Of a stretch of DNA of 64,000 nt, positions 1-64,000 are shown in pieces. How positions within the stretch are numbered: position 1 is the first letter of the stretch; the number at the start of each line of letters is the position of its first letter. Location: assembly GCF_000178115.2 (NCBI RefSeq), contig NC_014828.1, positions 1,457,310 through 1,521,309 on the forward strand, given 5' to 3'. The notes beneath the pieces are model-generated. The model did not search any database and was not told where the DNA came from. It worked only from the letters and a program-made list of their open reading frames with translations. This stretch comes from Ethanoligenens harbinense YUAN-3 (GTDB taxonomy: Bacteria; Bacillota; Clostridia; Oscillospirales; Ethanoligenentaceae). A program made the position numbers and the translations under genes.

Positions 1-780
1 AAGGAGGCAGACATAGGCGTGAGCATGGGCAAGACCGGCACCGATGTGACCAAGGAGGCCTCGTCCATCATCCTGCTGGACGACAATTTTGCTTCCATGG
101 TCGCCGCTGTGGAAGAGGGCCGGGTGATCTACAGCAACATCCGCAAATTCATCCGCTACCTGCTTTCCTGCAACATCGGTGAGATTCTCACCATGTTTGT
201 CGGCATGCTGATGGGCCTGCCGATCGTGCTGCAGCCCATCCAGATCCTCTGGGTGAACCTGGTGACCGACGGGCTGCCCGCCATCGCGCTCGGGCTGGAA
301 CCTCCGGAGGACGATGTGATGGAGCAAAAGCCCCGCGGTATCGACGAAAGCGTGTTTTCTGGCGGTCTGCTCGGCATGATGATTTTCCGCGGCTGCCTCA
401 TCGGTCTGAGCACGCTCGGTGCGTTTATCAGCGTGATGCGCCTGAGCGGCGACCTGACGGCGGCGCGTACAGCGGCGTTCCTCACGCTGGTGGCCGTGCA
501 GCTTATCCATGTGTTCGAGTGCAAGTCCGAGCGGCTCACGCTGCCGCACATCCCGCTGTTCAACAATGTCTGGCTGGTGCTGGCCGCGCTCGTTTCCGGG
601 GCGCTGATGCTGGCGGTGGTCTGCGTGCCGCTGCTGCGTCCGGTGTTCGGCACCGTGCCGCTGAATCTGGCCGCGTCTTTGCGGGTGGCGGGGTATACGC
701 TCATCGGCCCGGTGCTCTCCAGCATCCTGTTCGGCGGAAAAAACCGCAGACACGCCCGCGCGCACGGCAGCGTATCTTGA
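1..780 (+). CDS. Ca2+-type P-type ATPase, C-terminal part (5' truncated by window)
   Basis: The frame is open from base 1, so only the last 259 codons are present. They begin in the end of the P domain (GVSMGKTGTDVTKEA, then LLDDNF) and continue through the C-terminal membrane bundle. M5-M6 reads CNIGE followed by NLVTDGLPAIALG, the pattern of P2A (SERCA-like) calcium pumps. This contrasts with the second P-type ATPase at 34799-37642. The phosphorylation and nucleotide-binding domains lie outside the window. Expected role: ATP-driven cation (probably Ca2+) export at the cytoplasmic membrane. The TGA stop overlaps the -35 of the next promoter, so the following transcript probably starts independently. 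Confidence 0.9.
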   Translation, partial: KEADIGVSMGKTGTDVTKEASSIILLDDNFASMVAAVEEGRVIYSNIRKFIRYLLSCNIGEILTMFVGMLMGLPIVLQPIQILWVNLVTDGLPAIALGLEPPEDDVMEQKPRGIDESVFSGGLLGMMIFRGCLIGLSTLGAFISVMRLSGDLTAARTAAFLTLVAVQLIHVFECKSERLTLPHIPLFNNVWLVLAALVSGALMLAVVCVPLLRPVFGTVPLNLAASLRVAGYTLIGPVLSSILFGGKNRRHARAHGSVS

Positions 781-805
781 CATTTGCTGACACGCATTTT
801 ATAAT
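777..805 (+). promoter_or_regulatory. sigma-A promoter for the ABC-F leader
   Basis: TTGACA at 777-782, a 17-bp spacer, and TATAAT at 800-805: a perfect consensus. The predicted start near 812 gives a leader of about 310 nt before the ABC-F gene, unusually long and fitting the attenuator described below. Confidence 0.8.
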
Positions 806-870
806 AAAAACGGTTTTGACCGGGTCGTGTCACATCCGGCCAAAAAATGATCTATAAAGGAGAATGCTTT

Positions 871-912
871 TTGTCATCCGGGCCTTGGTTTACTGCGAAC
901 AAGCGGCATTAA
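871..912 (+). CDS. putative regulatory leader peptide upstream of ABC-F gene
   Basis: A 13-residue ORF (MSSGPWFTANKRH) starts with TTG at 871, 8 nt after a strong AAAGGAG (856-862). An ATG at 864 in another frame is only 1 nt from that ribosome site and so is less likely. Position and size suit a leader peptide whose translation senses ribosome-targeting drugs, as known for other ABC-F resistance genes. The role here is inferred from layout; I do not recognise the peptide itself. Confidence 0.45.
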   Translation: MSSGPWFTANKRH

Positions 913-977
913 AGGGGAGAAGTGCGCCCTTTTGGCCTGTTTGACCGCAAAACCACCCGATGGCAGGAGGCTTTTTG

Positions 978-1014
978 CACCGCAAGAGGTTGTCCGGCCT
1001 GTGCGGTGTTTTTT
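978..1014 (+). terminator. intrinsic terminator/attenuator in ABC-F leader
   Basis: A 7-bp perfect stem, CACCGCA (978-984) with TGCGGTG (1002-1008), is followed by six T. It lies inside the leader, 108 nt before the start codon. A competing upstream copy, ACCGCA at 944-949, could pair with the same 3' arm (TGCGGT, 1002-1007) and so act as an antiterminator. Confidence 0.65.
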
Positions 1015-1121
1015 GTTGTTTCCTGACGGAAAAACATGGCCGGGGCGCAGTTTTCCGGCGCGGCCGTTATGCAAACAACAGAGGAGCGGCGTAAAGCCGC
1101 ATCGCAAAGGAGAGACGGACT

Positions 1122-2675
1122 GTGAGTTTATTGGAAGTGACCAACCTGTCCCATACGTTTGGGGACAAGGTTGTTTTTAAAGATACGGGGCTTTCTCTGT
1201 TTCGAGGAGACAAAATGGGCCTGACCGGCTATAACGGCGCGGGTAAGAGCACGCTGCTGACGATGCTGGCGGGCACCACCATACCGGACGGCGGGCGCAT
1301 CGCCTGGAACCCCAAAATACGGGTGGGCTATCTCGACCAGCAGGCACAGATCAAAGGCGCCGATTCGGTGGGCGCCTATCTAAAGACGGCATTTCAATAT
1401 TTGTATGATGCCGCCGACGCGATTTCCAAACTGAATGATGAAATCGCCGGCTGCAAGGACGAGATGCGTTTGCAGGAACTGCTCACCCGGATGGGCGAGG
1501 CGCAGGATGTGCTGGACAGCGGCAATTTTTACGCCATCGACAGCGAGGTGGAGAAGGTGGCGGCGGGTCTGGGTATCAAGGCATTTGGGCTGGACACGCC
1601 GGTGGGGCGGCTCAGCGGTGGGCAGCGCGCCAAAGTCATGCTGGCCAAGCTGCTGCTGCAAACGCCGGACGTGCTGTTGCTGGACGAGCCGACCAACTTT
1701 CTAGACCATGCGCATATCGAGTGGCTGGCAAAATATCTGGCGGCGTTCAAAGGCTCCTTTATTTTGGTTTCGCACGATTTCACGTTTCTCAACCGGGTGG
1801 TCAACTGCATCTGCGATATCCAGAACTATGCCGTCACGCGGTACAACGGCACCTATGAGAGCTTTGTGCGGCAGAAAGAGCAGCGCGCGGAGGAATATGC
1901 GCGCACTTATCACCGCCAGCAAAAAGAGATCGCCAAGCTGGAAGATTATATCAGCCGCAACCTGGCGCGGGCGTCCACTACAGCCATGGCGCAGAGCCGC
2001 CGCAAGCAGTTGAACAAAATGGACAAGCTGGAAAAGCCGCAGAACGACCCGGAGCCGACCTTCCAGTTCCAGTACCGTAGCGTATCGCCCAAAGTGCTGG
2101 TCAAGATCCGCGGGCTGGAGGTCGGCTATCACGAGCAGTTGCTGCCGAAGATCGACCTGCAGGTCCGTGCGGGTGAGAAAGTCTGTGTCAGCGGGTTCAA
2201 CGGCATCGGCAAATCCACCTTTTTGAAAACGATCTGTGGGATCATTCCGAAACTGGGTGGCGTGCTGCGTACAGACGAGGACACCGTTATGGGTTACTAC
2301 GAGCAGGAACACCACTGGGAGAATCCGGAACGCACCGCGCTGGAAGAGGTGAAGGATGCGTTTCCCACGCTGCGCGACCGGGAGATACGCGCCAAGCTGG
2401 CCCAGTGTGGCCTGCGCGCGGAGCATGTGCTGCAAAAGCTTTCCAGCCTGAGCGGCGGTGAGCAGGCCAAAGTGAAGCTCTGCAAACTGGTACTGCGCCC
2501 CTGCAATCTGCTGGTTTTGGATGAGCCGACCAATCATCTGGATGTCAAGGCCATTGCGCAACTGGAACGAGCCATCGCTGCGTTCGAGGGCGCGGTAATC
2601 TTCGTTTCGCACAGCCCGGACTTTTGCAGAGACGTCGTGCAGAAGCGTCTGGATATGGAAGCGCTTTTTGATTAA
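1122..2675 (+). CDS. ABC-F family ATPase (possible ribosome protection protein)
   Basis: 517 residues with two ABC domains and no membrane segments. Domain 1 has Walker A GYNGAGKST (36-44), signature LSGGQ (about 164) and Walker B LLLDEPTNFLD (about 185). A charged linker rich in Arg and Lys follows. Domain 2 has GFNGIGKST (358-366), LSGGE (about 442) and LLVLDEPTNHLD (about 463). This tandem layout with a linker is ABC-F; such proteins bind the ribosomal E site, and some protect it from antibiotics. The GTG start at 1122 follows AAAGGAGA. The attenuator-like leader argues for an antibiotic-inducible protection factor rather than a housekeeping EttA-type protein, but family members cannot be separated by eye. 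Confidence 0.88.
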   Translation: MSLLEVTNLSHTFGDKVVFKDTGLSLFRGDKMGLTGYNGAGKSTLLTMLAGTTIPDGGRIAWNPKIRVGYLDQQAQIKGADSVGAYLKTAFQYLYDAADAISKLNDEIAGCKDEMRLQELLTRMGEAQDVLDSGNFYAIDSEVEKVAAGLGIKAFGLDTPVGRLSGGQRAKVMLAKLLLQTPDVLLLDEPTNFLDHAHIEWLAKYLAAFKGSFILVSHDFTFLNRVVNCICDIQNYAVTRYNGTYESFVRQKEQRAEEYARTYHRQQKEIAKLEDYISRNLARASTTAMAQSRRKQLNKMDKLEKPQNDPEPTFQFQYRSVSPKVLVKIRGLEVGYHEQLLPKIDLQVRAGEKVCVSGFNGIGKSTFLKTICGIIPKLGGVLRTDEDTVMGYYEQEHHWENPERTALEEVKDAFPTLRDREIRAKLAQCGLRAEHVLQKLSSLSGGEQAKVKLCKLVLRPCNLLVLDEPTNHLDVKAIAQLERAIAAFEGAVIFVSHSPDFCRDVVQKRLDMEALFD

Positions 2676-3136
2676 GAGCCTACACAATATACGCCTCGTC
2701 TGCCGACGTCTTGCCGGCGGATGAGGCGCATATATCACGGCGTGGGTTTGACCGGTTGGTTCCATGGCATATTCTGCGATGCGGCATTCGACCATCCTAC
2801 TGCGATCTCACCGGAATAAATCAGCGCGACCATCAGGACTGCAAAGACATGCAACATAAAAAATCACCCGCTTTCTTATTGGTTATGATAAGGTTTCTCA
2901 ATGAGAGGAAAATGAAAATTCGTTGAACGTGTTGTGAACGATACCGGTTTCTATTCTTTGCGGACCTCTGCCGTATGATTCGGAAGTAATCGCGTCCGGT
3001 CCGGGGAGAAAGCCTCATTCATGAAAGGGCTTGTTCCGCCGGATTCGATGCCTGTTCATCGTCTGTTTACAAAACGTTTTTCCGTAATGTAAGAATTTAT
3101 GCGCGCGCGGAGGTAAACTGTAGGGCAGATGTCCCG
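2676..3136. other. intergenic, no convincing gene
   Basis: A 460-bp gap. A strong imperfect hairpin spans 2692-2728 (CGCCTC with GAGGCG, further paired inside) just after the ABC-F stop, but no T-run follows, so it is at best a weak terminator or processing site. Short ORFs here lack ribosome sites and family features. Confidence 0.5.
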
Positions 3137-4894
3137 GTGCGGCGCAGGTTTGATTCGGTGCGTTTCCTTTTGCCCGAAAAAGCGGGGAAATTGCCAAAAC
3201 AGGGAGGTTGTCCTGTTACGAAGAAAAAATGCAAGCGGGTGTTGGCGTGGGCGGCCGTTCTTGCCGTGGTCGAGGTGGCTGTCTGCAATATCCATTGGAT
3301 CGAATACCGTTTTTTGGGGGGCGAACGCGCCGCTTTTACGGTTCCGCCCGTCATGATTGCTGCGGCCGGTGTTATTCTGGGGATAGCGGCTTTTCAAGAG
3401 GAATTGGAGCAACAGATTTACCGGCTGGACGGGCGTTTTTTTGGGAAACGGGAGCAATATGTTTCACCACAGGCGTCCGTCCGGTATGAACGATTGTTTG
3501 CCTGGCTGGCGCTGGTGTTCGGCCTGTTGTTTGTATTTCTCATTCCGCCTATGTCCGCACCCGATGAGACCAACCATTTCACACGGGCGTTTTTGCTTGC
3601 GCACGGGCAGCTTTTTCCGATGGTGGATGCATCCCAAAAGGCCGTGGGAACTGTTACCCCCGATCTGCCGCTGTTTCTGCGCACCTGGAACGCGTCCACT
3701 TCGGCACCGGGTAGCCACGTGTCGTTCCAGACGGTTGCCGGGCTTTTCACGGCGGCCGCCTCGCCGCAGATGCCTTCCGCTGTGGTGGATTATCCCTACC
3801 CATATCTTTCATTTTTCCTGTATATTCCACAGGCACTGGGGATTGTTCTGGGCGAGGCTTTGTTTGGTTTGTTTCGCATGAGCGCGCATTACAACATCTA
3901 TTTGCAGCTGCTTTTCGCCAGAATGGCAAATCTCGGGTTTTATATCGGCGCCATTTCGCTTGTCATCCGCATCACGCCTTTTTTCAAGCGGACACTAACC
4001 ATCCTCATGCTGATGCCAATGGCGGTTTTTATCGCCTCCAGTTGCAGCTATGATGTGTTCCTCTATTCGTTTTGTCTGCTGTACTTAGCCTATGTGCTTA
4101 AATGCGCCTATGATCCCACCGTGACGGAGATCAAGGGGCGGCAGCTCTTTGTTCTGATCCTACTGCAGTTTTGCATTCTGCTTGGGAAATATGTCTATTT
4201 TCCGCTGCTACTGTTGATTTTTCTGATTCCCCGGGAAAAATTCCATAGCCAGCCCAAGCGCAAGATCCTGTTGGCGACTGCACTTCCCAGCGCTGTTTGC
4301 CTGACCGTCTGGCTGCTTGCCTATAAGATCAGCACCCTTGGCATGGCGGCGGACCCTTATGCCAATGTATACCGGGAGCAGGCGCAGTTCGTGCTGTTCC
4401 ACCCGGTCCAATATGCGGCCATGCTGCTTGACAACCTGTATCGTTACCGTCAGGACTGGGTGACCGGGTTTGTCGGTCTGTTCGGCTGGCTCAATGCGCC
4501 TCTTCCACTGCCGTTCGTCCTGTTCTATGTCGTGCTTTTGATTGTTTCCGCCATGCTGGAAGTGGTGATCAACCGCACGTTTCTTTCCCGCCGTATGCTG
4601 GCGTTCGTTTCGGTGATGTGCTATATTTTGGTTGCAACGGCGGAATACATTGTGTGGACGCCCAGTCTCGGAAACGGAACGGTGGGACAGCTCAATATCA
4701 TCGGGGTGCAGGGGCGGTATTTTATCCCGTTCGCATTTCCGATCCTTCTGCTGCTGGCCAACAAATGGGCCTACCGCACCTATACTTTTGGCAGGATGGA
4801 CATGGCATTGCACAGGGTCGCCGTATTTATCATTTCCGGCAGCCTTGCCTTTTCGATTTATTATGTGCTGCACTGCTACTGGCTGCCGTCATAA
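3137..4894 (+). CDS. DUF2142 family multi-spanning membrane protein
   Basis: About 585 residues, mostly hydrophobic, with roughly a dozen candidate membrane helices. An early conserved segment, PPMSAPDETNHFTRAF (around residue 135), is the hallmark of DUF2142 proteins, which are poorly characterised and often lie near surface polysaccharide genes. The start is uncertain: GTG 3137 opens the longest frame but has a weak ribosome site, while the good GGGAGG near 3201 leads to no in-frame start. GTG 3158 is an alternative. No sugar-transfer or polysaccharide genes accompany it here, so it is an orphan and its substrate is unknown. Confidence 0.75.
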   Translation: MRRRFDSVRFLLPEKAGKLPKQGGCPVTKKKCKRVLAWAAVLAVVEVAVCNIHWIEYRFLGGERAAFTVPPVMIAAAGVILGIAAFQEELEQQIYRLDGRFFGKREQYVSPQASVRYERLFAWLALVFGLLFVFLIPPMSAPDETNHFTRAFLLAHGQLFPMVDASQKAVGTVTPDLPLFLRTWNASTSAPGSHVSFQTVAGLFTAAASPQMPSAVVDYPYPYLSFFLYIPQALGIVLGEALFGLFRMSAHYNIYLQLLFARMANLGFYIGAISLVIRITPFFKRTLTILMLMPMAVFIASSCSYDVFLYSFCLLYLAYVLKCAYDPTVTEIKGRQLFVLILLQFCILLGKYVYFPLLLLIFLIPREKFHSQPKRKILLATALPSAVCLTVWLLAYKISTLGMAADPYANVYREQAQFVLFHPVQYAAMLLDNLYRYRQDWVTGFVGLFGWLNAPLPLPFVLFYVVLLIVSAMLEVVINRTFLSRRMLAFVSVMCYILVATAEYIVWTPSLGNGTVGQLNIIGVQGRYFIPFAFPILLLLANKWAYRTYTFGRMDMALHRVAVFIISGSLAFSIYYVLHCYWLPS

Positions 4895-5070
4895 AAGCGG
4901 ACAGGAAGAAGCCGCCTGATGCAGAGGCGGAGAAGACCCGGATGTAAAAACGATTTTCCGGGTATCTGCGGCTCAATCTTAGCGGTTTCAGATGCAGGGC
5001 ATCGGCTGTGTTCCATCAGGTCGCCAACAGAAGTTCTGTTTCCGAATTCTGCGCTTCGTATATAAATGAA

Positions 5071-5115
5071 AAATCCCCGCATTTGGCTTTTCTGAGCCAT
5101 TTGCGAGGATTTTTA
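5071..5115. terminator. bidirectional intrinsic terminator
   Basis: AAATCCCCGCATTTGGC is matched by a near-perfect reverse complement ending in GGATTTTTA. On the minus strand it lies directly after tRNA-Pro; on the plus strand it can end the DUF2142 transcript. Confidence 0.75.
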
Positions 5116-5116
5116 T

Positions 5117-5192
5117 TGGTCCGAGTGGCGAGACTTGAACTCACGGCCTCTTGACCCCCAGTCAAGCGCGCTACCAACTGCGCCACACCCGG
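5117..5192 (-). tRNA. tRNA-Pro(GGG)
   Basis: On the minus strand this is a 76-nt cloverleaf with encoded CCA. Acceptor CCGGGTG pairs with CACTCGG (one G-T). The D arm is GCGC/GCGC. The anticodon stem CTTGA/TCAAG encloses CTGGGGG, giving anticodon GGG (proline). The T arm is GTGAG/CTCGC around TTCAAGT. Confidence 0.95.
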
Positions 5193-5235
5193 ATTTGAAA
5201 TAATAAATTTTTGCTGTGGAGAGTCAGCGCATACT

Positions 5236-5264
5236 ATCATAACACAAACAAAGAAGCTTGGCAA
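5236..5264 (-). promoter_or_regulatory. promoter of tRNA-Pro
   Basis: Read on the minus strand: TTGCCA (5264-5259), 17-bp spacer, TATGAT (5241-5236). The start would fall about 35 nt before the mature tRNA. Confidence 0.65.
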
Positions 5265-5311
5265 GAGGAAAATGGATTTTTTCACAAACAGGTCTTCCGG
5301 CTAAAAAACCT

Positions 5312-5340
5312 TTGAAACAAGGCTCCATTCGTATTATAAT
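5312..5340 (+). promoter_or_regulatory. promoter of the hprK gene block
   Basis: TTGAAA (5312-5317), 17-bp spacer, TATAAT (5335-5340). It lies about 124 nt before the hprK start and diverges from the tRNA-Pro promoter. Confidence 0.75.
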
Positions 5341-5463
5341 AGAGAATATGATATCAGCAGGCATTCGCTTTGCGTTTTCTGGACGTGTTGCACAAAAAAC
5401 AAATCGGTTTGTGCAAAGAAAAGTCGTTAAATACGCGGGCATGCCGAGAGAGGATGTGTGTTT

Positions 5464-6435
5464 ATGGACAAGGAATTTACAGTCCCCCTTTCCAGAATCA
5501 TCAATGAATTGTCATTGGAAGTCCTGTATATGCCCGAAGACCCTGAAAACGTTCTGATATCGCGGACAGACGTCAACCGTCCGGGACTGCAGCTGAGTGG
5601 GTTCTTTGATTATTTTGATAAAGACCGCATCCAGATCTTTGGTTTGACCGAAATCACGTTCCTGCAGCATTTCGTTCCGGAAAAACGCCGTGTTGCCATC
5701 AGCCGGCTGTTTGAATATCGCCCGCCTGCCGTCGTGATTTCCCGCAATAAGGATGTTTTTCCGGAAATGCTCGAGAGCGCAAGGCAATACCACGTTCCGG
5801 TCCTGCGCACGGCGGAGCCGACATCCGGATTTTTGTCCGGCCTGATTTCGTTTCTGAACGTTCAGCTCGCGCCGCGCATCACGCGCCACGGTGTACTTGT
5901 TGAGGTCTACGGCGAGGGGATCCTGTTGCTGGGTGAAAGCGGCGTGGGCAAAAGCGAAACAGCCATTGAACTGGTGAAACGCGGGCACCGGCTGATCGCC
6001 GATGACGCGGTGGAGATCCGCCGGGTGAGCAGTAAAACGCTCGTGGGCACGTCTCCGGAGAATATCCGTCATTTTGTGGAACTGCGCGGGATCGGGATCG
6101 TGAACGCACGCCGTATTTTTGGTATGGGCTCGGTGAAAATCACCGAAAAGGTGGATATGGTCATCCATCTGGAGGTCTGGAACAGCAATAAAATCTATGA
6201 CCGCATGGGCATGGACAATGAAAAAACCGAGATTTTGGGTGTGAAAGTCCCTTCTCTCACCATTCCGGTGAAACCGGGCCGCAACCTTGCCATCATCATT
6301 GAGGTGGCCGCCATGAACAACCGACAGAAAAAAATGGGTTACAACGCCGCCCAGGAGCTTCTGGAGCGGCTCAGCATGACGGAGCACGGCACAGACGAGA
6401 ATACAAAAAAGGAAGTCGATTGGGATGCATTCTGA
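5464..6435 (+). CDS. hprK: HPr kinase/phosphorylase
   Basis: 323 residues. The N-terminal domain is followed by a P-loop GESGVGKSE (about 157-165) and the family signature ELRGIGIVNARRIFG (about 206-220). The enzyme phosphorylates and dephosphorylates Ser46 of HPr and so sets carbon catabolite repression through CcpA in Firmicutes. ATG 5464 is preferred to the in-frame GTG 5458 because AGAGAGG (5447-5453) is 10 nt from the ATG but only 4 from the GTG. It is first in a co-directional block and overlaps the next start by 11 nt. Confidence 0.97.
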   Translation: MDKEFTVPLSRIINELSLEVLYMPEDPENVLISRTDVNRPGLQLSGFFDYFDKDRIQIFGLTEITFLQHFVPEKRRVAISRLFEYRPPAVVISRNKDVFPEMLESARQYHVPVLRTAEPTSGFLSGLISFLNVQLAPRITRHGVLVEVYGEGILLLGESGVGKSETAIELVKRGHRLIADDAVEIRRVSSKTLVGTSPENIRHFVELRGIGIVNARRIFGMGSVKITEKVDMVIHLEVWNSNKIYDRMGMDNEKTEILGVKVPSLTIPVKPGRNLAIIIEVAAMNNRQKKMGYNAAQELLERLSMTEHGTDENTKKEVDWDAF

Positions 6436-7171
6436 TACCCCTTCTCAGGTTTTGCTGGAAACAGACACGCACACACATACGATCGCAAGCACGCATGCGT
6501 TCAGCACGCTTCTGGAACTGGCCCAGTATGCGGCCAAACGTGGCCTCAAAGGCATTGCGGTCACCGACCATGGCCCCGCTCTGCCGGACGGCCCGCACGA
6601 GTGGCATTTTGGCAGCATGCGCACCCTCCCGCCTTATATTGAAGGTGTGCGGGTTCTGCATGGAGTGGAAGCCAATATTATGGATTACGAGGGGACGCTT
6701 GATATCTGCGAACGGTATCAGAAAGAGCTGGACTGGGTCATTGCGTCCTACCATGATCCCTGCTGCCCGCCGGGTACGGTTGAGCAGCATACGACGTCTT
6801 ACCTCAAAGTGGCCGAAAACCCGTATGTGGATGTGATCGGTCACAGCGGTACGGAAAGCTATCGGTACGATTACGAAAAAGTCATCCCGGTGTTCAAGGC
6901 CAGAGGTAAGCTGGTGGAGATTAACAGTCACTCGTTTTCCAGTCGTAAGGGCGCCAAAGAAAATTGCAGAGAGATTGCGCTGCTCTGCAAAAAATATGAG
7001 GCGCCGATTGTGGTGAATTCAGACGCGCACAGCTGTTTTGTTTTGGGCGACTTGCAGGAAGCTCTGTCCATGCTGGAAGAAATTCAGTTTCCTAAAGAAC
7101 TGATTGTCAACCGCACGCTGGAAAGCCTTGCAGGCTGGATCTATCAGAAACGGGGAAGAGAGATCCTTTAA
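6425..7171 (+). CDS. PHP-domain phosphoesterase (YcdX-like)
   Basis: 248 residues. Metal-ligand motifs of the PHP fold occur in order: THTHT near the N-terminus, TDHG (about 50), GVEAN (about 80), ASYHD (about 110), IGHSG (about 139), INSHS (about 162) and NSDAHS (about 199). Such proteins are multi-metal phosphohydrolases; the substrate is unknown. The ATG lies inside the end of hprK, indicating translational coupling and a possible link to sugar-phosphate metabolism. It is distinct from the PHP domain in DnaE further downstream. Confidence 0.88.
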   Translation: MHSDTPSQVLLETDTHTHTIASTHAFSTLLELAQYAAKRGLKGIAVTDHGPALPDGPHEWHFGSMRTLPPYIEGVRVLHGVEANIMDYEGTLDICERYQKELDWVIASYHDPCCPPGTVEQHTTSYLKVAENPYVDVIGHSGTESYRYDYEKVIPVFKARGKLVEINSHSFSSRKGAKENCREIALLCKKYEAPIVVNSDAHSCFVLGDLQEALSMLEEIQFPKELIVNRTLESLAGWIYQKRGREIL

Positions 7172-7181
7172 AGGAGTGTGA

Positions 7182-8147
7182 ATGCTGATGTATCAGATCG
7201 GTGTGGATCTTGGGGGCACCAACATTGCGATTGGCCTTGTGGATGATGAGAAAAAACTCATTTTGAAGGACAGTGTCCCGACCGCGTTGCCGCGCTCCGC
7301 GCAGGCGATTGCGGATGATATTGCCGCCCTGACGCGCAGCCTGGTGGAACGCGCGGGTTTGGCGCTTTCAGAAGCACGCTGGTTGGGGCTTGGTACACCC
7401 GGCACGGCCAATGCGGAGACCGGCATTATTGAATATGCCAATAACCTTGGGTTTGAGAATGTGCCGATCCGCGACATGCTCGGTCAGGCGCTTGGTCTGC
7501 CTGTTTACATCGAAAACGACGCCAATGCCGCCGCATACGGCGAATATGTCGCGGGCGCGGCACACGGCGGTGCTTCCGCAGTGGTCATCACGCTCGGCAC
7601 CGGCGTGGGCAGCGGCGTGATCATAGACGGACAGATTTACCACGGCATCAACTATGCGGGCGGGGAATTCGGGCATGTAGTCATCCGTGTCGATGGCAGG
7701 CCCTGCACCTGCGGCAGGCACGGCTGCTGGGAGGCTTATTCTTCCGCCACCGGTCTGATCAAGAGTACGGTGGAAGCCATGGAAGCAGACAAAAGCAGCG
7801 TGATGTGGGCATTGGTGGGAAACGACCTCTCCAAAGTGAACGGCAAGACTGCATTTGACGGCAAACGTGCGGGAGACGACACCGCTACCCGTGTGGTGGA
7901 TGCCTATCTGCGGGATCTCGGCCAGGGCCTGGTCAATGTCATCAACATCTTCCAGCCGGATGTGCTCTGCATCGGCGGCGGCATCTGCAAGGAAGGCGAT
8001 GGCATTATTAAGCCGCTGGAGGAGATCATCCGCGCTGAACGGTACAGCAAGTTTGCAAACAAGCAGACAGCCCTGCGCACGGCTAAGCTGGGCAACGACG
8101 CGGGCATCATTGGTGCGGCGATGATCGGCAGCCTCTACACGGAGTGA
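7182..8147 (+). CDS. ROK-family glucokinase
   Basis: 321 residues. The phosphate-binding GVDLGGTN lies at the N-terminus. ENDANAAAYGEY holds the catalytic Asp (about 107-118), GTGVGSG follows, and the ROK zinc motif reads CTCGRHGCWEAYSSATG (about 172-188). It phosphorylates glucose to glucose-6-phosphate in the cytoplasm. AAGGAG at 7171-7176 serves ATG 7182 (spacing 5) or ATG 7188 (spacing 11); the first is listed. Its place behind hprK and before pfkA in the same direction fits control of sugar entry into glycolysis. Confidence 0.92.
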   Translation: MLMYQIGVDLGGTNIAIGLVDDEKKLILKDSVPTALPRSAQAIADDIAALTRSLVERAGLALSEARWLGLGTPGTANAETGIIEYANNLGFENVPIRDMLGQALGLPVYIENDANAAAYGEYVAGAAHGGASAVVITLGTGVGSGVIIDGQIYHGINYAGGEFGHVVIRVDGRPCTCGRHGCWEAYSSATGLIKSTVEAMEADKSSVMWALVGNDLSKVNGKTAFDGKRAGDDTATRVVDAYLRDLGQGLVNVINIFQPDVLCIGGGICKEGDGIIKPLEEIIRAERYSKFANKQTALRTAKLGNDAGIIGAAMIGSLYTE

Positions 8148-8177
8148 GGCATTCACATACATACCGGCTATTGGGGG

Positions 8178-9092
8178 GTGCCTGATACGGATTTTTCGAT
8201 ACTGGCGGCTTTTGCATCCGAACAGGGTGCGGATGTATTGGAAAACGAGCCGATGAGCCGGCATACGACGTTTCAGATCGGCGGTCCGGCGAGGCTGTTT
8301 ATCCGCCCACATGAAGAGCAGGTGTTGGGAGCGATCGTCGGCCTGTGTGCGAAACTGGGTATCCCGGTGCTTCCGCTTGGAAACGGCAGCAACCTGCTGA
8401 TCGCAGACGATGGCTTTGACGGAACGGTTGTTTCGCTGGAAAGGCTTTCTGCTTTACAGGTGGATGGAAACGGTATACGCTGCGGAGCGGGCGTCAAACT
8501 GGAAGATGTTTGCCTTTTCGCACGCGATCATGGCCTGGCCGGGCTGGAATTCGCCTATGGCATTCCCGGAACAGCCGGCGGGGCGGTCTACATGAACGCA
8601 GGCGCCTACGGCGGCGAGATGCGTGATGTGGTGGATCGCTCCTGGTATTTGGACGGTGCGGTACAGGGCGTGTATATGCGCGGAGAGCATGCGTTCTCCT
8701 ACCGGCACAGCATTTATACCAATTCCCGGAAAGTCGTTACCGGCGTGCGGTTTGCGCTCGTGCCGGGGGACAAGGCGCAGATCGGCCGGAAAATGCAGGA
8801 ACTGATGGACCGCCGGGTTTCCAAACAGCCGCTGGAATACCCGAGCGCCGGAAGCGTGTTCAAACGGCCGCCGGGGCATTTCGCGGGCACACTGATCGAC
8901 CAGTGCGGCCTAAAAGGAACCAGTGTCGGTGGCGCGGCGGTCAGCGACAAGCATGCGGGGTTTATCGTCAACATGGGGGGGGCGACCTGCGCGGATGTGG
9001 TCGCGCTCATCCGGCAGATACAGGCGGCTGTTTTGCAGAAAACAGGCGTGAAACTGGAAAGCGAGATCCGCATTATCGGCGGCGGGCACTGA
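8178..9092 (+). CDS. murB: UDP-N-acetylenolpyruvoylglucosamine reductase
   Basis: 304 residues. The FAD-binding PCMH fold is shown by GNGSNLLI (about 75) and GIPGTAGGAVYMNAGAYGGEM (about 127). The substrate/catalytic part has SYRHSIY and the PSAGSVFKRP motif whose Ser is the proton donor of MurB. It makes UDP-MurNAc with NADPH in peptidoglycan synthesis. GTG 8178 follows a run of G with poor spacing, so the exact start is less certain than the identity. Confidence 0.95.
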   Translation: MPDTDFSILAAFASEQGADVLENEPMSRHTTFQIGGPARLFIRPHEEQVLGAIVGLCAKLGIPVLPLGNGSNLLIADDGFDGTVVSLERLSALQVDGNGIRCGAGVKLEDVCLFARDHGLAGLEFAYGIPGTAGGAVYMNAGAYGGEMRDVVDRSWYLDGAVQGVYMRGEHAFSYRHSIYTNSRKVVTGVRFALVPGDKAQIGRKMQELMDRRVSKQPLEYPSAGSVFKRPPGHFAGTLIDQCGLKGTSVGGAAVSDKHAGFIVNMGGATCADVVALIRQIQAAVLQKTGVKLESEIRIIGGGH

Positions 9093-9140
9093 ATCCACTG
9101 GCGGAGACGTAAGCGGTAAAACGGAGGAGGGGAAAATCGA

Positions 9141-9998
9141 ATGGCCATTGTGATCGTAACGGGGGTTTCGGGGGCAGGCAAATCGCGGGCCGTCAATGCG
9201 CTGGAGGATATCGGGTTTTACTGCGTGGATAACATGCCGCCCGCGCTCATCCCGAAATTTGCGGAGCTTTGTCTGCAGACGAACGGGAAAATTCAGAACA
9301 TGGCAATCGTGACCGATGTGCGCGGCGGCACGTTGTTCAACAGCCTGTTCAGCGACCTGGAGGAACTGCGCAAGCAAGGAGGGGATTATAAGATCCTGTT
9401 CTTAGACGCGGACGACGCGGTGCTGATGCGACGGTTCAAGGAGACCCGCCGTCTGCACCCGCTCTCCAAACCGGGCAGCACCATCCAGGAGGCACTTTCA
9501 GCCGAGCGGGAGATCCTGCGCCCCGCGAGGGAACGGGCGGATTATATCATCGACACCAGCAACCTTTCACCTGCTCAGTTGAAGCAGCGGCTCACCGTCC
9601 TTTTCCTGGGCGACAAGAAGACGGGGCTGGTAGTCAACTGCATGTCGTTCGGCTTCAAATACGGCCCGGCGACCGAGGGCGATCTGGTGTTCGACGTGCG
9701 CTGTTTCCCTAATCCGTTTTATGTGGATACGCTCAAGAACCTGACCGGTCTGGACGCAGCCGTTAAGGATTTTGTTTTTTCATCGGATGCGACCTGCCAG
9801 TTTCTGGTCAAGCTGTTCGATATGATTGACTTTTTGCTGCCCCATTATATCGAGGAGGGCAAAAGCCAACTTGTCGTCGCCATCGGATGCACGGGCGGCA
9901 AGCATCGCTCGGTGGCCATCGCGGAAGCGCTCTACCGGCATCTATTGGAAAAGGGTGTACGCGCTGCTGTCAACCACCGCGATATCCAGAAAAACTAA
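9141..9998 (+). CDS. rapZ: RapZ/YvcJ family nucleotide-binding protein
   Basis: 285 residues. Walker A GVSGAGKS lies at 8-15, followed by the family segment ALEDIGFYCVDNMPP. The C-terminal half contains GCTGGKHRSV, typical of RapZ. In E. coli RapZ is an RNase E adaptor; in Bacillus YvcJ binds nucleotides and has a less defined role. A strong GGAGGAGGGG precedes ATG 9141. It sits in the usual murB-rapZ-whiA neighbourhood. Confidence 0.95.
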   Translation: MAIVIVTGVSGAGKSRAVNALEDIGFYCVDNMPPALIPKFAELCLQTNGKIQNMAIVTDVRGGTLFNSLFSDLEELRKQGGDYKILFLDADDAVLMRRFKETRRLHPLSKPGSTIQEALSAEREILRPARERADYIIDTSNLSPAQLKQRLTVLFLGDKKTGLVVNCMSFGFKYGPATEGDLVFDVRCFPNPFYVDTLKNLTGLDAAVKDFVFSSDATCQFLVKLFDMIDFLLPHYIEEGKSQLVVAIGCTGGKHRSVAIAEALYRHLLEKGVRAAVNHRDIQKN

Positions 9999-10042
9999 AC
10001 GGATCGTGCATGGAAATATGGCAGATACAGGGTGGAAAAAGG

Positions 10043-10945
10043 TTGTCCTACGCGCATGATGTGAAAATGGAACTTTGCGATCAGGTTCCGCAGGATGAGA
10101 ACGGGCGGCGCGCGCAGGCCTATGGTCTGCTGCTGTTCGGGCGGCATTTCGGGCCAAAAGGGATCTCGCTGCGTACCGAGCACGCATGTGTGGCGAAATG
10201 CTGCGCTTCGTTGCTAGGTGCGCTGTTTTCCGTGCATCCGGTTCAGCAGATGCGTGCGCGGGCAGACGGTAGGGCGTATATGGAACTTTCCGTGCAGCCT
10301 CCGGCCAAAGCCGTGGAGATGTTTGTTTCCTTCGGATACGACGTGCATACGGTTAGTTTGCGCATCAACCGCGCCAACATCGAAACCGAGGAGAATGTGC
10401 GCGATTTTCTGCGCGGTGCGTTTCTCTCCTGTGGCTCGGTGGTGGACCCTGAAAAAGATTACCATCTCGAATTTGTGACGTCCCACCTCAATCTGGGCAA
10501 GGACCTCACCTGCCTGCTCGAGGAACAGGGGTTTGAACCCAAAAATATCTGGCGCGGCGGAAAATTCATCGTGTATTTCAAGGATAGCGGGCAGATCGAG
10601 GATATCCTCACCTATATGGGCGCTGTCCGACAGTCGTTGGAACTGATGAACATCAAGGTCTATAAGGATCTGCGCAACAAGGCCAACCGCGTGACCAACT
10701 GCGAGACCGCCAATATCGACAAGACGGTGAACGCCGCGGCCGCACAGGTGGCGGCCATCAAAAAACTGATGGAGACGCACGGCTATGAGCAGTTGCCGGA
10801 GGAACTGCGCGAAATGGCGCGCCTGCGGCTGGCACACCCGGATATGTCACTGCGGGAACTGGGTACGCTGCTTGAACAGCCGCTCAGCCGGTCGGGAGTC
10901 AACCATCGGCTGCGGAAGATCGTGGAATTCGCAAACAATCGGTAG
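10043..10945 (+). CDS. whiA: DNA-binding protein WhiA
   Basis: A TTG start at 10043, 7 nt after GGGTGG, gives a 300-residue protein beginning MSYAHDVKMEL, which matches the typical WhiA start. The LAGLIDADG-like N-terminal domain is followed by a C-terminal helix-turn-helix with PDMSLRELGTLL and SGVNHRLRKI. Earlier in-frame starts would add a non-homologous tail. WhiA affects division and chromosome organisation in Gram-positives. The usual partner yvcK (gluconeogenesis factor), normally between rapZ and whiA, is absent: only 44 nt separate the two here. Confidence 0.93.
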   Translation: MSYAHDVKMELCDQVPQDENGRRAQAYGLLLFGRHFGPKGISLRTEHACVAKCCASLLGALFSVHPVQQMRARADGRAYMELSVQPPAKAVEMFVSFGYDVHTVSLRINRANIETEENVRDFLRGAFLSCGSVVDPEKDYHLEFVTSHLNLGKDLTCLLEEQGFEPKNIWRGGKFIVYFKDSGQIEDILTYMGAVRQSLELMNIKVYKDLRNKANRVTNCETANIDKTVNAAAAQVAAIKKLMETHGYEQLPEELREMARLRLAHPDMSLRELGTLLEQPLSRSGVNHRLRKIVEFANNR

Positions 10946-11025
10946 GAAACAGCCGCCGGTGATGTGGAGCCTTCAGGCACCGCATTGCGCGGCGGTTATG
11001 GATATCATGGCGGAAGGAACGGTCA

Positions 11026-14000
11026 ATGTCCGGTTTTGTTCATCTGCATCTGCACAGCGAATACAGTCTGCTGGACGGCGCCTGCCGCATCGGCGACATT
11101 CCCGCACGCGCCAAAGAGCTGGGGCAGGCGGCTGCGGCCATCACCGACCACGGCGTGATGTACGGCGTCATGGATTTCTACAAGGCCGCCCGCAAAGCGG
11201 GCGTTAAGCCGATCATCGGCTGCGAGGTCTATACGGCGGCGCGCACCCGGCACGACAAGCAGTATCACCCGGATGCATCGCATGGGCACCTGGTGCTGCT
11301 TTGCGAAAACATGCAGGGTTACCGCAACCTCATCCGGCTGGTCTCGCAGGCGTTCATTGACGGCTTTTACGGCAAACCGCGGGTGGATTGGGATCTGCTC
11401 ACCCAATACCATGAGGGGCTCATCGCCCTTTCGGCCTGCCTCTCGGGCGAGGTGCCGAAACTCTTGCTGGCGGGCAACGAGGCGGGCGCGCGCGCAAAGG
11501 TGGAAGCCTATGCCGCGTTGTTTGGCGAGGATCACTTTTATCTGGAATTGCAGGATCACGGCATGCCCGAGCAGCAGCGGGTGAACGCGGGCCTGCTGGA
11601 AATCGCGCGCGTGTCCGGCCTGCCGCTGGTGGCAACCAACGACGCGCATTATCTGCGCAAAGAGGATGCTTATCTTCAGAAAATGTTGCTCTGCATCCAG
11701 ACCAACCGCACGGTGGACGAACCGGGTGTGGGATTTCCGACGGATGAATTCTATATGAAGTCTGAGGAGGAAATGCGCGCGCTGTTCCCGCAGGTGCCGG
11801 AAGCGTGCGACAATACCGTCGCCATTGCCAAGCGGTGCAATGTGGAGTTCACGTTCGGCAAGACCATCCTGCCGCATTTCGAGGTGCCGGGCGGGCAGGA
11901 GCACGGTGCCTATCTGCGCGGCATGGCCGAGCGTGGACTGGCCGATAGATACGGCCCGCAGCCGGATGACACCGTGAAGGAACGGCTGGATTACGAACTG
12001 GATGTCATCACGCGCATGGGATATGTGGACTATTACCTCATTGTCCACGATTTCATCCGTCATGCCAAAGAGGCCGGCATTCCGGTGGGGCCGGGGCGCG
12101 GTTCGGGGGCAGGCAGTCTGGTGGCGTATTGCGTCGGCATCACGGGCATCGACCCCATGCGCTACCACCTGCTGTTTGAGCGCTTCCTGAATCCCGAGCG
12201 CATCAGCATGCCGGATTTTGACATTGATTTTTGCTATGAGCGGCGGCAGGAGGTCATTGATTACGTTGTGCGGAAATACGGCTCCGACCATGTGGCGCAG
12301 ATCATCACGTTCGGCACAATGGCGGCCCGCGCTGCTATCCGCGATGTGGGCCGCGCGATGGGGGTACCCTATGCCGAGGTAGACCGCACGGCCAAAATGG
12401 TGCCGGCCGAGCTGGGTATGACCATCGCAAAAGCGCTGGAACATTCCGAGGATCTGCGTACCCGGTATGATGCCGATGAAACCGTGCGTCGGCTGCTCGA
12501 CACCGCCAAAGGCTTGGAGGGCATGCCCCGCCACGCCTCCACCCATGCGGCGGGCGTGGTCATCACGCGCGACCCGGTAGACAGCTATGTGCCGCTGCAA
12601 AAAAACGACGAGTCTATCGTTACCCAGTTCACCATGACCACGCTGGAAGAACTGGGCCTACTTAAGATGGATTTCCTGGGCCTGCGCACGCTCACCGTCA
12701 TCCGCTATGCGGAAAACCGCATCCGCGAACAGTATGTGCCGGATTTCTCCATCGAGCAGATTGCGCTGAACGACCATGCTGTCTACGACATGCTCGGGTC
12801 AGGGAACACCGAGGGGGTGTTCCAGTTTGAATCGCCGGGCATGCGGCACACCATTATGGAACTGGGCCCGGAGCACATGGAAGACCTCATCGCGGTCATC
12901 TCCCTGTTCCGTCCCGGCCCGATGGAATCCATTCCACGCTATATCGAGAACCGCCACCATCCTGAAAAGGTCGCCTACCGGCATCCGCTTCTGAAGGATA
13001 TCCTCGATGTCACCTACGGATGCATTGTCTACCAGGAGCAGGTGATGGAGATTGTGCGCAAACTGGGCGGCTATTCCTACGGGCGGGCCGACTTGGTGCG
13101 GCGCGCCATGGCCAAGAAAAAAGCGGCTGTCATGCAGCAGGAGCGAGATCACTTTATTCACGGCCTGCGGCGGGAAGACGGTACGTTCGAGTGTGTGGGT
13201 GCGGTGCGCAACGGCGTGGACGAATCGACTGCCAACGCAATCTTTGACGAGATGAGCAGTTTTGCATCCTATGCGTTCAACAAGTCTCACGCCGCGGCCT
13301 ACGCGCTCGTGTCCTACCAGACAGCGTATCTCAAATGCCATTATCCAAAGGAATATTTCGCGGCGCTGCTCACCAGCGTGCTGGAAAACTCGGCGAAAGT
13401 GTCGGAATACATCAACGAATGCGTGCGGCTGCACATCGGCATTCTGCCGCCGGATGTGAATGAAAGCATGAACGGTTTCACCGTCAGCGGAAATAACATC
13501 CGATTTGGACTGGACGCGGTCAAGAACCTCGGGCGGGGGTTTATCCGGTCGCTGGTGCGGGAGCGGGCGGAAAACGGCCCGTTCGCATCTTTCCGTGACT
13601 TTGTCCGCCGGGCGCTACCGTATGATCTCAACCGCCGGATGCTCGAAAGTCTCATCAAATGCGGCGCGTTCGACAGCCTGCATTATAAACGCCGCCAACT
13701 GATGCTTGGCTACGAAGCCCTGCTGGCACAGGAAGAGACCACGCGCAAAAACAACCTTTCCGGGCAGGTGAGCCTGTTCGGCACGCCCGCCGCTCCCACG
13801 GACAAACAGGAAAACTTGAAAGATGCAGAGGAATTTGCGCCCCGTGAGCGTTTGGCATATGAAAAAGAAGTGCTCGGGTTTTATCTCACCGGACACCCTG
13901 TGGAACGGTATCGCGCGGCCATCCGCAGGCTGAAGCTTCCGTCGGTCGGTACAATTCTGGAACATGAGGAGCACATATCGAACGATGCGGATGGCACGTC

Positions 14001-14550
14001 CGTTTCGCTGGCGGGCATTGTGCAGTCTAAACAAACCAAGATTACCAAAAACAATGAGACAATGGCTTTTTGCACGCTTGACGACGGCAGCGGGACCATC
14101 GAACTCATCGTGTTCCCCCGGGTGCTGGAACAGTTCCGGCCGCTGTTTGAGCCGGACAGCGCCGTTATTGTGTCCGGGCGGGTCAGCATCCGCGAGGACG
14201 AGCCGCCGAAGCTGCTGTGCAATCGGGCCGAGCCGCTTGTACGGAACCAAACGGGGGAGGACACAGGTGTGGGAGCAACGAAAAACGAACGGCATGGCCT
14301 GTTTCTGCGTGTGCCTTCGCAGACCAGCAAGCTGTTCCGACGCGCGGAGAACGTGATGGCCGTGTTTGACGGCACATTCCCGCTGTACGTTTATTTTGAA
14401 GACAAACACAAGCTTACGCTTGCGCCCCAAAAGCTTTGGGTAAGCGTCAACGATGTGCTTCTTGACGAACTCAGGGAGATTTTGGGGGAAGAAAATGTGC
14501 GCCTGTGCCCTGAAAATGGTTGCGAAACGGCCGCCAATGGTTTATCATAA
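11026..14550 (+). CDS. dnaE: DNA polymerase III alpha subunit, DnaE type
   Basis: 1174 residues. An N-terminal PHP domain (HLHLHSEYSLLDGA, ITDHG) comes first. The polymerase core has GPGRGSGAGSLVAY (about 357) and the catalytic aspartates in PDFDIDF (about 397). A helix-hairpin-helix region and then an OB fold follow (VSLAGIVQSKQTKI; LDDGSGTIELIVFP, about 1020). There is no PolC-type exonuclease insertion, so it is the DnaE replicase subunit. AAGGAA lies before ATG 11026. The ORF is complete and of normal length. Confidence 0.97.
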   Translation: MSGFVHLHLHSEYSLLDGACRIGDIPARAKELGQAAAAITDHGVMYGVMDFYKAARKAGVKPIIGCEVYTAARTRHDKQYHPDASHGHLVLLCENMQGYRNLIRLVSQAFIDGFYGKPRVDWDLLTQYHEGLIALSACLSGEVPKLLLAGNEAGARAKVEAYAALFGEDHFYLELQDHGMPEQQRVNAGLLEIARVSGLPLVATNDAHYLRKEDAYLQKMLLCIQTNRTVDEPGVGFPTDEFYMKSEEEMRALFPQVPEACDNTVAIAKRCNVEFTFGKTILPHFEVPGGQEHGAYLRGMAERGLADRYGPQPDDTVKERLDYELDVITRMGYVDYYLIVHDFIRHAKEAGIPVGPGRGSGAGSLVAYCVGITGIDPMRYHLLFERFLNPERISMPDFDIDFCYERRQEVIDYVVRKYGSDHVAQIITFGTMAARAAIRDVGRAMGVPYAEVDRTAKMVPAELGMTIAKALEHSEDLRTRYDADETVRRLLDTAKGLEGMPRHASTHAAGVVITRDPVDSYVPLQKNDESIVTQFTMTTLEELGLLKMDFLGLRTLTVIRYAENRIREQYVPDFSIEQIALNDHAVYDMLGSGNTEGVFQFESPGMRHTIMELGPEHMEDLIAVISLFRPGPMESIPRYIENRHHPEKVAYRHPLLKDILDVTYGCIVYQEQVMEIVRKLGGYSYGRADLVRRAMAKKKAAVMQQERDHFIHGLRREDGTFECVGAVRNGVDESTANAIFDEMSSFASYAFNKSHAAAYALVSYQTAYLKCHYPKEYFAALLTSVLENSAKVSEYINECVRLHIGILPPDVNESMNGFTVSGNNIRFGLDAVKNLGRGFIRSLVRERAENGPFASFRDFVRRALPYDLNRRMLESLIKCGAFDSLHYKRRQLMLGYEALLAQEETTRKNNLSGQVSLFGTPAAPTDKQENLKDAEEFAPRERLAYEKEVLGFYLTGHPVERYRAAIRRLKLPSVGTILEHEEHISNDADGTSVSLAGIVQSKQTKITKNNETMAFCTLDDGSGTIELIVFPRVLEQFRPLFEPDSAVIVSGRVSIREDEPPKLLCNRAEPLVRNQTGEDTGVGATKNERHGLFLRVPSQTSKLFRRAENVMAVFDGTFPLYVYFEDKHKLTLAPQKLWVSVNDVLLDELREILGEENVRLCPENGCETAANGLS

Positions 14551-14667
14551 ACCTATATTGGGTATTCATGCGCTTACAAGCGGTATTTTTCCAATGGTTT
14601 CTGAGAGGCAGATCGGGCAAAATACCAGTGCTGTTGCATGGTGTCGCCTGAATCGGAGGGTATTTGG

Positions 14668-14859
14668 ATGTGGACTGTGATATACATGGCTCAAACGAAG
14701 GAGTCTGTATTAAAAGTTCAAGAGCTGCTGTCTGCGGCAAATTTGGCCGTTCGTGTCCGGCCGGTGGGCGGCGGCGCGGAAGACGGGTATTTTGAAATCC
14801 TGGTTCCGGAAACCGAGGCGCAGCTTGCACATACGATTTTAATCAAAAACGGGTATTGA
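14668..14859 (+). CDS. small conserved-type protein between dnaE and pfkA
   Basis: 63 residues starting at ATG 14668, 7 nt after GGAGGG. The sequence begins MWTVIYMAQTKES and forms what looks like a beta-alpha-beta unit ending in ILIKNGY. It resembles small DUF2007-type putative signal proteins in pattern (residues scanning helix, two strands), but I cannot assign it firmly. Its stop overlaps the pfkA promoter -35. Function unknown. Confidence 0.7.
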   Translation: MWTVIYMAQTKESVLKVQELLSAANLAVRVRPVGGGAEDGYFEILVPETEAQLAHTILIKNGY

Positions 14860-14883
14860 CACGGGTTCGAATGCCTGTATAAT
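14856..14883 (+). promoter_or_regulatory. promoter of pfkA
   Basis: TTGACA (14856-14861), 16-bp spacer, TATAAT (14878-14883), overlapping the stop of the small ORF. The predicted leader is about 70 nt. Confidence 0.8.
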
Positions 14884-14961
14884 AAATGTGGCATGTCCAA
14901 TACCAGAACAGTTGTTTATCACTTGCGGCGGTGCCGTATATGAATAGGGGGTTTCTGTAGA

Positions 14962-15936
14962 ATGGCAGACTTGAATAAGACGATTGGCGTATTGACGAGC
15001 GGCGGGGATTCGCCTGGCATGAATGCGGCCATCCGCGCCGTTGTGCGTACGGGCATAGCGAAAGGCCTGCATGTGGTCGGCATCAAGCGCGGGTATAACG
15101 GCCTGATCACCGGCGACCTGCTCGATATGGATTTGCGTAGCGTATCCGATATCATCCATCGCGGCGGCACGGTATTGTATACCGCCCGCAGCCCGGAATT
15201 CAAGACCGAAGAAGGCATGCAGAAAGCCATCAAGGTCTGCAAAGAGCACAACATCGCCGGTATCGCCGTGATCGGCGGAGACGGTTCGTTCCGCGGCGCG
15301 TCCGACCTTTCCGAACGCGGCATCCCGTGCGTTGGTATCCCCGGCACCATTGATAACGACATTTCTTCCAGCGATTACACCATCGGGTTCGATACATCCG
15401 TTAACACCGCAATGGAAATGGTCGACCGCCTGCGTGACACCACCGAATCACACGACCGCTGTAGTGTGGTGGAAGTGATGGGGCGTCGGGCGGGTTGGAT
15501 CGCGCTGGATACGGCAATCGCCGTGGGTGCCACCGCCGTTCTGGTACCGGAGATCGCGTATGATGTGGAAAAAGAGCTGGTTCCCCGTATCCGTGAGATT
15601 CAGAAGACGGGCAAGAAGCATTACATAATTATTGTGGCCGAAGGCGTCGGCCATACGGCCGAGATTGCAAAATTGGTCGAAGAAAAAACGGGCATCGAAA
15701 CGCGTGCCACGGTTCTTGGCCATGTGCAGCGCGGCGGTTCTCCGACGGTGCGTGACCGTGTGGTCGCTTCACAGATGGGTTATCACGCGGTGGAACTGCT
15801 TGCGGCGGGTATCGGCAACCGGGTCGTTGTCATGAAAGACAGTAAGATCGTGGATTATGATATTTATGAAGCCCTGAAGATGGTCAAGCCGTTCGACAAG
15901 AATCTGTATGACATTTCCAACACCATCAACATCTGA
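14962..15936 (+). CDS. pfkA: ATP-dependent 6-phosphofructokinase
   Basis: 324 residues, the usual bacterial PfkA length. SGGDSPGMNAA (about 12-22) and GGDGSFRGA hold the ATP site. PGTIDNDI carries the catalytic Asp, and VEVMGRRAGWIAL contacts fructose-6-phosphate. It commits glucose carbon to glycolysis in the cytoplasm. It has its own consensus promoter and a terminator directly behind it, so it is probably monocistronic although it follows dnaE. Confidence 0.97.
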   Translation: MADLNKTIGVLTSGGDSPGMNAAIRAVVRTGIAKGLHVVGIKRGYNGLITGDLLDMDLRSVSDIIHRGGTVLYTARSPEFKTEEGMQKAIKVCKEHNIAGIAVIGGDGSFRGASDLSERGIPCVGIPGTIDNDISSSDYTIGFDTSVNTAMEMVDRLRDTTESHDRCSVVEVMGRRAGWIALDTAIAVGATAVLVPEIAYDVEKELVPRIREIQKTGKKHYIIIVAEGVGHTAEIAKLVEEKTGIETRATVLGHVQRGGSPTVRDRVVASQMGYHAVELLAAGIGNRVVVMKDSKIVDYDIYEALKMVKPFDKNLYDISNTINI

Positions 15937-15948
15937 TTTTGGTTTTTG

Positions 15949-15975
15949 ACATCACTCCGCGGGGTGATGTTTTTT
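15949..15975 (+). terminator. intrinsic terminator of pfkA
   Basis: ACATCAC (15949-15955) pairs with GTGATGT (15964-15970), followed by T's to 15975; it is 12 nt after the stop. Confidence 0.85.
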
Positions 15976-16056
15976 ATACCCGAAAACCCATCCATGTGGA
16001 AAAGGTCTGCCATGTCATGTTTTGCGCCCAATTCCAGCATGATCGGGCTTGTAACT

Positions 16057-16085
16057 TTGCAAAAAAAGTATTATCATAATATAGG
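16057..16085 (+). promoter_or_regulatory. probable promoter of the nfnAB-type operon
   Basis: TTGCAA (16057-16062), 17-bp spacer, TATAGG (16080-16085). The -10 is imperfect, and an overlapping CATAAT (16075-16080) is an alternative. Confidence 0.4.
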
Positions 16086-16091
16086 TCTGCA

Positions 16092-16321
16092 ACCCGCAGA
16101 TGCGGCCCTGTATTGTGTAAGAAATTGCATTTGTGCGGTCGGGAAGAGTACGGAGCTCAACGCCGCAGGGCAATATCGGTTTAGCGCTGCCCTTCGAGGG
16201 TGGCGCTAAACCCGTGTATGCCGGCCGCAAAAGGCTTCGTTTAGCACGCTTACAGATTGGACCAGGATATTTAGTTCCACGGGTTTCCATCCTGTATAAA
16301 AAGATTCAGTAGGAGAGTGCC
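16092..16321 (+). promoter_or_regulatory. structured 5' leader of the nfnAB-type operon
   Basis: About 230 nt without a gene. A perfect 10-bp stem, GGTTTAGCGC (16178-16187) with GCGCTAAACC (16203-16212), closes an inner CCC/GGG hairpin. It has no T-run. The segment AAACCCGTG (16208-16216) can instead pair perfectly with CACGGGTTT (16279-16287), 24 nt before the ribosome site, and GTTTAGC (16239-16245) can also pair with GCTAAAC (16205-16211). These pairings exclude one another. No known riboswitch consensus was recognised. Confidence 0.4.
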
Positions 16322-17158
16322 ATGTTTAAAATTGTTTCGAAAAGGGTTTTAAATCCCACCGTTACCTTGATGGAGATTGAAGCGCCTTTTGTCGCCAAAA
16401 AAATCCAGGCCGGTCAGTTTATCATTCTCCGCATCGATGAATATGGCGAGCGCGTGCCGTTCACGGTGGCGGATACGGATGTGGAAAAAGGCACTGTCAC
16501 GATCATTTTCCAGATCGTCGGAAAAACCACAAAAGAACTCAGCCGGCTGAACGCCGGAGATTCTTTAAGGGATTTCGTTGGTCCGCTTGGCAGGCCTACT
16601 GAGCTTGAAGGCGTCAAAAAAGCGGCCGTCATCGGCGGCGGTCTTGGCTGCGCCATCGCCTACCCGCAGGCGAAGCATTTGTTCCAGTCCGGTGCGCATG
16701 TCGATATCATTGCCGGTTTCCGCAGCAAGGATATCGTGATCCTGGAAGACGAAATGAAAGCGGTTTCCAACAGGCTGATCATCTGCACCGACGATGGTTC
16801 CTACGGCAAAAAAGGCTTTGTGACCAACGCGCTGGAAGACGAGATCAAAGCCGGCGCGGATTACGACTGCGTGATTGCCATCGGGCCGCTGCCGATGATG
16901 AAATTTGTTTCGCTGCTCACGAAGAAATACAACATCCGTACGATCGTCAGCCTCAACCCCATCATGATCGATGGGACGGGTATGTGTGGCGGCTGCCGTG
17001 TAACGGTGGGCGGAAAAACCAAATTTGCGTGCGTGGACGGTCCGGACTTCGACGGCCATGAAGTGGATTTTGACGAAGCGATGAAACGTCTTGGCACCTA
17101 TAAGGCAGAAGAGCACGCGGCGCTGGATCACTACTGCAAGCTGAACAATCTGGTGTGA
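16322..17158 (+). CDS. nfnA: NADH-dependent ferredoxin:NADP+ oxidoreductase, small subunit type (NfnA/SudB)
   Basis: 278 residues. The N-terminal FAD-binding ferredoxin-reductase domain has RVPFTVAD. The central NAD(P)-binding part has GGGLGCAIAYPQAK (about 105). The C-terminus carries CGGCRVTVGGKTKFAC, the Cys set of a [2Fe-2S] cluster. Pairing with the next gene is the NfnAB/SudBA arrangement, which moves electrons between NADH, NADPH and ferredoxin by flavin bifurcation. Annotation as dihydroorotate dehydrogenase electron-transfer subunit is common for relatives, but the partner argues for Nfn. AGGAG precedes ATG 16322. Confidence 0.85.
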   Translation: MFKIVSKRVLNPTVTLMEIEAPFVAKKIQAGQFIILRIDEYGERVPFTVADTDVEKGTVTIIFQIVGKTTKELSRLNAGDSLRDFVGPLGRPTELEGVKKAAVIGGGLGCAIAYPQAKHLFQSGAHVDIIAGFRSKDIVILEDEMKAVSNRLIICTDDGSYGKKGFVTNALEDEIKAGADYDCVIAIGPLPMMKFVSLLTKKYNIRTIVSLNPIMIDGTGMCGGCRVTVGGKTKFACVDGPDFDGHEVDFDEAMKRLGTYKAEEHAALDHYCKLNNLV

Positions 17159-17223
17159 TTGCCGGTTGTTGGCTGTCGTTTCCGTTTCAGAGAGAATACT
17201 GCGCGCGGCGCATGGAGGTTATT

Positions 17224-18627
17224 ATGCCGAATATGAATAAAAGCAAGCTGCCCGCTCCCGAGCAGGCGCCTGATGTACGTATAACGAATTTCGAGGAAGT
17301 GACCGGCACCTATACTGCGGAAATGGCGCGGGAAGAAGCTCAGCGCTGCCTGAACTGCAAAAACCGTCCCTGTGTGGAAGGCTGCCCGGTGAATGTCCAG
17401 ATCCCGGAATTCATCAAACTGATTGCCGAGGGTGACGACGAAGGCGCCTATGCCAAGATCAGCGAAACCAACGCATTGCCGGCCGTGTGCGGCCGTGTCT
17501 GCCCGCAGGAAACTCAGTGCGAAGGTAAATGTGTGCGCGGCATCAAGGGCGAGCCGGTCGCCATCGGCCGTCTGGAACGTTACGCGGCGGATACGCACCG
17601 CGCCAAGGGCGGTGCGGCGCCGGCGGTGCCAGCATCCAATGGTCACCGCGTGGCAATCGTCGGTTCCGGCCCTGCGGGCTTGGCCTGTGCCGGTGCGCTG
17701 GCACAGCTCGGCTATGAAGTCACCGTTTACGAGGCGTTCCATACCCCCGGCGGCGTGCTGATGTATGGTATTCCGGAATTCCGTCTTCCTAAGAGCATTG
17801 TGGCGCAGGAAGTGGAAAACCTGACGAAGATGGGCGTGACCATCAACACCAACTCCATCATCGGTCGGCTGTTTACCATTGAGGAGCTCATCAACGAGAT
17901 GGGTTATGAAGCAGTGTTCATCGGTTCCGGCGCGGGCCTGCCCCGTTTTATGGGCATCCCGGGCGAGGGCCTGGTTGGTGTGTATTCCGCCAACGAGTTT
18001 TTGACCCGTGTTAATCTGATGAAGGCATACAAAGAAAACTACGATACGCCGATCAAAAAGTCGCATCGTGTGGCCATCATCGGCGGCGGTAATGTGGCAA
18101 TGGATGCGGCGCGCAGTGCCAAACGCTTGGGTGCTAAAGAAGTGTATATTGTTTATCGCCGCTCCGAACACGAGCTGCCAGCTCGTGCCGAGGAAGTCCA
18201 CCACGCCAAAGAAGAAGGCATCATTTTCAAATTCCTGACTTCTCCGGTGGAAATCCACGGTGATGAGAACGGTATCGTTCGTTCTATCGAATGCGTGGAG
18301 ATGGAACTGGGTGAGCCGGATGCTTCCGGCCGCCGCCGCCCAAAAGCTAAGGAAGGTTCCAATTTCGAAATCCCGCTGGACAGTGTTATTATGGCGATCG
18401 GCACCACGCCCAATCCGCTGATTACCGCCACCACACCGGGCCTTGACGCCAATTCTCACGGCTGCATTGTGGCGGATGAAGACGGCAAAACGACTCATAA
18501 AGCCGTGTATGCGGGCGGCGATGCCGTAACCGGCGCGGCTACGGTCATTCTGGCCATGGGTGCCGGCCGTCAGGCTGCCCATGCGATTGACAAATATATC
18601 AAGAGCAAGGTTGCGGTGGCCAAATAA
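17224..18627 (+). CDS. nfnB: NfnB/SudA-type flavoprotein (GltD-like large subunit)
   Basis: 467 residues from ATG 17224, 5 nt after GGAGG; upstream in-frame starts have no ribosome site. N-terminal Cys clusters (CLNCKNRPCVEGCPVN and CGRVCPQETQCEGKC) bind two [4Fe-4S] centres. GSGPAGLACAGAL is the FAD site (about 146), and GGGNVAMDAAR the NADPH site (about 288). The family includes the small subunit of glutamate synthase, but no gltB lies here, and the preceding NfnA partner favours electron bifurcation. The TAA is followed by a strong terminator. Confidence 0.88.
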   Translation: MPNMNKSKLPAPEQAPDVRITNFEEVTGTYTAEMAREEAQRCLNCKNRPCVEGCPVNVQIPEFIKLIAEGDDEGAYAKISETNALPAVCGRVCPQETQCEGKCVRGIKGEPVAIGRLERYAADTHRAKGGAAPAVPASNGHRVAIVGSGPAGLACAGALAQLGYEVTVYEAFHTPGGVLMYGIPEFRLPKSIVAQEVENLTKMGVTINTNSIIGRLFTIEELINEMGYEAVFIGSGAGLPRFMGIPGEGLVGVYSANEFLTRVNLMKAYKENYDTPIKKSHRVAIIGGGNVAMDAARSAKRLGAKEVYIVYRRSEHELPARAEEVHHAKEEGIIFKFLTSPVEIHGDENGIVRSIECVEMELGEPDASGRRRPKAKEGSNFEIPLDSVIMAIGTTPNPLITATTPGLDANSHGCIVADEDGKTTHKAVYAGGDAVTGAATVILAMGAGRQAAHAIDKYIKSKVAVAK

Positions 18628-18648
18628 CGGCAAACGCAGCGGCATGTC

Positions 18649-18686
18649 AACAGCAGTGGAGCTTTCGAGCTGCACTGCTGTTTTTT
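18649..18686 (+). terminator. intrinsic terminator of nfnAB-type operon
   Basis: AACAGCAGTG (18649-18658) pairs perfectly with CACTGCTGTT (18673-18682), with an inner AGCT/AGCT extension, followed by a T-run. Confidence 0.9.
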
Positions 18687-18703
18687 GTGACCATCCGAAT
18701 TTC

Positions 18704-18732
18704 TTGACAGAGCATACATGCAGCGGTATAAT
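18704..18732 (+). promoter_or_regulatory. promoter of the ldh-like gene
   Basis: TTGACA (18704-18709), 17-bp spacer, TATAAT (18727-18732): perfect consensus, 18 bp after the preceding terminator. Confidence 0.85.
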
Positions 18733-18755
18733 TTTTCATAGATTTCTTGCAAATC

Positions 18756-18788
18756 AAAAGCAAAGGCGCTGGGCGTTTTTGCTTTTTT
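18756..18788 (+). terminator. terminator-like hairpin in the ldh leader
   Basis: AAAAGCAAA (18756-18764... arm) pairs with TTTGCTTTT, with an inner CGC/GCG pair set around TGG, and the 3' arm runs into six T (18783-18788). It lies between promoter and start codon, so it could be an attenuator. The A/T-rich lower stem weakens it. Confidence 0.4.
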
Positions 18789-18851
18789 CATTGAAAAATC
18801 TGTATGCCGGTGCAATCGTATATAACAGGATATCCGATAAAGGAGAGCGAT

Positions 18852-19826
18852 ATGCGGTCTATCAACAATAAAGTGGTTGTCATCGGGGCCGGTATGGTGG
18901 GCGCTGCGGTGGTGGACGCCATGTTGTCTCTGTGTTTGGTGTCCGAGATCGCGGTTATTGATCGCAATGTGCAGCGCGCCGAGGGAGTCGCATTGGATGC
19001 AAGCCACACCACTTCGTTTGCCTATAGTCCGAATGTGCACGTGCACGCCGGCACCTTTGCCGATTGTGCGGATGCGCAGATCGTGGTGATTGCTGCCGGC
19101 ACGAGTGTACAACCTGGAAAGGTCGTGCACGACCGCTTGTCTTTGGCTGCCTCCAACGCTGCCGTCATACGCGACACGATGGCGGAGATTTGTCCATATA
19201 CGACCGATGCGGTTCTGATCGTTGTCAGCAATCCGGTCGATATTGTTACATATGTGGCGCAGAACGAATTCAATTATCCACGCGATCATATCATCGGCAC
19301 GGGCACTCTGCTGGATACGGCTCGCCTGCGCAGGCTGATTGCCGAGGAATACGCGGTTGATACCAAGAATGTGCATGGCTATATCCTTGGGGAACACGGC
19401 GACACGGCATTTGCTGTATGGAGCATGGTTTCCATTGCGGGCGTGTCGCTGCCGGATGCCGCACGTATCTTCCGTCGGCCGGTGCATTTGGACAGGGAAG
19501 CGCTTGTGCGTGAAGTGAGGCAGGCTGGCTATCACATCGTGCAGCTAAAAGGTTACACAAATGCAGGCGTAGCCAACAGCGTGGGCCGCATTGCCAAAGC
19601 GGTCATGCTGCACGAGCGTAGCGTGCTGCCCGTGTCCACTACTCTGACCGGAGAATACGGTATCCATGATGTGGCTTTGAGTCTGCCGTGTGTCATCACG
19701 GATCAGGGGATTGGCCAGGTCTTGGAGATCCCGCTTTCTCCGGAGGAACAGGAGCAGATGCATCAATGCGCGGAACGCCTGCACACCGTTCTGCAGCAGC
19801 TGGATATTCTACCAAGCGGGCACTAG
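18852..19826 (+). CDS. L-lactate/2-hydroxyacid dehydrogenase family protein
   Basis: 324 residues from ATG 18852 behind AAAGGAG. The Rossmann motif GAGMVG (11-16) binds NAD. SNPVDIVTY and GEHGD with the catalytic His are conserved. The mobile substrate loop reads AGTSVQPGKVVHDRL: the catalytic Arg aligns with that of LDH only if a three-residue insertion is allowed, and the Gln that selects pyruvate is not in its usual place. The usual GDTEFPVWS appears as GDTAFAVWS. So it reduces a 2-oxoacid with NADH, but pyruvate may not be its main substrate; 2-hydroxyisocaproate-type enzymes are an alternative. Own promoter; the next gene follows at 16 nt. Confidence 0.85.
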   Translation: MRSINNKVVVIGAGMVGAAVVDAMLSLCLVSEIAVIDRNVQRAEGVALDASHTTSFAYSPNVHVHAGTFADCADAQIVVIAAGTSVQPGKVVHDRLSLAASNAAVIRDTMAEICPYTTDAVLIVVSNPVDIVTYVAQNEFNYPRDHIIGTGTLLDTARLRRLIAEEYAVDTKNVHGYILGEHGDTAFAVWSMVSIAGVSLPDAARIFRRPVHLDREALVREVRQAGYHIVQLKGYTNAGVANSVGRIAKAVMLHERSVLPVSTTLTGEYGIHDVALSLPCVITDQGIGQVLEIPLSPEEQEQMHQCAERLHTVLQQLDILPSGH

Positions 19827-19842
19827 AAAGGAAGTGAGCAAT

Positions 19843-20577
19843 TTGGACAGGATCGCCGTTATTTCGGATATTCATGGGAACCTGACGGCTCTGGAGGCCG
19901 TTCTGGACGATATCAGGCAGCGCGGTATCCGACGTATCATCTGTTTGGGTGATCTGGTTGGAAAGGGCCCCAGAAGCGTGGAAGTGCTGTATCGGTGTAT
20001 GGAAGTGTGTGAGACCGTCGTGCAGGGAAACTGGGACGATTTTGTCAGCCGGGACAACTTTGAGCCTTCTGTGTTGTGGTATCGGAATCAATTGGGGCGT
20101 GAAGGTTTGCTGTTGCTTCAAGGGCTTCCCGGTCAAACCACTTTTTTCCTGAGCGGGCAACTTGTGCGCCTGTTTCATGCGCACCCCACCAGCTTGTTCA
20201 AACGGGTGTATTTCAATGGGGCCATCGGGCAAAAAGAATCTATGTTTGAACCGCCTACATTGCCGGGTACGCTGGCAATCCCACAGGTTTCCGACCTTGT
20301 GGGGTATGGGGATATCCATCATGCCTACATAGAAAGTTTCTCTATGAAGACGTTGTTCAACTGCGGCAGTGTGGGTAACCCGCTTGACCTGACACAGGCT
20401 TCCTATGCCATTCTGGAAGGAAAACTGGGCAGCTGCAACGATGCACCCTACAGCATTTCTTTTTGCCGGGTGCAGTATGATATCGAACGGGAGATACGCA
20501 TCGCGTCGGAAAGTGGCATGCCTTTTTTGGAGCCATATGTCCGGGAACTGCGTACGGCCAGATACAGCCGTTATTGA
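19843..20577 (+). CDS. metallophosphoesterase (YfcE/MJ0936-like)
   Basis: 244 residues from TTG 19843, about 8 nt after AAAGGA; an in-frame GTG at 19834 is too close to that site. Metal-binding motifs of calcineurin-like phosphoesterases are visible: SDIHGN (about 9), GDLVGKGP (about 36), GNWDD (about 64), then HAHP (about 113) and GYGDIHHAY (about 151), and NCGSVGNPLD. Substrate unknown; relatives hydrolyse phosphodiesters. Probably co-transcribed with the dehydrogenase upstream. Confidence 0.88.
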   Translation: MDRIAVISDIHGNLTALEAVLDDIRQRGIRRIICLGDLVGKGPRSVEVLYRCMEVCETVVQGNWDDFVSRDNFEPSVLWYRNQLGREGLLLLQGLPGQTTFFLSGQLVRLFHAHPTSLFKRVYFNGAIGQKESMFEPPTLPGTLAIPQVSDLVGYGDIHHAYIESFSMKTLFNCGSVGNPLDLTQASYAILEGKLGSCNDAPYSISFCRVQYDIEREIRIASESGMPFLEPYVRELRTARYSRY

Positions 20578-20596
20578 TGCGTGTGCCCTGTCTGCC

Positions 20597-20625
20597 TTGA
20601 CAGCCGCGGGCTTCGGATATATAAT
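20597..20625 (+). promoter_or_regulatory. promoter of the tRNA-Arg locus
   Basis: TTGACA (20597-20602), 17-bp spacer, TATAAT (20620-20625). It is about 128 nt upstream of the first tRNA-Arg 5' half and reads into the array. Confidence 0.7.
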
Positions 20626-20759
20626 AACATGGTTGTGCATCGTCCCCCGAATCGTGCTTTAACACCTGTCTTCGCAGTTTGGCCGGATAAAGCGCGGACA
20701 TATCAAGCGGGCGGGACTGCCTAACAAAATCCAATCATAACAGAATATATTTTTTGCAT

Positions 20760-20801
20760 GTCTCCGTAGCTCAGCTGGATAGAGCACGCGCCTCCTAAGC
20801 G
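20760..20801 (+). pseudogene. 5' half of the original tRNA-Arg(CCU), split by island
   Basis: Acceptor GTCTCCG, a normal D arm, anticodon 5' strand CGCGC and loop CTCCTAA are present; after the core CTCCTAAGCG (20792-20801) the sequence departs from a tRNA (the T arm cannot form). Its missing 3' half is at 27130-27174: CGCGC pairs with GCGCG, and GTCTCCG with CGGGGAC. Confidence 0.75.
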
Positions 20802-20840
20802 GAAGGTTGTTCGAATCCATTAACCCACAAAATTTCATAC

Positions 20841-20882
20841 GTCTTCGTAGCTCAGTTGGATAGAGCGCTCGCCTCCTAAGCG
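20841..20882 (+). pseudogene. second, incomplete tRNA-Arg(CCU) 5' half
   Basis: Identical to the 5' half of the intact tRNA at 20922 through the core CTCCTAAGCG, but followed by the same non-tRNA tail as copy 1. The anticodon stem CTCGC/GCGGA has a mismatch and no T arm can form, so it is not a functional tRNA. Confidence 0.75.
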
Positions 20883-20921
20883 GAAGGTTGTTCGAATCCA
20901 TTAACCCACAAAATTTCATAC

Positions 20922-20998
20922 GTCTTCGTAGCTCAGTTGGATAGAGCGCTCGCCTCCTAAGCGAGAGGTCGGCGGTCCGAATCCGCCCGAGGACACCA
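20922..20998 (+). tRNA. tRNA-Arg(CCU), complete copy
   Basis: A 77-nt cloverleaf with encoded CCA. Acceptor GTCTTCG/CGAGGAC (one T-G pair), D arm GCTC/GAGC, anticodon stem CTCGC/GCGAG around CTCCTAA (anticodon CCU), and T stem GGCGG/CCGCC. The T loop reads TCCGAAT instead of TTCGAAT, so position 55 is C rather than the near-universal U. It may be the only whole tRNA-Arg(CCU) gene at this locus. Confidence 0.88.
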
Positions 20999-21001
20999 GT
21001 T

Positions 21002-21034
21002 GTGCCGTAGAATCAAAGGGTTCACGGCACTTTT
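21002..21034 (+). terminator. terminator behind tRNA-Arg
   Basis: GTGCCGT (21002-21008) pairs with ACGGCAC (21024-21030), extended by GAA/TTC, followed by TTTTCTTTT. Confidence 0.75.
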
Positions 21035-21101
21035 CTTTTGTCTGCATGTTTCCTGCAAGGCTGGAAACGATGGTGTCTCTGTGCGTCCCGGTAACCGATT
21101 T

Positions 21102-21162
21102 TTGCTAATTGGATTCGAACGGTTTTTGCACCCGTGCTAAGAATTTCAGCTTTTTTGCTAAG
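21102..21162. repeat. left integrase arm-type repeats (candidate)
   Basis: TTGCTAATTGGATTCGAA (21102-21119), GTGCTAAG (21134-21141) and TTGCTAAG (21155-21162). The 18-mer recurs with one change near the right end (26981-26998), and TTGCTAAG at 26970. Spacing beside the core suggests arm-binding sites of the integrase. Confidence 0.5.
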
Positions 21163-21190
21163 CGTGTTCGCAAACACGCTTGGAGCAGAC

Positions 21191-22585
21191 TTAGCAGGGC
21201 TGATGAGGCGCTTGCTGTGCGGCGACCATGCGCGACAGGGATGTGAGCAAATCCGGCGACCGGGAAAGTTGTTCCGCGAGAGCTTGAACGTCCACGGACG
21301 GCTGTGCGGGTTCTGACGGTGCTTTGACTTCCCGCAGATCAGGATTTGCGTAAAAAGCATTTTCAAACTTCTGCGCATTGATTTTCCGATCCTCGTCCAA
21401 GATATGCGCGTAGATTTTTGTGATCATGTCGATCTCGGCATGGCCGGTGTCCCCTTGCGTCGCTTTCAGGTCGCCATGATTCAGCTTGAGCTTGTACGTC
21501 GTGCTGGAATGTCGCAGACTGTGAAATACGACGTTGGGCAACCCGGCGGTTTCCTTAAGCTTGGAGAATTCCTTCAGAATGATTCGGTCGTCGCAGGGGC
21601 GGCCGTTGGACTGCGCCACGACAAGGTTGAAGTCCTGATACTCGTCTCCCAGAAAACCTTTCATTTCTTCCTGCGATTGCCGCCATTTCCGTAAAATATA
21701 GGCCAGCGTTTTTGGAAGCCAGATTTTACGGATGCTCGTCTCCGTCTTGGGCTTTTTCAAAATCAGCCGCGTTTTCGTGTCGCAGAGCAGCGGCTTGAAA
21801 ATATAGTAGATATCCCGCTCGCCCAGCATTTCGATGGCATGCTTGGATGCCCGCGTCAGTTCCTTGTCGATGTAGACGGAGGCATCGTCTTTGGCAATAT
21901 CCGCATCTGTGATGTGGACGTTGTTCCAGGTCAGCCCCAAAATCTCGCCCATACGCAGCGAGCAGGCAAACGCCAAATTGATGGCCACATAAAGCCTGCT
22001 GTCCGTGCATGCATCGAGTGCCGTGCGGATCATCTCGGCCGTCCAGATTTCCCGCCGCTTATATACGGTTTTGGGCAAAACGGCATTCTTGAATGGATTT
22101 TTGCCGATGAGTTCCCAGCGGACGGCCTGGCCAAACGCGCAACTCAACAGCTTGATGATTTTCTCGATGGTTTTATCGGTCACATATTTCGTAGAGGGTT
22201 TCCGGGTCGGTGTGCTGACGCATGGCGTCTTTCGTAAGGTCTGGATGTATTTGTCCACCGCCCTTGTGTTGATCGACTGAATGTGCATGTCCCCGATGAT
22301 GGGATCAATGTAGTTGCCGATTAAGGCGGTGCAGCCGTCATACATCGAAATGCCCCAACGTTTTTCACCGTAGGTTGAAACAAAGTCTTTCAAGAATTCG
22401 GTTACGGATTGTTGAACTGGCGGAATGTAGGTGCCGCTCAACAGTTGATTCTCCACTTCAGCTTTGCGCCGAATGGCTTCTTTATAGGTCGGTACGCTTT
22501 CCCACTTCTGCTTGGATTCACCGTTCTCATTGGTGTAATTGTAAACGATGGCATAGTTTTTCTTACGTTTGATGATGGAAGCCAT
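21191..22585 (-). CDS. int: tyrosine site-specific integrase
   Basis: 464 residues from the ATG at 22585, preceded on the minus strand by AGGAGGAATGCAGT. An N-terminal arm-binding domain (IIKRKKNYAIVYNYTNENG) and a core-binding helical domain precede the catalytic domain. The catalytic Arg lies in ACSLRMGEILGLTW, the HxxR box in HSLRHSSTTYKL, and the C-terminal part TGHAEIDMITKIYAHI holds the late His and the nucleophile Tyr. It is of the ICE/phage type and lies within 200 bp of the tRNA core, as expected for the recombinase that made the insertion. Upstream in-frame codons have no better start. Confidence 0.95.
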   Translation of the reverse strand: MASIIKRKKNYAIVYNYTNENGESKQKWESVPTYKEAIRRKAEVENQLLSGTYIPPVQQSVTEFLKDFVSTYGEKRWGISMYDGCTALIGNYIDPIIGDMHIQSINTRAVDKYIQTLRKTPCVSTPTRKPSTKYVTDKTIEKIIKLLSCAFGQAVRWELIGKNPFKNAVLPKTVYKRREIWTAEMIRTALDACTDSRLYVAINLAFACSLRMGEILGLTWNNVHITDADIAKDDASVYIDKELTRASKHAIEMLGERDIYYIFKPLLCDTKTRLILKKPKTETSIRKIWLPKTLAYILRKWRQSQEEMKGFLGDEYQDFNLVVAQSNGRPCDDRIILKEFSKLKETAGLPNVVFHSLRHSSTTYKLKLNHGDLKATQGDTGHAEIDMITKIYAHILDEDRKINAQKFENAFYANPDLREVKAPSEPAQPSVDVQALAEQLSRSPDLLTSLSRMVAAQQAPHQPC

Positions 22586-22610
22586 ACTGCATTCCTCCTG
22601 ATTTGAGCAG

Positions 22611-22823
22611 TCATAAATTTTGGCTGTCCAACCACTCGTCAAAGGATTTTTTAGATACCCGTATGGACGTACCGATGCGTACAGTTTTGAAACAGCGCTG
22701 CTTTACCAGATGATACGCGGAGGATCGGCCAATGCCTAAAATAGAGGCGATGTCCTCAACCCTGTACGTTCTCCGGTTTGGGGCAGGCACGTTTCGAACA
22801 CTATCGTTGACACCTTGATTCAT
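22611..22823 (-). CDS. excisionase-like small DNA-binding protein
   Basis: 70 residues starting MNQGVNDSV at 22823, 8 nt after AAGGAGG. The centre YRVEDIASILGIGRSSAYHLV is a MerR-like winged helix-turn-helix, followed by RVSKKSFDEWL, the usual pattern of Tn916-type Xis (HTH_17). It sits just upstream of int in the same direction. Expected job: bind and bend the attachment region and favour excision. Confidence 0.85.
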   Translation of the reverse strand: MNQGVNDSVRNVPAPNRRTYRVEDIASILGIGRSSAYHLVKQRCFKTVRIGTSIRVSKKSFDEWLDSQNL

Positions 22824-23426
22824 AAACCCCTTCCTCCTTGTATTTCCCGATAGCGCGCTGCTTTGGTATCTTGCCCCTTTATTGTAAGTCGGCGCGCCAT
22901 ATGATGCAATGTTGCGACTGCGGGTGCGGTTTTCATCGGCATTACAGGAATGGGTTGGCTCCACAGATGCAGAGCCAGCCCATGATCTCTAATGCCGATG
23001 TTCTGCCGTATTTGCCACGCACCCCCGGCAGGGGCGTATTTCAGGCTGCGGCTGGCCCGCCGCATCATAGCTCCGCAGCACCGCGCCTTTGCCAAAGGCG
23101 GCGCATACCGCAGGGTTCCCCCTCAAGTCCGTGGGAGGCCGTGTGGAAGTATCATTGTGTCCGCGTGTATCGTCGCGCCCCGGCCTGCCACAGCCGGGTT
23201 GGAGAGCGCGTAGATTGCTTCGGCTTTCGCCATCTTCGCGCCGCCTCTCCTTCGCTTGCCGCTTTTGCAGCCACGCGGGAGTATGTACCTAAAATATGGG
23301 GTATTCAGTTGTCGAGGTACAACAGAAGGTTCTTGAAAAACTCCTTCTATTTATCGTGAGATGGAAAGACCCATTGTCACCCCCGTTTTACAGGTATTTT
23401 TTCATAAAGTTTCGAATGCTTTCCAA
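22824..23426. other. 600 bp of island DNA without a clear gene
   Basis: GC-rich sequence between the excisionase and the IS. One weak candidate on the minus strand, 23233 to 23123, encodes 36 residues starting MAKAEAIYALSNP behind AGGAGAGG; the same frame continues after its TGA to 22820, which suggests a decayed longer gene. I do not recognise the product. The last 90 bp before the IS contain no gene. Confidence 0.4.
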
Positions 23427-23506
23427 ACTGTCAACGCCGATTTGAATTTGCAGGTTTTCGCCAGTTAAAAAATGCATGAAAACAGCGGTAAGGAAATGTT
23501 GAAAAA

Positions 23507-24304
23507 TTAGTTTTGGCCCTGCTCGAAAAGGGTGTTGACGATGTGCTGCTTCTGCTTCATGTACTCCTTTCGCTCTTTAAGGCGATAGCTCTCACCCTTG
23601 ATATTGACAACGGTGCAGTGGTGCAAAACACGGTCTAGGATTGCAAAGGCGATAGTGACGTCGGCGAAGATCTCATTCCATTGGGAAAAGGTCTTATTGG
23701 AGGTAAAGATCGTGGAGACTCTCTCATAACGTCTCGCAATCAGTTGAAAAAACAGATTCGCCCCCTGAATATCCATCGGGAGATAGCCAATTTCGTCAAT
23801 GATGAGCATTTTGTACTTGCCCAGAGTTTTGAGCTTGTCCGGTAGTCTATTCTCAAAATGAGCCTTTTTGAGCTGCTCAATTAGGGTGTGGCAGTTGATG
23901 TAATAGGTGGAGAATCGATGCTTGGCGGCAACCAGCCCCAGTGCTGAGGCCAGATGGGTCTTGCCCACACCGGGCAGGCCGAGGAAGACGATATTCTCTC
24001 CGTTTTCAAGGAAACGCATGGTAGCCAGTTCTTCAATCTGGCGCTTGTCAATGGAGGGCTGGAAACTGAAATCAAAATCCTCCAACGTTTTTTTGATGGG
24101 AAATCCGGACATTTGCACCTGCTTTTCATAGGCGCGTCGCCGTTTTGACAATGCTTCCTCGGCAAAGATATGGTCGAGCACATCTACAACGTTGAGTTCG
24201 TCCTTTACAGCTCTTTCAAGATAATTGTCCAATATCTCCAGCGTGTTTTTCATCTTAAGGCTTTCGAGGTTTTCCCTGAGACGTTCCATCGTCAGTTCCG
24301 TCAT
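23507..24304 (-). CDS. istB: IS21-family helper ATPase IstB
   Basis: 265 residues. AAA+ Walker A GLPGVGKTH (about 105) and Walker B LIIDEIGYLP (about 168) are intact, followed by SNKTFSQWNEIF. IstB assembles on target DNA and stimulates the IstA transposase. Its ATG overlaps the istA stop by 4 bp. The ORF is undamaged although its partner is frameshifted. Confidence 0.95.
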   Translation of the reverse strand: MTELTMERLRENLESLKMKNTLEILDNYLERAVKDELNVVDVLDHIFAEEALSKRRRAYEKQVQMSGFPIKKTLEDFDFSFQPSIDKRQIEELATMRFLENGENIVFLGLPGVGKTHLASALGLVAAKHRFSTYYINCHTLIEQLKKAHFENRLPDKLKTLGKYKMLIIDEIGYLPMDIQGANLFFQLIARRYERVSTIFTSNKTFSQWNEIFADVTIAFAILDRVLHHCTVVNIKGESYRLKERKEYMKQKQHIVNTLFEQGQN

Positions 24305-25571
24305 AGCAGCACCTCGTCATACCGGTTCAAATCGTGTTGTTGGATAGGAAAGTCGATGACACTGTCGCCGTCCAGCAGGGTGTTTTCTGTATCAAGGGAT
24401 TGCTTGACGGTCAGCCTGCGATAATGATGGGCATTGACGACCATGTCTTTTTTCTGGTAGGATATTCGGTGCAGGGCAATTTGCTTTCCTTCATAGTAGA
24501 CAGCAAGCACGTTGTCCAATGCTACGACTGCCACATCTTCGCCGGCGTATTCCGATGGCACGGAATACTGATTACCGCCGTACGAGATGAGGCAGTCTTT
24601 TTGTACCCGGCGCAGATTGATTTTGTCGATGATATATTCACGTTTAAGAGGGTTAAGGCCCTCTTTTTTTAGTCTCTCGAAGGGAATTTCATTTGTTGTG
24701 GCGTGGACTTTCCCATTGACCTTATTACACCATGCGAGAGCCTGGCCATTGAGGTCGTCAAGTGAAGAGTACTTGATGCCAATCATGAAATTATCCCGTA
24801 CGAACTGTACCGTGCGCTCTATTTTACCCTTTGTCTGGCCTCGGTATGGCCGGCACAGCATAGGCTTGAACCCATAGAATCCGGCGAAATCCTCAAACTG
24901 CCGGTTGAGGGTACTGTCTTCCTGCTTCAGCAGCCGTTTGATGACGACCTGCTTCATGTTGTCATACAGAATTTCCTCCGGGTAACCGCCTAAATACCGG
25001 AACGCGTTGGCATGGCAGCGGATCAGAGTGTTGGTACTCATGTCGGTCACAAACTCTATGTACCATGTCCGCGAGTACCCCAAAATGAACAGAAAACAGT
25101 ACAGCTTTTTCAGCTTCCCATCCTCCGGCACGGTGTGATCCTCAAAAAACGCCCAGTCCATCTGCCCTTGAAGTCCCGGCATCGTTTCAAACCGCACCGT
25201 TGCTTTCTCGTCCAACTGTTCCTTCTTGTTTCGCACGTATTCCCGCACGATGCTGTGCCCACCCTCGAAGCCCTGCTCCTGAATTTTCTCCAGTATCCGC
25301 TCCGCTGAGTACGGCGCTTCCTCCAGCCATACCGTTATCTGCTCCTTGTAGGGGTCCAGCTTCGACGCTTCGTTGCGCTCAGGCTGTATACCGGTCGCGC
25401 CTCGCTCTCGGCGTATTTCTTCGCCGTCCTCGGGTCAATGTTGTACTTGCGCGCTATCTCTGTGTAGCTCAGTCCTTTTTGCCGGTCGCTTCGGATATCC
25501 ATCCGGTTTGCTCCTTCCATTTTTGACACCCTTTCCGCCTGCTGCTTAACAGACAGATTTGAGTGTACCAT
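24301..25571 (-). pseudogene. istA: IS21-family transposase IstA, frameshifted
   Basis: The N-terminal helix-turn-helix part (from 25571; MDIRSDRQKGLSYTEIA, YNIDPRTAKKYAE) runs into a stop near 25335. The DDE-type core continues in another frame from upstream of 25248: ASKLDPYKEQITVWLEEAP, then REYVRNKKEQ, FETMPGLQGQMDWAF and so on to 24301. The two frames can be joined by restoring one base near 25387 (a C in AGCCTGAGC). IS21 transposases are not normally made by frameshifting, so this copy is probably inactive. Confidence 0.8.
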
Positions 25572-25644
25572 ATTGCATCCCTTTCCGCTGCAAACCTACA
25601 TTTTTTGACCGGCGTTTTTCTTCATTTTATCACTGGCGCTGACA

Positions 25645-25779
25645 GTACTCATGGGGGCCGGTGCGCACCAACTCGTCCGGCTCATACCGCCTAAGATACG
25701 AGAGCAAGTCCCACTCCTTGGCGCGGGCAATCTGCTCCTTGCTGACGCCGGGCAAATTTTTCACCTTCTCAAAAAAGGT
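25645..25779 (-). pseudogene. remnant of a DUF3991/TOPRIM primase-like gene cut by the IS
   Basis: Reading leftwards from about 25779, the minus strand encodes FFEKVKNLPGVSKEQIARAK, then EWDLLSYLRRYEPDELVRTGPHEY, and stops at the IS end. This is the N-terminal pattern of DUF3991/TOPRIM (CHC2-like) proteins carried by clostridial mobile elements. The rest of the gene is not found beyond the other IS end, so it was deleted. No start codon with a ribosome site is seen. Confidence 0.6.
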
Positions 25780-25813
25780 TGTAATTCTATCAATATTTGC
25801 GTATAATATTGAT
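25779..25813 (+). promoter_or_regulatory. toxin-antitoxin promoter with palindromic operator
   Basis: TTGTAA (25779-25784), 17-bp spacer, TATAAT (25802-25807). A perfect 9-bp inverted repeat, ATCAATATT (25789-25797) and AATATTGAT (25805-25813), covers the spacer and -10, as expected for autorepression by the antitoxin. Confidence 0.75.
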
Positions 25814-25843
25814 ATGTTGAATTGCAGAAAGGGGTGAAGTTTT

Positions 25844-26113
25844 ATGCCGCGTATTCAACCGAGTTCTGACTTGCGGAACAAATACAACGAAATCTCTGCG
25901 TTTTGCCACGAATACGACGAGCCCGTCTACATCACCAAGAATGGGCAGGGCGATCTGGCCGTCATGAGCATTGAAACCTATGAAAAACTGGTCGGAAAAT
26001 TTGAACTGTATCACCTGCTGGACGAAGGGATGGACGCCGCCAAGCAGGGGCGAACGATTCCCGCGTCGGAAGCGTTCGACCGGGTCTTTCAAAAGCTGGA
26101 TGAGCGCCCATGA
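25844..26113 (+). CDS. Phd/YefM-type antitoxin
   Basis: 89 residues. The N-terminal half (SDLRNKYNEISAFCHEYDEPVYITKNGQGD) is the DNA-binding Phd/YefM fold with LAVMSIETYEKL; the C-terminal tail would wrap the toxin. It precedes and overlaps the toxin gene by 4 bp, and a palindrome overlaps its promoter. Ribosome site GAAAGGGGTGAAG before ATG 25844. It would stabilise the island. Confidence 0.9.
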   Translation: MPRIQPSSDLRNKYNEISAFCHEYDEPVYITKNGQGDLAVMSIETYEKLVGKFELYHLLDEGMDAAKQGRTIPASEAFDRVFQKLDERP

Positions 26114-26424
26114 GCACCTACGCCGTCCGCTTTACGCAGCCCGCCGCCGACGATTTATATGAGATCGCCCGATATATCGCGGACGAACTGCGCGAACCGC
26201 AAACCGCCCGCGCGCTGGTAAAAAGAATACAGGATTCCGTTTATGAGCTTGCCGAGCTGCCGATGCGTTATGCGGTCGTAGCGGACGAACGGCTTGCGGC
26301 GCTGGGCATTCGGAAAATGCCGGTCGAATCGTATCTGGTTTTCTACACAGTGGCGGAGGAGGCGCAATCGGTAACGGTTTTGCGTATCCTGCATAGTCGC
26401 CGCGAATGGGTCAACTGGCTGTGA
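26110..26424 (+). CDS. RelE/ParE-type toxin
   Basis: 104 residues with the family pattern FTQPAADDLYEIARYIADEL near the N-terminus, RYAVVADERLAALGIRKMPVESYLVFY in the middle, and VTVLRILHSRREW at the C-terminus. ParE members poison gyrase and RelE members cut mRNA; the sequence does not decide between them by eye. ATG is embedded in the antitoxin stop (ATGA), so translation is coupled. Confidence 0.9.
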   Translation: MSTYAVRFTQPAADDLYEIARYIADELREPQTARALVKRIQDSVYELAELPMRYAVVADERLAALGIRKMPVESYLVFYTVAEEAQSVTVLRILHSRREWVNWL

Positions 26425-26433
26425 CAACGTTTC

Positions 26434-26784
26434 TTATCCGATACCGGCCACATGGTCGTCCATGATCTCGTAGAAATCCCGGAGAAAGCAATCCAAAAAA
26501 TACGCGCGGGCGGTGGGGACGTTTCGCAGCGCCAGCAGCTCCGGGGCGAAACGGACGCGGAACGCGCTGTGCAGAATCCGCAGGACTTCAAACATCTGGT
26601 CATACCGCTTTTCCTCCTGCAAACGCGAAAGAAGGTTGAGCAGCAGGACGGCGATCTCGCTGTCGCCTTGCACTGTTTCCCAAAACACCTCGGCAAACGG
26701 CTGGGCGGATGCGCTGGCGAGCAGGATAAGCCGAACCTTCTCGGGCGGCAGGGGAACCTGCACATGAAAGTCTTCTTGATTCAT
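26434..26784 (-). CDS. hypothetical island protein
   Basis: 116 residues starting MNQEDFHVQVPLPPEKVR at 26784, behind AAGGTG. It is predicted helical and acidic, with segments LLLNLLSRLQEEKRYDQ and RAYFLDCFLRDFYEIMDD. No signal peptide, membrane helix or known motif. It ends 10 bp from the convergent toxin stop. Not recognised; it may be a leftover accessory gene of the element. Confidence 0.6.
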   Translation of the reverse strand: MNQEDFHVQVPLPPEKVRLILLASASAQPFAEVFWETVQGDSEIAVLLLNLLSRLQEEKRYDQMFEVLRILHSAFRVRFAPELLALRNVPTARAYFLDCFLRDFYEIMDDHVAGIG

Positions 26785-26888
26785 TTTCTTTTCACCTTCT
26801 TTCCGGTATAAAAAAGCACCCGCTTTCACGGATGCTTCAAACGAAGTGCGCAGCGCGTCGGGGGTTTGGCAACTGCCTCCAGAGACGG

Positions 26889-26924
26889 CAAAAGGGCGTT
26901 CCGCACTTACGAAACGCCCTTAAA
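26889..26924 (-). terminator. hairpin with minus-strand T-run
   Basis: AAAGGGCGTT (26891-26900) pairs with AACGCCCTT; on the minus strand the stem is followed by TTTT. It would stop transcription entering the island from the right. Confidence 0.5.
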
Positions 26925-26969
26925 ATACCGCTTTGCAGACGAGTGGTTGGACAGATTTAATGGGGGTTC

Positions 26970-26998
26970 TTGCTAAGAGCTTGCTAATTGGACTCGAA
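26970..26998. repeat. right integrase arm-type repeats (candidate)
   Basis: TTGCTAAG (26970-26977) and TTGCTAATTGGACTCGAA (26981-26998) match the left-end repeats at 21102-21162, the 18-mer with one substitution. Confidence 0.5.
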
Positions 26999-27129
26999 AA
27001 TCTCAGCAAATATCCGGTAATATGCGACAGCACCGGATAACAGGCGAATCGACACAAATCCTTGTACCATGCGGGTTCACGGGCATTGCAAGATACCAGA
27101 ACACACGATAGATTGTACGACACGGCGCA

Positions 27130-27174
27130 CTCCTAAGCGCGGGGTCGGGCGTTCAAATCGCCCCGGGGACGCCA
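27130..27174 (+). pseudogene. 3' half of the original tRNA-Arg(CCU), displaced by island
   Basis: Starts with the core CTCCTAAGCG, continues with anticodon 3' strand GCGCG, a perfect T arm GGGCG/CGCCC around TTCAAAT, acceptor strand CGGGGAC, a G discriminator and CCA. The sequence before the core is not tRNA-like. It complements the 5' half at 20760-20801 in both stems. Confidence 0.8.
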
Positions 27175-27205
27175 AAAGCCGTAAAGCAATATTTACGGCT
27201 TTTTT
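27174..27205 (+). terminator. terminator of the original tRNA-Arg gene
   Basis: AAAAGCCGTAAA pairs perfectly with TTTACGGCTTTT around GCAATA, followed by a T-run, directly after the CCA end. Confidence 0.85.
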
Positions 27206-27401
27206 CTTGTGTTCTGAACCCCCTGTACGGAATTGTCCCCTCTTAAACGGCATTGCGCATCAAAACCACCGGTTGAACCGGCGGTTTGAACAATCCCTTG
27301 GCCTATCTCCTGCGATGTTGCCTTAAAAGGCGCATCGAATCGGTCTGGAAATCACACTTTTACCATGGGTTACCTCTTATTTTGTGGTGCCATGTTACAG
27401 G

Positions 27402-27443
27402 AAAAGCCTCCGATCGCCGTGCCCTTGGGGCGGCCGGAGGCTT
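27402..27443 (-). terminator. terminator of the XRE-ABC operon
   Basis: On the minus strand AAGCCTCCG pairs with CGGAGGCTTTT. It lies 45 nt after the permease stop. Confidence 0.7.
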
Positions 27444-27487
27444 CTTATGACCCAAACAAAGAAAGCAGGCGCTGCGCCTTTCTTGTG

Positions 27488-28258
27488 TTAGCTGCGTGTG
27501 CCGTTTTTTTGCAACAGAAGCACGCCGCATCCCAGACAGGCCGCGGTGCAAACGGCTGTAACCCACACTGCCGTCCAAAGGTTCTGCAGCGAGGCGGTTT
27601 TGGTGAGCAGAGCGGCGCTTTGCGAAGCAAGGGAGACCGGGTTTCCTGCCTGCAGTTTTGGAAACGCGTCCAGCGCCAGCAGGACGCCCACGATTGCCAC
27701 GGCGAACAGCAGCCCGCCGTAACTGCCCGGGGCTGCGGCTCCGGTAAACAGCAAAAGTGCAAGCAGAAATGCACCGAACAGCCACAGGCAGAACAGAGCA
27801 AAAAACAGGTGCGGCGGCCCAAAATGGCTGAACAGGTACTGCGTATAGCCCACACAGGTAAGGGCGGAAAGCGCGTATCCGGCTGTCCAGATGAGCAGGG
27901 AAGACGCATATTTCGCCAGCACGACCGCGCCGCGGGACAGTCCTTTGGAAAGCGGGATGAGCAATGTGCCGCGTGCGATATCCTGGGAGAGAGCCGTACC
28001 GAAGATGAGCAGCAACACCACCAAACCCATTTGCCCGGTGTTTTTAAAAAACTGGCCCCATGCGTCCGCCGCTGTCGGTGTCGGAATGGTAATGGTCATG
28101 CCGGAAATGGACAGGTTTTTAAAAAGATCCGGCATCAGTTTAGCCAACAGCGGGCTGGTCATGCCAAACAGGAACAGAACCGCAAGCAAAATCGGCGCTT
28201 TGTAACTGCGAATCTGTTCCAGTAGTTCTTTACGGGCAAAAGCGGCAAATCCTCTCAT
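27488..28258 (-). CDS. ABC-2 type transporter permease
   Basis: 256 residues with about six hydrophobic segments. The N-terminus MRGFAAFARKELLEQIRSYKAP is typical of ABC-2 permeases (a basic helix entering the first span), and SQDIARGTLLIPLSKGLSRG is a common cytoplasmic loop motif. Its start overlaps the ATPase stop by 4 bp, so the two form one exporter. Substrate unknown; such pairs handle peptides, lipids or drugs. Confidence 0.88.
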   Translation of the reverse strand: MRGFAAFARKELLEQIRSYKAPILLAVLFLFGMTSPLLAKLMPDLFKNLSISGMTITIPTPTAADAWGQFFKNTGQMGLVVLLLIFGTALSQDIARGTLLIPLSKGLSRGAVVLAKYASSLLIWTAGYALSALTCVGYTQYLFSHFGPPHLFFALFCLWLFGAFLLALLLFTGAAAPGSYGGLLFAVAIVGVLLALDAFPKLQAGNPVSLASQSAALLTKTASLQNLWTAVWVTAVCTAACLGCGVLLLQKNGTRS

Positions 28259-29172
28259 TGCACGGCCTCCATAAAGACGTCTTCCAGCGTTGGCTCCAGC
28301 ACCTCATATTTCAGGATGGGAAGCTGTTCACGCAGAAGAAAATTCAGCACGTTCGCGCCGTCCTGTTTTGCGTCAGCCAGACGGAGGGTAACGGTATCCT
28401 CCTCCGCCGACACGGCCGATACGAACGGCATCTGCCGGAAGAGGTCAAAAAAGCCGTCGGGAGGCGCGTCGAAAAGCTGGATGCGCACGGCATCCTGCCG
28501 GTGGCAGCCGCGAATCTCTTCCAGCGGGCCTTGCAGAGCGATCTTCCCGTCATCCAACACGGCGATGCGGTCACAGATGCGCTCCACGTCCGAGAGGACG
28601 TGTGTGGAAAAGAGCACGGCGGTTTGTTTGCCCGCAAGCGACAGGATATCCAGAATCTCTTTGCGGCCCACGGGGTCGAGCGCCGAGGTTGGTTCGTCGC
28701 AGATGAGCAGGTGCGGTTCGCCGAGTAAGGCCTGTGCGATGCCCAGCCGCTGTTTCATACCGCGGGAGAATCCCCGTATCTTCCGGTTTACACTGCCCAG
28801 CCCCACCAGTTCCAGCAGCTCTTTGGAATGCTCCCGTATCCTTGCGGGCGGCATCCCGGCAATCTGTCCGCAGAACCGCAGGTATTCGACAGGGGTCATA
28901 TAGCCGTAAAACGCCGGCACATCCGGCAGGTAACCGATCAGTCGGTTGGTACGGGCATTGCCGTACCGCACCGGTTCGCCGCAGACGCGGATCTCACCTG
29001 CATCCGCCCGCAAAAAGCCGAGAACCAGCTTCATGAGGGTGGTTTTGCCGGCACCGTTTTTGCCGATGAGGCCGAAAATCGAACCCTCCGGTACGGAAAA
29101 AGTAACTTCCCGCAGCACCTGCAGGCTGCCAAAATGTTTGGATACACCTTCCAATTGCAGGATGTCCATCAT
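28255..29172 (-). CDS. ABC transporter ATP-binding protein
   Basis: 305 residues. Walker A GKNGAGKT (about 38), signature SRGMKQRLGIAQAL (about 137), Walker B LLICDEPTSALD (about 155) and STHVLSDVERICD switch His (about 189). A C-terminal extension of about 80 residues follows, as in drug/bacteriocin exporter ATPases. It energises the adjacent permease. Start overlaps the stop of the PLDc_N protein by 4 bp. Confidence 0.93.
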   Translation of the reverse strand: MMDILQLEGVSKHFGSLQVLREVTFSVPEGSIFGLIGKNGAGKTTLMKLVLGFLRADAGEIRVCGEPVRYGNARTNRLIGYLPDVPAFYGYMTPVEYLRFCGQIAGMPPARIREHSKELLELVGLGSVNRKIRGFSRGMKQRLGIAQALLGEPHLLICDEPTSALDPVGRKEILDILSLAGKQTAVLFSTHVLSDVERICDRIAVLDDGKIALQGPLEEIRGCHRQDAVRIQLFDAPPDGFFDLFRQMPFVSAVSAEEDTVTLRLADAKQDGANVLNFLLREQLPILKYEVLEPTLEDVFMEAVQ

Positions 29173-29369
29173 TCGTCACCTCGTCCTATGGTAAAATACA
29201 GGATGGGTCCGATGATCTCCAGCACCAGCACCACAATGACCCAGAATATGCGGTTGCCAAAGCGATAGGTATTGTGGCGCAGCACGTGCACAAGCGCCAT
29301 GACGGCCAGCGCCAGTTCGATAACCGCCACCGGGATCAAAAATGGAAGATACGACATCAGATGGTTCAT
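29169..29369 (-). CDS. PLDc_N (phospholipase D-nuclease N-terminal) small membrane protein
   Basis: 66 residues with two transmembrane helices: LPFLIPVAVIELALAVMALV, then NRIFWVIVVLVLEIIGPILYF. The end YFTIGRGDE matches the PLDc_N domain found alone in many small Firmicute proteins. It overlaps both neighbours by 4 bp, so it is probably a regulatory or assembly part of the exporter operon. Exact role unknown. Confidence 0.85.
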   Translation of the reverse strand: MNHLMSYLPFLIPVAVIELALAVMALVHVLRHNTYRFGNRIFWVIVVLVLEIIGPILYFTIGRGDE

Positions 29370-30487
29370 CTCTTGTCACCCTCCCAATGCTCCAGCCGCC
29401 GTATGATCCGGCGGAAGCGGCTTTCGTCTTTCAGTGTTTGGAATGCCGGATTGCCGGTCACGGTCGTTTTCAGATCCCGGCAGATGAGTGCATTGCTGCG
29501 CGGCACATTTGTGCCGAGGTTCAGCGTTTGGAAATACGGCTCCAGGCGATCGAAAAAGGCGCTGCCTTTGAGCTTCAGTGGGAATACGTCTTTGCGCGAC
29601 AACAGGTCCACATATGCTTCCAGCAGGTCAAGCGCGCGGTCGTTTTGGTGCAGCGCGGCATAAAGTGCGGCCGCCGTCAGGTAAAGGGTGAAGTACAGTC
29701 CGGGGTGCATATCTTGAAAATCGAACGTATCCCCGAGCGCGAGTGCCTTTTGCAGGCAGATGTCGATCTTTTCAGGCTCGTCCGCATAGCAAGTCATCAG
29801 ATCCGGAAAAGCGCCAAACAGGCCCGCGGCGTTCTGATATAGATATTTTTGCAGCACGTCCTTTGCTTTGCCGGTTTCTCCCTGCATGGCGTAAGCTTTC
29901 GCGAGCAGTTGGTCTCCCGAGAGCGAAAGTTCTTCAATACCTTCCAGCAGTTTGATCGCCTCGTCCGGCTGCTGCAGGACCAATGCGCAGAACGCCCGCA
30001 TTGAAAGCGCCTGTCTCGCAAGCCCCGTTTCGCCGCTTTCCCGCTCGACACGCAAAAACAGGCCGGATGCTTCGCGGTAGACGGCGGCCACCCGGTCTGG
30101 CGCACCTGCCAGCGGCGCGTGGTTGACGAGTAGCTGTGCCATGGCAAACAGCAGCCGGAAGCAGGCATAATGGGACTTTACCGCTTCTTCGCACCGTGCG
30201 TATACGGTGTCGAACGGCTCGTCGGCAAAAGCGTCGGCAAGCCGGATATACAGGCTTTTGACTTCTTCCACCGTCATCTGCGCCGCATACCCCAGCAGTT
30301 CGTCGACAGTCCGATTGAAATAGGCCGCGAGACGCGGGAGCAGCAGAATATCAGGGTAGCTCTGCCCGGATTCCCATTTGGAGACCGCGGGTTTTGATAT
30401 TCCCAGATAGTCGGCCAGTTCTTCCTGCGTGACGCCTTTTTCTTTACGTAGACTGGCAATATTGGCGCCGATCTGGATCGTTTGCAT
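29366..30487 (-). CDS. XRE-family transcriptional regulator with TPR-like C-terminus
   Basis: 373 residues. The N-terminal helix-turn-helix (IGANIASLRKEKGVTQEELA, then ISKPAVSKWESGQSYP; 5-45) is of the Xre/Cro type. The rest is helical with many Leu/Ala repeats (about 70-370) resembling tetratricopeptide or sensor domains that bind a peptide or partner. It heads the operon and probably controls its own promoter and the exporter genes. Start codon behind AGAGGGTG. Confidence 0.88.
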   Translation of the reverse strand: MQTIQIGANIASLRKEKGVTQEELADYLGISKPAVSKWESGQSYPDILLLPRLAAYFNRTVDELLGYAAQMTVEEVKSLYIRLADAFADEPFDTVYARCEEAVKSHYACFRLLFAMAQLLVNHAPLAGAPDRVAAVYREASGLFLRVERESGETGLARQALSMRAFCALVLQQPDEAIKLLEGIEELSLSGDQLLAKAYAMQGETGKAKDVLQKYLYQNAAGLFGAFPDLMTCYADEPEKIDICLQKALALGDTFDFQDMHPGLYFTLYLTAAALYAALHQNDRALDLLEAYVDLLSRKDVFPLKLKGSAFFDRLEPYFQTLNLGTNVPRSNALICRDLKTTVTGNPAFQTLKDESRFRRIIRRLEHWEGDKR

Positions 30488-30511
30488 GGTATCACCCTCT
30501 TTTCAAGGCTT

Positions 30512-30540
30512 ATTATAGGGCGTGCCGATGCCGGATACAA
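30512..30540 (-). promoter_or_regulatory. promoter of the XRE-ABC operon
   Basis: Minus strand TTGTAT (30540-30535), 17-bp spacer, TATAAT (30517-30512), about 25 bp before the regulator start codon. Confidence 0.75.
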
Positions 30541-30563
30541 TTGAACCGTTGTTAACTTTCATG

Positions 30564-30592
30564 AAAAAAGTTAACCGCCGGTTTACGGCGGC
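30564..30592 (-). terminator. terminator of the MFS gene
   Basis: Minus-strand GCCGCCG/CGGCGGT stem with six T after it, 12 nt after the MFS stop. Confidence 0.7.
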
Positions 30593-30603
30593 TTTTTCTG
30601 CAG

Positions 30604-31857
30604 TTATGCAATAGTCTGGGGCCGGGGCTCTGTGCTATATTCATACGTGTCCATCCTGCGCAGGCGCGGGAACAGCTTCATCCAGATCAGCACCACACAG
30701 ATGGTACCGATGCCGCCGATGAGCGCGGCGGACACCGTGCCGAAGATGGAAGCCGTCAGTCCCGATTCAAATTCTCCCAGTTGATTGGATGTGCCGATGA
30801 ACAACTGGTTGACCGAGCTGACGCGGCCGCGCATAGCATCCGGTGTTTGCAGCTGCACCAACGAGGAACGGATAACCACGCTGATAACATCCGCCGTGCC
30901 CAGAACCAGCAGCGCGGCAAGGGACAAGGCGAACGACCGTGAAACCGCAAAGCAGATGGTGGCCAGACCGAAAACAATGACCGCCATGAACATCGTCACG
31001 CCCACCCTGCGGCCGATTGGGCGGCGCGCCAGGAAAAAAGAGACGAGGAACGCGCCAATGGCGGGTGCCGAGCGCAAAATGCCAAGCCCCACTGCGCCGA
31101 TTTTCAGAATCGTGGAGGCATAGACCGGCAGAAGCGCGGTGGCGCCGCCGAACAGCACGGCGAACAGATCCAGCGAGATGGCACCGAGGATAACGGGGCG
31201 GCTTTTGATAAACGTAACGCCCGCAAGTAACGTTTGCGCGCCGATGGGCTCATGTTTGATTTCACGCGTCTTTACCCGTACAAACAGGATCGAGATGCAG
31301 CCCACCGCGATGGAAATGGCCGATGCGAAATACACAATATCCGCTCCGAACGCATAGAGCAGACCGCCGAGCGCCGGTCCGACAATGGTGGCAGCCTGGA
31401 AACAGGCTGCATTTCGCGCGGTTGCTTTGGTGAATGCAGCCTGTTCCACGATGCCCGGCAGCAGCGACTGCATGGACGGGCCATAGAGCGAAAGAACCGC
31501 CCCGATGATGAACGCGGACACCAGCAGGGAGGACGTCCTGATTACGCCGAGATAACTGGAAATGCCTAAGAACAGAAAACACAGGCAAAGCCCCGCATTG
31601 CAGAAAAACACGATGAGCTTCCGGTTAAAGTGGTCAGCGATATAGCCGGAAAACAACGTCATCAGGATCATGGGCAAAAACTGCATTAGCCCGACAAGTC
31701 CAAGATAAAAGGTTGACTTCGTCAGCGCATACATTTGCCAGCCAATGGAAACGGCGATCATTTGTCCGGCAAACCCGGAGGTGACTACGGTAAGGAGAAA
31801 CAGCGCCAAAGAATGGTTGTACGGCGGTGGGACGTGATGGGTCGATTTGTCCTGCAT
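30604..31857 (-). CDS. MFS transporter (EntS/MFS_3-like exporter)
   Basis: 417 residues from the ATG at 31857, 8 nt after AAAGGGA; a longer frame upstream is only the antisense of the Gly-rich neighbour. About 12 membrane spans. The loop GYIADHFNRKLIVFF between spans 2 and 3 and the later RRPIGRRVG are the MFS cytoplasmic signature positions. The pattern resembles enterobactin/multidrug exporters. Substrate unknown. It may be co-transcribed with the TPM and LemA genes upstream. Confidence 0.85.
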   Translation of the reverse strand: MQDKSTHHVPPPYNHSLALFLLTVVTSGFAGQMIAVSIGWQMYALTKSTFYLGLVGLMQFLPMILMTLFSGYIADHFNRKLIVFFCNAGLCLCFLFLGISSYLGVIRTSSLLVSAFIIGAVLSLYGPSMQSLLPGIVEQAAFTKATARNAACFQAATIVGPALGGLLYAFGADIVYFASAISIAVGCISILFVRVKTREIKHEPIGAQTLLAGVTFIKSRPVILGAISLDLFAVLFGGATALLPVYASTILKIGAVGLGILRSAPAIGAFLVSFFLARRPIGRRVGVTMFMAVIVFGLATICFAVSRSFALSLAALLVLGTADVISVVIRSSLVQLQTPDAMRGRVSSVNQLFIGTSNQLGEFESGLTASIFGTVSAALIGGIGTICVVLIWMKLFPRLRRMDTYEYSTEPRPQTIA

Positions 31858-31936
31858 GAAGGCGTTCCCTTTCATAATGCGTTTGGCATGGATGCGATCT
31901 GGGGCAGGGTGGGGAAGTGGAAACCCGCCTTTTTTG

Positions 31937-32740
31937 TCAGAATCCCCGGCTTGAGCCGCCACCGCCGAAACTGCCGCCGCCCCCGGAACTGCCGCCAAAT
32001 CCTCCGCCTCCGCCAAATCCTCCGCCACCGAACCCTCCGCCGCCGAATCCACCCGGCGGAAAAAAGAAAAATCCGCCGCCTCGCCCGCCTCGCCCGCCGC
32101 GTCCACCTCGTCCTCCGCGGAAAAAGCGGGTGATGAGATATAAAATCACCAGGATACCGGGTAGGATGACTGAAACCGGGAAGTTGCCGGTATTGGACTT
32201 TGTGTTTTCCGGTACGCTGCTCGCGCCCAGATCGGCGGGCGGCGTAATGTTGTATTCCGTATAAATTTTGGAAACGACGGCCTTGTATCCTTCCAGCATG
32301 GCGTTCGAATAATCGCCCTTTTTGAGATAGGGCGCCATGATATCGTCCTGTATGTGGCCGGCCGTGATGTCCGGTATCGCGCCGCCCAGCCCGTCTCCGA
32401 CCTCAATGCGGTATTGCCGCTCTTTCATCGTCAGCAGCAGGATGACGCCGTTGTCCTTGCCTTTTTGACCCACGCCCCATTTATCACCCAGGCGGAATCC
32501 GAACGTTTCGATGGTGTTCCCGCCCAGATTGTTCACCGTGACCACGACGGCCTGTGCGCCGGTGGCATCCTCCAGCGCTTTGCCGATCCGGTCGATCTGT
32601 TGTTTGGTGTTTGTGTTCAGCACGTTGGCAAAGTCGTTGGTGTAGAATGCCGGCGTGGGGTTCAGTGACTGGTAGTTTTCGGCAAAAACGGGTAGCGTGA
32701 AAAACAGGGCCAGACAGATCCCTGCCAATAATTTTTTCAT
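31937..32740 (-). CDS. TPM-domain (YgcG-like) secreted/membrane protein
   Basis: 267 residues. Signal peptide MKKLLAGICLALFFTLPVFA (cleaved after VFA). The TPM domain follows (about 35-160: FANVLNTNTKQQIDRIGKAL, QAVVVTVNNLGG, YRIEVGDGLGG). Then one membrane helix (VSVILPGILVILYLI) and a very Gly-rich tail with GGGGFGG repeats. It follows LemA by 14 nt; LemA-TPM pairs are common in bacteria and probably act together at the membrane. Exact function unknown. Confidence 0.88.
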   Translation of the reverse strand: MKKLLAGICLALFFTLPVFAENYQSLNPTPAFYTNDFANVLNTNTKQQIDRIGKALEDATGAQAVVVTVNNLGGNTIETFGFRLGDKWGVGQKGKDNGVILLLTMKERQYRIEVGDGLGGAIPDITAGHIQDDIMAPYLKKGDYSNAMLEGYKAVVSKIYTEYNITPPADLGASSVPENTKSNTGNFPVSVILPGILVILYLITRFFRGGRGGRGGRGGRGGGFFFFPPGGFGGGGFGGGGFGGGGGFGGSSGGGGSFGGGGSSRGF

Positions 32741-32754
32741 AGTTTATCCGACCC

Positions 32755-33330
32755 TCAGCTGAACGAGACCGTGGGAGCCTGCTGGGCTTCGCTGCCCGCC
32801 TGGAAATACGGTTCCGCCTTGAATCCGTACATTCCCGCGATGATCGAGCCCGGAAATGACCGGATGCTTTGGTTATAAGACTGCACGGCGTCGTTGTATT
32901 TTGTTCGGGCGACGGCGATGCGGTTTTCCGTTCCCTCCAACTGCGTTTGCAGGTCGATGAAGTTCTGGTTTGCTTTTAGGTCGGGATACGCTTCGGCAAT
33001 CACCAGCAGGCGGGACAGGGCGGAAGACAACTGGTCGTTCGCGGTGGCGGCCTGCTGGGCGTTGCCCGCACTCACCAGTGCCGCGCGCGCGTTGGCAATA
33101 TCCGCATAAACGGTTTCTTCATGTTTGGCATATCCCTGCACGGTGGCAACCAGATTGGGTACCAGGTCGCTGCGGCGCTGCAGATCCGTCTGAATGCCGC
33201 TGTATGCGGTATGCACGTTTTCCTGTGCGCTCACCAGCCCATTGTAGATGCCGATGGAACTTGCAAATCCAATGACGACGACCAGTGCGACGATGCAAAT
33301 GACAATGATGCCGGTTCTCTTTTTACGCAT
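32755..33330 (-). CDS. LemA family protein
   Basis: 191 residues from ATG 33330 behind AGAGGG. A single N-terminal membrane helix (IIVICIVALVVVIGF) is followed by the LemA helical domain with YSGIQTDLQRRSDLVPNLV and KYNDAVQSYNQSIRSFPGSI, both family hallmarks. LemA proteins are anchored with a short outside N-terminus. Function poorly known; context with a TPM protein is typical. Confidence 0.92.
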   Translation of the reverse strand: MRKKRTGIIVICIVALVVVIGFASSIGIYNGLVSAQENVHTAYSGIQTDLQRRSDLVPNLVATVQGYAKHEETVYADIANARAALVSAGNAQQAATANDQLSSALSRLLVIAEAYPDLKANQNFIDLQTQLEGTENRIAVARTKYNDAVQSYNQSIRSFPGSIIAGMYGFKAEPYFQAGSEAQQAPTVSFS

Positions 33331-33475
33331 AATAACCCTCTGCTTTCTTTCATACAACATGCCCGGACCGGGCGTGGCCGGACGCTGCATGCGTTTTCCT
33401 TCTCTTCTTAGTATGTACGGACAGCCGAAAAACCCATGCGGTTTGGCACACTGGAGGGTTCAGCCAGTCGGCCCG

Positions 33476-34138
33476 CTATGCGCCAAAAATGGATTGCAGC
33501 TGCGCGCGGCTGCCGCTGTCCGCCAGTGCCAGGATGCTGTCACCCTCCAGAATCGTTGTGTCGCCTTTCGGAAGATACGTTTGCTCGTTGCGTGTGACGG
33601 CGATGAGCAAAGCCTGCTTCGGGATGGCGAGGTCTTTGAGTTTTTTACCAACGGAAGCCGCATGCGCATCCACCTCGATCTGAATGATCGAATAGTCCCC
33701 ACGGTTGATTTTCAGCAGCGTGGAGATTGCTTTGAGGTTCATTTCCTCCAAAATCAGATGCGCAAGCAGGTCTGCCTGGTTCACACCCGCGTCCACGCCC
33801 ATCGCGGGCGTGAACAGCCATTTGTTTTTCGGATTATTCACCCGCGCCACCACGCGCGAGACACCGTATTCCATTTTTGCCAGCGTGGAGACCACCAGAT
33901 TGGTTTCATCCCGGCCGGTGACAGCGACCACCACGTCCGCGGAAGCAATGCCGGCGTCTTCCAGCACCTGCGGATGAGAACCGCCGCCCAGCAGGAACGA
34001 TACGTTCGGCAGTTCCTTCCGCAGTCGTTCGACAATCGGTTCCCGTTGTTCGACCACGGTGACGGCGTGATCGTTGGCGGACAGCAGGGTGGCCAGATAG
34101 GAGCCGACCTGGCCACCGCCCACAATGAGGATCTTCAT
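33476..34138 (-). CDS. TrkA-type RCK protein (first)
   Basis: 220 residues. N-terminal RCK/TrkA_N Rossmann domain with GGGQVGSYLATLL (6-18) and an acidic residue after strand 2 (VVEQRE) for NAD(H) or nucleotide binding; the C-terminal half is a TrkA_C (RCK_C) domain (about 140-220). These subunits normally gate KtrB/TrkH K+ channels. No such channel gene is in the window; instead the operon contains a second RCK protein and a P-type ATPase. Confidence 0.88.
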   Translation of the reverse strand: MKILIVGGGQVGSYLATLLSANDHAVTVVEQREPIVERLRKELPNVSFLLGGGSHPQVLEDAGIASADVVVAVTGRDETNLVVSTLAKMEYGVSRVVARVNNPKNKWLFTPAMGVDAGVNQADLLAHLILEEMNLKAISTLLKINRGDYSIIQIEVDAHAASVGKKLKDLAIPKQALLIAVTRNEQTYLPKGDTTILEGDSILALADSGSRAQLQSIFGA

Positions 34139-34154
34139 GGCAATCCCTTCTTTC

Positions 34155-34802
34155 TCAGAGGCCCAGCATGGCTCTCAGCCTGCCGGAGGCGGAAACGAGC
34201 ATAGCGGCGTAAAGCACGTCGCCCGATTCCAGAATGGTGCCGGTGGTGGGAATGAAGGTCCGGCCGCCGCGGCGAATGCCGATGACATGGATTTCACCAA
34301 TAGCCGTCAGTTCCCGCACCATGCGCCCTGTCAGCAGGGGAGGAACATCAATGCGCACCACCTGTACCGAACCGTCGCCAAGATCGCAGATGCTGTCCAG
34401 ATCATGATAGGTGAGCAGCTCCGATGCGCGCTCAATGCCCCACGCGGTGGTGGAGATCGTCTGAATGCCGATACGTCGGTAGGTGTCTGTTTTTCCCATG
34501 TCGTACAGGCGTGCCACCACGTGTGGAACAAGGAAAATATTTTTGGCGATGCGGGCGATGACGATGTTGGCCTCGTCGTTACCCGTGCAGGCGATCAGCG
34601 CATCGGTCTCACCGATCTTTGCCTGCTCCAGCGTACGGCGGTCCATTCCGTCTCCCACGATGCGGGTTCCGGCGAACATTTCCCCAAGCGCCTTAAAACT
34701 GGCGGAGTCGGAATCGATGACTGTGACCTGCCGGCCTTTTTTTATAAGGTCGTCTGCCAGGCCGGTACCAAGCCTGCCCAGACCGATGATGATAATGTTC
34801 AT
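34155..34802 (-). CDS. TrkA-type RCK protein (second)
   Basis: 215 residues with the same two-domain plan: IIGLGRLGTGLADDLIKKG (4-22), VIDSDSASF after strand 2, then an RCK_C domain near the C-terminus. It differs clearly from its neighbour, so the two may form a heteromeric sensor. Its start overlaps the end of the P-type ATPase by 4 bp and it is 16 nt before the next gene, indicating one transcript. Confidence 0.88.
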   Translation of the reverse strand: MNIIIIGLGRLGTGLADDLIKKGRQVTVIDSDSASFKALGEMFAGTRIVGDGMDRRTLEQAKIGETDALIACTGNDEANIVIARIAKNIFLVPHVVARLYDMGKTDTYRRIGIQTISTTAWGIERASELLTYHDLDSICDLGDGSVQVVRIDVPPLLTGRMVRELTAIGEIHVIGIRRGGRTFIPTTGTILESGDVLYAAMLVSASGRLRAMLGL

Positions 34803-37642
34803 CCTGTTTCTCCTGCCTTTCCGGGACGGCGTTTTCGTTCATTACGGCGGGCCAACGCCTTACGTGCCTCCTCAATGATCAGAATAAGCGGCGGCCAGGC
34901 GCACAGAAGCAGGATATCCCAGATATCCAGCGCGGCCATATGAAAGACCTGCTGCATCGGCGGCAGGTAGATCAACGCAAAAATCAGGATAAGTTCCAAC
35001 AAAATACCCCGGTTGATCTGCTTGTTGCTGAACAGCCCGATGCGGAAGACCGACTGCCGTTCCGTGCGGCAGTTGAATACGGCGCCGATCTGGACAAAAA
35101 CGATGGCGGCCAGCGATATAGCAGTGGCCTGGAAATAGACAGGGTCATTGCCGCTGGCAAGCGGCACGGCCGGCCAGCCGTTACGCAGGTTGATAAAGAA
35201 ATAGGAAAACGCCGATGCGGCCGAACCCAGCAGACCATACCACAGAAAAGCGCGCAAGGTCACACTGCGGGTGAGCAGTGGCTCTTTGGGGTCGCGCGGC
35301 GGCTGCGACATAGTAGTTGCTTCCGGGCGCTCGGTGCCAAGTCCCAGCGCAGGCAGCATATCGGTGCCCAGATCAATGGTCAGAAGCTGCATGACGGTGA
35401 GCGGCAGCGGGATGGCGCCGCGTGAGAATAAAAACATGGCCGAAGGGATGGCCTCCTGCATGTTGGCGTTGAAGATATACAGCAGGAATTTGCGGATGTT
35501 GCTGTAAACCGCGCGGCCCTCCTCAATGGCATGTACAATCGAGGCAAAATTGTCGTCGGTGAGGATCATGTCGGCCGCTTCCTTGGCGACATCCGTGCCG
35601 GTAATACCCATGGCCACGCCGATGTCGGCTTTTTTCAGGGCAGGGGAGTCGTTTACGCCGTCGCCCGTCACCGCCACGATCTCACCCATTTCCTGCAGGC
35701 AGGAGACCACGCGAAGCTTTTGCTCGGGCGCCACCCGTGCGAAAATGATCTCATCCTTTAAGTAGGACTTCAACTGTGCATCGCTGAGGTTTGCCAGATC
35801 AATCCCGGATACGACACGCGGATGTTCACCCTGCACGATCCCGATGCGCTTGGCGATGCTTTCAGCCGTCAGTCCGTAGTCGCCGGTGATCATAATGATG
35901 CGGATGCCGGCGCGGCGGCATTGCTCCACGGCGGCGGCCACCTCGGGACGGGGTGGGTCGGCCATGACGGTGAGCCCTATGAACACCATCTCCCGCTCGA
36001 TGGTTTCCGGCGTGTAGGCGCTCAGAGCGACTGGCAGACCATCTTGCGGCCGCAGCAGACGGTATGCCACCCCCAGCACACGCAGTCCGCCGCGGGCATA
36101 CCGGTCGTTTGCCTCCATGATCTGCGTGCGCAGTTCCTCGGTCATGGGTTCTGTTTTGCCGGCGATGCGGATGAAGGTGCTCAGTCGGACGATCTCGTTC
36201 GGCGCGCCTTTTATGTAAGCGATGCGCGACGCGTTTTCCACCGGGGTTTCCAGTTGATGAATGGTGGACATGCGTTTGCGGCGCGATTCGAATGGCAGTT
36301 CCCGCAGGCGCGGCGTGTGTTCGGCCAGCGCGTGTGGGTCAACGCCCGCTTTTTGAGCCGCTACGCCCAGGCAGGCTTCCGTGGGATCGCCCAGCACCGT
36401 ATATCGCCCGAATTCGTTATTTGGCGGCAGCAGGCGGGCGTTGTTGCACAGCGCAGCGGCCGAGAGCAGGAGTCGGAGGTTCGCGTCGTTATCCGCCGTG
36501 ATTGTTCTGCCGTTTTCCCGCACTTCGCCGACGGGCGCATAGCCCGTGCCGGTTACTTCAAATTCACGGCCCGCCAGCCAGAGATGGATGACCGTCATCT
36601 CGTTCTGCGTAAGCGTGCCGGTCTTGTCGGTGCAGATGACAGAGGTGCTTCCCAGAGCCTCAACCGACGCGAGTTTTTTGACCAGTGCGTTGCGGCGGGA
36701 CATCCGCTGTACGGCCATGGCCAGCGAAAGCGTTACAGTGGGGAGCAGACCTTCGGGGATGAATGCGACGATCATGCCCAGTGCAAAAATAAACGACGGA
36801 GCAAGCGGTTCACGTACAAAGAAAAACGCAGCGAGAAAGAAACTGACGCCAAACGAGATGGCAATGACGGAAATCTGTTGGGTCAGGCGGTCGAGCTGCT
36901 TTTGCAGCGGGCTTTTATCCGCCCCCATCTCCTGCGTGAGGTTGGCAATCTTCCCGAATTCTGTCTTCATGCCGGTCTGCGTTACCATGGCCGTACCGTT
37001 GCCTTCCGAAACACTAGTGCCCGCGAAGACCAGGTTTGGGATCTCCGCACGCGCCAGACCGGTTTTCAGAACGGCGTCGGCGGTTTTGCGCACGGGGTTC
37101 GATTCCCCGGTGAGCGTGGATTGATCGGCCTGCAGGTCGCTGCATGTTATAAGCCGGGCATCGGCGGAAATACGGTCGCCCTCTGCCAGCAGCATGACAT
37201 CGCCTGGCACCAGGTCTTCCGCGAGAATCTTTTGTTCCTGTCCGTGGCGGATGATCCGCACATACGACGGGAGCATCTTCCGCAGCGCCTCGGTGGCCTT
37301 GCCTGCACGGAATTCCTGCCAGAAGCTGAATACGCCGTTGATGACATTGACCATCCAGACGGCGACAGCCAACTGCGGCATCCCCGCAAGCAGGGCGATG
37401 ATGCCCGCAATCCAGAGCAGAATGGCCATCAAATGCGTGAAGTTCGCCAAAAACAGCAAAACGGGCGAGCGCTTCTTTTGCGTTTCGATTTGGTTTTTCC
37501 CATATTGTGCCTGCCGCGTCTGCACCTGCTCTGCCGTCAGGCCAGAGGGGGCGCTGTCCAACGCGTTGTATACCTGCCCGGCGGGAAGCTGCTGAATGGG
37601 GCTTGGAGCCGAGCATGAGGAATGGGCTGTATGATCGTCCAT
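34799..37642 (-). CDS. P-type cation ATPase resembling Na+,K+-ATPase (P2C-like)
   Basis: 947 residues from ATG 37642, 10 nt after GGAAGG. Actuator TLTGES, phosphorylation site ICTDKTGTLTQNE (about 335) and hinge VTGDGVNDSPALKKADIGVAMG are intact. M4 reads VAFIPEGLLPTVTL, and M5-M6 reads FNANMQEAIP then TIDLGTDMLPALGLGTE and PPRDPK. By eye this follows the P2C (Na,K-ATPase) pattern (VPEGLLATVT; SNIPE; IDLGTDM) rather than SERCA (NLVTDGLPA, as in the pump at base 1). The Asn and Glu of M5 and both Asp of M6 are kept; the M5 Ser and the M8 Asp of Na,K-ATPase are Ala here. Ion specificity is inferred. It leads an operon with two RCK proteins. Confidence 0.85.
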   Translation of the reverse strand: MDDHTAHSSCSAPSPIQQLPAGQVYNALDSAPSGLTAEQVQTRQAQYGKNQIETQKKRSPVLLFLANFTHLMAILLWIAGIIALLAGMPQLAVAVWMVNVINGVFSFWQEFRAGKATEALRKMLPSYVRIIRHGQEQKILAEDLVPGDVMLLAEGDRISADARLITCSDLQADQSTLTGESNPVRKTADAVLKTGLARAEIPNLVFAGTSVSEGNGTAMVTQTGMKTEFGKIANLTQEMGADKSPLQKQLDRLTQQISVIAISFGVSFFLAAFFFVREPLAPSFIFALGMIVAFIPEGLLPTVTLSLAMAVQRMSRRNALVKKLASVEALGSTSVICTDKTGTLTQNEMTVIHLWLAGREFEVTGTGYAPVGEVRENGRTITADNDANLRLLLSAAALCNNARLLPPNNEFGRYTVLGDPTEACLGVAAQKAGVDPHALAEHTPRLRELPFESRRKRMSTIHQLETPVENASRIAYIKGAPNEIVRLSTFIRIAGKTEPMTEELRTQIMEANDRYARGGLRVLGVAYRLLRPQDGLPVALSAYTPETIEREMVFIGLTVMADPPRPEVAAAVEQCRRAGIRIIMITGDYGLTAESIAKRIGIVQGEHPRVVSGIDLANLSDAQLKSYLKDEIIFARVAPEQKLRVVSCLQEMGEIVAVTGDGVNDSPALKKADIGVAMGITGTDVAKEAADMILTDDNFASIVHAIEEGRAVYSNIRKFLLYIFNANMQEAIPSAMFLFSRGAIPLPLTVMQLLTIDLGTDMLPALGLGTERPEATTMSQPPRDPKEPLLTRSVTLRAFLWYGLLGSAASAFSYFFINLRNGWPAVPLASGNDPVYFQATAISLAAIVFVQIGAVFNCRTERQSVFRIGLFSNKQINRGILLELILIFALIYLPPMQQVFHMAALDIWDILLLCAWPPLILIIEEARKALARRNERKRRPGKAGETG

Positions 37643-37688
37643 GGTGTTCAAACCTTCCATGTCAGATATGCGTAATCTGTCTGGCCAC

Positions 37689-37717
37689 ATTATACCATTC
37701 TTCCCGATGATACACAA
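37689..37717 (-). promoter_or_regulatory. promoter of the P2C-ATPase/RCK operon
   Basis: Minus strand TTGTGT (37717-37712), 17-bp spacer, TATAAT (37694-37689), 46 bp before the start codon. Confidence 0.75.
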
Positions 37718-37769
37718 TAATGCGCGGCAGGCGTGCGATTCCGGCGAAGCGGGCAAGGCGTGCGGTATC

Positions 37770-37803
37770 AAAAAACGGAGACGCCGTGTGGCGCCTCCGT
37801 TTT
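37770..37803 (-). terminator. terminator of rnpB
   Basis: Minus-strand AACGGAGGCGC pairs with GCGTCTCCGTT (one mismatch) and is followed by six T, directly behind the rnpB 3' end. Confidence 0.85.
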
Positions 37804-38158
37804 ACTGGTGCGAGTAAGTCTGTAAGCCGAGTTCTGTTTTTGACAGCCATCTATCTTGGCCGTGCGTTGCCACACGGCTCACGCCACCATCACGGGGATA
37901 ACGCCGGGCTAGCGTATAACTCCCCTACGGGTGTTGCTCCGGATAGGGTTTGCAGGGCCGCGCAGTCTCCTGCGCGCCGGTGAGCTCTTACCTCGCCTTT
38001 CCACCCTTGCCGGGCCGAAACCCGGCGGTATATCTCTGTTGCACTGTCCCTGGAGTCGCCTCCGGCGGGCGTTGCCCGCTATCCTGCCCTGTGGAGCTCG
38101 GACTTTCCTCAGATGCGACCTTTCGGCGCTGCACCCGCGGCTGTCTGGCTTGCTCGCG
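37803..38158 (-). ncRNA. rnpB: RNase P RNA
   Basis: On the minus strand the conserved 5' region GAGGAAAGTCCGAGCTCCAC, then ACAGGGCAGG, AGAGATATACCGCC, GGTAAGAGCTCACC and the 3' segment GAACTCGGCTTACAG are all present. P1 forms between GCGAGCAAG at the 5' end and CTTACTCGC at the 3' end. Length about 356 nt. Consensus promoter and terminator flank it. Confidence 0.96.
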
Positions 38159-38164
38159 CTAGTC

Positions 38165-38193
38165 ATTATACGGGTTTTGCGCCGTTTTGTCAA
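38165..38193 (-). promoter_or_regulatory. promoter of rnpB
   Basis: Minus strand TTGACA (38193-38188), 17-bp spacer, TATAAT (38170-38165): perfect consensus, start about 38158. Confidence 0.88.
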
Positions 38194-38259
38194 TTGGCAA
38201 ATCATGCTCGCGAAAGGAGCGTCGCCAAGGCGTCGGGTTGTTTCTCTTTTCCCAAAAGG

Positions 38260-38288
38260 TTGCTATTTACATGCAGGCACCGTATAAT
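38260..38288 (+). promoter_or_regulatory. promoter of murD
   Basis: TTGCTA (38260-38265), 17-bp spacer, TATAAT (38283-38288), 45 bp before the murD start. Confidence 0.7.
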
Positions 38289-38332
38289 AAGGAACGTGCG
38301 GGCGCATTGCACCTGAGAAAGACGAAAAAGTG

Positions 38333-39733
38333 ATGGTGATACGATTGGATTCGAGGTTGGACGCGTTTTATCGCAGCCTGCGCGGCAAGCGCATCTGCAT
38401 GCTCGGCATCGGCCGCAGCAATACGCCTTTGATAAAGACTTTCATGGAAAAAGGCGCGCAGGTGTGCGCCTGCGACAAGCGTACGCGTGAGCAATTGGGC
38501 AGTGTGGCCGACGAACTGGAATCGGCCGGTGCCGCGCTGCAACTGGGCGAGACCTATCTGAAAAGCCTGGATTTTGATGTGATCTTCCGCACACCGGGCA
38601 TCCGCTATACCCTGCCGGAACTGGAGGAAGCCCGCGCGCGCGGCGTAGCCGTCACCTCCGAGATGGAAGTGTTTTTTGAAGTGTGCCCCTGCAGGATCAT
38701 TGCGGTAACCGGCTCGGACGGCAAAACCACAACGACCACGCTCATTTCCGAAATTCTCAAACGCGAGGGGCGGCGGGTGCATTTGGGCGGAAACATCGGG
38801 CGGCCACTTTTGCCGGAGATCGAAACGATCCGCGAGGATGACGTAGCTGTAGTGGAGCTTTCGAGTTTTCAGCTTATTTCCATGCGGCGCAGCCCGGATG
38901 TTGCGGTCATCACCAATATCACGCCCAACCATCTCGATATGCATAAGGATATGGTGGAATATATCCAGGCCAAAAAACATATTTTTCTACATCAGAACGG
39001 CTGCAGTAAGACAGTACTCAATTTTGACAACGCCATCACCGTCCCGATGGCAGAGGAAGTGCGCGGGCAATGCCTGGGATTCAGCCTGAAAGAACCGCCG
39101 CGTTTCGGCTGCTACACCGATGCGGACGGCGTGATCTGGTTTTTGTCCGGTGAGCAGAAGCATTACGTGATGCACCGGGACGATATTTTGCTGCCTGGCA
39201 GCCACAATGTGGAAAATTATATGGCGGCCGCAGCGGCGGTCTGGGGGCTGGCCAAACCGGAAACCATTTTGGGCGTGGCACGCAGCTTTACCGGCGTGGA
39301 ACACCGCATTGAACTGGTGCGTGAGCTCGACGGCGTGCGGTACTACAATGACTCGATTGCTACGACGCCTTCACGGACGCTGGCCGGCTTACGCGCGTTT
39401 TCACAGAAGGTCATCCTGATTGCCGGCGGATATGACAAGCACATTCCGTTCGATGTGCTGGGCCCGGCTGCGGTGCAGAGCGTCAAATGTCTGATCTTGC
39501 TCGGCGCTACAGCCGACAAGATCGCCACCGCAGTCGAAGGCGCGGAAGGTTATGCCACCGGGGAGCCGCCGATCCTGCGGGTCTCCGGCCTGGAGGAGGC
39601 TGTGCAAACGGCTCGCGCACAGGCTGCCTCCGGGGATGTGGTGCTGCTTTCTCCCGCCTGTGCCAGTTTCGATATGTTCAAAGATTTTGAGACCCGCGGC
39701 GATCTGTTTAAAAATATTGTAAACGCTCTTTAA
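38333..39733 (+). CDS. murD: UDP-N-acetylmuramoylalanine--D-glutamate ligase
   Basis: 466 residues from ATG 38333 (GTG 38330 is an alternative). The N-terminal UDP-binding domain has MLGIGRSNTPLI. The ATPase P-loop is GSDGKTTTTTL (about 125), followed by NITPNHLDMH and the C-terminal NDSIATTP and GGYDKHIPF of Mur ligases. It adds D-Glu to UDP-MurNAc-L-Ala. It stands alone here, away from a dcw division/wall cluster, with its own promoter. Confidence 0.95.
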   Translation: MVIRLDSRLDAFYRSLRGKRICMLGIGRSNTPLIKTFMEKGAQVCACDKRTREQLGSVADELESAGAALQLGETYLKSLDFDVIFRTPGIRYTLPELEEARARGVAVTSEMEVFFEVCPCRIIAVTGSDGKTTTTTLISEILKREGRRVHLGGNIGRPLLPEIETIREDDVAVVELSSFQLISMRRSPDVAVITNITPNHLDMHKDMVEYIQAKKHIFLHQNGCSKTVLNFDNAITVPMAEEVRGQCLGFSLKEPPRFGCYTDADGVIWFLSGEQKHYVMHRDDILLPGSHNVENYMAAAAAVWGLAKPETILGVARSFTGVEHRIELVRELDGVRYYNDSIATTPSRTLAGLRAFSQKVILIAGGYDKHIPFDVLGPAAVQSVKCLILLGATADKIATAVEGAEGYATGEPPILRVSGLEEAVQTARAQAASGDVVLLSPACASFDMFKDFETRGDLFKNIVNAL

Positions 39734-39862
39734 ATCCATATTCCACCAGGTGTTGAAAGGAAGCTGCGGCATGTATTTGCGATGTGTACCGGGCCGGAGC
39801 ATCCGGTTAGCCGTTGAGGTGAAGAAAACATCCGGTGCCGCTGAAGAAAGCGGGACCTGCCT

Positions 39863-40666
39863 ATGATCTCGCAGATCGATGATGAGCAGGCTGTATGGCT
39901 CTTGCCGTTTTTTGCACGCCGGGCAACGGATTCGGTACGCATTGCCTCCCTGCTCGATGCCTATGGTACCGGTCATGCTTTTTTTTCCATCTATTTGCAG
40001 GATCATCATCGCGCGGTGCTGGCACAGATCGACGACACGTTTCTGCTGATGGATCGGGGGGCGGATTACGCCGACTTGGCGAGATTTTTCCAGTGGAGTC
40101 CGAATTTTGCAAGGCTGATGGGCGCATACGCACCTCTGGAGAAAATTGCGGCGCGGCTGCCCGGGGGTGTGCTTGACCGATATGTGCGCATGGCGGCCTA
40201 TGCGGTCATTCCCGCAAACGTACCCGAGGTCCGGATTGAACGCAGCCCTGACCTGCGGGACGTTTACGCGGTGGAAGGGGCAACCTGCGCCCCGTTTAAC
40301 GCGTGGTATGTGGATATCAGCCATCGCATCCGGCATGGATGCGCACGTGCATATCTGGTGCGGGTGGACGACGAGCCTGCCGCCGCTTGCCTCATCAGCG
40401 CGGAGAGCCGCTGGGCGGGGCTCATCAGCAGCGTGGCCACCGGAAAAGCGTGGCGGGGCAGGGGATTTGCAACCGCGTTGGTTCAGGCAGCCTGTGCCGA
40501 TCTGCTCGGCTGCGGGAAGCTTCCCGTTCTGGAATGCGCATTCTCACTCTGCACGTTTTATACCCGCCTTGGATTTTTGCGGGATTGTGAAATTGGTACA
40601 TACATGCCCGCAGATACGGGTAGACGTCGTTTGGTCAAAGCCCTTGAGGCCGAAGACACATTGTAA
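39863..40666 (+). CDS. GNAT-family N-acetyltransferase
   Basis: 267 residues. The acetyl-CoA binding motif is seen in the C-terminal half: SSVATGKAWRGRGFATALVQAAC (about 191-213), followed by PVLECAFSLCTFYTRLGF. The N-terminal about 130 residues form an extra domain without a motif I recognise, seen in some two-domain GNATs. Substrate unknown. The ribosome site before ATG 39863 is weak. It follows murD by 129 bp. Confidence 0.8.
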   Translation: MISQIDDEQAVWLLPFFARRATDSVRIASLLDAYGTGHAFFSIYLQDHHRAVLAQIDDTFLLMDRGADYADLARFFQWSPNFARLMGAYAPLEKIAARLPGGVLDRYVRMAAYAVIPANVPEVRIERSPDLRDVYAVEGATCAPFNAWYVDISHRIRHGCARAYLVRVDDEPAAACLISAESRWAGLISSVATGKAWRGRGFATALVQAACADLLGCGKLPVLECAFSLCTFYTRLGFLRDCEIGTYMPADTGRRRLVKALEAEDTL

Positions 40667-41143
40667 GAGAAAGTGGGTATACACTTTTTCTGTTTCCACC
40701 TGTAACGGACAACAAGAACGCAGGGGCGTTTTTGCAAGATTGAAATAATACCACAGTTTCGGGCGGTTTTCAGCCGCCCGCGTCGTTCCTATAAGCGGCG
40801 CAGCATCGGGTATACATTTCCGATGCTTAACGAAGTTTTATAGAAACCAAAATTTCCGCAACGGCGCTGTGATAAACAAACTGGCCCTGAGCAGCTGTGC
40901 TCCAGACCAGCTGTTTTTGCACGCATTTTTTCCAATGGTACAGGATGGTTTTAAAATGATGTAATTTTTCTGTAATTTTTGGGCGAAAATATGACATTTT
41001 CTGTCCATCCGTTCCAAAATATGATAAAATGGAAACAGATAGATTAGAAACAGGTAAATCACTTGGATGCAGCGATGAAGCCTTTGGAGGTGAATGATTT
41101 TGTCGCTTGGACACACTGATGTTGAGAGGAGAAGTGTTTTGCT
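40667..41143. other. 476-bp intergenic region with two hairpins
   Basis: Two perfect stems without T-runs: CGGGCGG/CCGCCCG near 40760-40780 and AGCATCGG (40802-40809)/CCGATGCT (40820-40827). The right part is A/T-rich with a TATGATAAAAT near 41021 that may be the -10 for the lysozyme gene; no good -35 is seen. No gene or known riboswitch recognised. Confidence 0.4.
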
Positions 41144-42988
41144 TTGTCCATTTCGCCAACCCTTTCGGAGTATGTAAGCAAAAAGAAAAAATCAGTCGTG
41201 AGGAGAACAGGAGGCATCGTTCTTTCCGTTTCCGTTGCGCTGGGGCTGTTTTTCTGTCAGCCGCAGCATGTTTCCGCGGCCAATATCTCGCCTGGCAGTA
41301 CGACCCTATACCATGTAATTGATATTTATCATGGAGACAGTGTAGATTGGTCGTCTTTGCCAGTGGGGGGGGCAGATGGGCTGAGCGCCATTTACATGAA
41401 AGCGACGGAAGGCGCCAACTATACCGATCCTGCCATATCGTCTGAGGTGGCAGGAGCAGTGGGTAGAGGGCTGAAATTCGGATTCTACCATTGGCTGCAT
41501 CCCAGCACCGACCAGAACTATGTTGCGGCGCAAGCCAGTCATTTTTATGACGTTATCAAGAATTACGGGTATAGCTGTTTACCGGCTCTGGATGTGGAGG
41601 TGACGGACGGCTTTTCCGACGCTGTGCTTGTGCAGAGCATGCATACGTTTCTGGATACGTTCCAGAGGTTGAGTGGTCAGGATATCATGATCTACGCGAA
41701 CCCGTATTACGTCAACAACCATTTCCAAAACGACACCTCGTTGGCCAAATATCGGTTGTGGCTGGCAGACTATGGCGGCGAATATGTCTATCCGGAGACA
41801 CCGCACTCGGCCGGGGCCGCGTCATTTGACAGTGTCAACATCTGGCCGCATTGGGACATGTGGCAATATGCTGGTACATATGATGGCTGCCCTGGCCTAC
41901 ATTTAAGCAGTTTGAATGGAGGTGCTTATGGTGACGGTGACTGGGCCACCGTAGGTATTTTCATCAACACGCCTTCTTCGCTGGCCGCTATTGATTCACC
42001 CAGGGGCAATACCTATACCGACAGCGTGACGGTCTCCGGGTGGGAAATGGCACGTTCCGGCGTTTCTCGGGTGGACTTCTATCTGGATAATTTACAGTGG
42101 CTCGGCTCTACCAGCGCCCTTTACCCACGGGGTGATGCGCAAAACGCACTGAACTGTTCCGGATATTATCTCGATCCGGATAAATGCGGCTTTACGTCTC
42201 CCGCCTTCAATACACATGACTGGAGTGACGGGCAGCATACCATTCACGCCGCCGGTATCGCCAATGATGGCAGCGTGCGGTGGGATGACTATTCGTTCTA
42301 TACGAAAGACGGCGCCATCACAACGATCGACTCACCTGGAAACACGAATTATTACAGTGCTTTACCTGTTTCCGGTTGGATGCTTAACCGTTCCGGTCAG
42401 CAGCGCGTGGATTATTATATAGACAACTTTCAGTCGCTGGGCAGCAACAACGGCAATTTTGTCAAGCGTTTTGATGTGCAGTCTATTGTAAACGCAAATA
42501 ACAGTTTCCCCCTGGGTGCCGTGAACAGCGGATATGTCAATACTCTACCGCTTACGTCGATCGGCCCCGGGACCCACACGCTCTGGGTGGCAGGCATTGG
42601 AGGAGATGGAACCGTGAAGTGGCAGAACCACACCTTTACAGTTGCGCCTTCCTGTATGTGTGTGGATTCCCCGAGAGGGGATGTGCCGGGCGGCAATGTG
42701 ACGGTTTCAGGTTGGGCACTGGAACATGCGGGCATTCAGCGAATTGACGTTTATCTGGATCTTGTGACCGGACCTGTCAAAAGATACACCACATCCGATT
42801 TCTTCAGCCGGCCCGATGTTCATAAGATTGTGGATCCGAGCGGGAACTATCCCAGCACATCGAACAGCGGATTTTCCCTGACCATTCCGGCCGCAGATCT
42901 TTCTCCCGGCGTGCATACCGTGTACGTGGCGGCTATTGGCTGGGACAATACGGTGCAGTGGAGCGTAAACAGCTTTACCGTGAAGTAA
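41144..42988 (+). CDS. secreted GH25 lysozyme with three C-terminal repeats
   Basis: 614 residues from TTG 41144, 9 nt after AGAGGAGAAG. Basic stretch and signal peptide (GIVLSVSVALGLFFC, cleaved near VSA). The GH25 domain (about 60-275) has IDIYHGD, YMKATEG, GFYHWLHP and the catalytic LDVEVTD. Three related repeats of about 105 residues follow (from about 283, 389, 506), each with a (I/V)DSP start, a VSGW motif, RVD(F/Y)Y(L/I)D, and a closing GI..DG.V.W. The enzyme would cut peptidoglycan outside the cell; the repeats are probably wall- or glycan-binding modules. I do not know their family. Confidence 0.88.
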   Translation: MSISPTLSEYVSKKKKSVVRRTGGIVLSVSVALGLFFCQPQHVSAANISPGSTTLYHVIDIYHGDSVDWSSLPVGGADGLSAIYMKATEGANYTDPAISSEVAGAVGRGLKFGFYHWLHPSTDQNYVAAQASHFYDVIKNYGYSCLPALDVEVTDGFSDAVLVQSMHTFLDTFQRLSGQDIMIYANPYYVNNHFQNDTSLAKYRLWLADYGGEYVYPETPHSAGAASFDSVNIWPHWDMWQYAGTYDGCPGLHLSSLNGGAYGDGDWATVGIFINTPSSLAAIDSPRGNTYTDSVTVSGWEMARSGVSRVDFYLDNLQWLGSTSALYPRGDAQNALNCSGYYLDPDKCGFTSPAFNTHDWSDGQHTIHAAGIANDGSVRWDDYSFYTKDGAITTIDSPGNTNYYSALPVSGWMLNRSGQQRVDYYIDNFQSLGSNNGNFVKRFDVQSIVNANNSFPLGAVNSGYVNTLPLTSIGPGTHTLWVAGIGGDGTVKWQNHTFTVAPSCMCVDSPRGDVPGGNVTVSGWALEHAGIQRIDVYLDLVTGPVKRYTTSDFFSRPDVHKIVDPSGNYPSTSNSGFSLTIPAADLSPGVHTVYVAAIGWDNTVQWSVNSFTVK

Positions 42989-43085
42989 CCCCGTGCCCCA
43001 AGGACAGGCATTTGAAACGATGCGCCCGCCATGCCGTGTGGAATATGGAATTTCCCTCCCGCATGCGTGGGTGACCCGATACAGC

Positions 43086-43117
43086 AAAAAAGCAAGGCTT
43101 TTAAGCCTTGCTTTTTT
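43086..43117. terminator. bidirectional terminator
   Basis: A perfect stem, AAAAAAGCAAGGCT with AGCCTTGCTTTTTT around a TT-containing loop, between the convergent lysozyme and tocopherol-cyclase-like genes. Confidence 0.88.
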
Positions 43118-43141
43118 GCTGTGGGGACATTTGTTCGTGGT

Positions 43142-44083
43142 TTATTGCTTCAGAGAAAGGATATCGCCCACAACCTCAGCGCCCGCATGGGTGCTATGCC
43201 CCTGACAGATTGTGCGGCCGCAGAGGGTGGCCAAACGCACAGTGATGGCCGCGTTTGGATCTTCGTATATGGCCCGGTCCATGCCGTGAGTACCGGGTGC
43301 TCTTAAAGAGAGTCCTCCCCGGGCGCGTAAACGAACAAATAGTCTGTGATGTGGGGTACAAATATCCAAATGCAACGCACCGTCTTCCGTTCGGCAAATG
43401 GAGGAAAGGCGGGCACCGGTGTATGTGGCAAACAGATATCTTTGCCCTTTGGTGTATAAAAAAGACAGAATACCGGTGATGGAGCCGACTGGCGTGGGAA
43501 CACGGGCAAGGCAGAGCATGAATGTGCTGTCCGCAAAATGGGCCTGTGTCCAGAGGTATGGCTGCGGAAACGCTTTTCCCCAATCTTTTTCGATATATCC
43601 GATTCCTCCGGTGAAATCGGCCGTCCCCGATTCGTCGGTCAGACTTCCGTTCAGCTTGCTGTGGATGGTAACAACACCGTGGTTGCACTGCATGAACGGG
43701 AGGAAAGCAAACGGGCCCATCATTCCCGTATTCAAACGGTGGGAAGAAAAGGGGACACGCTCCCTGAAAAAGACTTCACCGAACAACAGAGATGTATCCA
43801 GATGGATATATTCTGCTGAAAAGATGTTTTTTCCGATGAAAATTTCAAAATGGTTTGGATCAAAATGAAAATCCCCGATGGGATATTCCCAATAGGCGGA
43901 ATGCTTCCGTTCCGCATTCAGGTATTGAATGTATGCATGCGGTCTGGGCTCAAGACAGATACCGGGTATGAGCGATATGCTGCTCATACCGTTTTGCAGG
44001 CGAAAATACCAGCCTTCAAAATACGGGGGCGTAGCGTTTTTCCCTTGAAAGATTTCAGGCAACATCAAGTCCTGCAGCGGCAT
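43142..44083 (-). CDS. tocopherol cyclase-like protein
   Basis: 313 residues from ATG 44083, 5 nt after GGAGGG; the longer frame has no ribosome site. PPYFEGWYFRLQNG (about 19-32) is the hallmark start of the tocopherol cyclase-like family (beta-barrel, lipocalin-type), with IGYIEKDWGKAFP (about 165) and AHFADSTFMLCLARVP. Bacterial relatives without tocopherol pathways are uncharacterised; they may act on lipids or carotenoid-like compounds. No isoprenoid genes are nearby. Confidence 0.8.
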   Translation of the reverse strand: MPLQDLMLPEIFQGKNATPPYFEGWYFRLQNGMSSISLIPGICLEPRPHAYIQYLNAERKHSAYWEYPIGDFHFDPNHFEIFIGKNIFSAEYIHLDTSLLFGEVFFRERVPFSSHRLNTGMMGPFAFLPFMQCNHGVVTIHSKLNGSLTDESGTADFTGGIGYIEKDWGKAFPQPYLWTQAHFADSTFMLCLARVPTPVGSITGILSFLYTKGQRYLFATYTGARLSSICRTEDGALHLDICTPHHRLFVRLRARGGLSLRAPGTHGMDRAIYEDPNAAITVRLATLCGRTICQGHSTHAGAEVVGDILSLKQ

Positions 44084-44191
44084 GGGTTCCCTCCATGGTC
44101 TCATGTTTAGTCTGCCTGTGTAATTCGTTCATGCCGGTCTGTTTATGTCCTGTGAAGTACATCGGCAGGACGCTTTCACCAGATGCAAAAC

Positions 44192-44224
44192 CAATCCCAC
44201 TGCCGCAAGACAGTGGGATTTTGG
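44192..44224 (-). terminator. terminator-like hairpin
   Basis: AATCCCACTG and CAGTGGGATT form a perfect 10-bp stem; the minus strand continues GGTTTTG. It probably ends the small gene at 44330-44533. Confidence 0.6.
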
Positions 44225-44329
44225 CTGAAAATGGCCGTCACGAAAGATCTATCTTAGCATTTCCCGGAAAAAGCGATCTATACGTCCCACACGTGCGAAC
44301 GCAAACAAACATGATCCAATTTCGAAGGC

Positions 44330-44533
44330 TTACAGTTGATATCCGTCTTCCGTCAGCCAGTCTCTGGCCTGCAGGATGCCCGCTTCGATTTCTTCATCCG
44401 TAAAACTTTGCCTGAGAGCGATCTCACTGGCGTCTTTACATGCTTCCGCAAAGGTTTGAGGCGGGACATTGCGCGCAACGCGGGAAATGATGCACTGTGT
44501 CACACCCCAAACATGGCTTTCAAAAGTCGTCAT
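44330..44533 (-). CDS. small hypothetical protein
   Basis: 67 residues (MTTFESHVWGVTQCI...) with AAAGGTG upstream of the ATG. Predicted mostly helical, acidic C-terminal half (FTDEEIEAGILQARDWLTED). No motif recognised. A terminator follows, supporting that it is a real transcription unit, but there is no strong independent evidence. Confidence 0.5.
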   Translation of the reverse strand: MTTFESHVWGVTQCIISRVARNVPPQTFAEACKDASEIALRQSFTDEEIEAGILQARDWLTEDGYQL

Positions 44534-44804
44534 TTGTTTTTCACCTTTTTATGAGGATTTGGTTTTCTCTCTGTGGAATATTGTACTGCTGGCTGATAAA
44601 AAAGAAAGGAGAATTGCATATTTTGCCATGGCATCGTGCGTGAACTGCTTGCAGGATTGGGCTTGTCCGGTCATCGCGCAGGCCGCCAGGCGAAAAGGAA
44701 CCGAACGCCTGGCTTGATTTTGCTGGTACATCCGGGATATTTCCGGTTGACCGGCGCATCTGTCCGAAAGAGTGAGTTGCAACGTATGCGGTTTAGCAGA
44801 CGGT

Positions 44805-45629
44805 TCAGAAAAGGCCGGTAGAGGCCGCATCTGCCGCATGGCTGCTTTCGGTTGACGATGTGACGGCATGCTGCCGCCCCTGCGTATCAATGGTATAGGC
44901 CCCATGGTAGATCAACTGGGAAATAGGCACCAACTGGTAGCCGTCTTTTTGCAGGCTGTCGATGATACCGGGCAGAGCTTCGGGCGTGTGCAGAGCGGCG
45001 TTGTGGAACAGGACGATGGAACCGGGGCGCACTTTGGACAAAACGCGTTTCTGGATCGCATCTGCGGAGATTCCTTTCCAGTCCAGGCTGTCCACATCCC
45101 ATTGTATCACATCATGGTCCATGCCGCGAAGCGTTTCAATAACCGTGTTGTTATAATCCCCATATGGCGGACGGAAAAGCGTGGGCTTTTTGCCGGTGAT
45201 CTTTTCGATCTTCTGGTCACACTGGCTGACCTGTGCCTGCATGGCTTCCCGGGAGAGAGACGGCATGTGGGGGTGGGTGTCCGAGTGGTTCATCACCTCG
45301 TTGCCCGCGTCCGAAAGGGCCTTGACCGCGTCCGGATATTTATCCACCCACTGGCCCACCACAAAAAACGTGGCATGTACATGGTGCTCGTTCAAAATAC
45401 GGATGAGCGTCGGCGTATCCTCGGCTCCCCATGCGGCATCGAATGAAAGGCTTGCGATTTTTTCCGTTCGATCCACACAGTAGATAGGCAATTCCTTTTT
45501 TGCGGCTGCGGCCGCGATGCCGCGCGGAACCAATTGGATGACAAAAAAAGCCAGAGCCACGCAAAGCGCTGTAACCACAGCCGCAAAAATCAATGTGTGT
45601 TTTTTCAATATCCAGACCTTCAAGACCAT
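44805..45629 (-). CDS. polysaccharide deacetylase, PdaB-like
   Basis: 274 residues from ATG 45629 (AAAGGG is only 3 nt away, so a TTG six bases further in is possible). One N-terminal membrane helix (IFAAVVTALCVALAFFVIQLV). The NodB deacetylase domain has SFDAAWG with the catalytic and metal Asp (about 67), NHSDTHPHM metal His pair (about 123), RPPYGDYN (about 160), and VLFHNAALHTPEAL. The SFDAAWG and following pattern are typical of the spore-cortex PdaB/YlxY group, hinting at a spore former. It would deacetylate wall or cortex sugars outside the membrane. Confidence 0.87.
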   Translation of the reverse strand: MVLKVWILKKHTLIFAAVVTALCVALAFFVIQLVPRGIAAAAAKKELPIYCVDRTEKIASLSFDAAWGAEDTPTLIRILNEHHVHATFFVVGQWVDKYPDAVKALSDAGNEVMNHSDTHPHMPSLSREAMQAQVSQCDQKIEKITGKKPTLFRPPYGDYNNTVIETLRGMDHDVIQWDVDSLDWKGISADAIQKRVLSKVRPGSIVLFHNAALHTPEALPGIIDSLQKDGYQLVPISQLIYHGAYTIDTQGRQHAVTSSTESSHAADAASTGLF

Positions 45630-45978
45630 ACACCCTTTTCTATCATGGCAATAGGCAACGGCAAACCGGCACCCTGTTCCGATGGGTGCTGCTGTACGGT
45701 AGGAACATATGCTGTTTTGGCCTGTACACATGCCATTATGCGTGTTTTTCTCTTCTTTACATTCGTTTTCGGATGCGATATCATAAGAAAGAACGTTCGG
45801 GGTAGATAAGAGTCTTCCGAATAGACGGCGCAGCGGGTTCAAAGAAACTCTGATATTGATTACGACTATAGCAAACCATAAAAAACATGAGTTATCGCAT
45901 AGCTGCGCACTTGTGATACAATAAACACAACACACTTCAGGAAACGCACCCGGCAGCGTTTTCAAAAGGACGGTCTAC

Positions 45979-46842
45979 ATGAAAATCAGTACCATATTGC
46001 AACAGGATAAGATTCATGTATCCTGTGAGATTTTTCCGCCGAAACAGAGCGGCAAATTGCAGCAGACCGAGGAGGTCGTCAAGGAGCTGGCGGCCGTCCA
46101 CCCGGATTTCATCAGTGTGACATATGGAGCGGGCGGCAGCACCAAAGCCAATACCGTCCGTCTTGCCGACATCGTGCAGAAACATGGTATTCCCGCATTG
46201 GCGCATCTCACCTGTGTGTCCTCCACCCAAGAGATGGTGCGGGACACGCTTGCGGAGCTGCGCCAAAACCATATCGAGAACGTGCTGGCGTTGCGCGGTG
46301 ATCTGCCGCAAGACGGAAACGTCCCGGTGCAGCAACAATACCGGTATGCGAGCGAGCTGGTATGTGAGATCCGTTCGCAGGGAGATTTCTGCATCGGCGC
46401 CGCCTGCTATCCGGAGGGGCATGTGGAATCCACAAGCCGGGAAGAAGACATTGCGCATCTCAAGGAAAAAGTGGAATGCGGCTGCGATTTTCTCACGACA
46501 CAAATGTTTTTTGACAACAATGTGTTTTACAGTTTTCTTTACCGCATTCTGGCGAAGGATATTCGCGTGCCTGTCGTCGCGGGCGTGATGCCGGTAACCA
46601 ATGCTAGGCAGATCGCACGCATCTGCGCCCTTTCGGGCGCGGCGCTGCCGCCGCGTTTTTCCAATATGGCCGACCGATTTGCAAACGACCCGGCTTCCAT
46701 GCGGCAGGCGGGTATTGCCTACGCGACCGAGCAGATCATCGACCTGATCTCCAACGGGGTGCGGGCCATCCATCTTTATACGATGAACCAGCCGGATGTG
46801 GCTTTGAAAATTTTTGAAAACATTTCGGAGATCATAAAATAA
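45979..46842 (+). CDS. metF: 5,10-methylenetetrahydrofolate reductase
   Basis: 287 residues of a FAD-linked TIM barrel. SCEIFPPK (about 15) has the catalytic Glu, followed by VTYGAGGS (about 50), ALRGD (about 105) and FLTTQMFFDN (about 173). It makes 5-methyl-THF for methionine synthase. The start of the next gene overlaps the last base of its stop, so metF, the activation protein and metH form one operon. No S-box or other riboswitch was recognised upstream. Confidence 0.95.
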   Translation: MKISTILQQDKIHVSCEIFPPKQSGKLQQTEEVVKELAAVHPDFISVTYGAGGSTKANTVRLADIVQKHGIPALAHLTCVSSTQEMVRDTLAELRQNHIENVLALRGDLPQDGNVPVQQQYRYASELVCEIRSQGDFCIGAACYPEGHVESTSREEDIAHLKEKVECGCDFLTTQMFFDNNVFYSFLYRILAKDIRVPVVAGVMPVTNARQIARICALSGAALPPRFSNMADRFANDPASMRQAGIAYATEQIIDLISNGVRAIHLYTMNQPDVALKIFENISEIIK

Positions 46843-47489
46843 TGCTGGAAATCAGGCAAAAGGAAGTCCTGCGGTATTTGGGCTACCGCGGTCAGCCCGC
46901 GGACGAAAGCGTTCTGAAAAAGATCCGGCAGTGCTCAGAGCTGTTGCTGGAAAGCGCCGCTCCTCGCATGGTCAGTGCGTCCTATCCGCTTACGCTGGAA
47001 GTGGGCGATGTGGTGGCCATCGGCACGATGCGGGTGACGAGCCACATCCTTTGGAACCATCTGCGCGGCTGTACGGAAGCGGTCCTGTTTGCGGCCACAC
47101 TGGGGCCGGGGCCGGACGTATTGCTACGCCGGTATGCTCAGGTGGACGTTTCCACTATGGTGATTTTGCAGGCTTGCGCGGCGGAGCTTATCGAACGTTA
47201 CTGCGACGTCTGCGAGGAAACCATTCGGGAAGAATCCGCGGAACGGGGACTTTTTCTGCGTCCGCGTTTCAGCCCGGGGTACGGCGATTTCGATATCCGC
47301 CATCAGCGCGATTTTATTGAGCGGCTCGCCTGCTCCAAGCGAATTGGGCTGACGATGACGGAGGGGTATGTGCTGGCTCCATCGAAATCCGTGACGGCCG
47401 TAATTGGCCTGACGCCCGAACAGCAGAGCTGCCACACAGAAAAGTGCGCGTCCTGCTCAAAAATGGATTGCGTATTCAGAAGGGGATAA
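46842..47489 (+). CDS. B12-dependent methionine synthase activation-domain protein
   Basis: 215 residues. The segment MTEGYVLAPSKSVTAVIGL (about 171-189) matches the AdoMet-binding activation domain of MetH, here a free protein. The C-terminus is Cys-rich (CHTEKCASCSKMDCVFRRG), a feature of the clostridial form that may bind metal or an iron-sulfur centre. It would reactivate oxidised cob(II)alamin of MetH by reductive methylation with SAM. It sits between metF and metH, the latter lacking this domain. Confidence 0.88.
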   Translation: MLEIRQKEVLRYLGYRGQPADESVLKKIRQCSELLLESAAPRMVSASYPLTLEVGDVVAIGTMRVTSHILWNHLRGCTEAVLFAATLGPGPDVLLRRYAQVDVSTMVILQACAAELIERYCDVCEETIREESAERGLFLRPRFSPGYGDFDIRHQRDFIERLACSKRIGLTMTEGYVLAPSKSVTAVIGLTPEQQSCHTEKCASCSKMDCVFRRG

Positions 47490-47494
47490 AAAAG

Positions 47495-49873
47495 ATGCGT
47501 GTTCTGGAAGATCTGGGGAAACGGATTGTCTTTTTCGACGGCGGGATGGGTACCTTATTGCAGGCTAAAGGGCTTGAACCGGGTGAACTGCCCGAGCTGT
47601 GGAATCTGACGCATGCGGATGTGGTGCGGGATATCCACAGCGCTTACCGCGCCGCCGGCGCGGAGATCATCAAAACCAATACCTTTGGCGCCAACCGTTT
47701 CAAATATCCGGAAGCGGGCCTTTTGGAACGTGTCATTACTGAAGGCGTGCGGCTGGCCAAAGAGGCGGCCGGATCGGACGGGCTGGTGGCGATGGACATC
47801 GGCCCTACCGGTAAATTGCTGGAACCGATAGGCGATCTGCCCTTTGAGCGCGCGGTGGAGGTGTTCGGCGAGGAGGCGGAGATTGGTGCAAAAGCGGGCG
47901 CCGATCTTATCCTGATCGAAACGATGACCGACACGTATGAATGCAAAGCCGCCGTACTGGCCGCCAAGGAACGAACCAACCTGCCGGTTTTCGCCACCCT
48001 TGTTTCGGATGATAAGGGCAAGCTGCTTACGGGAGGAGATATTCCCTCGGCGGTGGCGTTGCTGGAAGGCTTGGGGGTGAACGCGCTCGGTCTCAACTGC
48101 GGGTTTGGGCCGGATTTGATGCGCCGCCTGTTGCCCGGATTGCTGGAATGCGCGTCGGTTCCCGTTATCATCAACCCAAATGCAGGTCTGCCTAAAACCG
48201 AGCGCGGACGCACCATATACACCATCGGACCGGACGCGTTCGCCGGGGAGATGCGGGAAATTGTACGCGGCGGAGCATGGATCGTCGGCGGCTGCTGCGG
48301 TACCACGCCGGAATATATCGCCGCAGAAGTGCGCACATGCAAAAACATAGTTCCCGTGCCGCTGGTTCCTAAAAGGCATACGGTGGTTTCCTCATATGCC
48401 AAAGCGGTCGATTTCGCCCACATCGCGCCGGTGCTGATCGGGGAGCGCATCAACCCTACCGGAAAGCCGCGGCTCAAACAGGCGCTGCGCGACGGCGATA
48501 TCGACTATGTACTGCAGGAAGGCATCGCACAGATGCAGCTGGGCGCGCATGTGCTGGATGTCAACGTCGGTCTGCCGGAACTGGACGAACCAAATGTGAT
48601 GGCAAAAGTGGTTTCCGCATTGCAGGGCGTGGTGGACATTCCACTGCAGATCGATACGTCTTCGCCGGAGGCAATGGAACGTGCTTTGCGGCTTTACAGC
48701 GGCAAAGCACTCATCAATTCGGTCAATGGCAAGGAAGAATCCATGCATGCCATCTTTCCGTTGGTAAAAAAATACGGCGGCGTGGTGGTCGCCCTTACAC
48801 TGGATGAAAGCGGGATTCCCGCCACGGCCGAAGGGCGGGTGCAGATCGCCCGCAAGATCATGGAAACCGCCGCAACTTACGGTATCGCGCCCGAAAATCT
48901 GCTGGTGGACCCGCTGGTAATGACCATCAGCGCGGGACAAGAGAACGCCGCCGTCACGCTGGAAGCGCTGGAACGTATCCACCGGGAACTGGGGCTGCAC
49001 ACATCGCTGGGTGTTTCCAATGTTGCGTTCGGTCTGCCGGAGCGCGAAAAGCTCAACGCGGCCTTTTTTACCATGGCGCTGCAGCGTGGACTGGACGCCG
49101 CAATCGTCAACCCCAAGTCGCAAGCCATGATGGATGTTTACCGGGCATATCGGGCGCTGTCCGGAAAAGATGAACAGTGCATGGAATATATTGCGGCTTA
49201 CAGCGGCCAGAAGGAAAAAACCGCGCCGCTGTCACACGGGGAGATCATTTCGCTGTTCGACGCGATCGTGACCGGACTGAAGACAAGTGCGGCGGAGGCG
49301 GCCGAACAACTGGTGGTAACCAAGCAGCCGCTGGACATTATCGAGGAGCAACTCATCCCCGCGCTTGATCAGGTGGGGTATGATTTTGAAACGGGCGTGC
49401 TGTTTCTGCCGCAGCTGCTGATGAGTGCGGAAGCCGCCCGCGCCGCCTTTGAAGTACTGCGCGGCAAGCTGGACGTGGACGGGCAGAAAACCCGCAAGGC
49501 CAAAGTCATTCTGGCCACTGTAAAAGGTGATATTCACGACATCGGCAAAAACATCGTCAAGATTTTGCTGCAAAACTACAGCTATGAGGTGATTGATCTC
49601 GGTAAGAACGTGCTGCCTGCCGATGTGGTGAAAACTGCGCGGAACGAACAGGTGCATCTGGTGGGGTTAAGCGCGCTGATGACCACTACCGTGGAAAATA
49701 TGGAGGAGACCATCCGGCAATTGCGCAAGGATGTGCCCGCATGCAAGATTATGGTGGGCGGCGCGGTGCTCAATGCGGAATACGCTGCCCGCATCGGTGC
49801 GGATTTTTACGCCAAAGATGCCATGGGAGCCGTCCGTTATGCAGAACAGCTGTTTGAAGATACGGTCGGCTGA
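47495..49873 (+). CDS. metH: cobalamin-dependent methionine synthase, three-domain form
   Basis: 792 residues from ATG 47495 behind AAGGGG; an in-frame upstream start overlaps the previous gene and adds an unrelated tail. The homocysteine domain (1-290) has GGMGTLL and the zinc Cys in LNCGF and GGCCGTTP. The pterin domain (about 305-570) has GERINPTG and LDVNVGLP. The B12 domain has KGDIHDIGKNIV with the cobalt-ligand His (about 680) and GLSALMTTT. The activation domain found in E. coli MetH is missing and supplied by the previous gene. Confidence 0.96.
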   Translation: MRVLEDLGKRIVFFDGGMGTLLQAKGLEPGELPELWNLTHADVVRDIHSAYRAAGAEIIKTNTFGANRFKYPEAGLLERVITEGVRLAKEAAGSDGLVAMDIGPTGKLLEPIGDLPFERAVEVFGEEAEIGAKAGADLILIETMTDTYECKAAVLAAKERTNLPVFATLVSDDKGKLLTGGDIPSAVALLEGLGVNALGLNCGFGPDLMRRLLPGLLECASVPVIINPNAGLPKTERGRTIYTIGPDAFAGEMREIVRGGAWIVGGCCGTTPEYIAAEVRTCKNIVPVPLVPKRHTVVSSYAKAVDFAHIAPVLIGERINPTGKPRLKQALRDGDIDYVLQEGIAQMQLGAHVLDVNVGLPELDEPNVMAKVVSALQGVVDIPLQIDTSSPEAMERALRLYSGKALINSVNGKEESMHAIFPLVKKYGGVVVALTLDESGIPATAEGRVQIARKIMETAATYGIAPENLLVDPLVMTISAGQENAAVTLEALERIHRELGLHTSLGVSNVAFGLPEREKLNAAFFTMALQRGLDAAIVNPKSQAMMDVYRAYRALSGKDEQCMEYIAAYSGQKEKTAPLSHGEIISLFDAIVTGLKTSAAEAAEQLVVTKQPLDIIEEQLIPALDQVGYDFETGVLFLPQLLMSAEAARAAFEVLRGKLDVDGQKTRKAKVILATVKGDIHDIGKNIVKILLQNYSYEVIDLGKNVLPADVVKTARNEQVHLVGLSALMTTTVENMEETIRQLRKDVPACKIMVGGAVLNAEYAARIGADFYAKDAMGAVRYAEQLFEDTVG

Positions 49874-49973
49874 TTGTTTCGCAAAACCAAAACCCGGCCT
49901 GCGCGGTCGGGTCGAATAAGCAATATGCAATCATCATGACTGGGGAATTCCACAGCGCTCACGCAAACGTGGA

Positions 49974-50960
49974 TCAACGGGACAAATGCAACGCCTCCAG
50001 CATCTCTATGTCGCTGGAGGCGGCTTGTCCGCCAAGAGTCAGGTAATCACCGATCAGCATGCCATTCAGCCCGGAAACCAGGCCGAACGGTTGCAGGGTT
50101 TTCAGGCCGTTTTCCCGGCCGCCCGCATACCGGATGTTCTTGTCCGGCAAGATAAAACGCAGAATGGCAAAGGTTTTCAGCGCTTCGAGCGGTTCGATCG
50201 GTTTTTGGTTTTCCATCCGCGTGCCCGGCACGGGACTCAGGAGGTTCACCGGTACGGCGTCCACATCCAGTTCTTTGAGCAGGTATGCATGTTCGATGCG
50301 CTGTGCCATTGTTTCCCCCATGCCGATAATCATGCCGGAGCAGACCTCCAGGCCGGCCTGCTTGGCAAAGCGGATGGTCTGCACCCGTTCATCATATCCA
50401 TGTGTGGTTGACACATGGGAGTAAAAACTCCGGGAAGTTTCCAGATTGTGGTTATATCGTTCCACTCTACAATCTTTCAATGCCCGGACAGCTTGTTCAG
50501 TCAGTGTGCCCAAGCAGGCACAGATTTTCAAGGAAGTCTTTTCCCGCATCTTCCGGAATGCGGACAAAATATGTTGGAAATCCGGTTCGTCGCCGGTGTA
50601 GCCAAGTCCGCTGGTGGCGATATCGCAGTGTTTTGCGCCAGCCTGTTCGCGCCGGATGGCCATTTCCACGATCACATCCTCGTCCAGCAACGGATGGCAG
50701 GGAGCGTTGGTGCGATGGTGTGCCGATTGTGCACAAAATGCACAGTCTTCCGTGCAGCCGCCGGATTTCGCGTTGATGACCGAGCACAGATCGACTGCAT
50801 TTCCCGTGAACGTTTCGCGGATTTTATTGGCAAGTGCGCAGAGCAGGAACAGGTCGCTTCCTTCTGCTTCTGAAAGCGCAAGCGCATTGTTCGCGGTGAT
50901 ATTTCCTCCGGACAATACGGCTTCGGCGTGCTTTAACAGATTTGCATATAGGGTATTCAA
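49974..50960 (-). CDS. bioB: biotin synthase
   Basis: 328 residues from TTG 50960, 9 nt after AAGGAG on the minus strand; the longer frame reads into bioY. The radical-SAM motif CTEDCAFCAQS (about 55-65) holds the [4Fe-4S] Cys. YNHNLETS and GMIIGMGET are BioB signatures, and the C-terminus NYLTLGGQ-like (GDYLTLGG) is conserved. It inserts sulfur into dethiobiotin. It lies 13 nt after bioY in one operon; no other bio genes are present, so dethiobiotin may be salvaged. Confidence 0.96.
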   Translation of the reverse strand: MNTLYANLLKHAEAVLSGGNITANNALALSEAEGSDLFLLCALANKIRETFTGNAVDLCSVINAKSGGCTEDCAFCAQSAHHRTNAPCHPLLDEDVIVEMAIRREQAGAKHCDIATSGLGYTGDEPDFQHILSAFRKMREKTSLKICACLGTLTEQAVRALKDCRVERYNHNLETSRSFYSHVSTTHGYDERVQTIRFAKQAGLEVCSGMIIGMGETMAQRIEHAYLLKELDVDAVPVNLLSPVPGTRMENQKPIEPLEALKTFAILRFILPDKNIRYAGGRENGLKTLQPFGLVSGLNGMLIGDYLTLGGQAASSDIEMLEALHLSR

Positions 50961-50973
50961 TAAAATCCGCTCC

Positions 50974-51528
50974 TTATGCCAACCGGGTTTGCCGGAGAAT
51001 CGGGACAACTCTCTTTCCAAGCAAGGCGACCAGAATACATTTGGCAATATCACCCGGTAAAAAGACAACAAAACCTGTCAGGAGTGCATTGCCGAACGTC
51101 ATGGGGACATGCGTCACATGGTTCAGTATCAGGTAGAGATACGGAACGCCAATGACATAGATGATCAGCAAGCCCGCCAAACACCCTGCCAGCACTCGCC
51201 GAAAAGACAGTTTGGTTTGGTTCTGCGTGATCTTACCAATTACAAATGCACCAACGATAAACCCGATCAGATATCCGAAAGTGGGACTGAGAACATACTG
51301 CGGACCGCCGCCGCCGGTAAAGATCGGAAGACCGATCAGTCCCAGCACCACATAAACGAGTTGCGACAGCGCACCAAAATACGGCCCCAGCAACACGCCG
51401 GCCAGAGCGGTAAAAAGAAGCTGCAAGGTAATGGGGACTGGTCCAATGGGGATTTTGATGAACGCGCCCACTGCGGTCAGAGCGGCAAAAAAGGCGGTAA
51501 GTACGATCTTTCTGGTTTTGACGGGCAT
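50974..51528 (-). CDS. bioY: biotin ECF transporter S component
   Basis: 184 residues, about six membrane helices. GPVPITLQLLFTALAGVLLGPYFGALSQ (a long motif at about 25-55) and the GLPIFTGGGG segment are typical of BioY. It captures biotin and works with an ECF energising module encoded elsewhere, or alone at low rate. First gene of the bioYB operon, with the BirA operator just upstream. Confidence 0.95.
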   Translation of the reverse strand: MPVKTRKIVLTAFFAALTAVGAFIKIPIGPVPITLQLLFTALAGVLLGPYFGALSQLVYVVLGLIGLPIFTGGGGPQYVLSPTFGYLIGFIVGAFVIGKITQNQTKLSFRRVLAGCLAGLLIIYVIGVPYLYLILNHVTHVPMTFGNALLTGFVVFLPGDIAKCILVALLGKRVVPILRQTRLA

Positions 51529-51560
51529 ATCTTCTCCTCCAATAAACAGTATACAGCATA

Positions 51561-51593
51561 TCGTAAACTATATCGATGCATATCAGTTTACAA
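51561..51593 (-). promoter_or_regulatory. BirA operator upstream of bioYB
   Basis: TCGTAAACT (51561-51569), 15-bp spacer, AGTTTACAA (51585-51593): an inverted repeat with one mismatch that fits the Gram-positive BirA box. It lies right downstream of the bioY -10 and covers the start point, so bound BirA would block transcription. Confidence 0.8.
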
Positions 51594-51599
51594 TGAACG

Positions 51600-51628
51600 A
51601 GTATAGCATTTTCTGAAAAGATTGTCAA
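51600..51628 (-). promoter_or_regulatory. promoter of bioYB
   Basis: Minus strand TTGACA (51628-51623), 17-bp spacer, TATACT (51605-51600). Confidence 0.8.
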
Positions 51629-51705
51629 CCCGATCACAATGTTGTGGTATACTATAAACAGCACTGGTTGTTTGTGCATGAATTTGAACAATGGAGCTCG
51701 TCTGT

Positions 51706-52677
51706 ATGATAAAAGAGGAAGTATTAGCTATTCTCAGGCAGAATCAGGATCGGTTCGTTTCCGGCCAAGCGATCAGCACGAAGCTTGGCGTTACAAGAGC
51801 CGCCGTCTGGAAAGCCGTTAAGCAAATAGAACGCGATGGATATGGAGTGGACTCGCTTCCAAGCCAAGGATATAAACTGACCGCGCGGGCGGACACCATG
51901 AGCGAAGCAGAATTAAACGATCTTCTGCAAACACGTGTACTGGGGCGCAGGATTATCCATTTCCAGTCCATCGATTCCACTAACAGAAAGGCAAAGGAGC
52001 TAGCTGAACAGGGTGAGCCGGAGGGAACGATCGTGGTTGCGGAGACACAAACCGGGGGCAGGGGATGCGCAGGCCGAACATGGGATTCCAAGCCAATGGA
52101 GGGAATATGGATGTCGGTGATTCTGCGTCCCACGCTTGATCTGCCCTCTGTGCCGTGCATTACCCAAATAGCCTGCGCCGCTGTGGGGCAGGCACTTGAA
52201 ACGATGGTGAAAGCCGTGCAGATCAAGTGGCCTAACGATATATTGGTGAACGATAAAAAAATAAGCGGCGTGCTGACCGAAAGCAGTGGGGAAATTGACC
52301 GTGTGCAGTATGCAGTGGTGGGCATCGGGGTGAATGTGAACCAGAATGCCGAAGATTTTCTGCCCGAATTGGCAGAGAAAGCGACTTCACTGAAACGGGA
52401 AACAGGGAAGGCGCAGTCCCGACAAAAACTGTGTTGCACCATCCTGGAAGCGTTGGAACGAGCTTATTTGTTGGGAGATGGAGCAACCGGTATGGAATGC
52501 GCGATCACATATTGCAAAGACCATTCCGTCACGTTGGGCCGTCCGGTATCCTTCATGGAAAACGGCATGGAAGTGCACGGAACGGCAGTCGATATTGACG
52601 AGCGGGGCGGACTTGTCGTACGCACCCCAAACGGTGTCATACGGCACATTTCTTCCGGCAGCACATTAGTGAGGTAA
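51706..52677 (+). CDS. birA: bifunctional biotin ligase/biotin operon repressor
   Basis: 323 residues from ATG 51706, 9 nt after GGAG. The N-terminal winged helix (SGQAISTKLGVTRAAVWKAVKQIE, about 19-42) binds DNA. The ligase domain has GGRGCAGRTWDSKPMEGIW (about 119) for biotinyl-AMP and KWPNDI (about 176), with a small C-terminal SH3-like domain. It biotinylates carboxylases and represses biotin genes when bound to biotinyl-AMP. It is divergent from bioYB, with the operator between them. Confidence 0.95.
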   Translation: MIKEEVLAILRQNQDRFVSGQAISTKLGVTRAAVWKAVKQIERDGYGVDSLPSQGYKLTARADTMSEAELNDLLQTRVLGRRIIHFQSIDSTNRKAKELAEQGEPEGTIVVAETQTGGRGCAGRTWDSKPMEGIWMSVILRPTLDLPSVPCITQIACAAVGQALETMVKAVQIKWPNDILVNDKKISGVLTESSGEIDRVQYAVVGIGVNVNQNAEDFLPELAEKATSLKRETGKAQSRQKLCCTILEALERAYLLGDGATGMECAITYCKDHSVTLGRPVSFMENGMEVHGTAVDIDERGGLVVRTPNGVIRHISSGSTLVR

Positions 52678-52681
52678 ACAT

Positions 52682-52722
52682 AAAATCCGGAAGCAAAGAG
52701 TTCGTCTTTGCTTCCGGATTTT
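52682..52722. terminator. bidirectional terminator birA/gpmA
   Basis: AAAATCCGGAAGCAAAG pairs perfectly with CTTTGCTTCCGGATTTT around a 7-nt loop, between convergent genes. Confidence 0.9.
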
Positions 52723-52734
52723 AAATGCGGCGGA

Positions 52735-53478
52735 TTATTTGGCCTTGCCTTGATTGGCCACGCTGGCCATTTTGGCAGCCACGACGTCTGCATCGCCTAA
52801 ATACTGCTTGCCGACCGCTTTGAATGTTTCGTCAAATTCGTAAACCAGCGGTATACCGGTGGGAATGTTAACCCCCATGATTTCTTCGGCGGAAAGATCG
52901 TCAAAATATTTGACCAGTGCCCGGATGGAATTGCCATGCGCTGCAATCAGTACCCGCTTCCCCGCCAGCATGTCTTTTTTAATGACGTCTTCAAAATATG
53001 GCACAGCACGGGCAATGGTATCTTTCAGGCTTTCCGCCAGCGGAAGCTCCTTTTTGTTTTCCGCCCGATACTGCTCCTGGTTGCGGGGATTGCGCGTATC
53101 GCTTTCTTCCAAAGCGGGCGGCTGCACGTCAAAAGACCGGCGCCAGATTTTTACCTGCTCTTCACCATATTTTTGGGCCGTTTCCGCTTTGTTCAGCCCC
53201 TGCAGGGCTCCATAATGGCGCTCATTCAGGCGCCATGTCTTAATGACCGGCAGCCACTCCCGATCGAGCGCTTCTAAAGTCAGGTTAAGCGTATGGATGG
53301 CGCGTTTCAGATACGATGTATAGCAGATATCAAAGTCATATCCATCCTCTTTCAGCAGTTCGCCGGCTGTCTGCGCTTCTTTTATACCGGTTTCTGAAAG
53401 ATCCACATCGGTCCAGCCTGTAAATAAATTGAGTTTGTTCCATTCACTTTCTCCGTGACGAATCAATACCAGTTTCAT
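52735..53478 (-). CDS. gpmA: 2,3-bisphosphoglycerate-dependent phosphoglycerate mutase
   Basis: 247 residues from ATG 53478, 8 nt after [16 protein letters not shown] (5-14) has the phosphorylated His, followed by [12 protein letters not shown] (about 85) and [10 protein letters not shown] (about 182) with the second His. It interconverts 3- and 2-phosphoglycerate in glycolysis. Many Clostridia use the cofactor-independent GpmI; the dPGM form here has its own promoter and a Fur-like sequence over it. Confidence 0.96.
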
Positions 53479-53535
53479 TGCGGATGCCTCCCGTTTATCA
53501 TGCTTATGCAATATCAGCTATCTGTTACCATCTTT

Positions 53536-53564
53536 ATTATAATAATATCGAGAATCATTTTCAA
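53536..53564 (-). promoter_or_regulatory. gpmA promoter with overlapping Fur-like box
   Basis: Minus strand TTGAAA (53564-53559), 17-bp spacer, TATAAT (53541-53536). The minus-strand 15-mer TGAAAATGATTCTCG (53563-53549) matches the Fur-type 7-1-7 consensus at 11 of 14 defined positions by my count; regulation by a Fur-family protein is only a suggestion. Confidence 0.55.
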
Positions 53565-53668
53565 TGTTGTTTTGCAAAATGTAGCATGATCGCCTCGAAA
53601 ATTTTGTGGCCAATCGTCAAGGAACAGCCAGCAGGCACCGTTGAGCAGACGGAATGGACATTTTGCGG

Positions 53669-54013
53669 TCAGTGCTTGGTATTGGGCCCCTGCGCTTCTT
53701 TTTTAACATTGTGGTTTTGGTTGGGATTATCACCGGCCAGAGGATGCTTGCCTTTTTTGTGGCGATGGTTTTCTTTTACAGGTTGGTCACGCTGGGCATT
53801 TGCCTCCGCTGTAACGCCAAGCCCCATCTGTATCAGTTTTTCCTTGATTTTCTGATGCGACACACCGGTGGAATCGAAGTCTACCGCAACGCGGTCTGTA
53901 CCTTGATTGACGCTGACGGATGTGACGCCCGGAAGTGTATCCAGTGCCTGTTTGACCAATTTCTGTGTATGCTTGCCTGAGAGTTCGTCAATTTTAAATA
54001 CGGAGCTTTCCAT
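53669..54013 (-). CDS. HMA-like small protein without the CxxC metal motif
   Basis: 114 residues starting MESSVFKIDELSGKHTQ at 54013, behind AGAGGTG. The first about 70 residues follow the heavy-metal-associated ferredoxin-like fold (KLVKQALDTLPGVTSVSVN, DRVAVDFDSTGVSHQKIKEKL), but where metallochaperones have CxxC this has DELSG. The tail is Lys/His/Asn-rich (NHRHKKGKHPLAGDNPNQNH). It may bind metal through His or have another role. Divergent from a glutaredoxin gene. Confidence 0.75.
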   Translation of the reverse strand: MESSVFKIDELSGKHTQKLVKQALDTLPGVTSVSVNQGTDRVAVDFDSTGVSHQKIKEKLIQMGLGVTAEANAQRDQPVKENHRHKKGKHPLAGDNPNQNHNVKKEAQGPNTKH

Positions 54014-54090
54014 TTGCTTCACCTCTTGTATAGTATGCTTGACGGCAAACGGGTCTATACGCGGGCGCCATGTGCTCTTCTTCGGTTTGC

Positions 54091-54119
54091 TTGACGCAGA
54101 GGGAAAATCAGAATATACT
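54091..54119 (+). promoter_or_regulatory. promoter of the glutaredoxin gene
   Basis: TTGACG (54091-54096), 17-bp spacer, TATACT (54114-54119), about 60 bp before the start. Confidence 0.7.
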
Positions 54120-54178
54120 GTAATCGTTACAAATTGTTTTTTTGAGAAATAAAACGGATATAAAAGGAGGGGCGCGCC

Positions 54179-54442
54179 ATGAAAAAAATCACCATGTTTA
54201 CGATGCAGGGATGCCCATACTGCAAACGTGCCTTTGAATGGATGGAAAACCTGAAGAACAAGAACCCTGTTTATAAAGCGTTGGAAATTCATGTGATCGA
54301 CGAGCAGGTGCAACCGGAAATTGCCAACCAATACGATTATTATTATGTTCCCACTTTTTACGTAGACGGAAATAAGCTACACGAGGGAATACCGAGTCCG
54401 GAAAAAATCGAAGCGGTATTCGAAGCGGCCGTAAAAGGATGA
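54179..54442 (+). CDS. glutaredoxin-like thiol oxidoreductase
   Basis: 87 residues. The active site MQGCPYCKRAF (9-19) has the CPYC redox pair, and the cis-Pro motif YVPTFYVDG (about 59-67) is conserved, giving a thioredoxin fold. It reduces disulfides or mixed thiols in the cytoplasm. AAAGGAGG precedes ATG 54179. A terminator follows, so it is monocistronic. Confidence 0.92.
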   Translation: MKKITMFTMQGCPYCKRAFEWMENLKNKNPVYKALEIHVIDEQVQPEIANQYDYYYVPTFYVDGNKLHEGIPSPEKIEAVFEAAVKG

Positions 54443-54482
54443 AATTTTCTGTTTGGCACGGATTGCTGAAGTGGCGCACAAT

Positions 54483-54517
54483 AAAAAAGGGACCTGCAAA
54501 AAGCAGGCCCCTTTTTT
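54483..54517. terminator. bidirectional terminator
   Basis: AAAAAAGG(GA)CCTGC pairs with GCAGG(CC)CCTTTTTT, between the glutaredoxin gene and convergent adhE. Confidence 0.88.
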
Positions 54518-54538
54518 ATTGTGCGCTTGGTAAACAGT

Positions 54539-57157
54539 TTATTTGCCGTAATAAGCGGCTTTATAGAGCTCGGCGATCTCGCTGACGAGCGGCAGACGCG
54601 GATTTGCGCCGGTGCACTGGTCGGAAAACGCTTTATCAGCCAGAGAATCCAGATTGGTGAGGAACACGTTCTCGGGCACGCCGGTGGCTTGAATGCTCAT
54701 CGGCTCATTGACGGTCTTCATCAAATCGCGAATCGCCTGCACGAGGGAAGCAACGCCCTCTTCCGGTGTGCTTGCCTTCAGGCCGACATGGCGGGCAATC
54801 TCTTGGAAACGCTGCGGGGCAAGATAAGTCTCGTATTTCGGCCAGATCGCATATTTGGTCGGCTTCGGATTGCCGTTGTATTCAACGACATAGGGAAGCA
54901 GAATGGCGTTGGCACGACCGTGCGGAATGTGGTATTCGCCGCCCAGTTTGTGCGCCATGGAGTGGTTCAAGCCAAGGAACGCATTGCTGAACGCCATACC
55001 GGCGATGCAGGAAGCGTTGTGCATTTTCATGCGCGCTTCGCCGTCTTTGGCACCGTCCGCATAGGCACGGGGCAGATATTTGAAGACGATCTCAATCGCT
55101 TTCAGGGCCAGACCATCAGTGTAATCGTTTGCCAAAACGGAGACATAGGCTTCAATGGCGTGGGTCAGCACGTCCAAACCGGTATCCGCCGTGGTGGATT
55201 TCGGCATGGTCATAACAAACTGCGGGTCAACGATAGCGACATTCGGAGTGAGCGCATAGTCGGCGAGCGGATATTTGAAGTTATTGACCTTGTCGGTGAT
55301 GACCGCAAAAGACGTCACTTCGGAGCCGGTGCCGGAAGTAGTCGGCACGGCGACCATCTGGCATTTCTGGCCCAGTTCGGGGAAGTGATAAGTGCGCTTG
55401 CGGATATCCATGAATTTCTCATGTGCGCCTTTGAAATCAAAGTCCGGATGCTCATAGAAGAGCCACATGCCCTTCGCGGCATCCATGGAAGAACCGCCGC
55501 CGAGTGCGATGATGACATCCGGCTCAAATTTCTTCATCATTTCCACGCCGCGCATAACCGTTTCAAAAGACGGGTCGGGCTCAACTTCGGAGAAAATCTC
55601 ACTGTGGCAATACTCTTTGCGTTTGCGGAGATAATAAAGAACCTTATCCACATTTCCGAGCTTGACCATTACAGGGTCGGTGACGATGAATGCACGGGAG
55701 ATGTTCGGCATTTTCTCCAGGTACTGAATCGCATCGAACTCGAAGTAAATCTTCGGCGGCACTTTAAACCACTGCATGTTGACTCTCCTCTTGGCAATGC
55801 GCTTTTTGTTGATCAGGTTGACCGCACTGACGTTCTGCGAAACAGAGTTGTGGCCATAGGAGCCGCAGCCAAGGGTAAGGGAAGGAATATTGGTGTTGTA
55901 GATATCGCCGATACCGCCCTGAGAAGACGGGCTGTTGACCAGCACACGGCCGACCTTCATGGCTTCGCCGTATTTCATGATGATGTCGTTATCGGTGGAG
56001 TGGATGGCTGCAGAGTGACCCAGACCGCCGATTTCCAGCATGCGAAGCGCAGCTTTGAAAGCATCCTCCGTGCTGTTGGCGATATAATAACCAAGCACCG
56101 GAGAAAGTTTTTCGTGAGCCAGCGGCACATCAAAATCGACCTTGTCAAGTTTGGCAAGAATGACCTTGGTGTCGGCAGGTACTTTGATGCCGGCCTGCTC
56201 GGCGATCCAGACAGCGGACTGGCCGACGACCGGGGGATTCACGCTCATTTTCTCGGTGATCACATATTTACCGAGTTTGACCGTTTCTTCCGGATTGGTG
56301 AAGTAGCAGCCGTTTGCTTTCATGATCTTTTCAAAATCCGCCGCGATTTCTTTATCCACAATCGCAGCCTGTTCGGAAGCGCAGATCATGCCGTTGTCGA
56401 ACGTTTTGGAAAGGATGAGATCATGGCAGGCACGGCGGAGTTTCGCTGTTTTTTCGACATAGCAGGGGACGTTGCCGGGGCCGACACCCAGCGCCGGTTT
56501 GCCGCAGGAATACGCAGCCTTGACCATGCCGGGGCCGCCGGTCGCCAGAATCGTGGCGACACCGGGATGATTCATCAACGCATTGGTCGCTTCGATGGAA
56601 GGATGGGGGATGAACTGCACAATGTTTTCGGGGGCACCGGCAGCCACAGCCGCCTCATTCAGAATGCGGGCCGTTTCCGCGCAGCATTTCTGGGCAGCGG
56701 GATGGAAACCGAAAATGATGGGGTTGCGGGTTTTGACGGAGATGAGGGATTTAAAGATGGTGGTGGAGGTGGGGTTGGTTACCGGGGTAACGCCCGCGAT
56801 GATACCGACAGGCTCGGCGATATCCACATATTCTTCCATCTCGTTTTCGTCGATGACGCCGACGGTCTTTGCATATTTGATGTCATGCCAGATATATTCG
56901 CTTGCGTACAGGTTTTTGGTAATCTTGTCTTCGTAAATACCGCGTCCGGTTTCTTCCACGGCGAGTTTAGCCAGATACATATGCTTATCCAGCGCCGCAA
57001 GTGCCATGGCATGGACGATTTTGTCAACCTGCTCCTGGTTGAAGGTAGAAAACTCGTCCAGAGCTTTCTGCGCTTTTGCCACCAGTTCGTCAATCATTTG
57101 TTTGACGTCGGGTTTCTGCGCTTCCTGGGCGACTTCTTTTGTTTCGGTTGCCATCAA
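54539..57157 (-). CDS. adhE: bifunctional acetaldehyde-CoA/alcohol dehydrogenase
   Basis: 872 residues. The N-terminal aldehyde dehydrogenase domain (1-440) has [15 protein letters not shown] and the catalytic Cys in GMICASEQ (about 255). The C-terminal iron-dependent alcohol dehydrogenase (about 455-872) has [25 protein letters not shown] and the iron-ligand His region [17 protein letters not shown] (about 735). It turns acetyl-CoA into ethanol with two NADH, forming spirosomes. A Rex operator overlaps its promoter start and rex lies next to it, so NADH excess should induce it. Confidence 0.97.
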
Positions 57158-57176
57158 ATTGCCCCCTTAAGCAATA

Positions 57177-57194
57177 TTGTTAAAATATTATCAA
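57177..57194 (-). promoter_or_regulatory. Rex operator of adhE
   Basis: TTGTTAAAATATTATCAA matches the clostridial Rex consensus TTGTTAANNNNTTAACAA except for one base (TTATCAA for TTAACAA). It lies just downstream of the -10 and would cover the transcription start. Confidence 0.8.
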
Positions 57195-57198
57195 TATT

Positions 57199-57227
57199 AT
57201 TATACGATACTTTTTTGCAAGTTGCAA
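57199..57227 (-). promoter_or_regulatory. promoter of adhE
   Basis: Minus strand TTGCAA (57227-57222), 17-bp spacer, TATAAT (57204-57199). Confidence 0.75.
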
Positions 57228-57335
57228 GTGAATGCTGTGCAATTTGTCAAATATTATAAAACGATGACGTCATGTCCCGTTTGATTTGTCGTTTCCGTGC
57301 AACGAGCCGAATGGTCATGACGGTATCAAAGCAGT

Positions 57336-57992
57336 TCAATTGTCCCGTGTTTCTTTTTCGGATAAATCCCTTACCATGTAGCACAATGTCATCAGGCTGT
57401 CACTCAGGTGCACGTTTTCGACGAGTACACCCGGATATTTGACTGAAAAATCATAATGGCTGAAATTCCAGAAACCGGATACGCCCAGATGAATCAATTG
57501 TTCCGCCATTTGCTCCGCGGCGGAGCGGGGAACGGTCAGCACCGCGACCCGTGGATGATGTTCCCGGCAGAATGCATCAATACCGGCGGCGTCTTCCACT
57601 TTCAGGCTGCCGATCTGCATCCCGATGATGGAAGGGTCGATGTCGAATATGCCAATCAGATCAAAGCCCATCTGGGAAAAATCAAAGTTGAGCGCGATGG
57701 CCCGGCCGATATTGCCAGCCCCGACGAGAATGGCCGGATACTGTTTATCCAGGCCCAAGATCAGGCCGATCTCCCGGTGGAGCTGCTCGACGTTATAGCC
57801 GTATCCCTGCTGCCCGAACCCGCCAAAGCAGTTGAGGTCCTGCCGAATCTGCGAAGCCGTGAGCCCCATGCGCCGGCTGAGCTCTTTGGAAGATATGCGG
57901 GTAGTGCCGGTTCTCATCAGATCGGCCAAAAAACGGTGATAACGCGGCAGACGCCGGATGACGGAAAGGGAAACATTTTCTCGTTTTAACAC
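57336..57992 (-). CDS. rex: redox-sensing transcriptional repressor Rex
   Basis: 218 residues from GTG 57992, 7 nt after GAGGTG; the longer frame is unrelated. The N-terminal winged helix has RISSKELSRRMGLTASQIRQDLNCFGGFGQQGYGYNV (about 30-66), a Rex hallmark. The Rossmann part has LVGAGNIGRAIA (about 83) and FDIDPSIIG for NADH sensing. Rex leaves DNA when NADH is high. It is directly upstream of adhE on the same strand and likely represses it. Confidence 0.95.
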   Translation of the reverse strand: MLKRENVSLSVIRRLPRYHRFLADLMRTGTTRISSKELSRRMGLTASQIRQDLNCFGGFGQQGYGYNVEQLHREIGLILGLDKQYPAILVGAGNIGRAIALNFDFSQMGFDLIGIFDIDPSIIGMQIGSLKVEDAAGIDAFCREHHPRVAVLTVPRSAAEQMAEQLIHLGVSGFWNFSHYDFSVKYPGVLVENVHLSDSLMTLCYMVRDLSEKETRDN

Positions 57993-58187
57993 GGGCGGGC
58001 ACCTCACTTTATATTGAAGCCGTCGATTGGATCCGGGTGCATGTCCTGTCCAGTCGGCTGAACTTTCTTGATAGGAATGTTTTGAAACCGTGGTTTTGCT
58101 GACACCGACTATCCGAGCCCTGCCTGCGGAGAATATGATGACGGACAACCGGCAACCCTGGATTGATGTATACGGGATGTGTGCCAA

Positions 58188-58230
58188 AAGAGATCAAACA
58201 GCCGACGCGATGCGCCGGCTGTTTGATCTC
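58188..58230 (-). terminator. terminator of the acn-idh operon
   Basis: GATCAAACAGCCG pairs perfectly with CGGCTGTTTGATC; on the minus strand it is followed by TCTTTT. It lies about 90 nt after the idh stop. The rest of 57993-58320 shows no gene. Confidence 0.7.
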
Positions 58231-58320
58231 CAAAGCGTTGAGGCAGAATCAAAATATCAAAGCATTGCCCAAACGGCGGATACAGCAGCCACGCATGCAG
58301 AATACGGAAACGGCCACAGG

Positions 58321-59484
58321 TTACGAAAGTTTTTCCGCCGTCTCCAGTACATAGTCGCCAAAGGCTGCGCAGGTCGCACCGTCGGCACGGCCGGTGACGG
58401 TCAGGCGTTTTTCATCAAACATGCAGATGTCCAGCGCGCGTTCCAGTTTGTCGGCCTGTTTCTGGTAGCCGATATGCGAAAGGAGCATGACGGTGGCGCG
58501 CAGCATGGAGCAGGGATCCGCGTACGGCCCGCGCCCCTCGCTGATCATGCGTGGTGCGGAACCGTGGATGGCCTCAAACATGGCGTAGCATTTGCCGATG
58601 TTGGCACTGCCGGCCGTGCCGACACCGCCCTGGAATTCCGCGGCCTCGTCGGTGATGATGTCACCGTAAAGATTGGGTAGAACGAACACCTTGAAATCGC
58701 GGCGGCGCTTTTCGTCAATCAGTTTTGCCGTGGTGATGTCGATATACCAGTCATCGGTCGTGATCTCCGGATAGTCCTTGCCGATCTCCTGACAAAGCCG
58801 CAGAAATTTGCCGTCGGTAGTCTTAATGACATTGGCCTTGGTGATGATGGAGACACGGTTTTTCTTATTTTTGCGCGCAAATTCATAAGCCAGACGGGCA
58901 ATGCGCTCCGTCCCCTGCGTGGTGGTCACGGTGAAATCGAAAGCCAGATCGTCGCTGACGTTGACACCGTTGCTGCCCAGTGTATAGGAGCCCTCGGTGT
59001 TTTCCCGGAAGAAGGTCCAGTCGATGCCCTGCGCGGGCACTTTGACGGGGCGCACGTTGGCAAACAGGTCGAGTTCCTTGCGCATGGCCACGTTGGCGCT
59101 TTCAATGTTCGGCCATGGGTCGCCCGCGCGCGGGGTCGTGGTCGGGCCTTTGAGGATAACATGGCAGGTTTTCAGCTCAGCCAGCACATCGTCCGGAATG
59201 GCTTTCCCGGCTTTGGCACGGTTTTCGATAGTGAGACCGTCGATGTCCTTAAACACGATCTTGCCGCTTTTGACTTCGTCGGCCAACAAATGCTTGAGCA
59301 CGCGGGCCGATTCGTGCGTGATAACCGGGCCGATGCCGTCGCCCCCGCAGATGCCGATAACGATGGGCTTGAGCGCGGCGTAATCAAGGAAATTCCCTTG
59401 TGCTTTCATGGCCTCCACACGGGCCAGTTGAGATTTCATCAGTTTTTCAAAGGCTTCCAGTTGCGGCTTGAGCGCTTCATTCAT
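58321..59484 (-). CDS. isocitrate/isopropylmalate-family dehydrogenase, probably isocitrate dehydrogenase
   Basis: 387 residues from ATG 59484 (GGAGG is 11 nt away; an earlier ATG at 59502 is possible). CGGDGIGPVIT (about 53) starts the fold; FRENTEGSYTLG holds the substrate Ser; YGDIITDEAAEFQGGVGTAGSANIG has the metal Asp and the cofactor region. Placed 47 nt after aconitase, it most likely makes 2-oxoglutarate for glutamate. NAD versus NADP use cannot be settled by eye. Confidence 0.88.
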   Translation of the reverse strand: MNEALKPQLEAFEKLMKSQLARVEAMKAQGNFLDYAALKPIVIGICGGDGIGPVITHESARVLKHLLADEVKSGKIVFKDIDGLTIENRAKAGKAIPDDVLAELKTCHVILKGPTTTPRAGDPWPNIESANVAMRKELDLFANVRPVKVPAQGIDWTFFRENTEGSYTLGSNGVNVSDDLAFDFTVTTTQGTERIARLAYEFARKNKKNRVSIITKANVIKTTDGKFLRLCQEIGKDYPEITTDDWYIDITTAKLIDEKRRRDFKVFVLPNLYGDIITDEAAEFQGGVGTAGSANIGKCYAMFEAIHGSAPRMISEGRGPYADPCSMLRATVMLLSHIGYQKQADKLERALDICMFDEKRLTVTGRADGATCAAFGDYVLETAEKLS

Positions 59485-59531
59485 AAAAATCCTGTCCTCC
59501 ATATCCTCTATCCGGCAAAGCCGGTTTTTTA

Positions 59532-61469
59532 TCAGGCGTTCTGCTGTTTGGTATAATTGATGAGGCCGCCGGCAAGCAACATGTCGCGCTGGCGATCCGA
59601 GATATCGCAGCGGGTGAGGATGGCGTCGCCTGTGGTCTTATTGAGCAGCGTCACAGTCTGTGCGCCCGCCTCGACCTCTTTGTGGACATACGGCAGCGCC
59701 AGCTCATCTTCAAAATGGATCTTGTCGTAGTCGTCAGGGTTCTGGAAGATCAACGGCAGAATGCCGTTGTTGACCAAATTGGCATAATGGATGCGCGCAA
59801 ATGATTTGGCGACCACGGCCTTGACACCAAGATAGAGCGGCGCCAGCGCGGCGTGTTCACGCGAGGAACCCTGCCCGTAGTTCGCGCCCCCGACGATAAT
59901 GCCCTTGCCTTCTTTTTGGGCACGTTCCGGGAAATCCGGATCGCAGCGCACAAAGCAGAAGGTTGAAATCTTGGGGATGTTGGAACGATAGGGGAGGATT
60001 TTGGAGCCCGCAGGCATGATATGATCGGTGGTGATGTTGTCGCCAACTTTCAGCAGACACTTCGCCTCAATGCTTTCCGGCAGCGCAACGTTCAGCGGAA
60101 ACGGCTTGATGTTCGGACCGCGGACCACGTCCAGCTTTTTCGCCGTTTCTTCATCGGCGGGCAGTTCAAACATATTGTCGTTGATGAGGAATGTCTCCGG
60201 CAGGCGAATATCGGGCTCGCTCCCAAGTCCGCGCGGATCGGTCAGCACACCGGTAATGGCCGAAGCGGCGGCCGTTTCCGGGCTGACCAGATAGACTTTC
60301 GCGTCCGCAGTGCCGCTGCGCCCCTCAAAATTACGGTTGAAGGTACGCAGGGAAACGCCGCTGGAATTCGGTGACTGGCCCATGCCGATGCAGGGGCCGC
60401 AGGCGCATTCCAGAATGCGGGCGCCGGCCGCGATGAGGTCGGCAAGCGCGCCGTTGCGGGCGATCATAGTGAACACCTGCTTGGAACCGGGTGCGATGGA
60501 CAGGCTCACATTGGGATGGACCTTATTGCCACGCAGGATGGTAGCTACCCGCATCAAATCCAACAAGGAAGAGTTGGTGCAGGAACCGATGCAGACCTGG
60601 TCGACCTTGATCGGCCCGATGTTTTTGACGGTATCCACATTGTCCGGCATATGCGGTTTGGCGGCCAGCGGCTCGAGCTCGCAGAGGTTGATCTCGATGG
60701 TCTCGTCATATTTCGCGTCGCCGTCGGGCAGGATCTCAACCCAGTCGGCCTCGCGGTTTTGCGCCTTGAGAAACGCGAGTGTGACGTCATCGGACGGAAA
60801 GATGGAGGTGGAAGCACCGAGCTCCGCACCCATGTTGCAGATGGTGGCGCGCTGCGGCACCGAAAGGCCGGAAATGCCTTCGCCACCGTATTCGATGATC
60901 TTGCCCACGCCGCCTTTCACGGTGAGCAGGCGCAAGACCTCCAGAATGATGTCCTTGGCGGAGACCCACGAGCGCAGGCGGCCGTTCAGGCGCACCTTTA
61001 CCATCTTGGGCATGGGAATGTAATACGCGCCGCCGCCCATGGCCACCGCCACGTCCAGGCCGCCGGCGCCCATGGCCAGCATACCGATGCCGCCGGCGGT
61101 GGGGGTGTGGGAATCGGAACCGATCAGCGTTTTACCCGGTTTGCCGAAACGCTCCAGGTGCAGCTGGTGGCAGATGCCGTTGCCAGGCCGTGAAAACGTG
61201 ATGCCGTGCTTTTTGGCCACCGTCTGGATATAGCGGTGGTCGTCGGCATTTTCAAAGCCGGTCTGCAGCGTGTTGTGATCGATATATGCGACGGATTTTT
61301 CAGTTTTTACCCGGGAAATACCAAGTGCTTCAAATTGCAGATATGCCATGGTGCCGGTGGCATCCTGCGTGAGCGTCTGATCAATTTTCAGACCAATCTC
61401 CGTGCCGGGCGTCATGTCACCCGAAACCAAATGCTGTTTGATGATTTTCTGTGCAAGGGTGTAACCCAA
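59532..61469 (-). CDS. aconitate hydratase
   Basis: 645 residues from TTG 61469, 9 nt after AAGGAG; it begins MGYTLAQKIIKQHLVSGD, the usual clostridial aconitase start. An ATG three codons earlier touches the ribosome site. [4Fe-4S] Cys lie in CIGSCTNSS (about 300) and CACGPCIGMGQSPNSS (about 356). The C-terminal swivel domain has YGQGSSREHAA. It converts citrate to isocitrate for the dehydrogenase behind it. Confidence 0.95.
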   Translation of the reverse strand: MGYTLAQKIIKQHLVSGDMTPGTEIGLKIDQTLTQDATGTMAYLQFEALGISRVKTEKSVAYIDHNTLQTGFENADDHRYIQTVAKKHGITFSRPGNGICHQLHLERFGKPGKTLIGSDSHTPTAGGIGMLAMGAGGLDVAVAMGGGAYYIPMPKMVKVRLNGRLRSWVSAKDIILEVLRLLTVKGGVGKIIEYGGEGISGLSVPQRATICNMGAELGASTSIFPSDDVTLAFLKAQNREADWVEILPDGDAKYDETIEINLCELEPLAAKPHMPDNVDTVKNIGPIKVDQVCIGSCTNSSLLDLMRVATILRGNKVHPNVSLSIAPGSKQVFTMIARNGALADLIAAGARILECACGPCIGMGQSPNSSGVSLRTFNRNFEGRSGTADAKVYLVSPETAAASAITGVLTDPRGLGSEPDIRLPETFLINDNMFELPADEETAKKLDVVRGPNIKPFPLNVALPESIEAKCLLKVGDNITTDHIMPAGSKILPYRSNIPKISTFCFVRCDPDFPERAQKEGKGIIVGGANYGQGSSREHAALAPLYLGVKAVVAKSFARIHYANLVNNGILPLIFQNPDDYDKIHFEDELALPYVHKEVEAGAQTVTLLNKTTGDAILTRCDISDRQRDMLLAGGLINYTKQQNA

Positions 61470-61588
61470 AATGCGCATCTCCTTTCGGTTATCCACCGTT
61501 TTTATGTGCATGTTTTCACAAGACTAGAGGAGCGGTGGCAAATCGTTCGGCACTGCCGCTCAAACAGGCAGTTCACCTGTATTTTTAC

Positions 61589-61617
61589 ATTTTAAATCAA
61601 TCATATAAGATTGTCAA
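61589..61617 (-). promoter_or_regulatory. promoter of the acn-idh operon
   Basis: Minus strand TTGACA (61617-61612), 17-bp spacer, TAAAAT (61594-61589), about 120 bp before the start. Confidence 0.7.
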
Positions 61618-61685
61618 TTCATTCACACACGGAGAAGGATGCAAACGACCGCAAGACGCCTTCGCTTTTTCCGTGATTCTGCCGA

Positions 61686-61713
61686 TTGACAGTTTCCCCG
61701 ACCGTGTTATAAT
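61686..61713 (+). promoter_or_regulatory. promoter of the activase gene
   Basis: TTGACA (61686-61691), 16-bp spacer, TATAAT (61708-61713), 70 bp before the start and divergent from the aconitase promoter. Confidence 0.8.
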
Positions 61714-61783
61714 GAAATCAATAGGGTTAGAAGTCTGTCTGCATGTCAGGTGCGCGGATAAAGAACGCGCGCCGGAGGAAACC

Positions 61784-64000
61784 ATGAGTTATTCTATCGG
61801 GATCGATATTGGCTCCACCACGGTGAAAGTGGTGGTGCTGAATGAAAAGCAGGATATTGTTTTCCAATCATATCAGCGTCATTTTTCACGTGTGCGTGAA
61901 AAAACATCCGAAGTGCTTGCTTCCATCGCCGACACATACAATGGCGAGGAAGTCCACATCGCAGTTACCGGCTCCGCCGGTCTTGGCGTTGCCAAAGCCT
62001 GCGGATTGGAGTTTGTGCAGGAGGTCTTCGCAACCGCCGGAGCTGTGGAACGGTATCTGCCGGAAACGGATGCCGTCATCGAACTCGGCGGCGAGGACGC
62101 CAAAATCATTTTCCTCACCGGCGGCCTGGAAGAGCGCATGAACGGCTCTTGCGCAGGCGGCACCGGCGCGTTCATCGACCAGATGGCAACGCTGCTCGGT
62201 GTGCGCACCGAGGATATGGATGCGCTGGCCGCCAAACATGAAAAAATCTATGCCATCGCCTCGCGCTGCGGGGTGTTTGCCAAATCCGACATCCAGCCGC
62301 TGCTCAACCAGGGTGCCAGACGGGAGGATATCGCCGCGTCCGTCTTTCAGGCGGTCGTGGAACAGACGGTGGCCGGGCTGGCGCAGGGGCGTAAGATCGA
62401 AGGCCGCGTGGCCTTCCTTGGCGGTCCGCTTTCCTTTTTCAGTACTTTGCGGGAGCGCTTTGTGAAAACGCTGCACCTTTCGCCTGAAAATGCGCTGTTT
62501 CCAAAAGAAGCGGCTTATTTTGTCGCACTCGGCGCCGCACTGTATGCGCAGAAGTTCGATGTGATGCCGTTTGACCTGCTGCTGAAAAAACTGCAAACGG
62601 CAAAAAGCCTGCGCAGCACCACCCATGTACTGGAACCGCTTTTCCGTTCGCAGGCGGAATATGCGCAGTTTGCGGAGCGCCACAGCACGTCCAAAGTGGA
62701 AGAAGCCGACCTCTCGGCTTATCGGGGCAAGGCGTATCTGGGCATAGACGCGGGCAGCACCACCCTCAAGGTCGCGCTGATTACCGGTAAAGGCGAATTG
62801 CTTTACAGCTTCTATGCACCCAGCCGCGGCAACACGGTGGATATTGTCAAAGCACAGCTGGAAAAAATCTACGACCTCTGCGGGGACCGTGTGCGCATTG
62901 CGGGCAGCGCCGTCACCGGTTATGGCGAAGACCTCATCCGCAGCGCGTTTGGTGTGGATTTCGGCCTGGTGGAAACGGTGGCTCATTTTTACGCCGCGCG
63001 CCATTTCGAGCCGCAAGTCGATTTTATTCTGGATATCGGCGGACAAGATGTAAAATGCTTTAAGATCCGCGGCGGCGCCGTGGACTCCATTATGCTTAAT
63101 GAAGCCTGCTCGTCCGGCTGCGGCTCGTTTATCGAAACCTTTGCGATGGCGCTCGGATACACCGTGGCGGATTTTGCGAAACTGGGCCTTTTTGCGGAAC
63201 ATCCGGTTGATCTGGGATCTCGCTGCACTGTTTTTATGAACTCGTCCGTCAAGCAAGCACAGAAAGACGGCGCGGGCGTGGATGATATCTCCGCCGGTAT
63301 CTCCATGAGCGTAGTCAAGAACGCGCTGTATAAGGTTATCCGTGCCGCCGACGCCAAATCGCTCGGCTCACATATCGTGGTGCAGGGCGGTACATTTTAC
63401 AACGACGCTGTGCTGCGTGCATTTGAAAAGGAGATGGGGCTGGAAGTAACCCGCCCGGCCATCTCCGGCCTGATGGGCGCATACGGCGCGGCCCTGTTTG
63501 CACAGGAGCAGGGGAGCGGGGTCTCCAACCTACTTTCGGCGGAAGCGCTGTCCGCTTTCACCCACGAGACCCGCACGGCCACCTGCGGGCTATGCACCAA
63601 CCACTGCACCCTCACCATCAACGTGTTCGACAATGGGCGGCGGTTCATCAGCGGCAACCGTTGCGACCGTCCAACCGGTCACAAAACCGTCGAGGAACTG
63701 CCGGACATGTTCCAATATAAATATGACAAACTGATGTCGTACCAGCCGGTCGCGGGGCCGCGCGGCAAAATCGGCCTGCCGATGGTACTGAACATGTATG
63801 AAAACCTTCCGTTCTGGCATACCCTGCTGACGGAGCTTGAATTCGAGGTGGTGCGCTCACCGGCGTCTTCCCGCGCCCTGTATACTCAGGGGCAGTACAC
63901 CATTCCGTCCGATACCGTCTGCTATCCGGCCAAACTGGTGCATGGGCATATGGAAGCCCTGTTGGACGCAGGGGTGGACACAATTTTTTATCCCTGCATG
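61784..64000 (+). CDS. 2-hydroxyacyl-CoA dehydratase activase-type fusion protein (3' truncated by window)
   Basis: 739 codons are open to the last base. ATG 61784 follows GGAGGAA. Two BadF/BcrA-type ATPase modules occur in tandem: module 1 has GIDIGSTTVKVV (5-16), GGEDAKI and NGSCAGGTGAFID with a cluster Cys; module 2 has GIDAGSTTLKVA (about 325), GGQDVK and NEACSSGCGSFIE. A Cys pair CGLCTNHC (about 605) follows and starts the DUF2229/dehydratase-like region (PSDTVCYPAKLVHGH, about 708). Such large fusions donate electrons at ATP cost to 2-hydroxyacyl-CoA dehydratases or act on unknown substrates. No dehydratase is visible before the window ends. Confidence 0.88.
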   Translation, partial: MSYSIGIDIGSTTVKVVVLNEKQDIVFQSYQRHFSRVREKTSEVLASIADTYNGEEVHIAVTGSAGLGVAKACGLEFVQEVFATAGAVERYLPETDAVIELGGEDAKIIFLTGGLEERMNGSCAGGTGAFIDQMATLLGVRTEDMDALAAKHEKIYAIASRCGVFAKSDIQPLLNQGARREDIAASVFQAVVEQTVAGLAQGRKIEGRVAFLGGPLSFFSTLRERFVKTLHLSPENALFPKEAAYFVALGAALYAQKFDVMPFDLLLKKLQTAKSLRSTTHVLEPLFRSQAEYAQFAERHSTSKVEEADLSAYRGKAYLGIDAGSTTLKVALITGKGELLYSFYAPSRGNTVDIVKAQLEKIYDLCGDRVRIAGSAVTGYGEDLIRSAFGVDFGLVETVAHFYAARHFEPQVDFILDIGGQDVKCFKIRGGAVDSIMLNEACSSGCGSFIETFAMALGYTVADFAKLGLFAEHPVDLGSRCTVFMNSSVKQAQKDGAGVDDISAGISMSVVKNALYKVIRAADAKSLGSHIVVQGGTFYNDAVLRAFEKEMGLEVTRPAISGLMGAYGAALFAQEQGSGVSNLLSAEALSAFTHETRTATCGLCTNHCTLTINVFDNGRRFISGNRCDRPTGHKTVEELPDMFQYKYDKLMSYQPVAGPRGKIGLPMVLNMYENLPFWHTLLTELEFEVVRSPASSRALYTQGQYTIPSDTVCYPAKLVHGHMEALLDAGVDTIFYPCM

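Follow-up and report, generated by a model that had tools for sequence, protein, structure and literature searches.

A recurrent three-gene operon suggests that a Na,K-ATPase-like bacterial pump is switched by a channel-type RCK regulator

The pump operon and its surroundings

On the minus strand of the window, by which we mean the whole stretch of 64,000 nucleotides from Ethanoligenens harbinense YUAN-3 that was analysed (NC_014828.1, positions 1,457,310 to 1,521,309), three genes are transcribed in the order ATPase, RCK1, RCK2, according to the open reading frames of the window. These genes and the sites discussed below are as follows, with ATPase residues given in a 962-residue numbering that is counted from position 37687.

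34799..37642, minus strand: P2C-like P-type ATPase (the pump), 947 aa from a probable ATG at 37642; assigned by Pfam and tree
34155..34802, minus strand: RCK1, a full RCK protein of 215 aa with TrkA_N and TrkA_C; assigned by Pfam
33476..34138, minus strand: RCK2, a full RCK protein of 220 aa with TrkA_N and TrkA_C; assigned by Pfam, closest solved relative TM1088B
37689..37717, minus strand: candidate operon promoter TTGTGT-17-TATAAT, found by eye in the interval separating rnpB from the ATPase
37653..37658, minus strand: candidate ribosome-binding site GGAAGG, found by eye 10 nt 5' of the ATG at 37642
36752..36754, minus strand: codon of the M4 Glu, E312, equivalent by alignment to Na,K-ATPase E327
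36626..36628, minus strand: codon of the phosphorylated Asp of DKTGT, D354, invariant in alignments
35360..35374, minus strand: codons of the M6 DLGTD, D772-D776, holding the equivalents of Na,K-ATPase D804 and D808

The initial annotation had described two RCK proteins following the pump with a 4-bp overlap and a 16-nt spacing, and the coordinates agree: the ATPase stop shares 34799-34802 with the RCK1 ATG, and the spacer between RCK1 and RCK2 occupies 34139-34154. Its description of an operon without a K+ channel also holds, since the operon is tight and contains no channel gene. The ATPase carries the Pfam domains E1-E2_ATPase, Cation_ATPase_C, Cation_ATPase_N, Cation_ATPase and Hydrolase; with its DKTGT-containing core and its N and C Cation_ATPase domains, it is a P-type ATPase of the P2 subfamily. 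The Asp of DKTGT is the phosphorylation site of P-type ATPases, and the motif is invariant in the ATPase alignments. Both TrkA_N and TrkA_C score above the Pfam cut-off in RCK1 and in RCK2.

The ATPase frame is open to 37771, and its longest version is 34799-37771(-) with a TTG start; translation probably begins at the ATG at 37642 (947 aa) and not at the start of this long frame. By eye, a TATAAT stands at 37694-37689 with a weak TTGTGT 17 nt upstream, a pair that is absent from the output of a promoter scan of the upstream region. Directly upstream of the operon and on the same strand lies rnpB (RNase P class A RNA, 278 bits, 37807-38156(-)), which has a perfect TTGACA-17-TATAAT at 38193-38165, and a hairpin-like stretch with a run of T follows rnpB before the pump ATG. 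A riboswitch and RNA search of the window operon returned rnpB and one sub-threshold chance match and nothing else, no KdpE box was seen by eye upstream of the window pump, and no KdpDE genes adjoin the window locus. The same genome encodes four more P2 ATPases (at C1 2326705, 1457529, 761044 and 857363), and the short stretches around those four contain no RCK match.

Class and ion pocket of the pump

The pump was placed in a tree of 108 ATPases, which 83 of the 88 distinct loci with both RCK genes entered; the other five (L066, L071, L124, L125 and L139, in which the frame began before an upstream stop) were left out of both the tree and the residue counts. All 83 RCK-linked pumps belong to one clade of 88 tips (support 0.999), the other five tips being L050, whose contig ends inside RCK1, and the RCK-less L119, L136, L142 and L192. 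The pig Na,K-ATPase is the sister of this clade (support 0.826, at a node where the only animal sequence is incomplete and long-branched), and a separate clade (0.998) holds LMCA1, 14 Ca2+-type pumps, L011 from the window's own genome, and the second pump of L046. The phylogeny that had been proposed as a check thus puts the pump beside Na,K-ATPase, apart from the Ca2+ pumps. Of 35 diagnostic columns, Na,K-ATPase shares 19 with the RCK clade and 5 with the Ca2+ clade. A second P2 ATPase, of 36-37 percent identity, follows the operon at L046:1355-4033(-) and at L047:6873-8576(+), the former being the copy that groups with Ca2+-type pumps.

The NCBIfam scores agree with the tree in direction. 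On the window pump, the IIC profile TIGR01106 scores 615 bits, under its cut-off of 946, while the PMR1 profile, nominally the best NCBIfam match, scores 633 bits (cut-off 798), the SERCA profile 560 bits (cut-off 703), and the IID efflux profile 439 bits. The two Ca2+-type sisters that were tested pass the PMR1 and SERCA cut-offs (814 and 735 bits for one, 818 and 718 bits for the other) and score 500 and 513 bits on IIC. Six RCK-linked pumps, the window pump among them, span 515-668 bits on IIC and 633-685 bits on PMR1, under every such cut-off, with L191 the least IIC-like of those tested (515).

The motifs PEGLLPTVT, NANMQE, IDLGTDM and PPRDPK, in which a P2C pattern had been recognized, are all present in the window pump, and the reported retention of the M5 Asn/Glu and the M6 Asp pair is borne out by alignment: every equivalent of K+/Na+ sites I and II is kept (E327, N776, E779, D804 and D808). 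Across the 83 RCK-linked pumps, the equivalent is kept in 83 for E327, 79 for N776, 82 for E779, 83 for D804 and 79 for D808, where the remaining 4/83 have Glu; the M8 Gln (Q923) is kept in 83/83. The initial annotation had further read Ala in place of the M5 Ser and of the M8 Asp linked to the third Na+ site, and this is correct for the window copy; the M5 Ala (S775 position) is nevertheless unique to it, with Ser in 75/83 and His in 7, whereas the M8 D926 position is Asp in 0/83. At the M6 D804 position, Asp in 83/83 RCK-linked pumps contrasts with Asn in 14/14 sisters and in LMCA1. This M6 Asn of Ca2+ pumps we take to be N796 of SERCA. In the deep-branching RCK-linked pumps L187-L191, L193 and L194, His replaces the M5 Ser, and in L187 and L189 Leu also replaces N776 and Glu replaces D808; judged from these residues, ion specificity may have changed in the deep-branching pumps.

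In a sequence comparison with the PDB, Na,K-ATPase alpha3 scores highest (532 bits), followed by LMCA1 (517), SPCA1 (491) and SERCA (475). Foldseek with a model of the ATPase placed Na,K-ATPase E1.3Na+ at rank 1 and SERCA at rank 4, ranks that are taken as supporting only because the model has a pLDDT of 75.7 and a pTM of 0.62. A Ca2+ pump identity was rejected on the pocket residues, the profile cut-offs and the tree. By these sequence comparisons the pump is P2C-like, and it is not filed as P2C because it scores under the TIGR01106 cut-off and lacks the third-Na+ Asp.

Linkage to the RCK pair, K+ transporters and KdpDE

A collection of species genomes was scanned with an alignment of six ATPases, and the best 80 loci of a longer list, retrieved by the ATPase alone, were compared. 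In 77 of these best 80 loci, the ATPase is followed on its own strand by RCK1 and then RCK2 (one RCK match is short or split in L077, L115, L121, L125 and L130), and because the gene order recurs in this way, chance adjacency is excluded. The loci cover Clostridia, Coriobacteriia, Erysipelotrichia, Bacilli and one Actinomycetes assembly; three of them (L134, L135 and L140, matching contigs L047, L049 and L048) are duplicates and were dropped. The pair is missing in Neobacillus paridis (L119), Lactobacillus selangorensis (L136, where the contig stops about 1 kb past the ATPase) and Loigolactobacillus backii (L142). Five ATPase-RCK1 gaps of 2.6-3 kb (L066, L071, L124, L125 and L139) are an artefact of frame extraction. 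In a draw of 398 genomes from the phylum, the ATPase was found at E<=1e-200 in 25, the window's own among them; of the other 24 ATPases, the 10 most similar (45-66 percent) have the RCK pair in 9 cases, and the 14 less similar (39-42 percent, the Ca2+-type sisters) have it next door in none. Among the latter, L179 offers just 356 downstream bases for this check, and in L184 an RCK2 match that looks unrelated (29 percent) lies some 6 kb away from the ATPase. The suggested survey for a conserved ATPase-RCK-RCK arrangement therefore gave 77/80 best loci versus 0/14 sisters. Clustering of the neighbours of the best 80 loci, which is rough in that a simple ORF caller misses genes in GC-rich loci, found no further gene family common to more than 20 loci; the largest other families are ABC ATPases and sensor kinases.

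With four RCK-less members inside the clade, a clade pump can evidently exist without RCK. The conserved R428 is altered in L119, L136 and L142, possibly through loss of an RCK contact or by coincidence. Changed columns number 12, 24 and 14 in three RCK-less members versus 5-16 in eight RCK-linked ones, and it is suggestive only that the columns changed in RCK-less pumps mark RCK contacts. Mirror-tree correlations of 0.87-0.92 (79 loci) have no vertical-inheritance baseline and are hence uninformative.

Judged by their motifs, RCK1 and RCK2 are of the full RCK (TrkA/KtrA) type with intact nucleotide-binding motifs: GxGxxG is kept in 85/87 RCK1 and 83/85 RCK2 sequences, and the acidic ribose-binding residue that closes the second strand is Asp in 81/87 RCK1 and Glu/Asp in 83/85 RCK2. 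The best solved relative of RCK2 is TM1088B (118.8 bits), and those of RCK1 are VpTrkA (72.7 bits) and TM1088A (68.8 bits). The c-di-AMP signature of RCK_C domains, (I/L)(I/L)X2DX1RX5N(I/L)(I/L), as quoted in the accessible text of PMC10117811, was found in 0/87 RCK1 and 0/85 RCK2, and 16 of the best 80 loci yielded no c-di-AMP riboswitch, the matches being one tRNA, one ZTP and one glycine riboswitch. Control by c-di-AMP was rejected on the absence of this signature and of a c-di-AMP riboswitch in the window operon and the 16 loci; since the nucleotide motifs are kept and the signature is absent, nucleotide sensing is the likely input. Stand-alone tandems that resemble RCK1-RCK2 occur in other genomes of the order (L052, L054, L059, L060, L063 and L064); tblastn showed no related pump there, and their ORF lists contain no evident channel.

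The initial annotation had pointed to a TrkH/KtrB elsewhere in the genome that might need exactly these RCK proteins. In the window's own genome, a single contig of 3,008,576 bases rated 100 percent complete, TrkH/KtrB gave 0 matches in a search whose control was positive in 11/14 genomes, and of four TrkA_N matches only RCK1 and RCK2 exceed the cut-off. The RCK pair thus has no such partner to serve, and its assignment as a Trk/Ktr subunit in this genome was rejected. Kup also gave 0 matches. The one kdpA match (L015:6274-7530(-), or C1 1893273-1894529) lacks the first 139 model positions, the frames upstream of it resemble conjugative-element proteins by eye, and no N-terminal KdpA hallmark motif was found in the 13-kb stretch; the Kdp system of this genome was probably broken by insertion. 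A 380-aa protein near kdpA (L015:2324-3466(+)) has KdpD and Usp domains and no kinase domain. A KimA homologue is encoded at L195:880-2781(-), an APC protein with 486 bits to 6s3k and the sole PF13520 match. The cell therefore probably has another K+ importer besides the pump, and the proposal that the pump is the only one (with Kdp broken and Kup and TrkH absent) was dropped.

Of the 80 genomes, a panel of 50, chosen to include isolates and diverse assemblies, has TrkH/KtrB in 31/50 and lacks it in 19/50, an absence that is weaker for the several TrkH-less entries that are metagenome assemblies; in 17 of these 19 the pump is accompanied by the RCK pair. Four Coriobacteriia (G697, G701, G703 and G723) have no TrkA_N matches at E<=0.001 other than the pair. 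The remaining TrkH-less, pair-bearing genomes have more such matches, which include long frames of 689-763 aa in G699, G702, G704 and G709 and, in G725, extra frames of RCK size. KdpA was found in 14/50 and Kup in 19/50 panel genomes; the survey for KimA covered the window's own genome.

A KdpD-type kinase adjoins the operon in 21 of the best 80 loci, and so does a KdpE-type regulator except at L126. These 21 are 13 Coriobacteriia loci (L088 being assigned there by similarity) together with L116, L120, L124, L125, L126, L128, L129 and L131, and with 13/21 from Coriobacteriia they are not independent. Of six kinases examined with Pfam, L128 and L126 have KdpD and DUF4118, and L081, L090, L101 and L116 have DUF4118 and kinase domains; the other kinases were counted by similarity to these six, and at L129 the contig ends inside the kinase. 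Kinase matches at L068 and L079 (105 and 75 bits), weak and of other kinds, were left out of the 21. The arrangements vary (upstream on the same strand, divergent, or downstream and convergent), which implies repeated origin or repeated rearrangement of the association. No KdpDE was found next to the 14 sister loci (0/14, L177 having just 542 upstream bases) or close by in 10 further clade loci (0/10, the upstream flanks of L185 and L191 being short), of which L186 has a weak 89-bit kinase match 2-3 kb from the pump. KdpA is missing from 12/14 KdpDE-adjacent panel genomes versus 24/36 others (Fisher p = 0.29), and the notion of a KdpDE left beside the pump by a lost kdpFABC was weakened, KdpA absence being common anyway.

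Upstream of the pump, the direct repeat TTWAY-N6-TTWAY (11-bp period) occurs in 15/20 KdpDE-adjacent loci (shuffle control: mean 0.19, maximum 2 in 200 rounds), with a pattern that was refined after viewing the same sites and with the 15 sites amounting to about seven distinct sequences. It occurs elsewhere in 4/54 other clade loci (shuffle mean 2.3) and 1/14 sisters, and on the reverse strand in 1/20 KdpDE-adjacent and 13/54 other clade loci; L129, three duplicate loci and loci with fewer than 300 upstream bases were left out of the count. The starting point was TTTATA-N5-TTTATA, which we take to be the KdpE box and for which p was low in some KdpDE-adjacent loci but not in the rest.

Proposed function and comparison with known systems

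RCK proteins are switches of K+ channels and some antiporters, and to our knowledge no P-type ATPase is RCK-gated. We lean towards the view that the three genes form one K+-related machine, in which a Na,K-ATPase-like (P2C-like) pump would be combined with a split, two-subunit gating ring of the TrkA type. In the mechanism that we infer, from ion and direction to RCK-pump contact, ring assembly, nucleotide control and low-K+ induction, RCK1 and RCK2 would assemble into a ring that docks on the pump, and nucleotide binding by this ring would gate it. The pump would carry K+ inward, probably exchanging it for outward Na+, with a charge imbalance that, for want of the third-Na+ Asp, would be lower than that of the animal Na,K-ATPase, and low K+ would induce it via KdpDE in those lineages in which KdpDE is adjacent. 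It is quite probable that RCK1 and RCK2 act on the pump; K+ import with Na+ export stands at about even, and Na+ alone or H+ is a possible transported ion. The full proposal, a first primary pump gated by an RCK ring, namely a Na,K-type K+ importer whose turnover would be set by nucleotides through an RCK1/RCK2 hetero-octamer and whose transcription would be driven by KdpDE in several lineages, is tentative and falls a little short of an even chance.

Other readings of the operon must be weighed against this machine. It is unlikely, with perhaps the largest share among the alternatives, that the RCK pair is co-transcribed with the pump and gates a K+ transporter elsewhere (TrkH/KtrB, or KimA in this genome), pump and RCK proteins sharing a K+ regulon only. 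Such an arrangement would fit the TrkH/KtrB of 31/50 panel genomes, the KimA homologue of the window's own genome, the stand-alone RCK pairs of other genomes of the order, whose listed neighbourhood has neither pump nor channel, and a mycobacterial Trk system with two TrkA proteins, described in the abstract of PMC13163235. The own genome and 17/50 panel genomes, however, have the pair without TrkH/KtrB, and two lactobacilli whose pump is RCK-less show nothing stronger elsewhere than weak TrkA_N matches (about 27 bits, with a cut-off of 23.8), as if the RCK pair and the linkage had been lost together.

Somewhat less likely again is an ENA-like efflux pump for Na+ (or Na+/K+) under salt stress, with the RCK proteins as a safety switch and with no K+ import. 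A P2C-like pocket would also suit Na+ extrusion, and the IID efflux profile does score 439 bits on the window pump, but IIC lies far above it at 615 bits, the K+-site residues are kept, and KdpDE beside 21/80 best loci points to K+ limitation. A PMR1/SERCA-type Ca2+ pump with incidental RCK neighbours could claim the nominally best NCBIfam profile (PMR1, 633 versus 615 bits for IIC) and the closeness of SERCA structures behind Na,K-ATPase in the ranking; with scores under the PMR1 and SERCA cut-offs that the two tested sisters pass, with the M6 Asn replaced by Asp in all 83 pumps analysed, and with the clade placed apart from Ca2+ pumps in the tree, it is very improbable.

Both parts of the operon are of known kinds, and the pairing of RCK proteins with a P2 ATPase appears to be new. 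The pairing had been put forward as one not known to be characterised, and among the open-access papers covered, by title, opening of the abstract or passages of text, there was no RCK/TrkA-P2 ATPase pairing; subscription papers fell mostly outside this search, and absence is thus unproven. The accessible text of PMC10117811, PMC13379511, PMC10219603 and PMC4380455 yielded no such pairing, and the main text of PMC10654040, as far as accessible, contains no mention of 'RCK'. The recurrence of the three-gene set in many bacteria suggests that here a channel-type regulator switches an ion pump. Such a conserved operon would bring primary pumps under RCK control, would supply a bacterial pump of the Na,K-ATPase type with a regulator and a physiological role, and would provide a prokaryotic model for the control of this pump class without a beta subunit. 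If the pump is a K+ importer, it would represent a K+ system missed by searches for TrkH, Kup and Kdp in, for example, Collinsella, Olsenella, Caproiciproducens and Lacrimispora relatives.

Among known systems, KdpFABC with KdpDE is likewise a K+-linked P-type ATPase, and KdpD/KdpE-type genes stand beside 21/80 best loci; unlike the window pump, which is of the P2 kind, Kdp combines a channel-like KdpA with a P1A ATPase, and we know of no RCK in it. KefC is an RCK-regulated antiporter and so resembles the proposed machine in that RCK controls a transporter other than a channel, but it is a secondary antiporter and is not ATP-driven. The same likeness and the same difference apply to KhtTU (accessible text of PMC10117811), and the c-di-AMP RCK_C signature quoted there is absent from RCK1 and RCK2 (0/87 and 0/85). 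The alpha subunits of Na,K-ATPase and H,K-ATPase share with the pump the fold, the catalytic motifs, the M4 PEGLL, the M5 N/E, the M6 DLGTD and the M8 Gln, and Na,K-ATPase is its best PDB match in sequence and fold and its sister in the tree, at 30-34 percent identity to the window pump in structural alignments; the RCK-linked pumps differ in lacking the third-Na+ Asp (83/83) and in having two RCK genes in the operon. The beta-assembly motif SYG[QE] occurs in 0/108 P2 ATPases, in a scan that had no positive control. Prokaryotic Na,K-ATPase-like alpha sequences without the beta-subunit motif have already been published (PMC9609216), in a paper whose main text, as far as accessible, lacks the term 'TrkA' and gave no RCK association. 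For the RCK pair, the closest counterpart is TM1088A/TM1088B of Thermotoga maritima, described in the accessible text of PMC4380455 as a two-subunit TrkA that forms a four-plus-four ring. There too, two adjacent RCK genes are of unequal sequence; TM1088A, unlike RCK1, has no TrkA_C domain, and the partner of TM1088 is TrkH (TM1089; PMC4380455), whereas the neighbour of RCK1 and RCK2 is a P-type ATPase.
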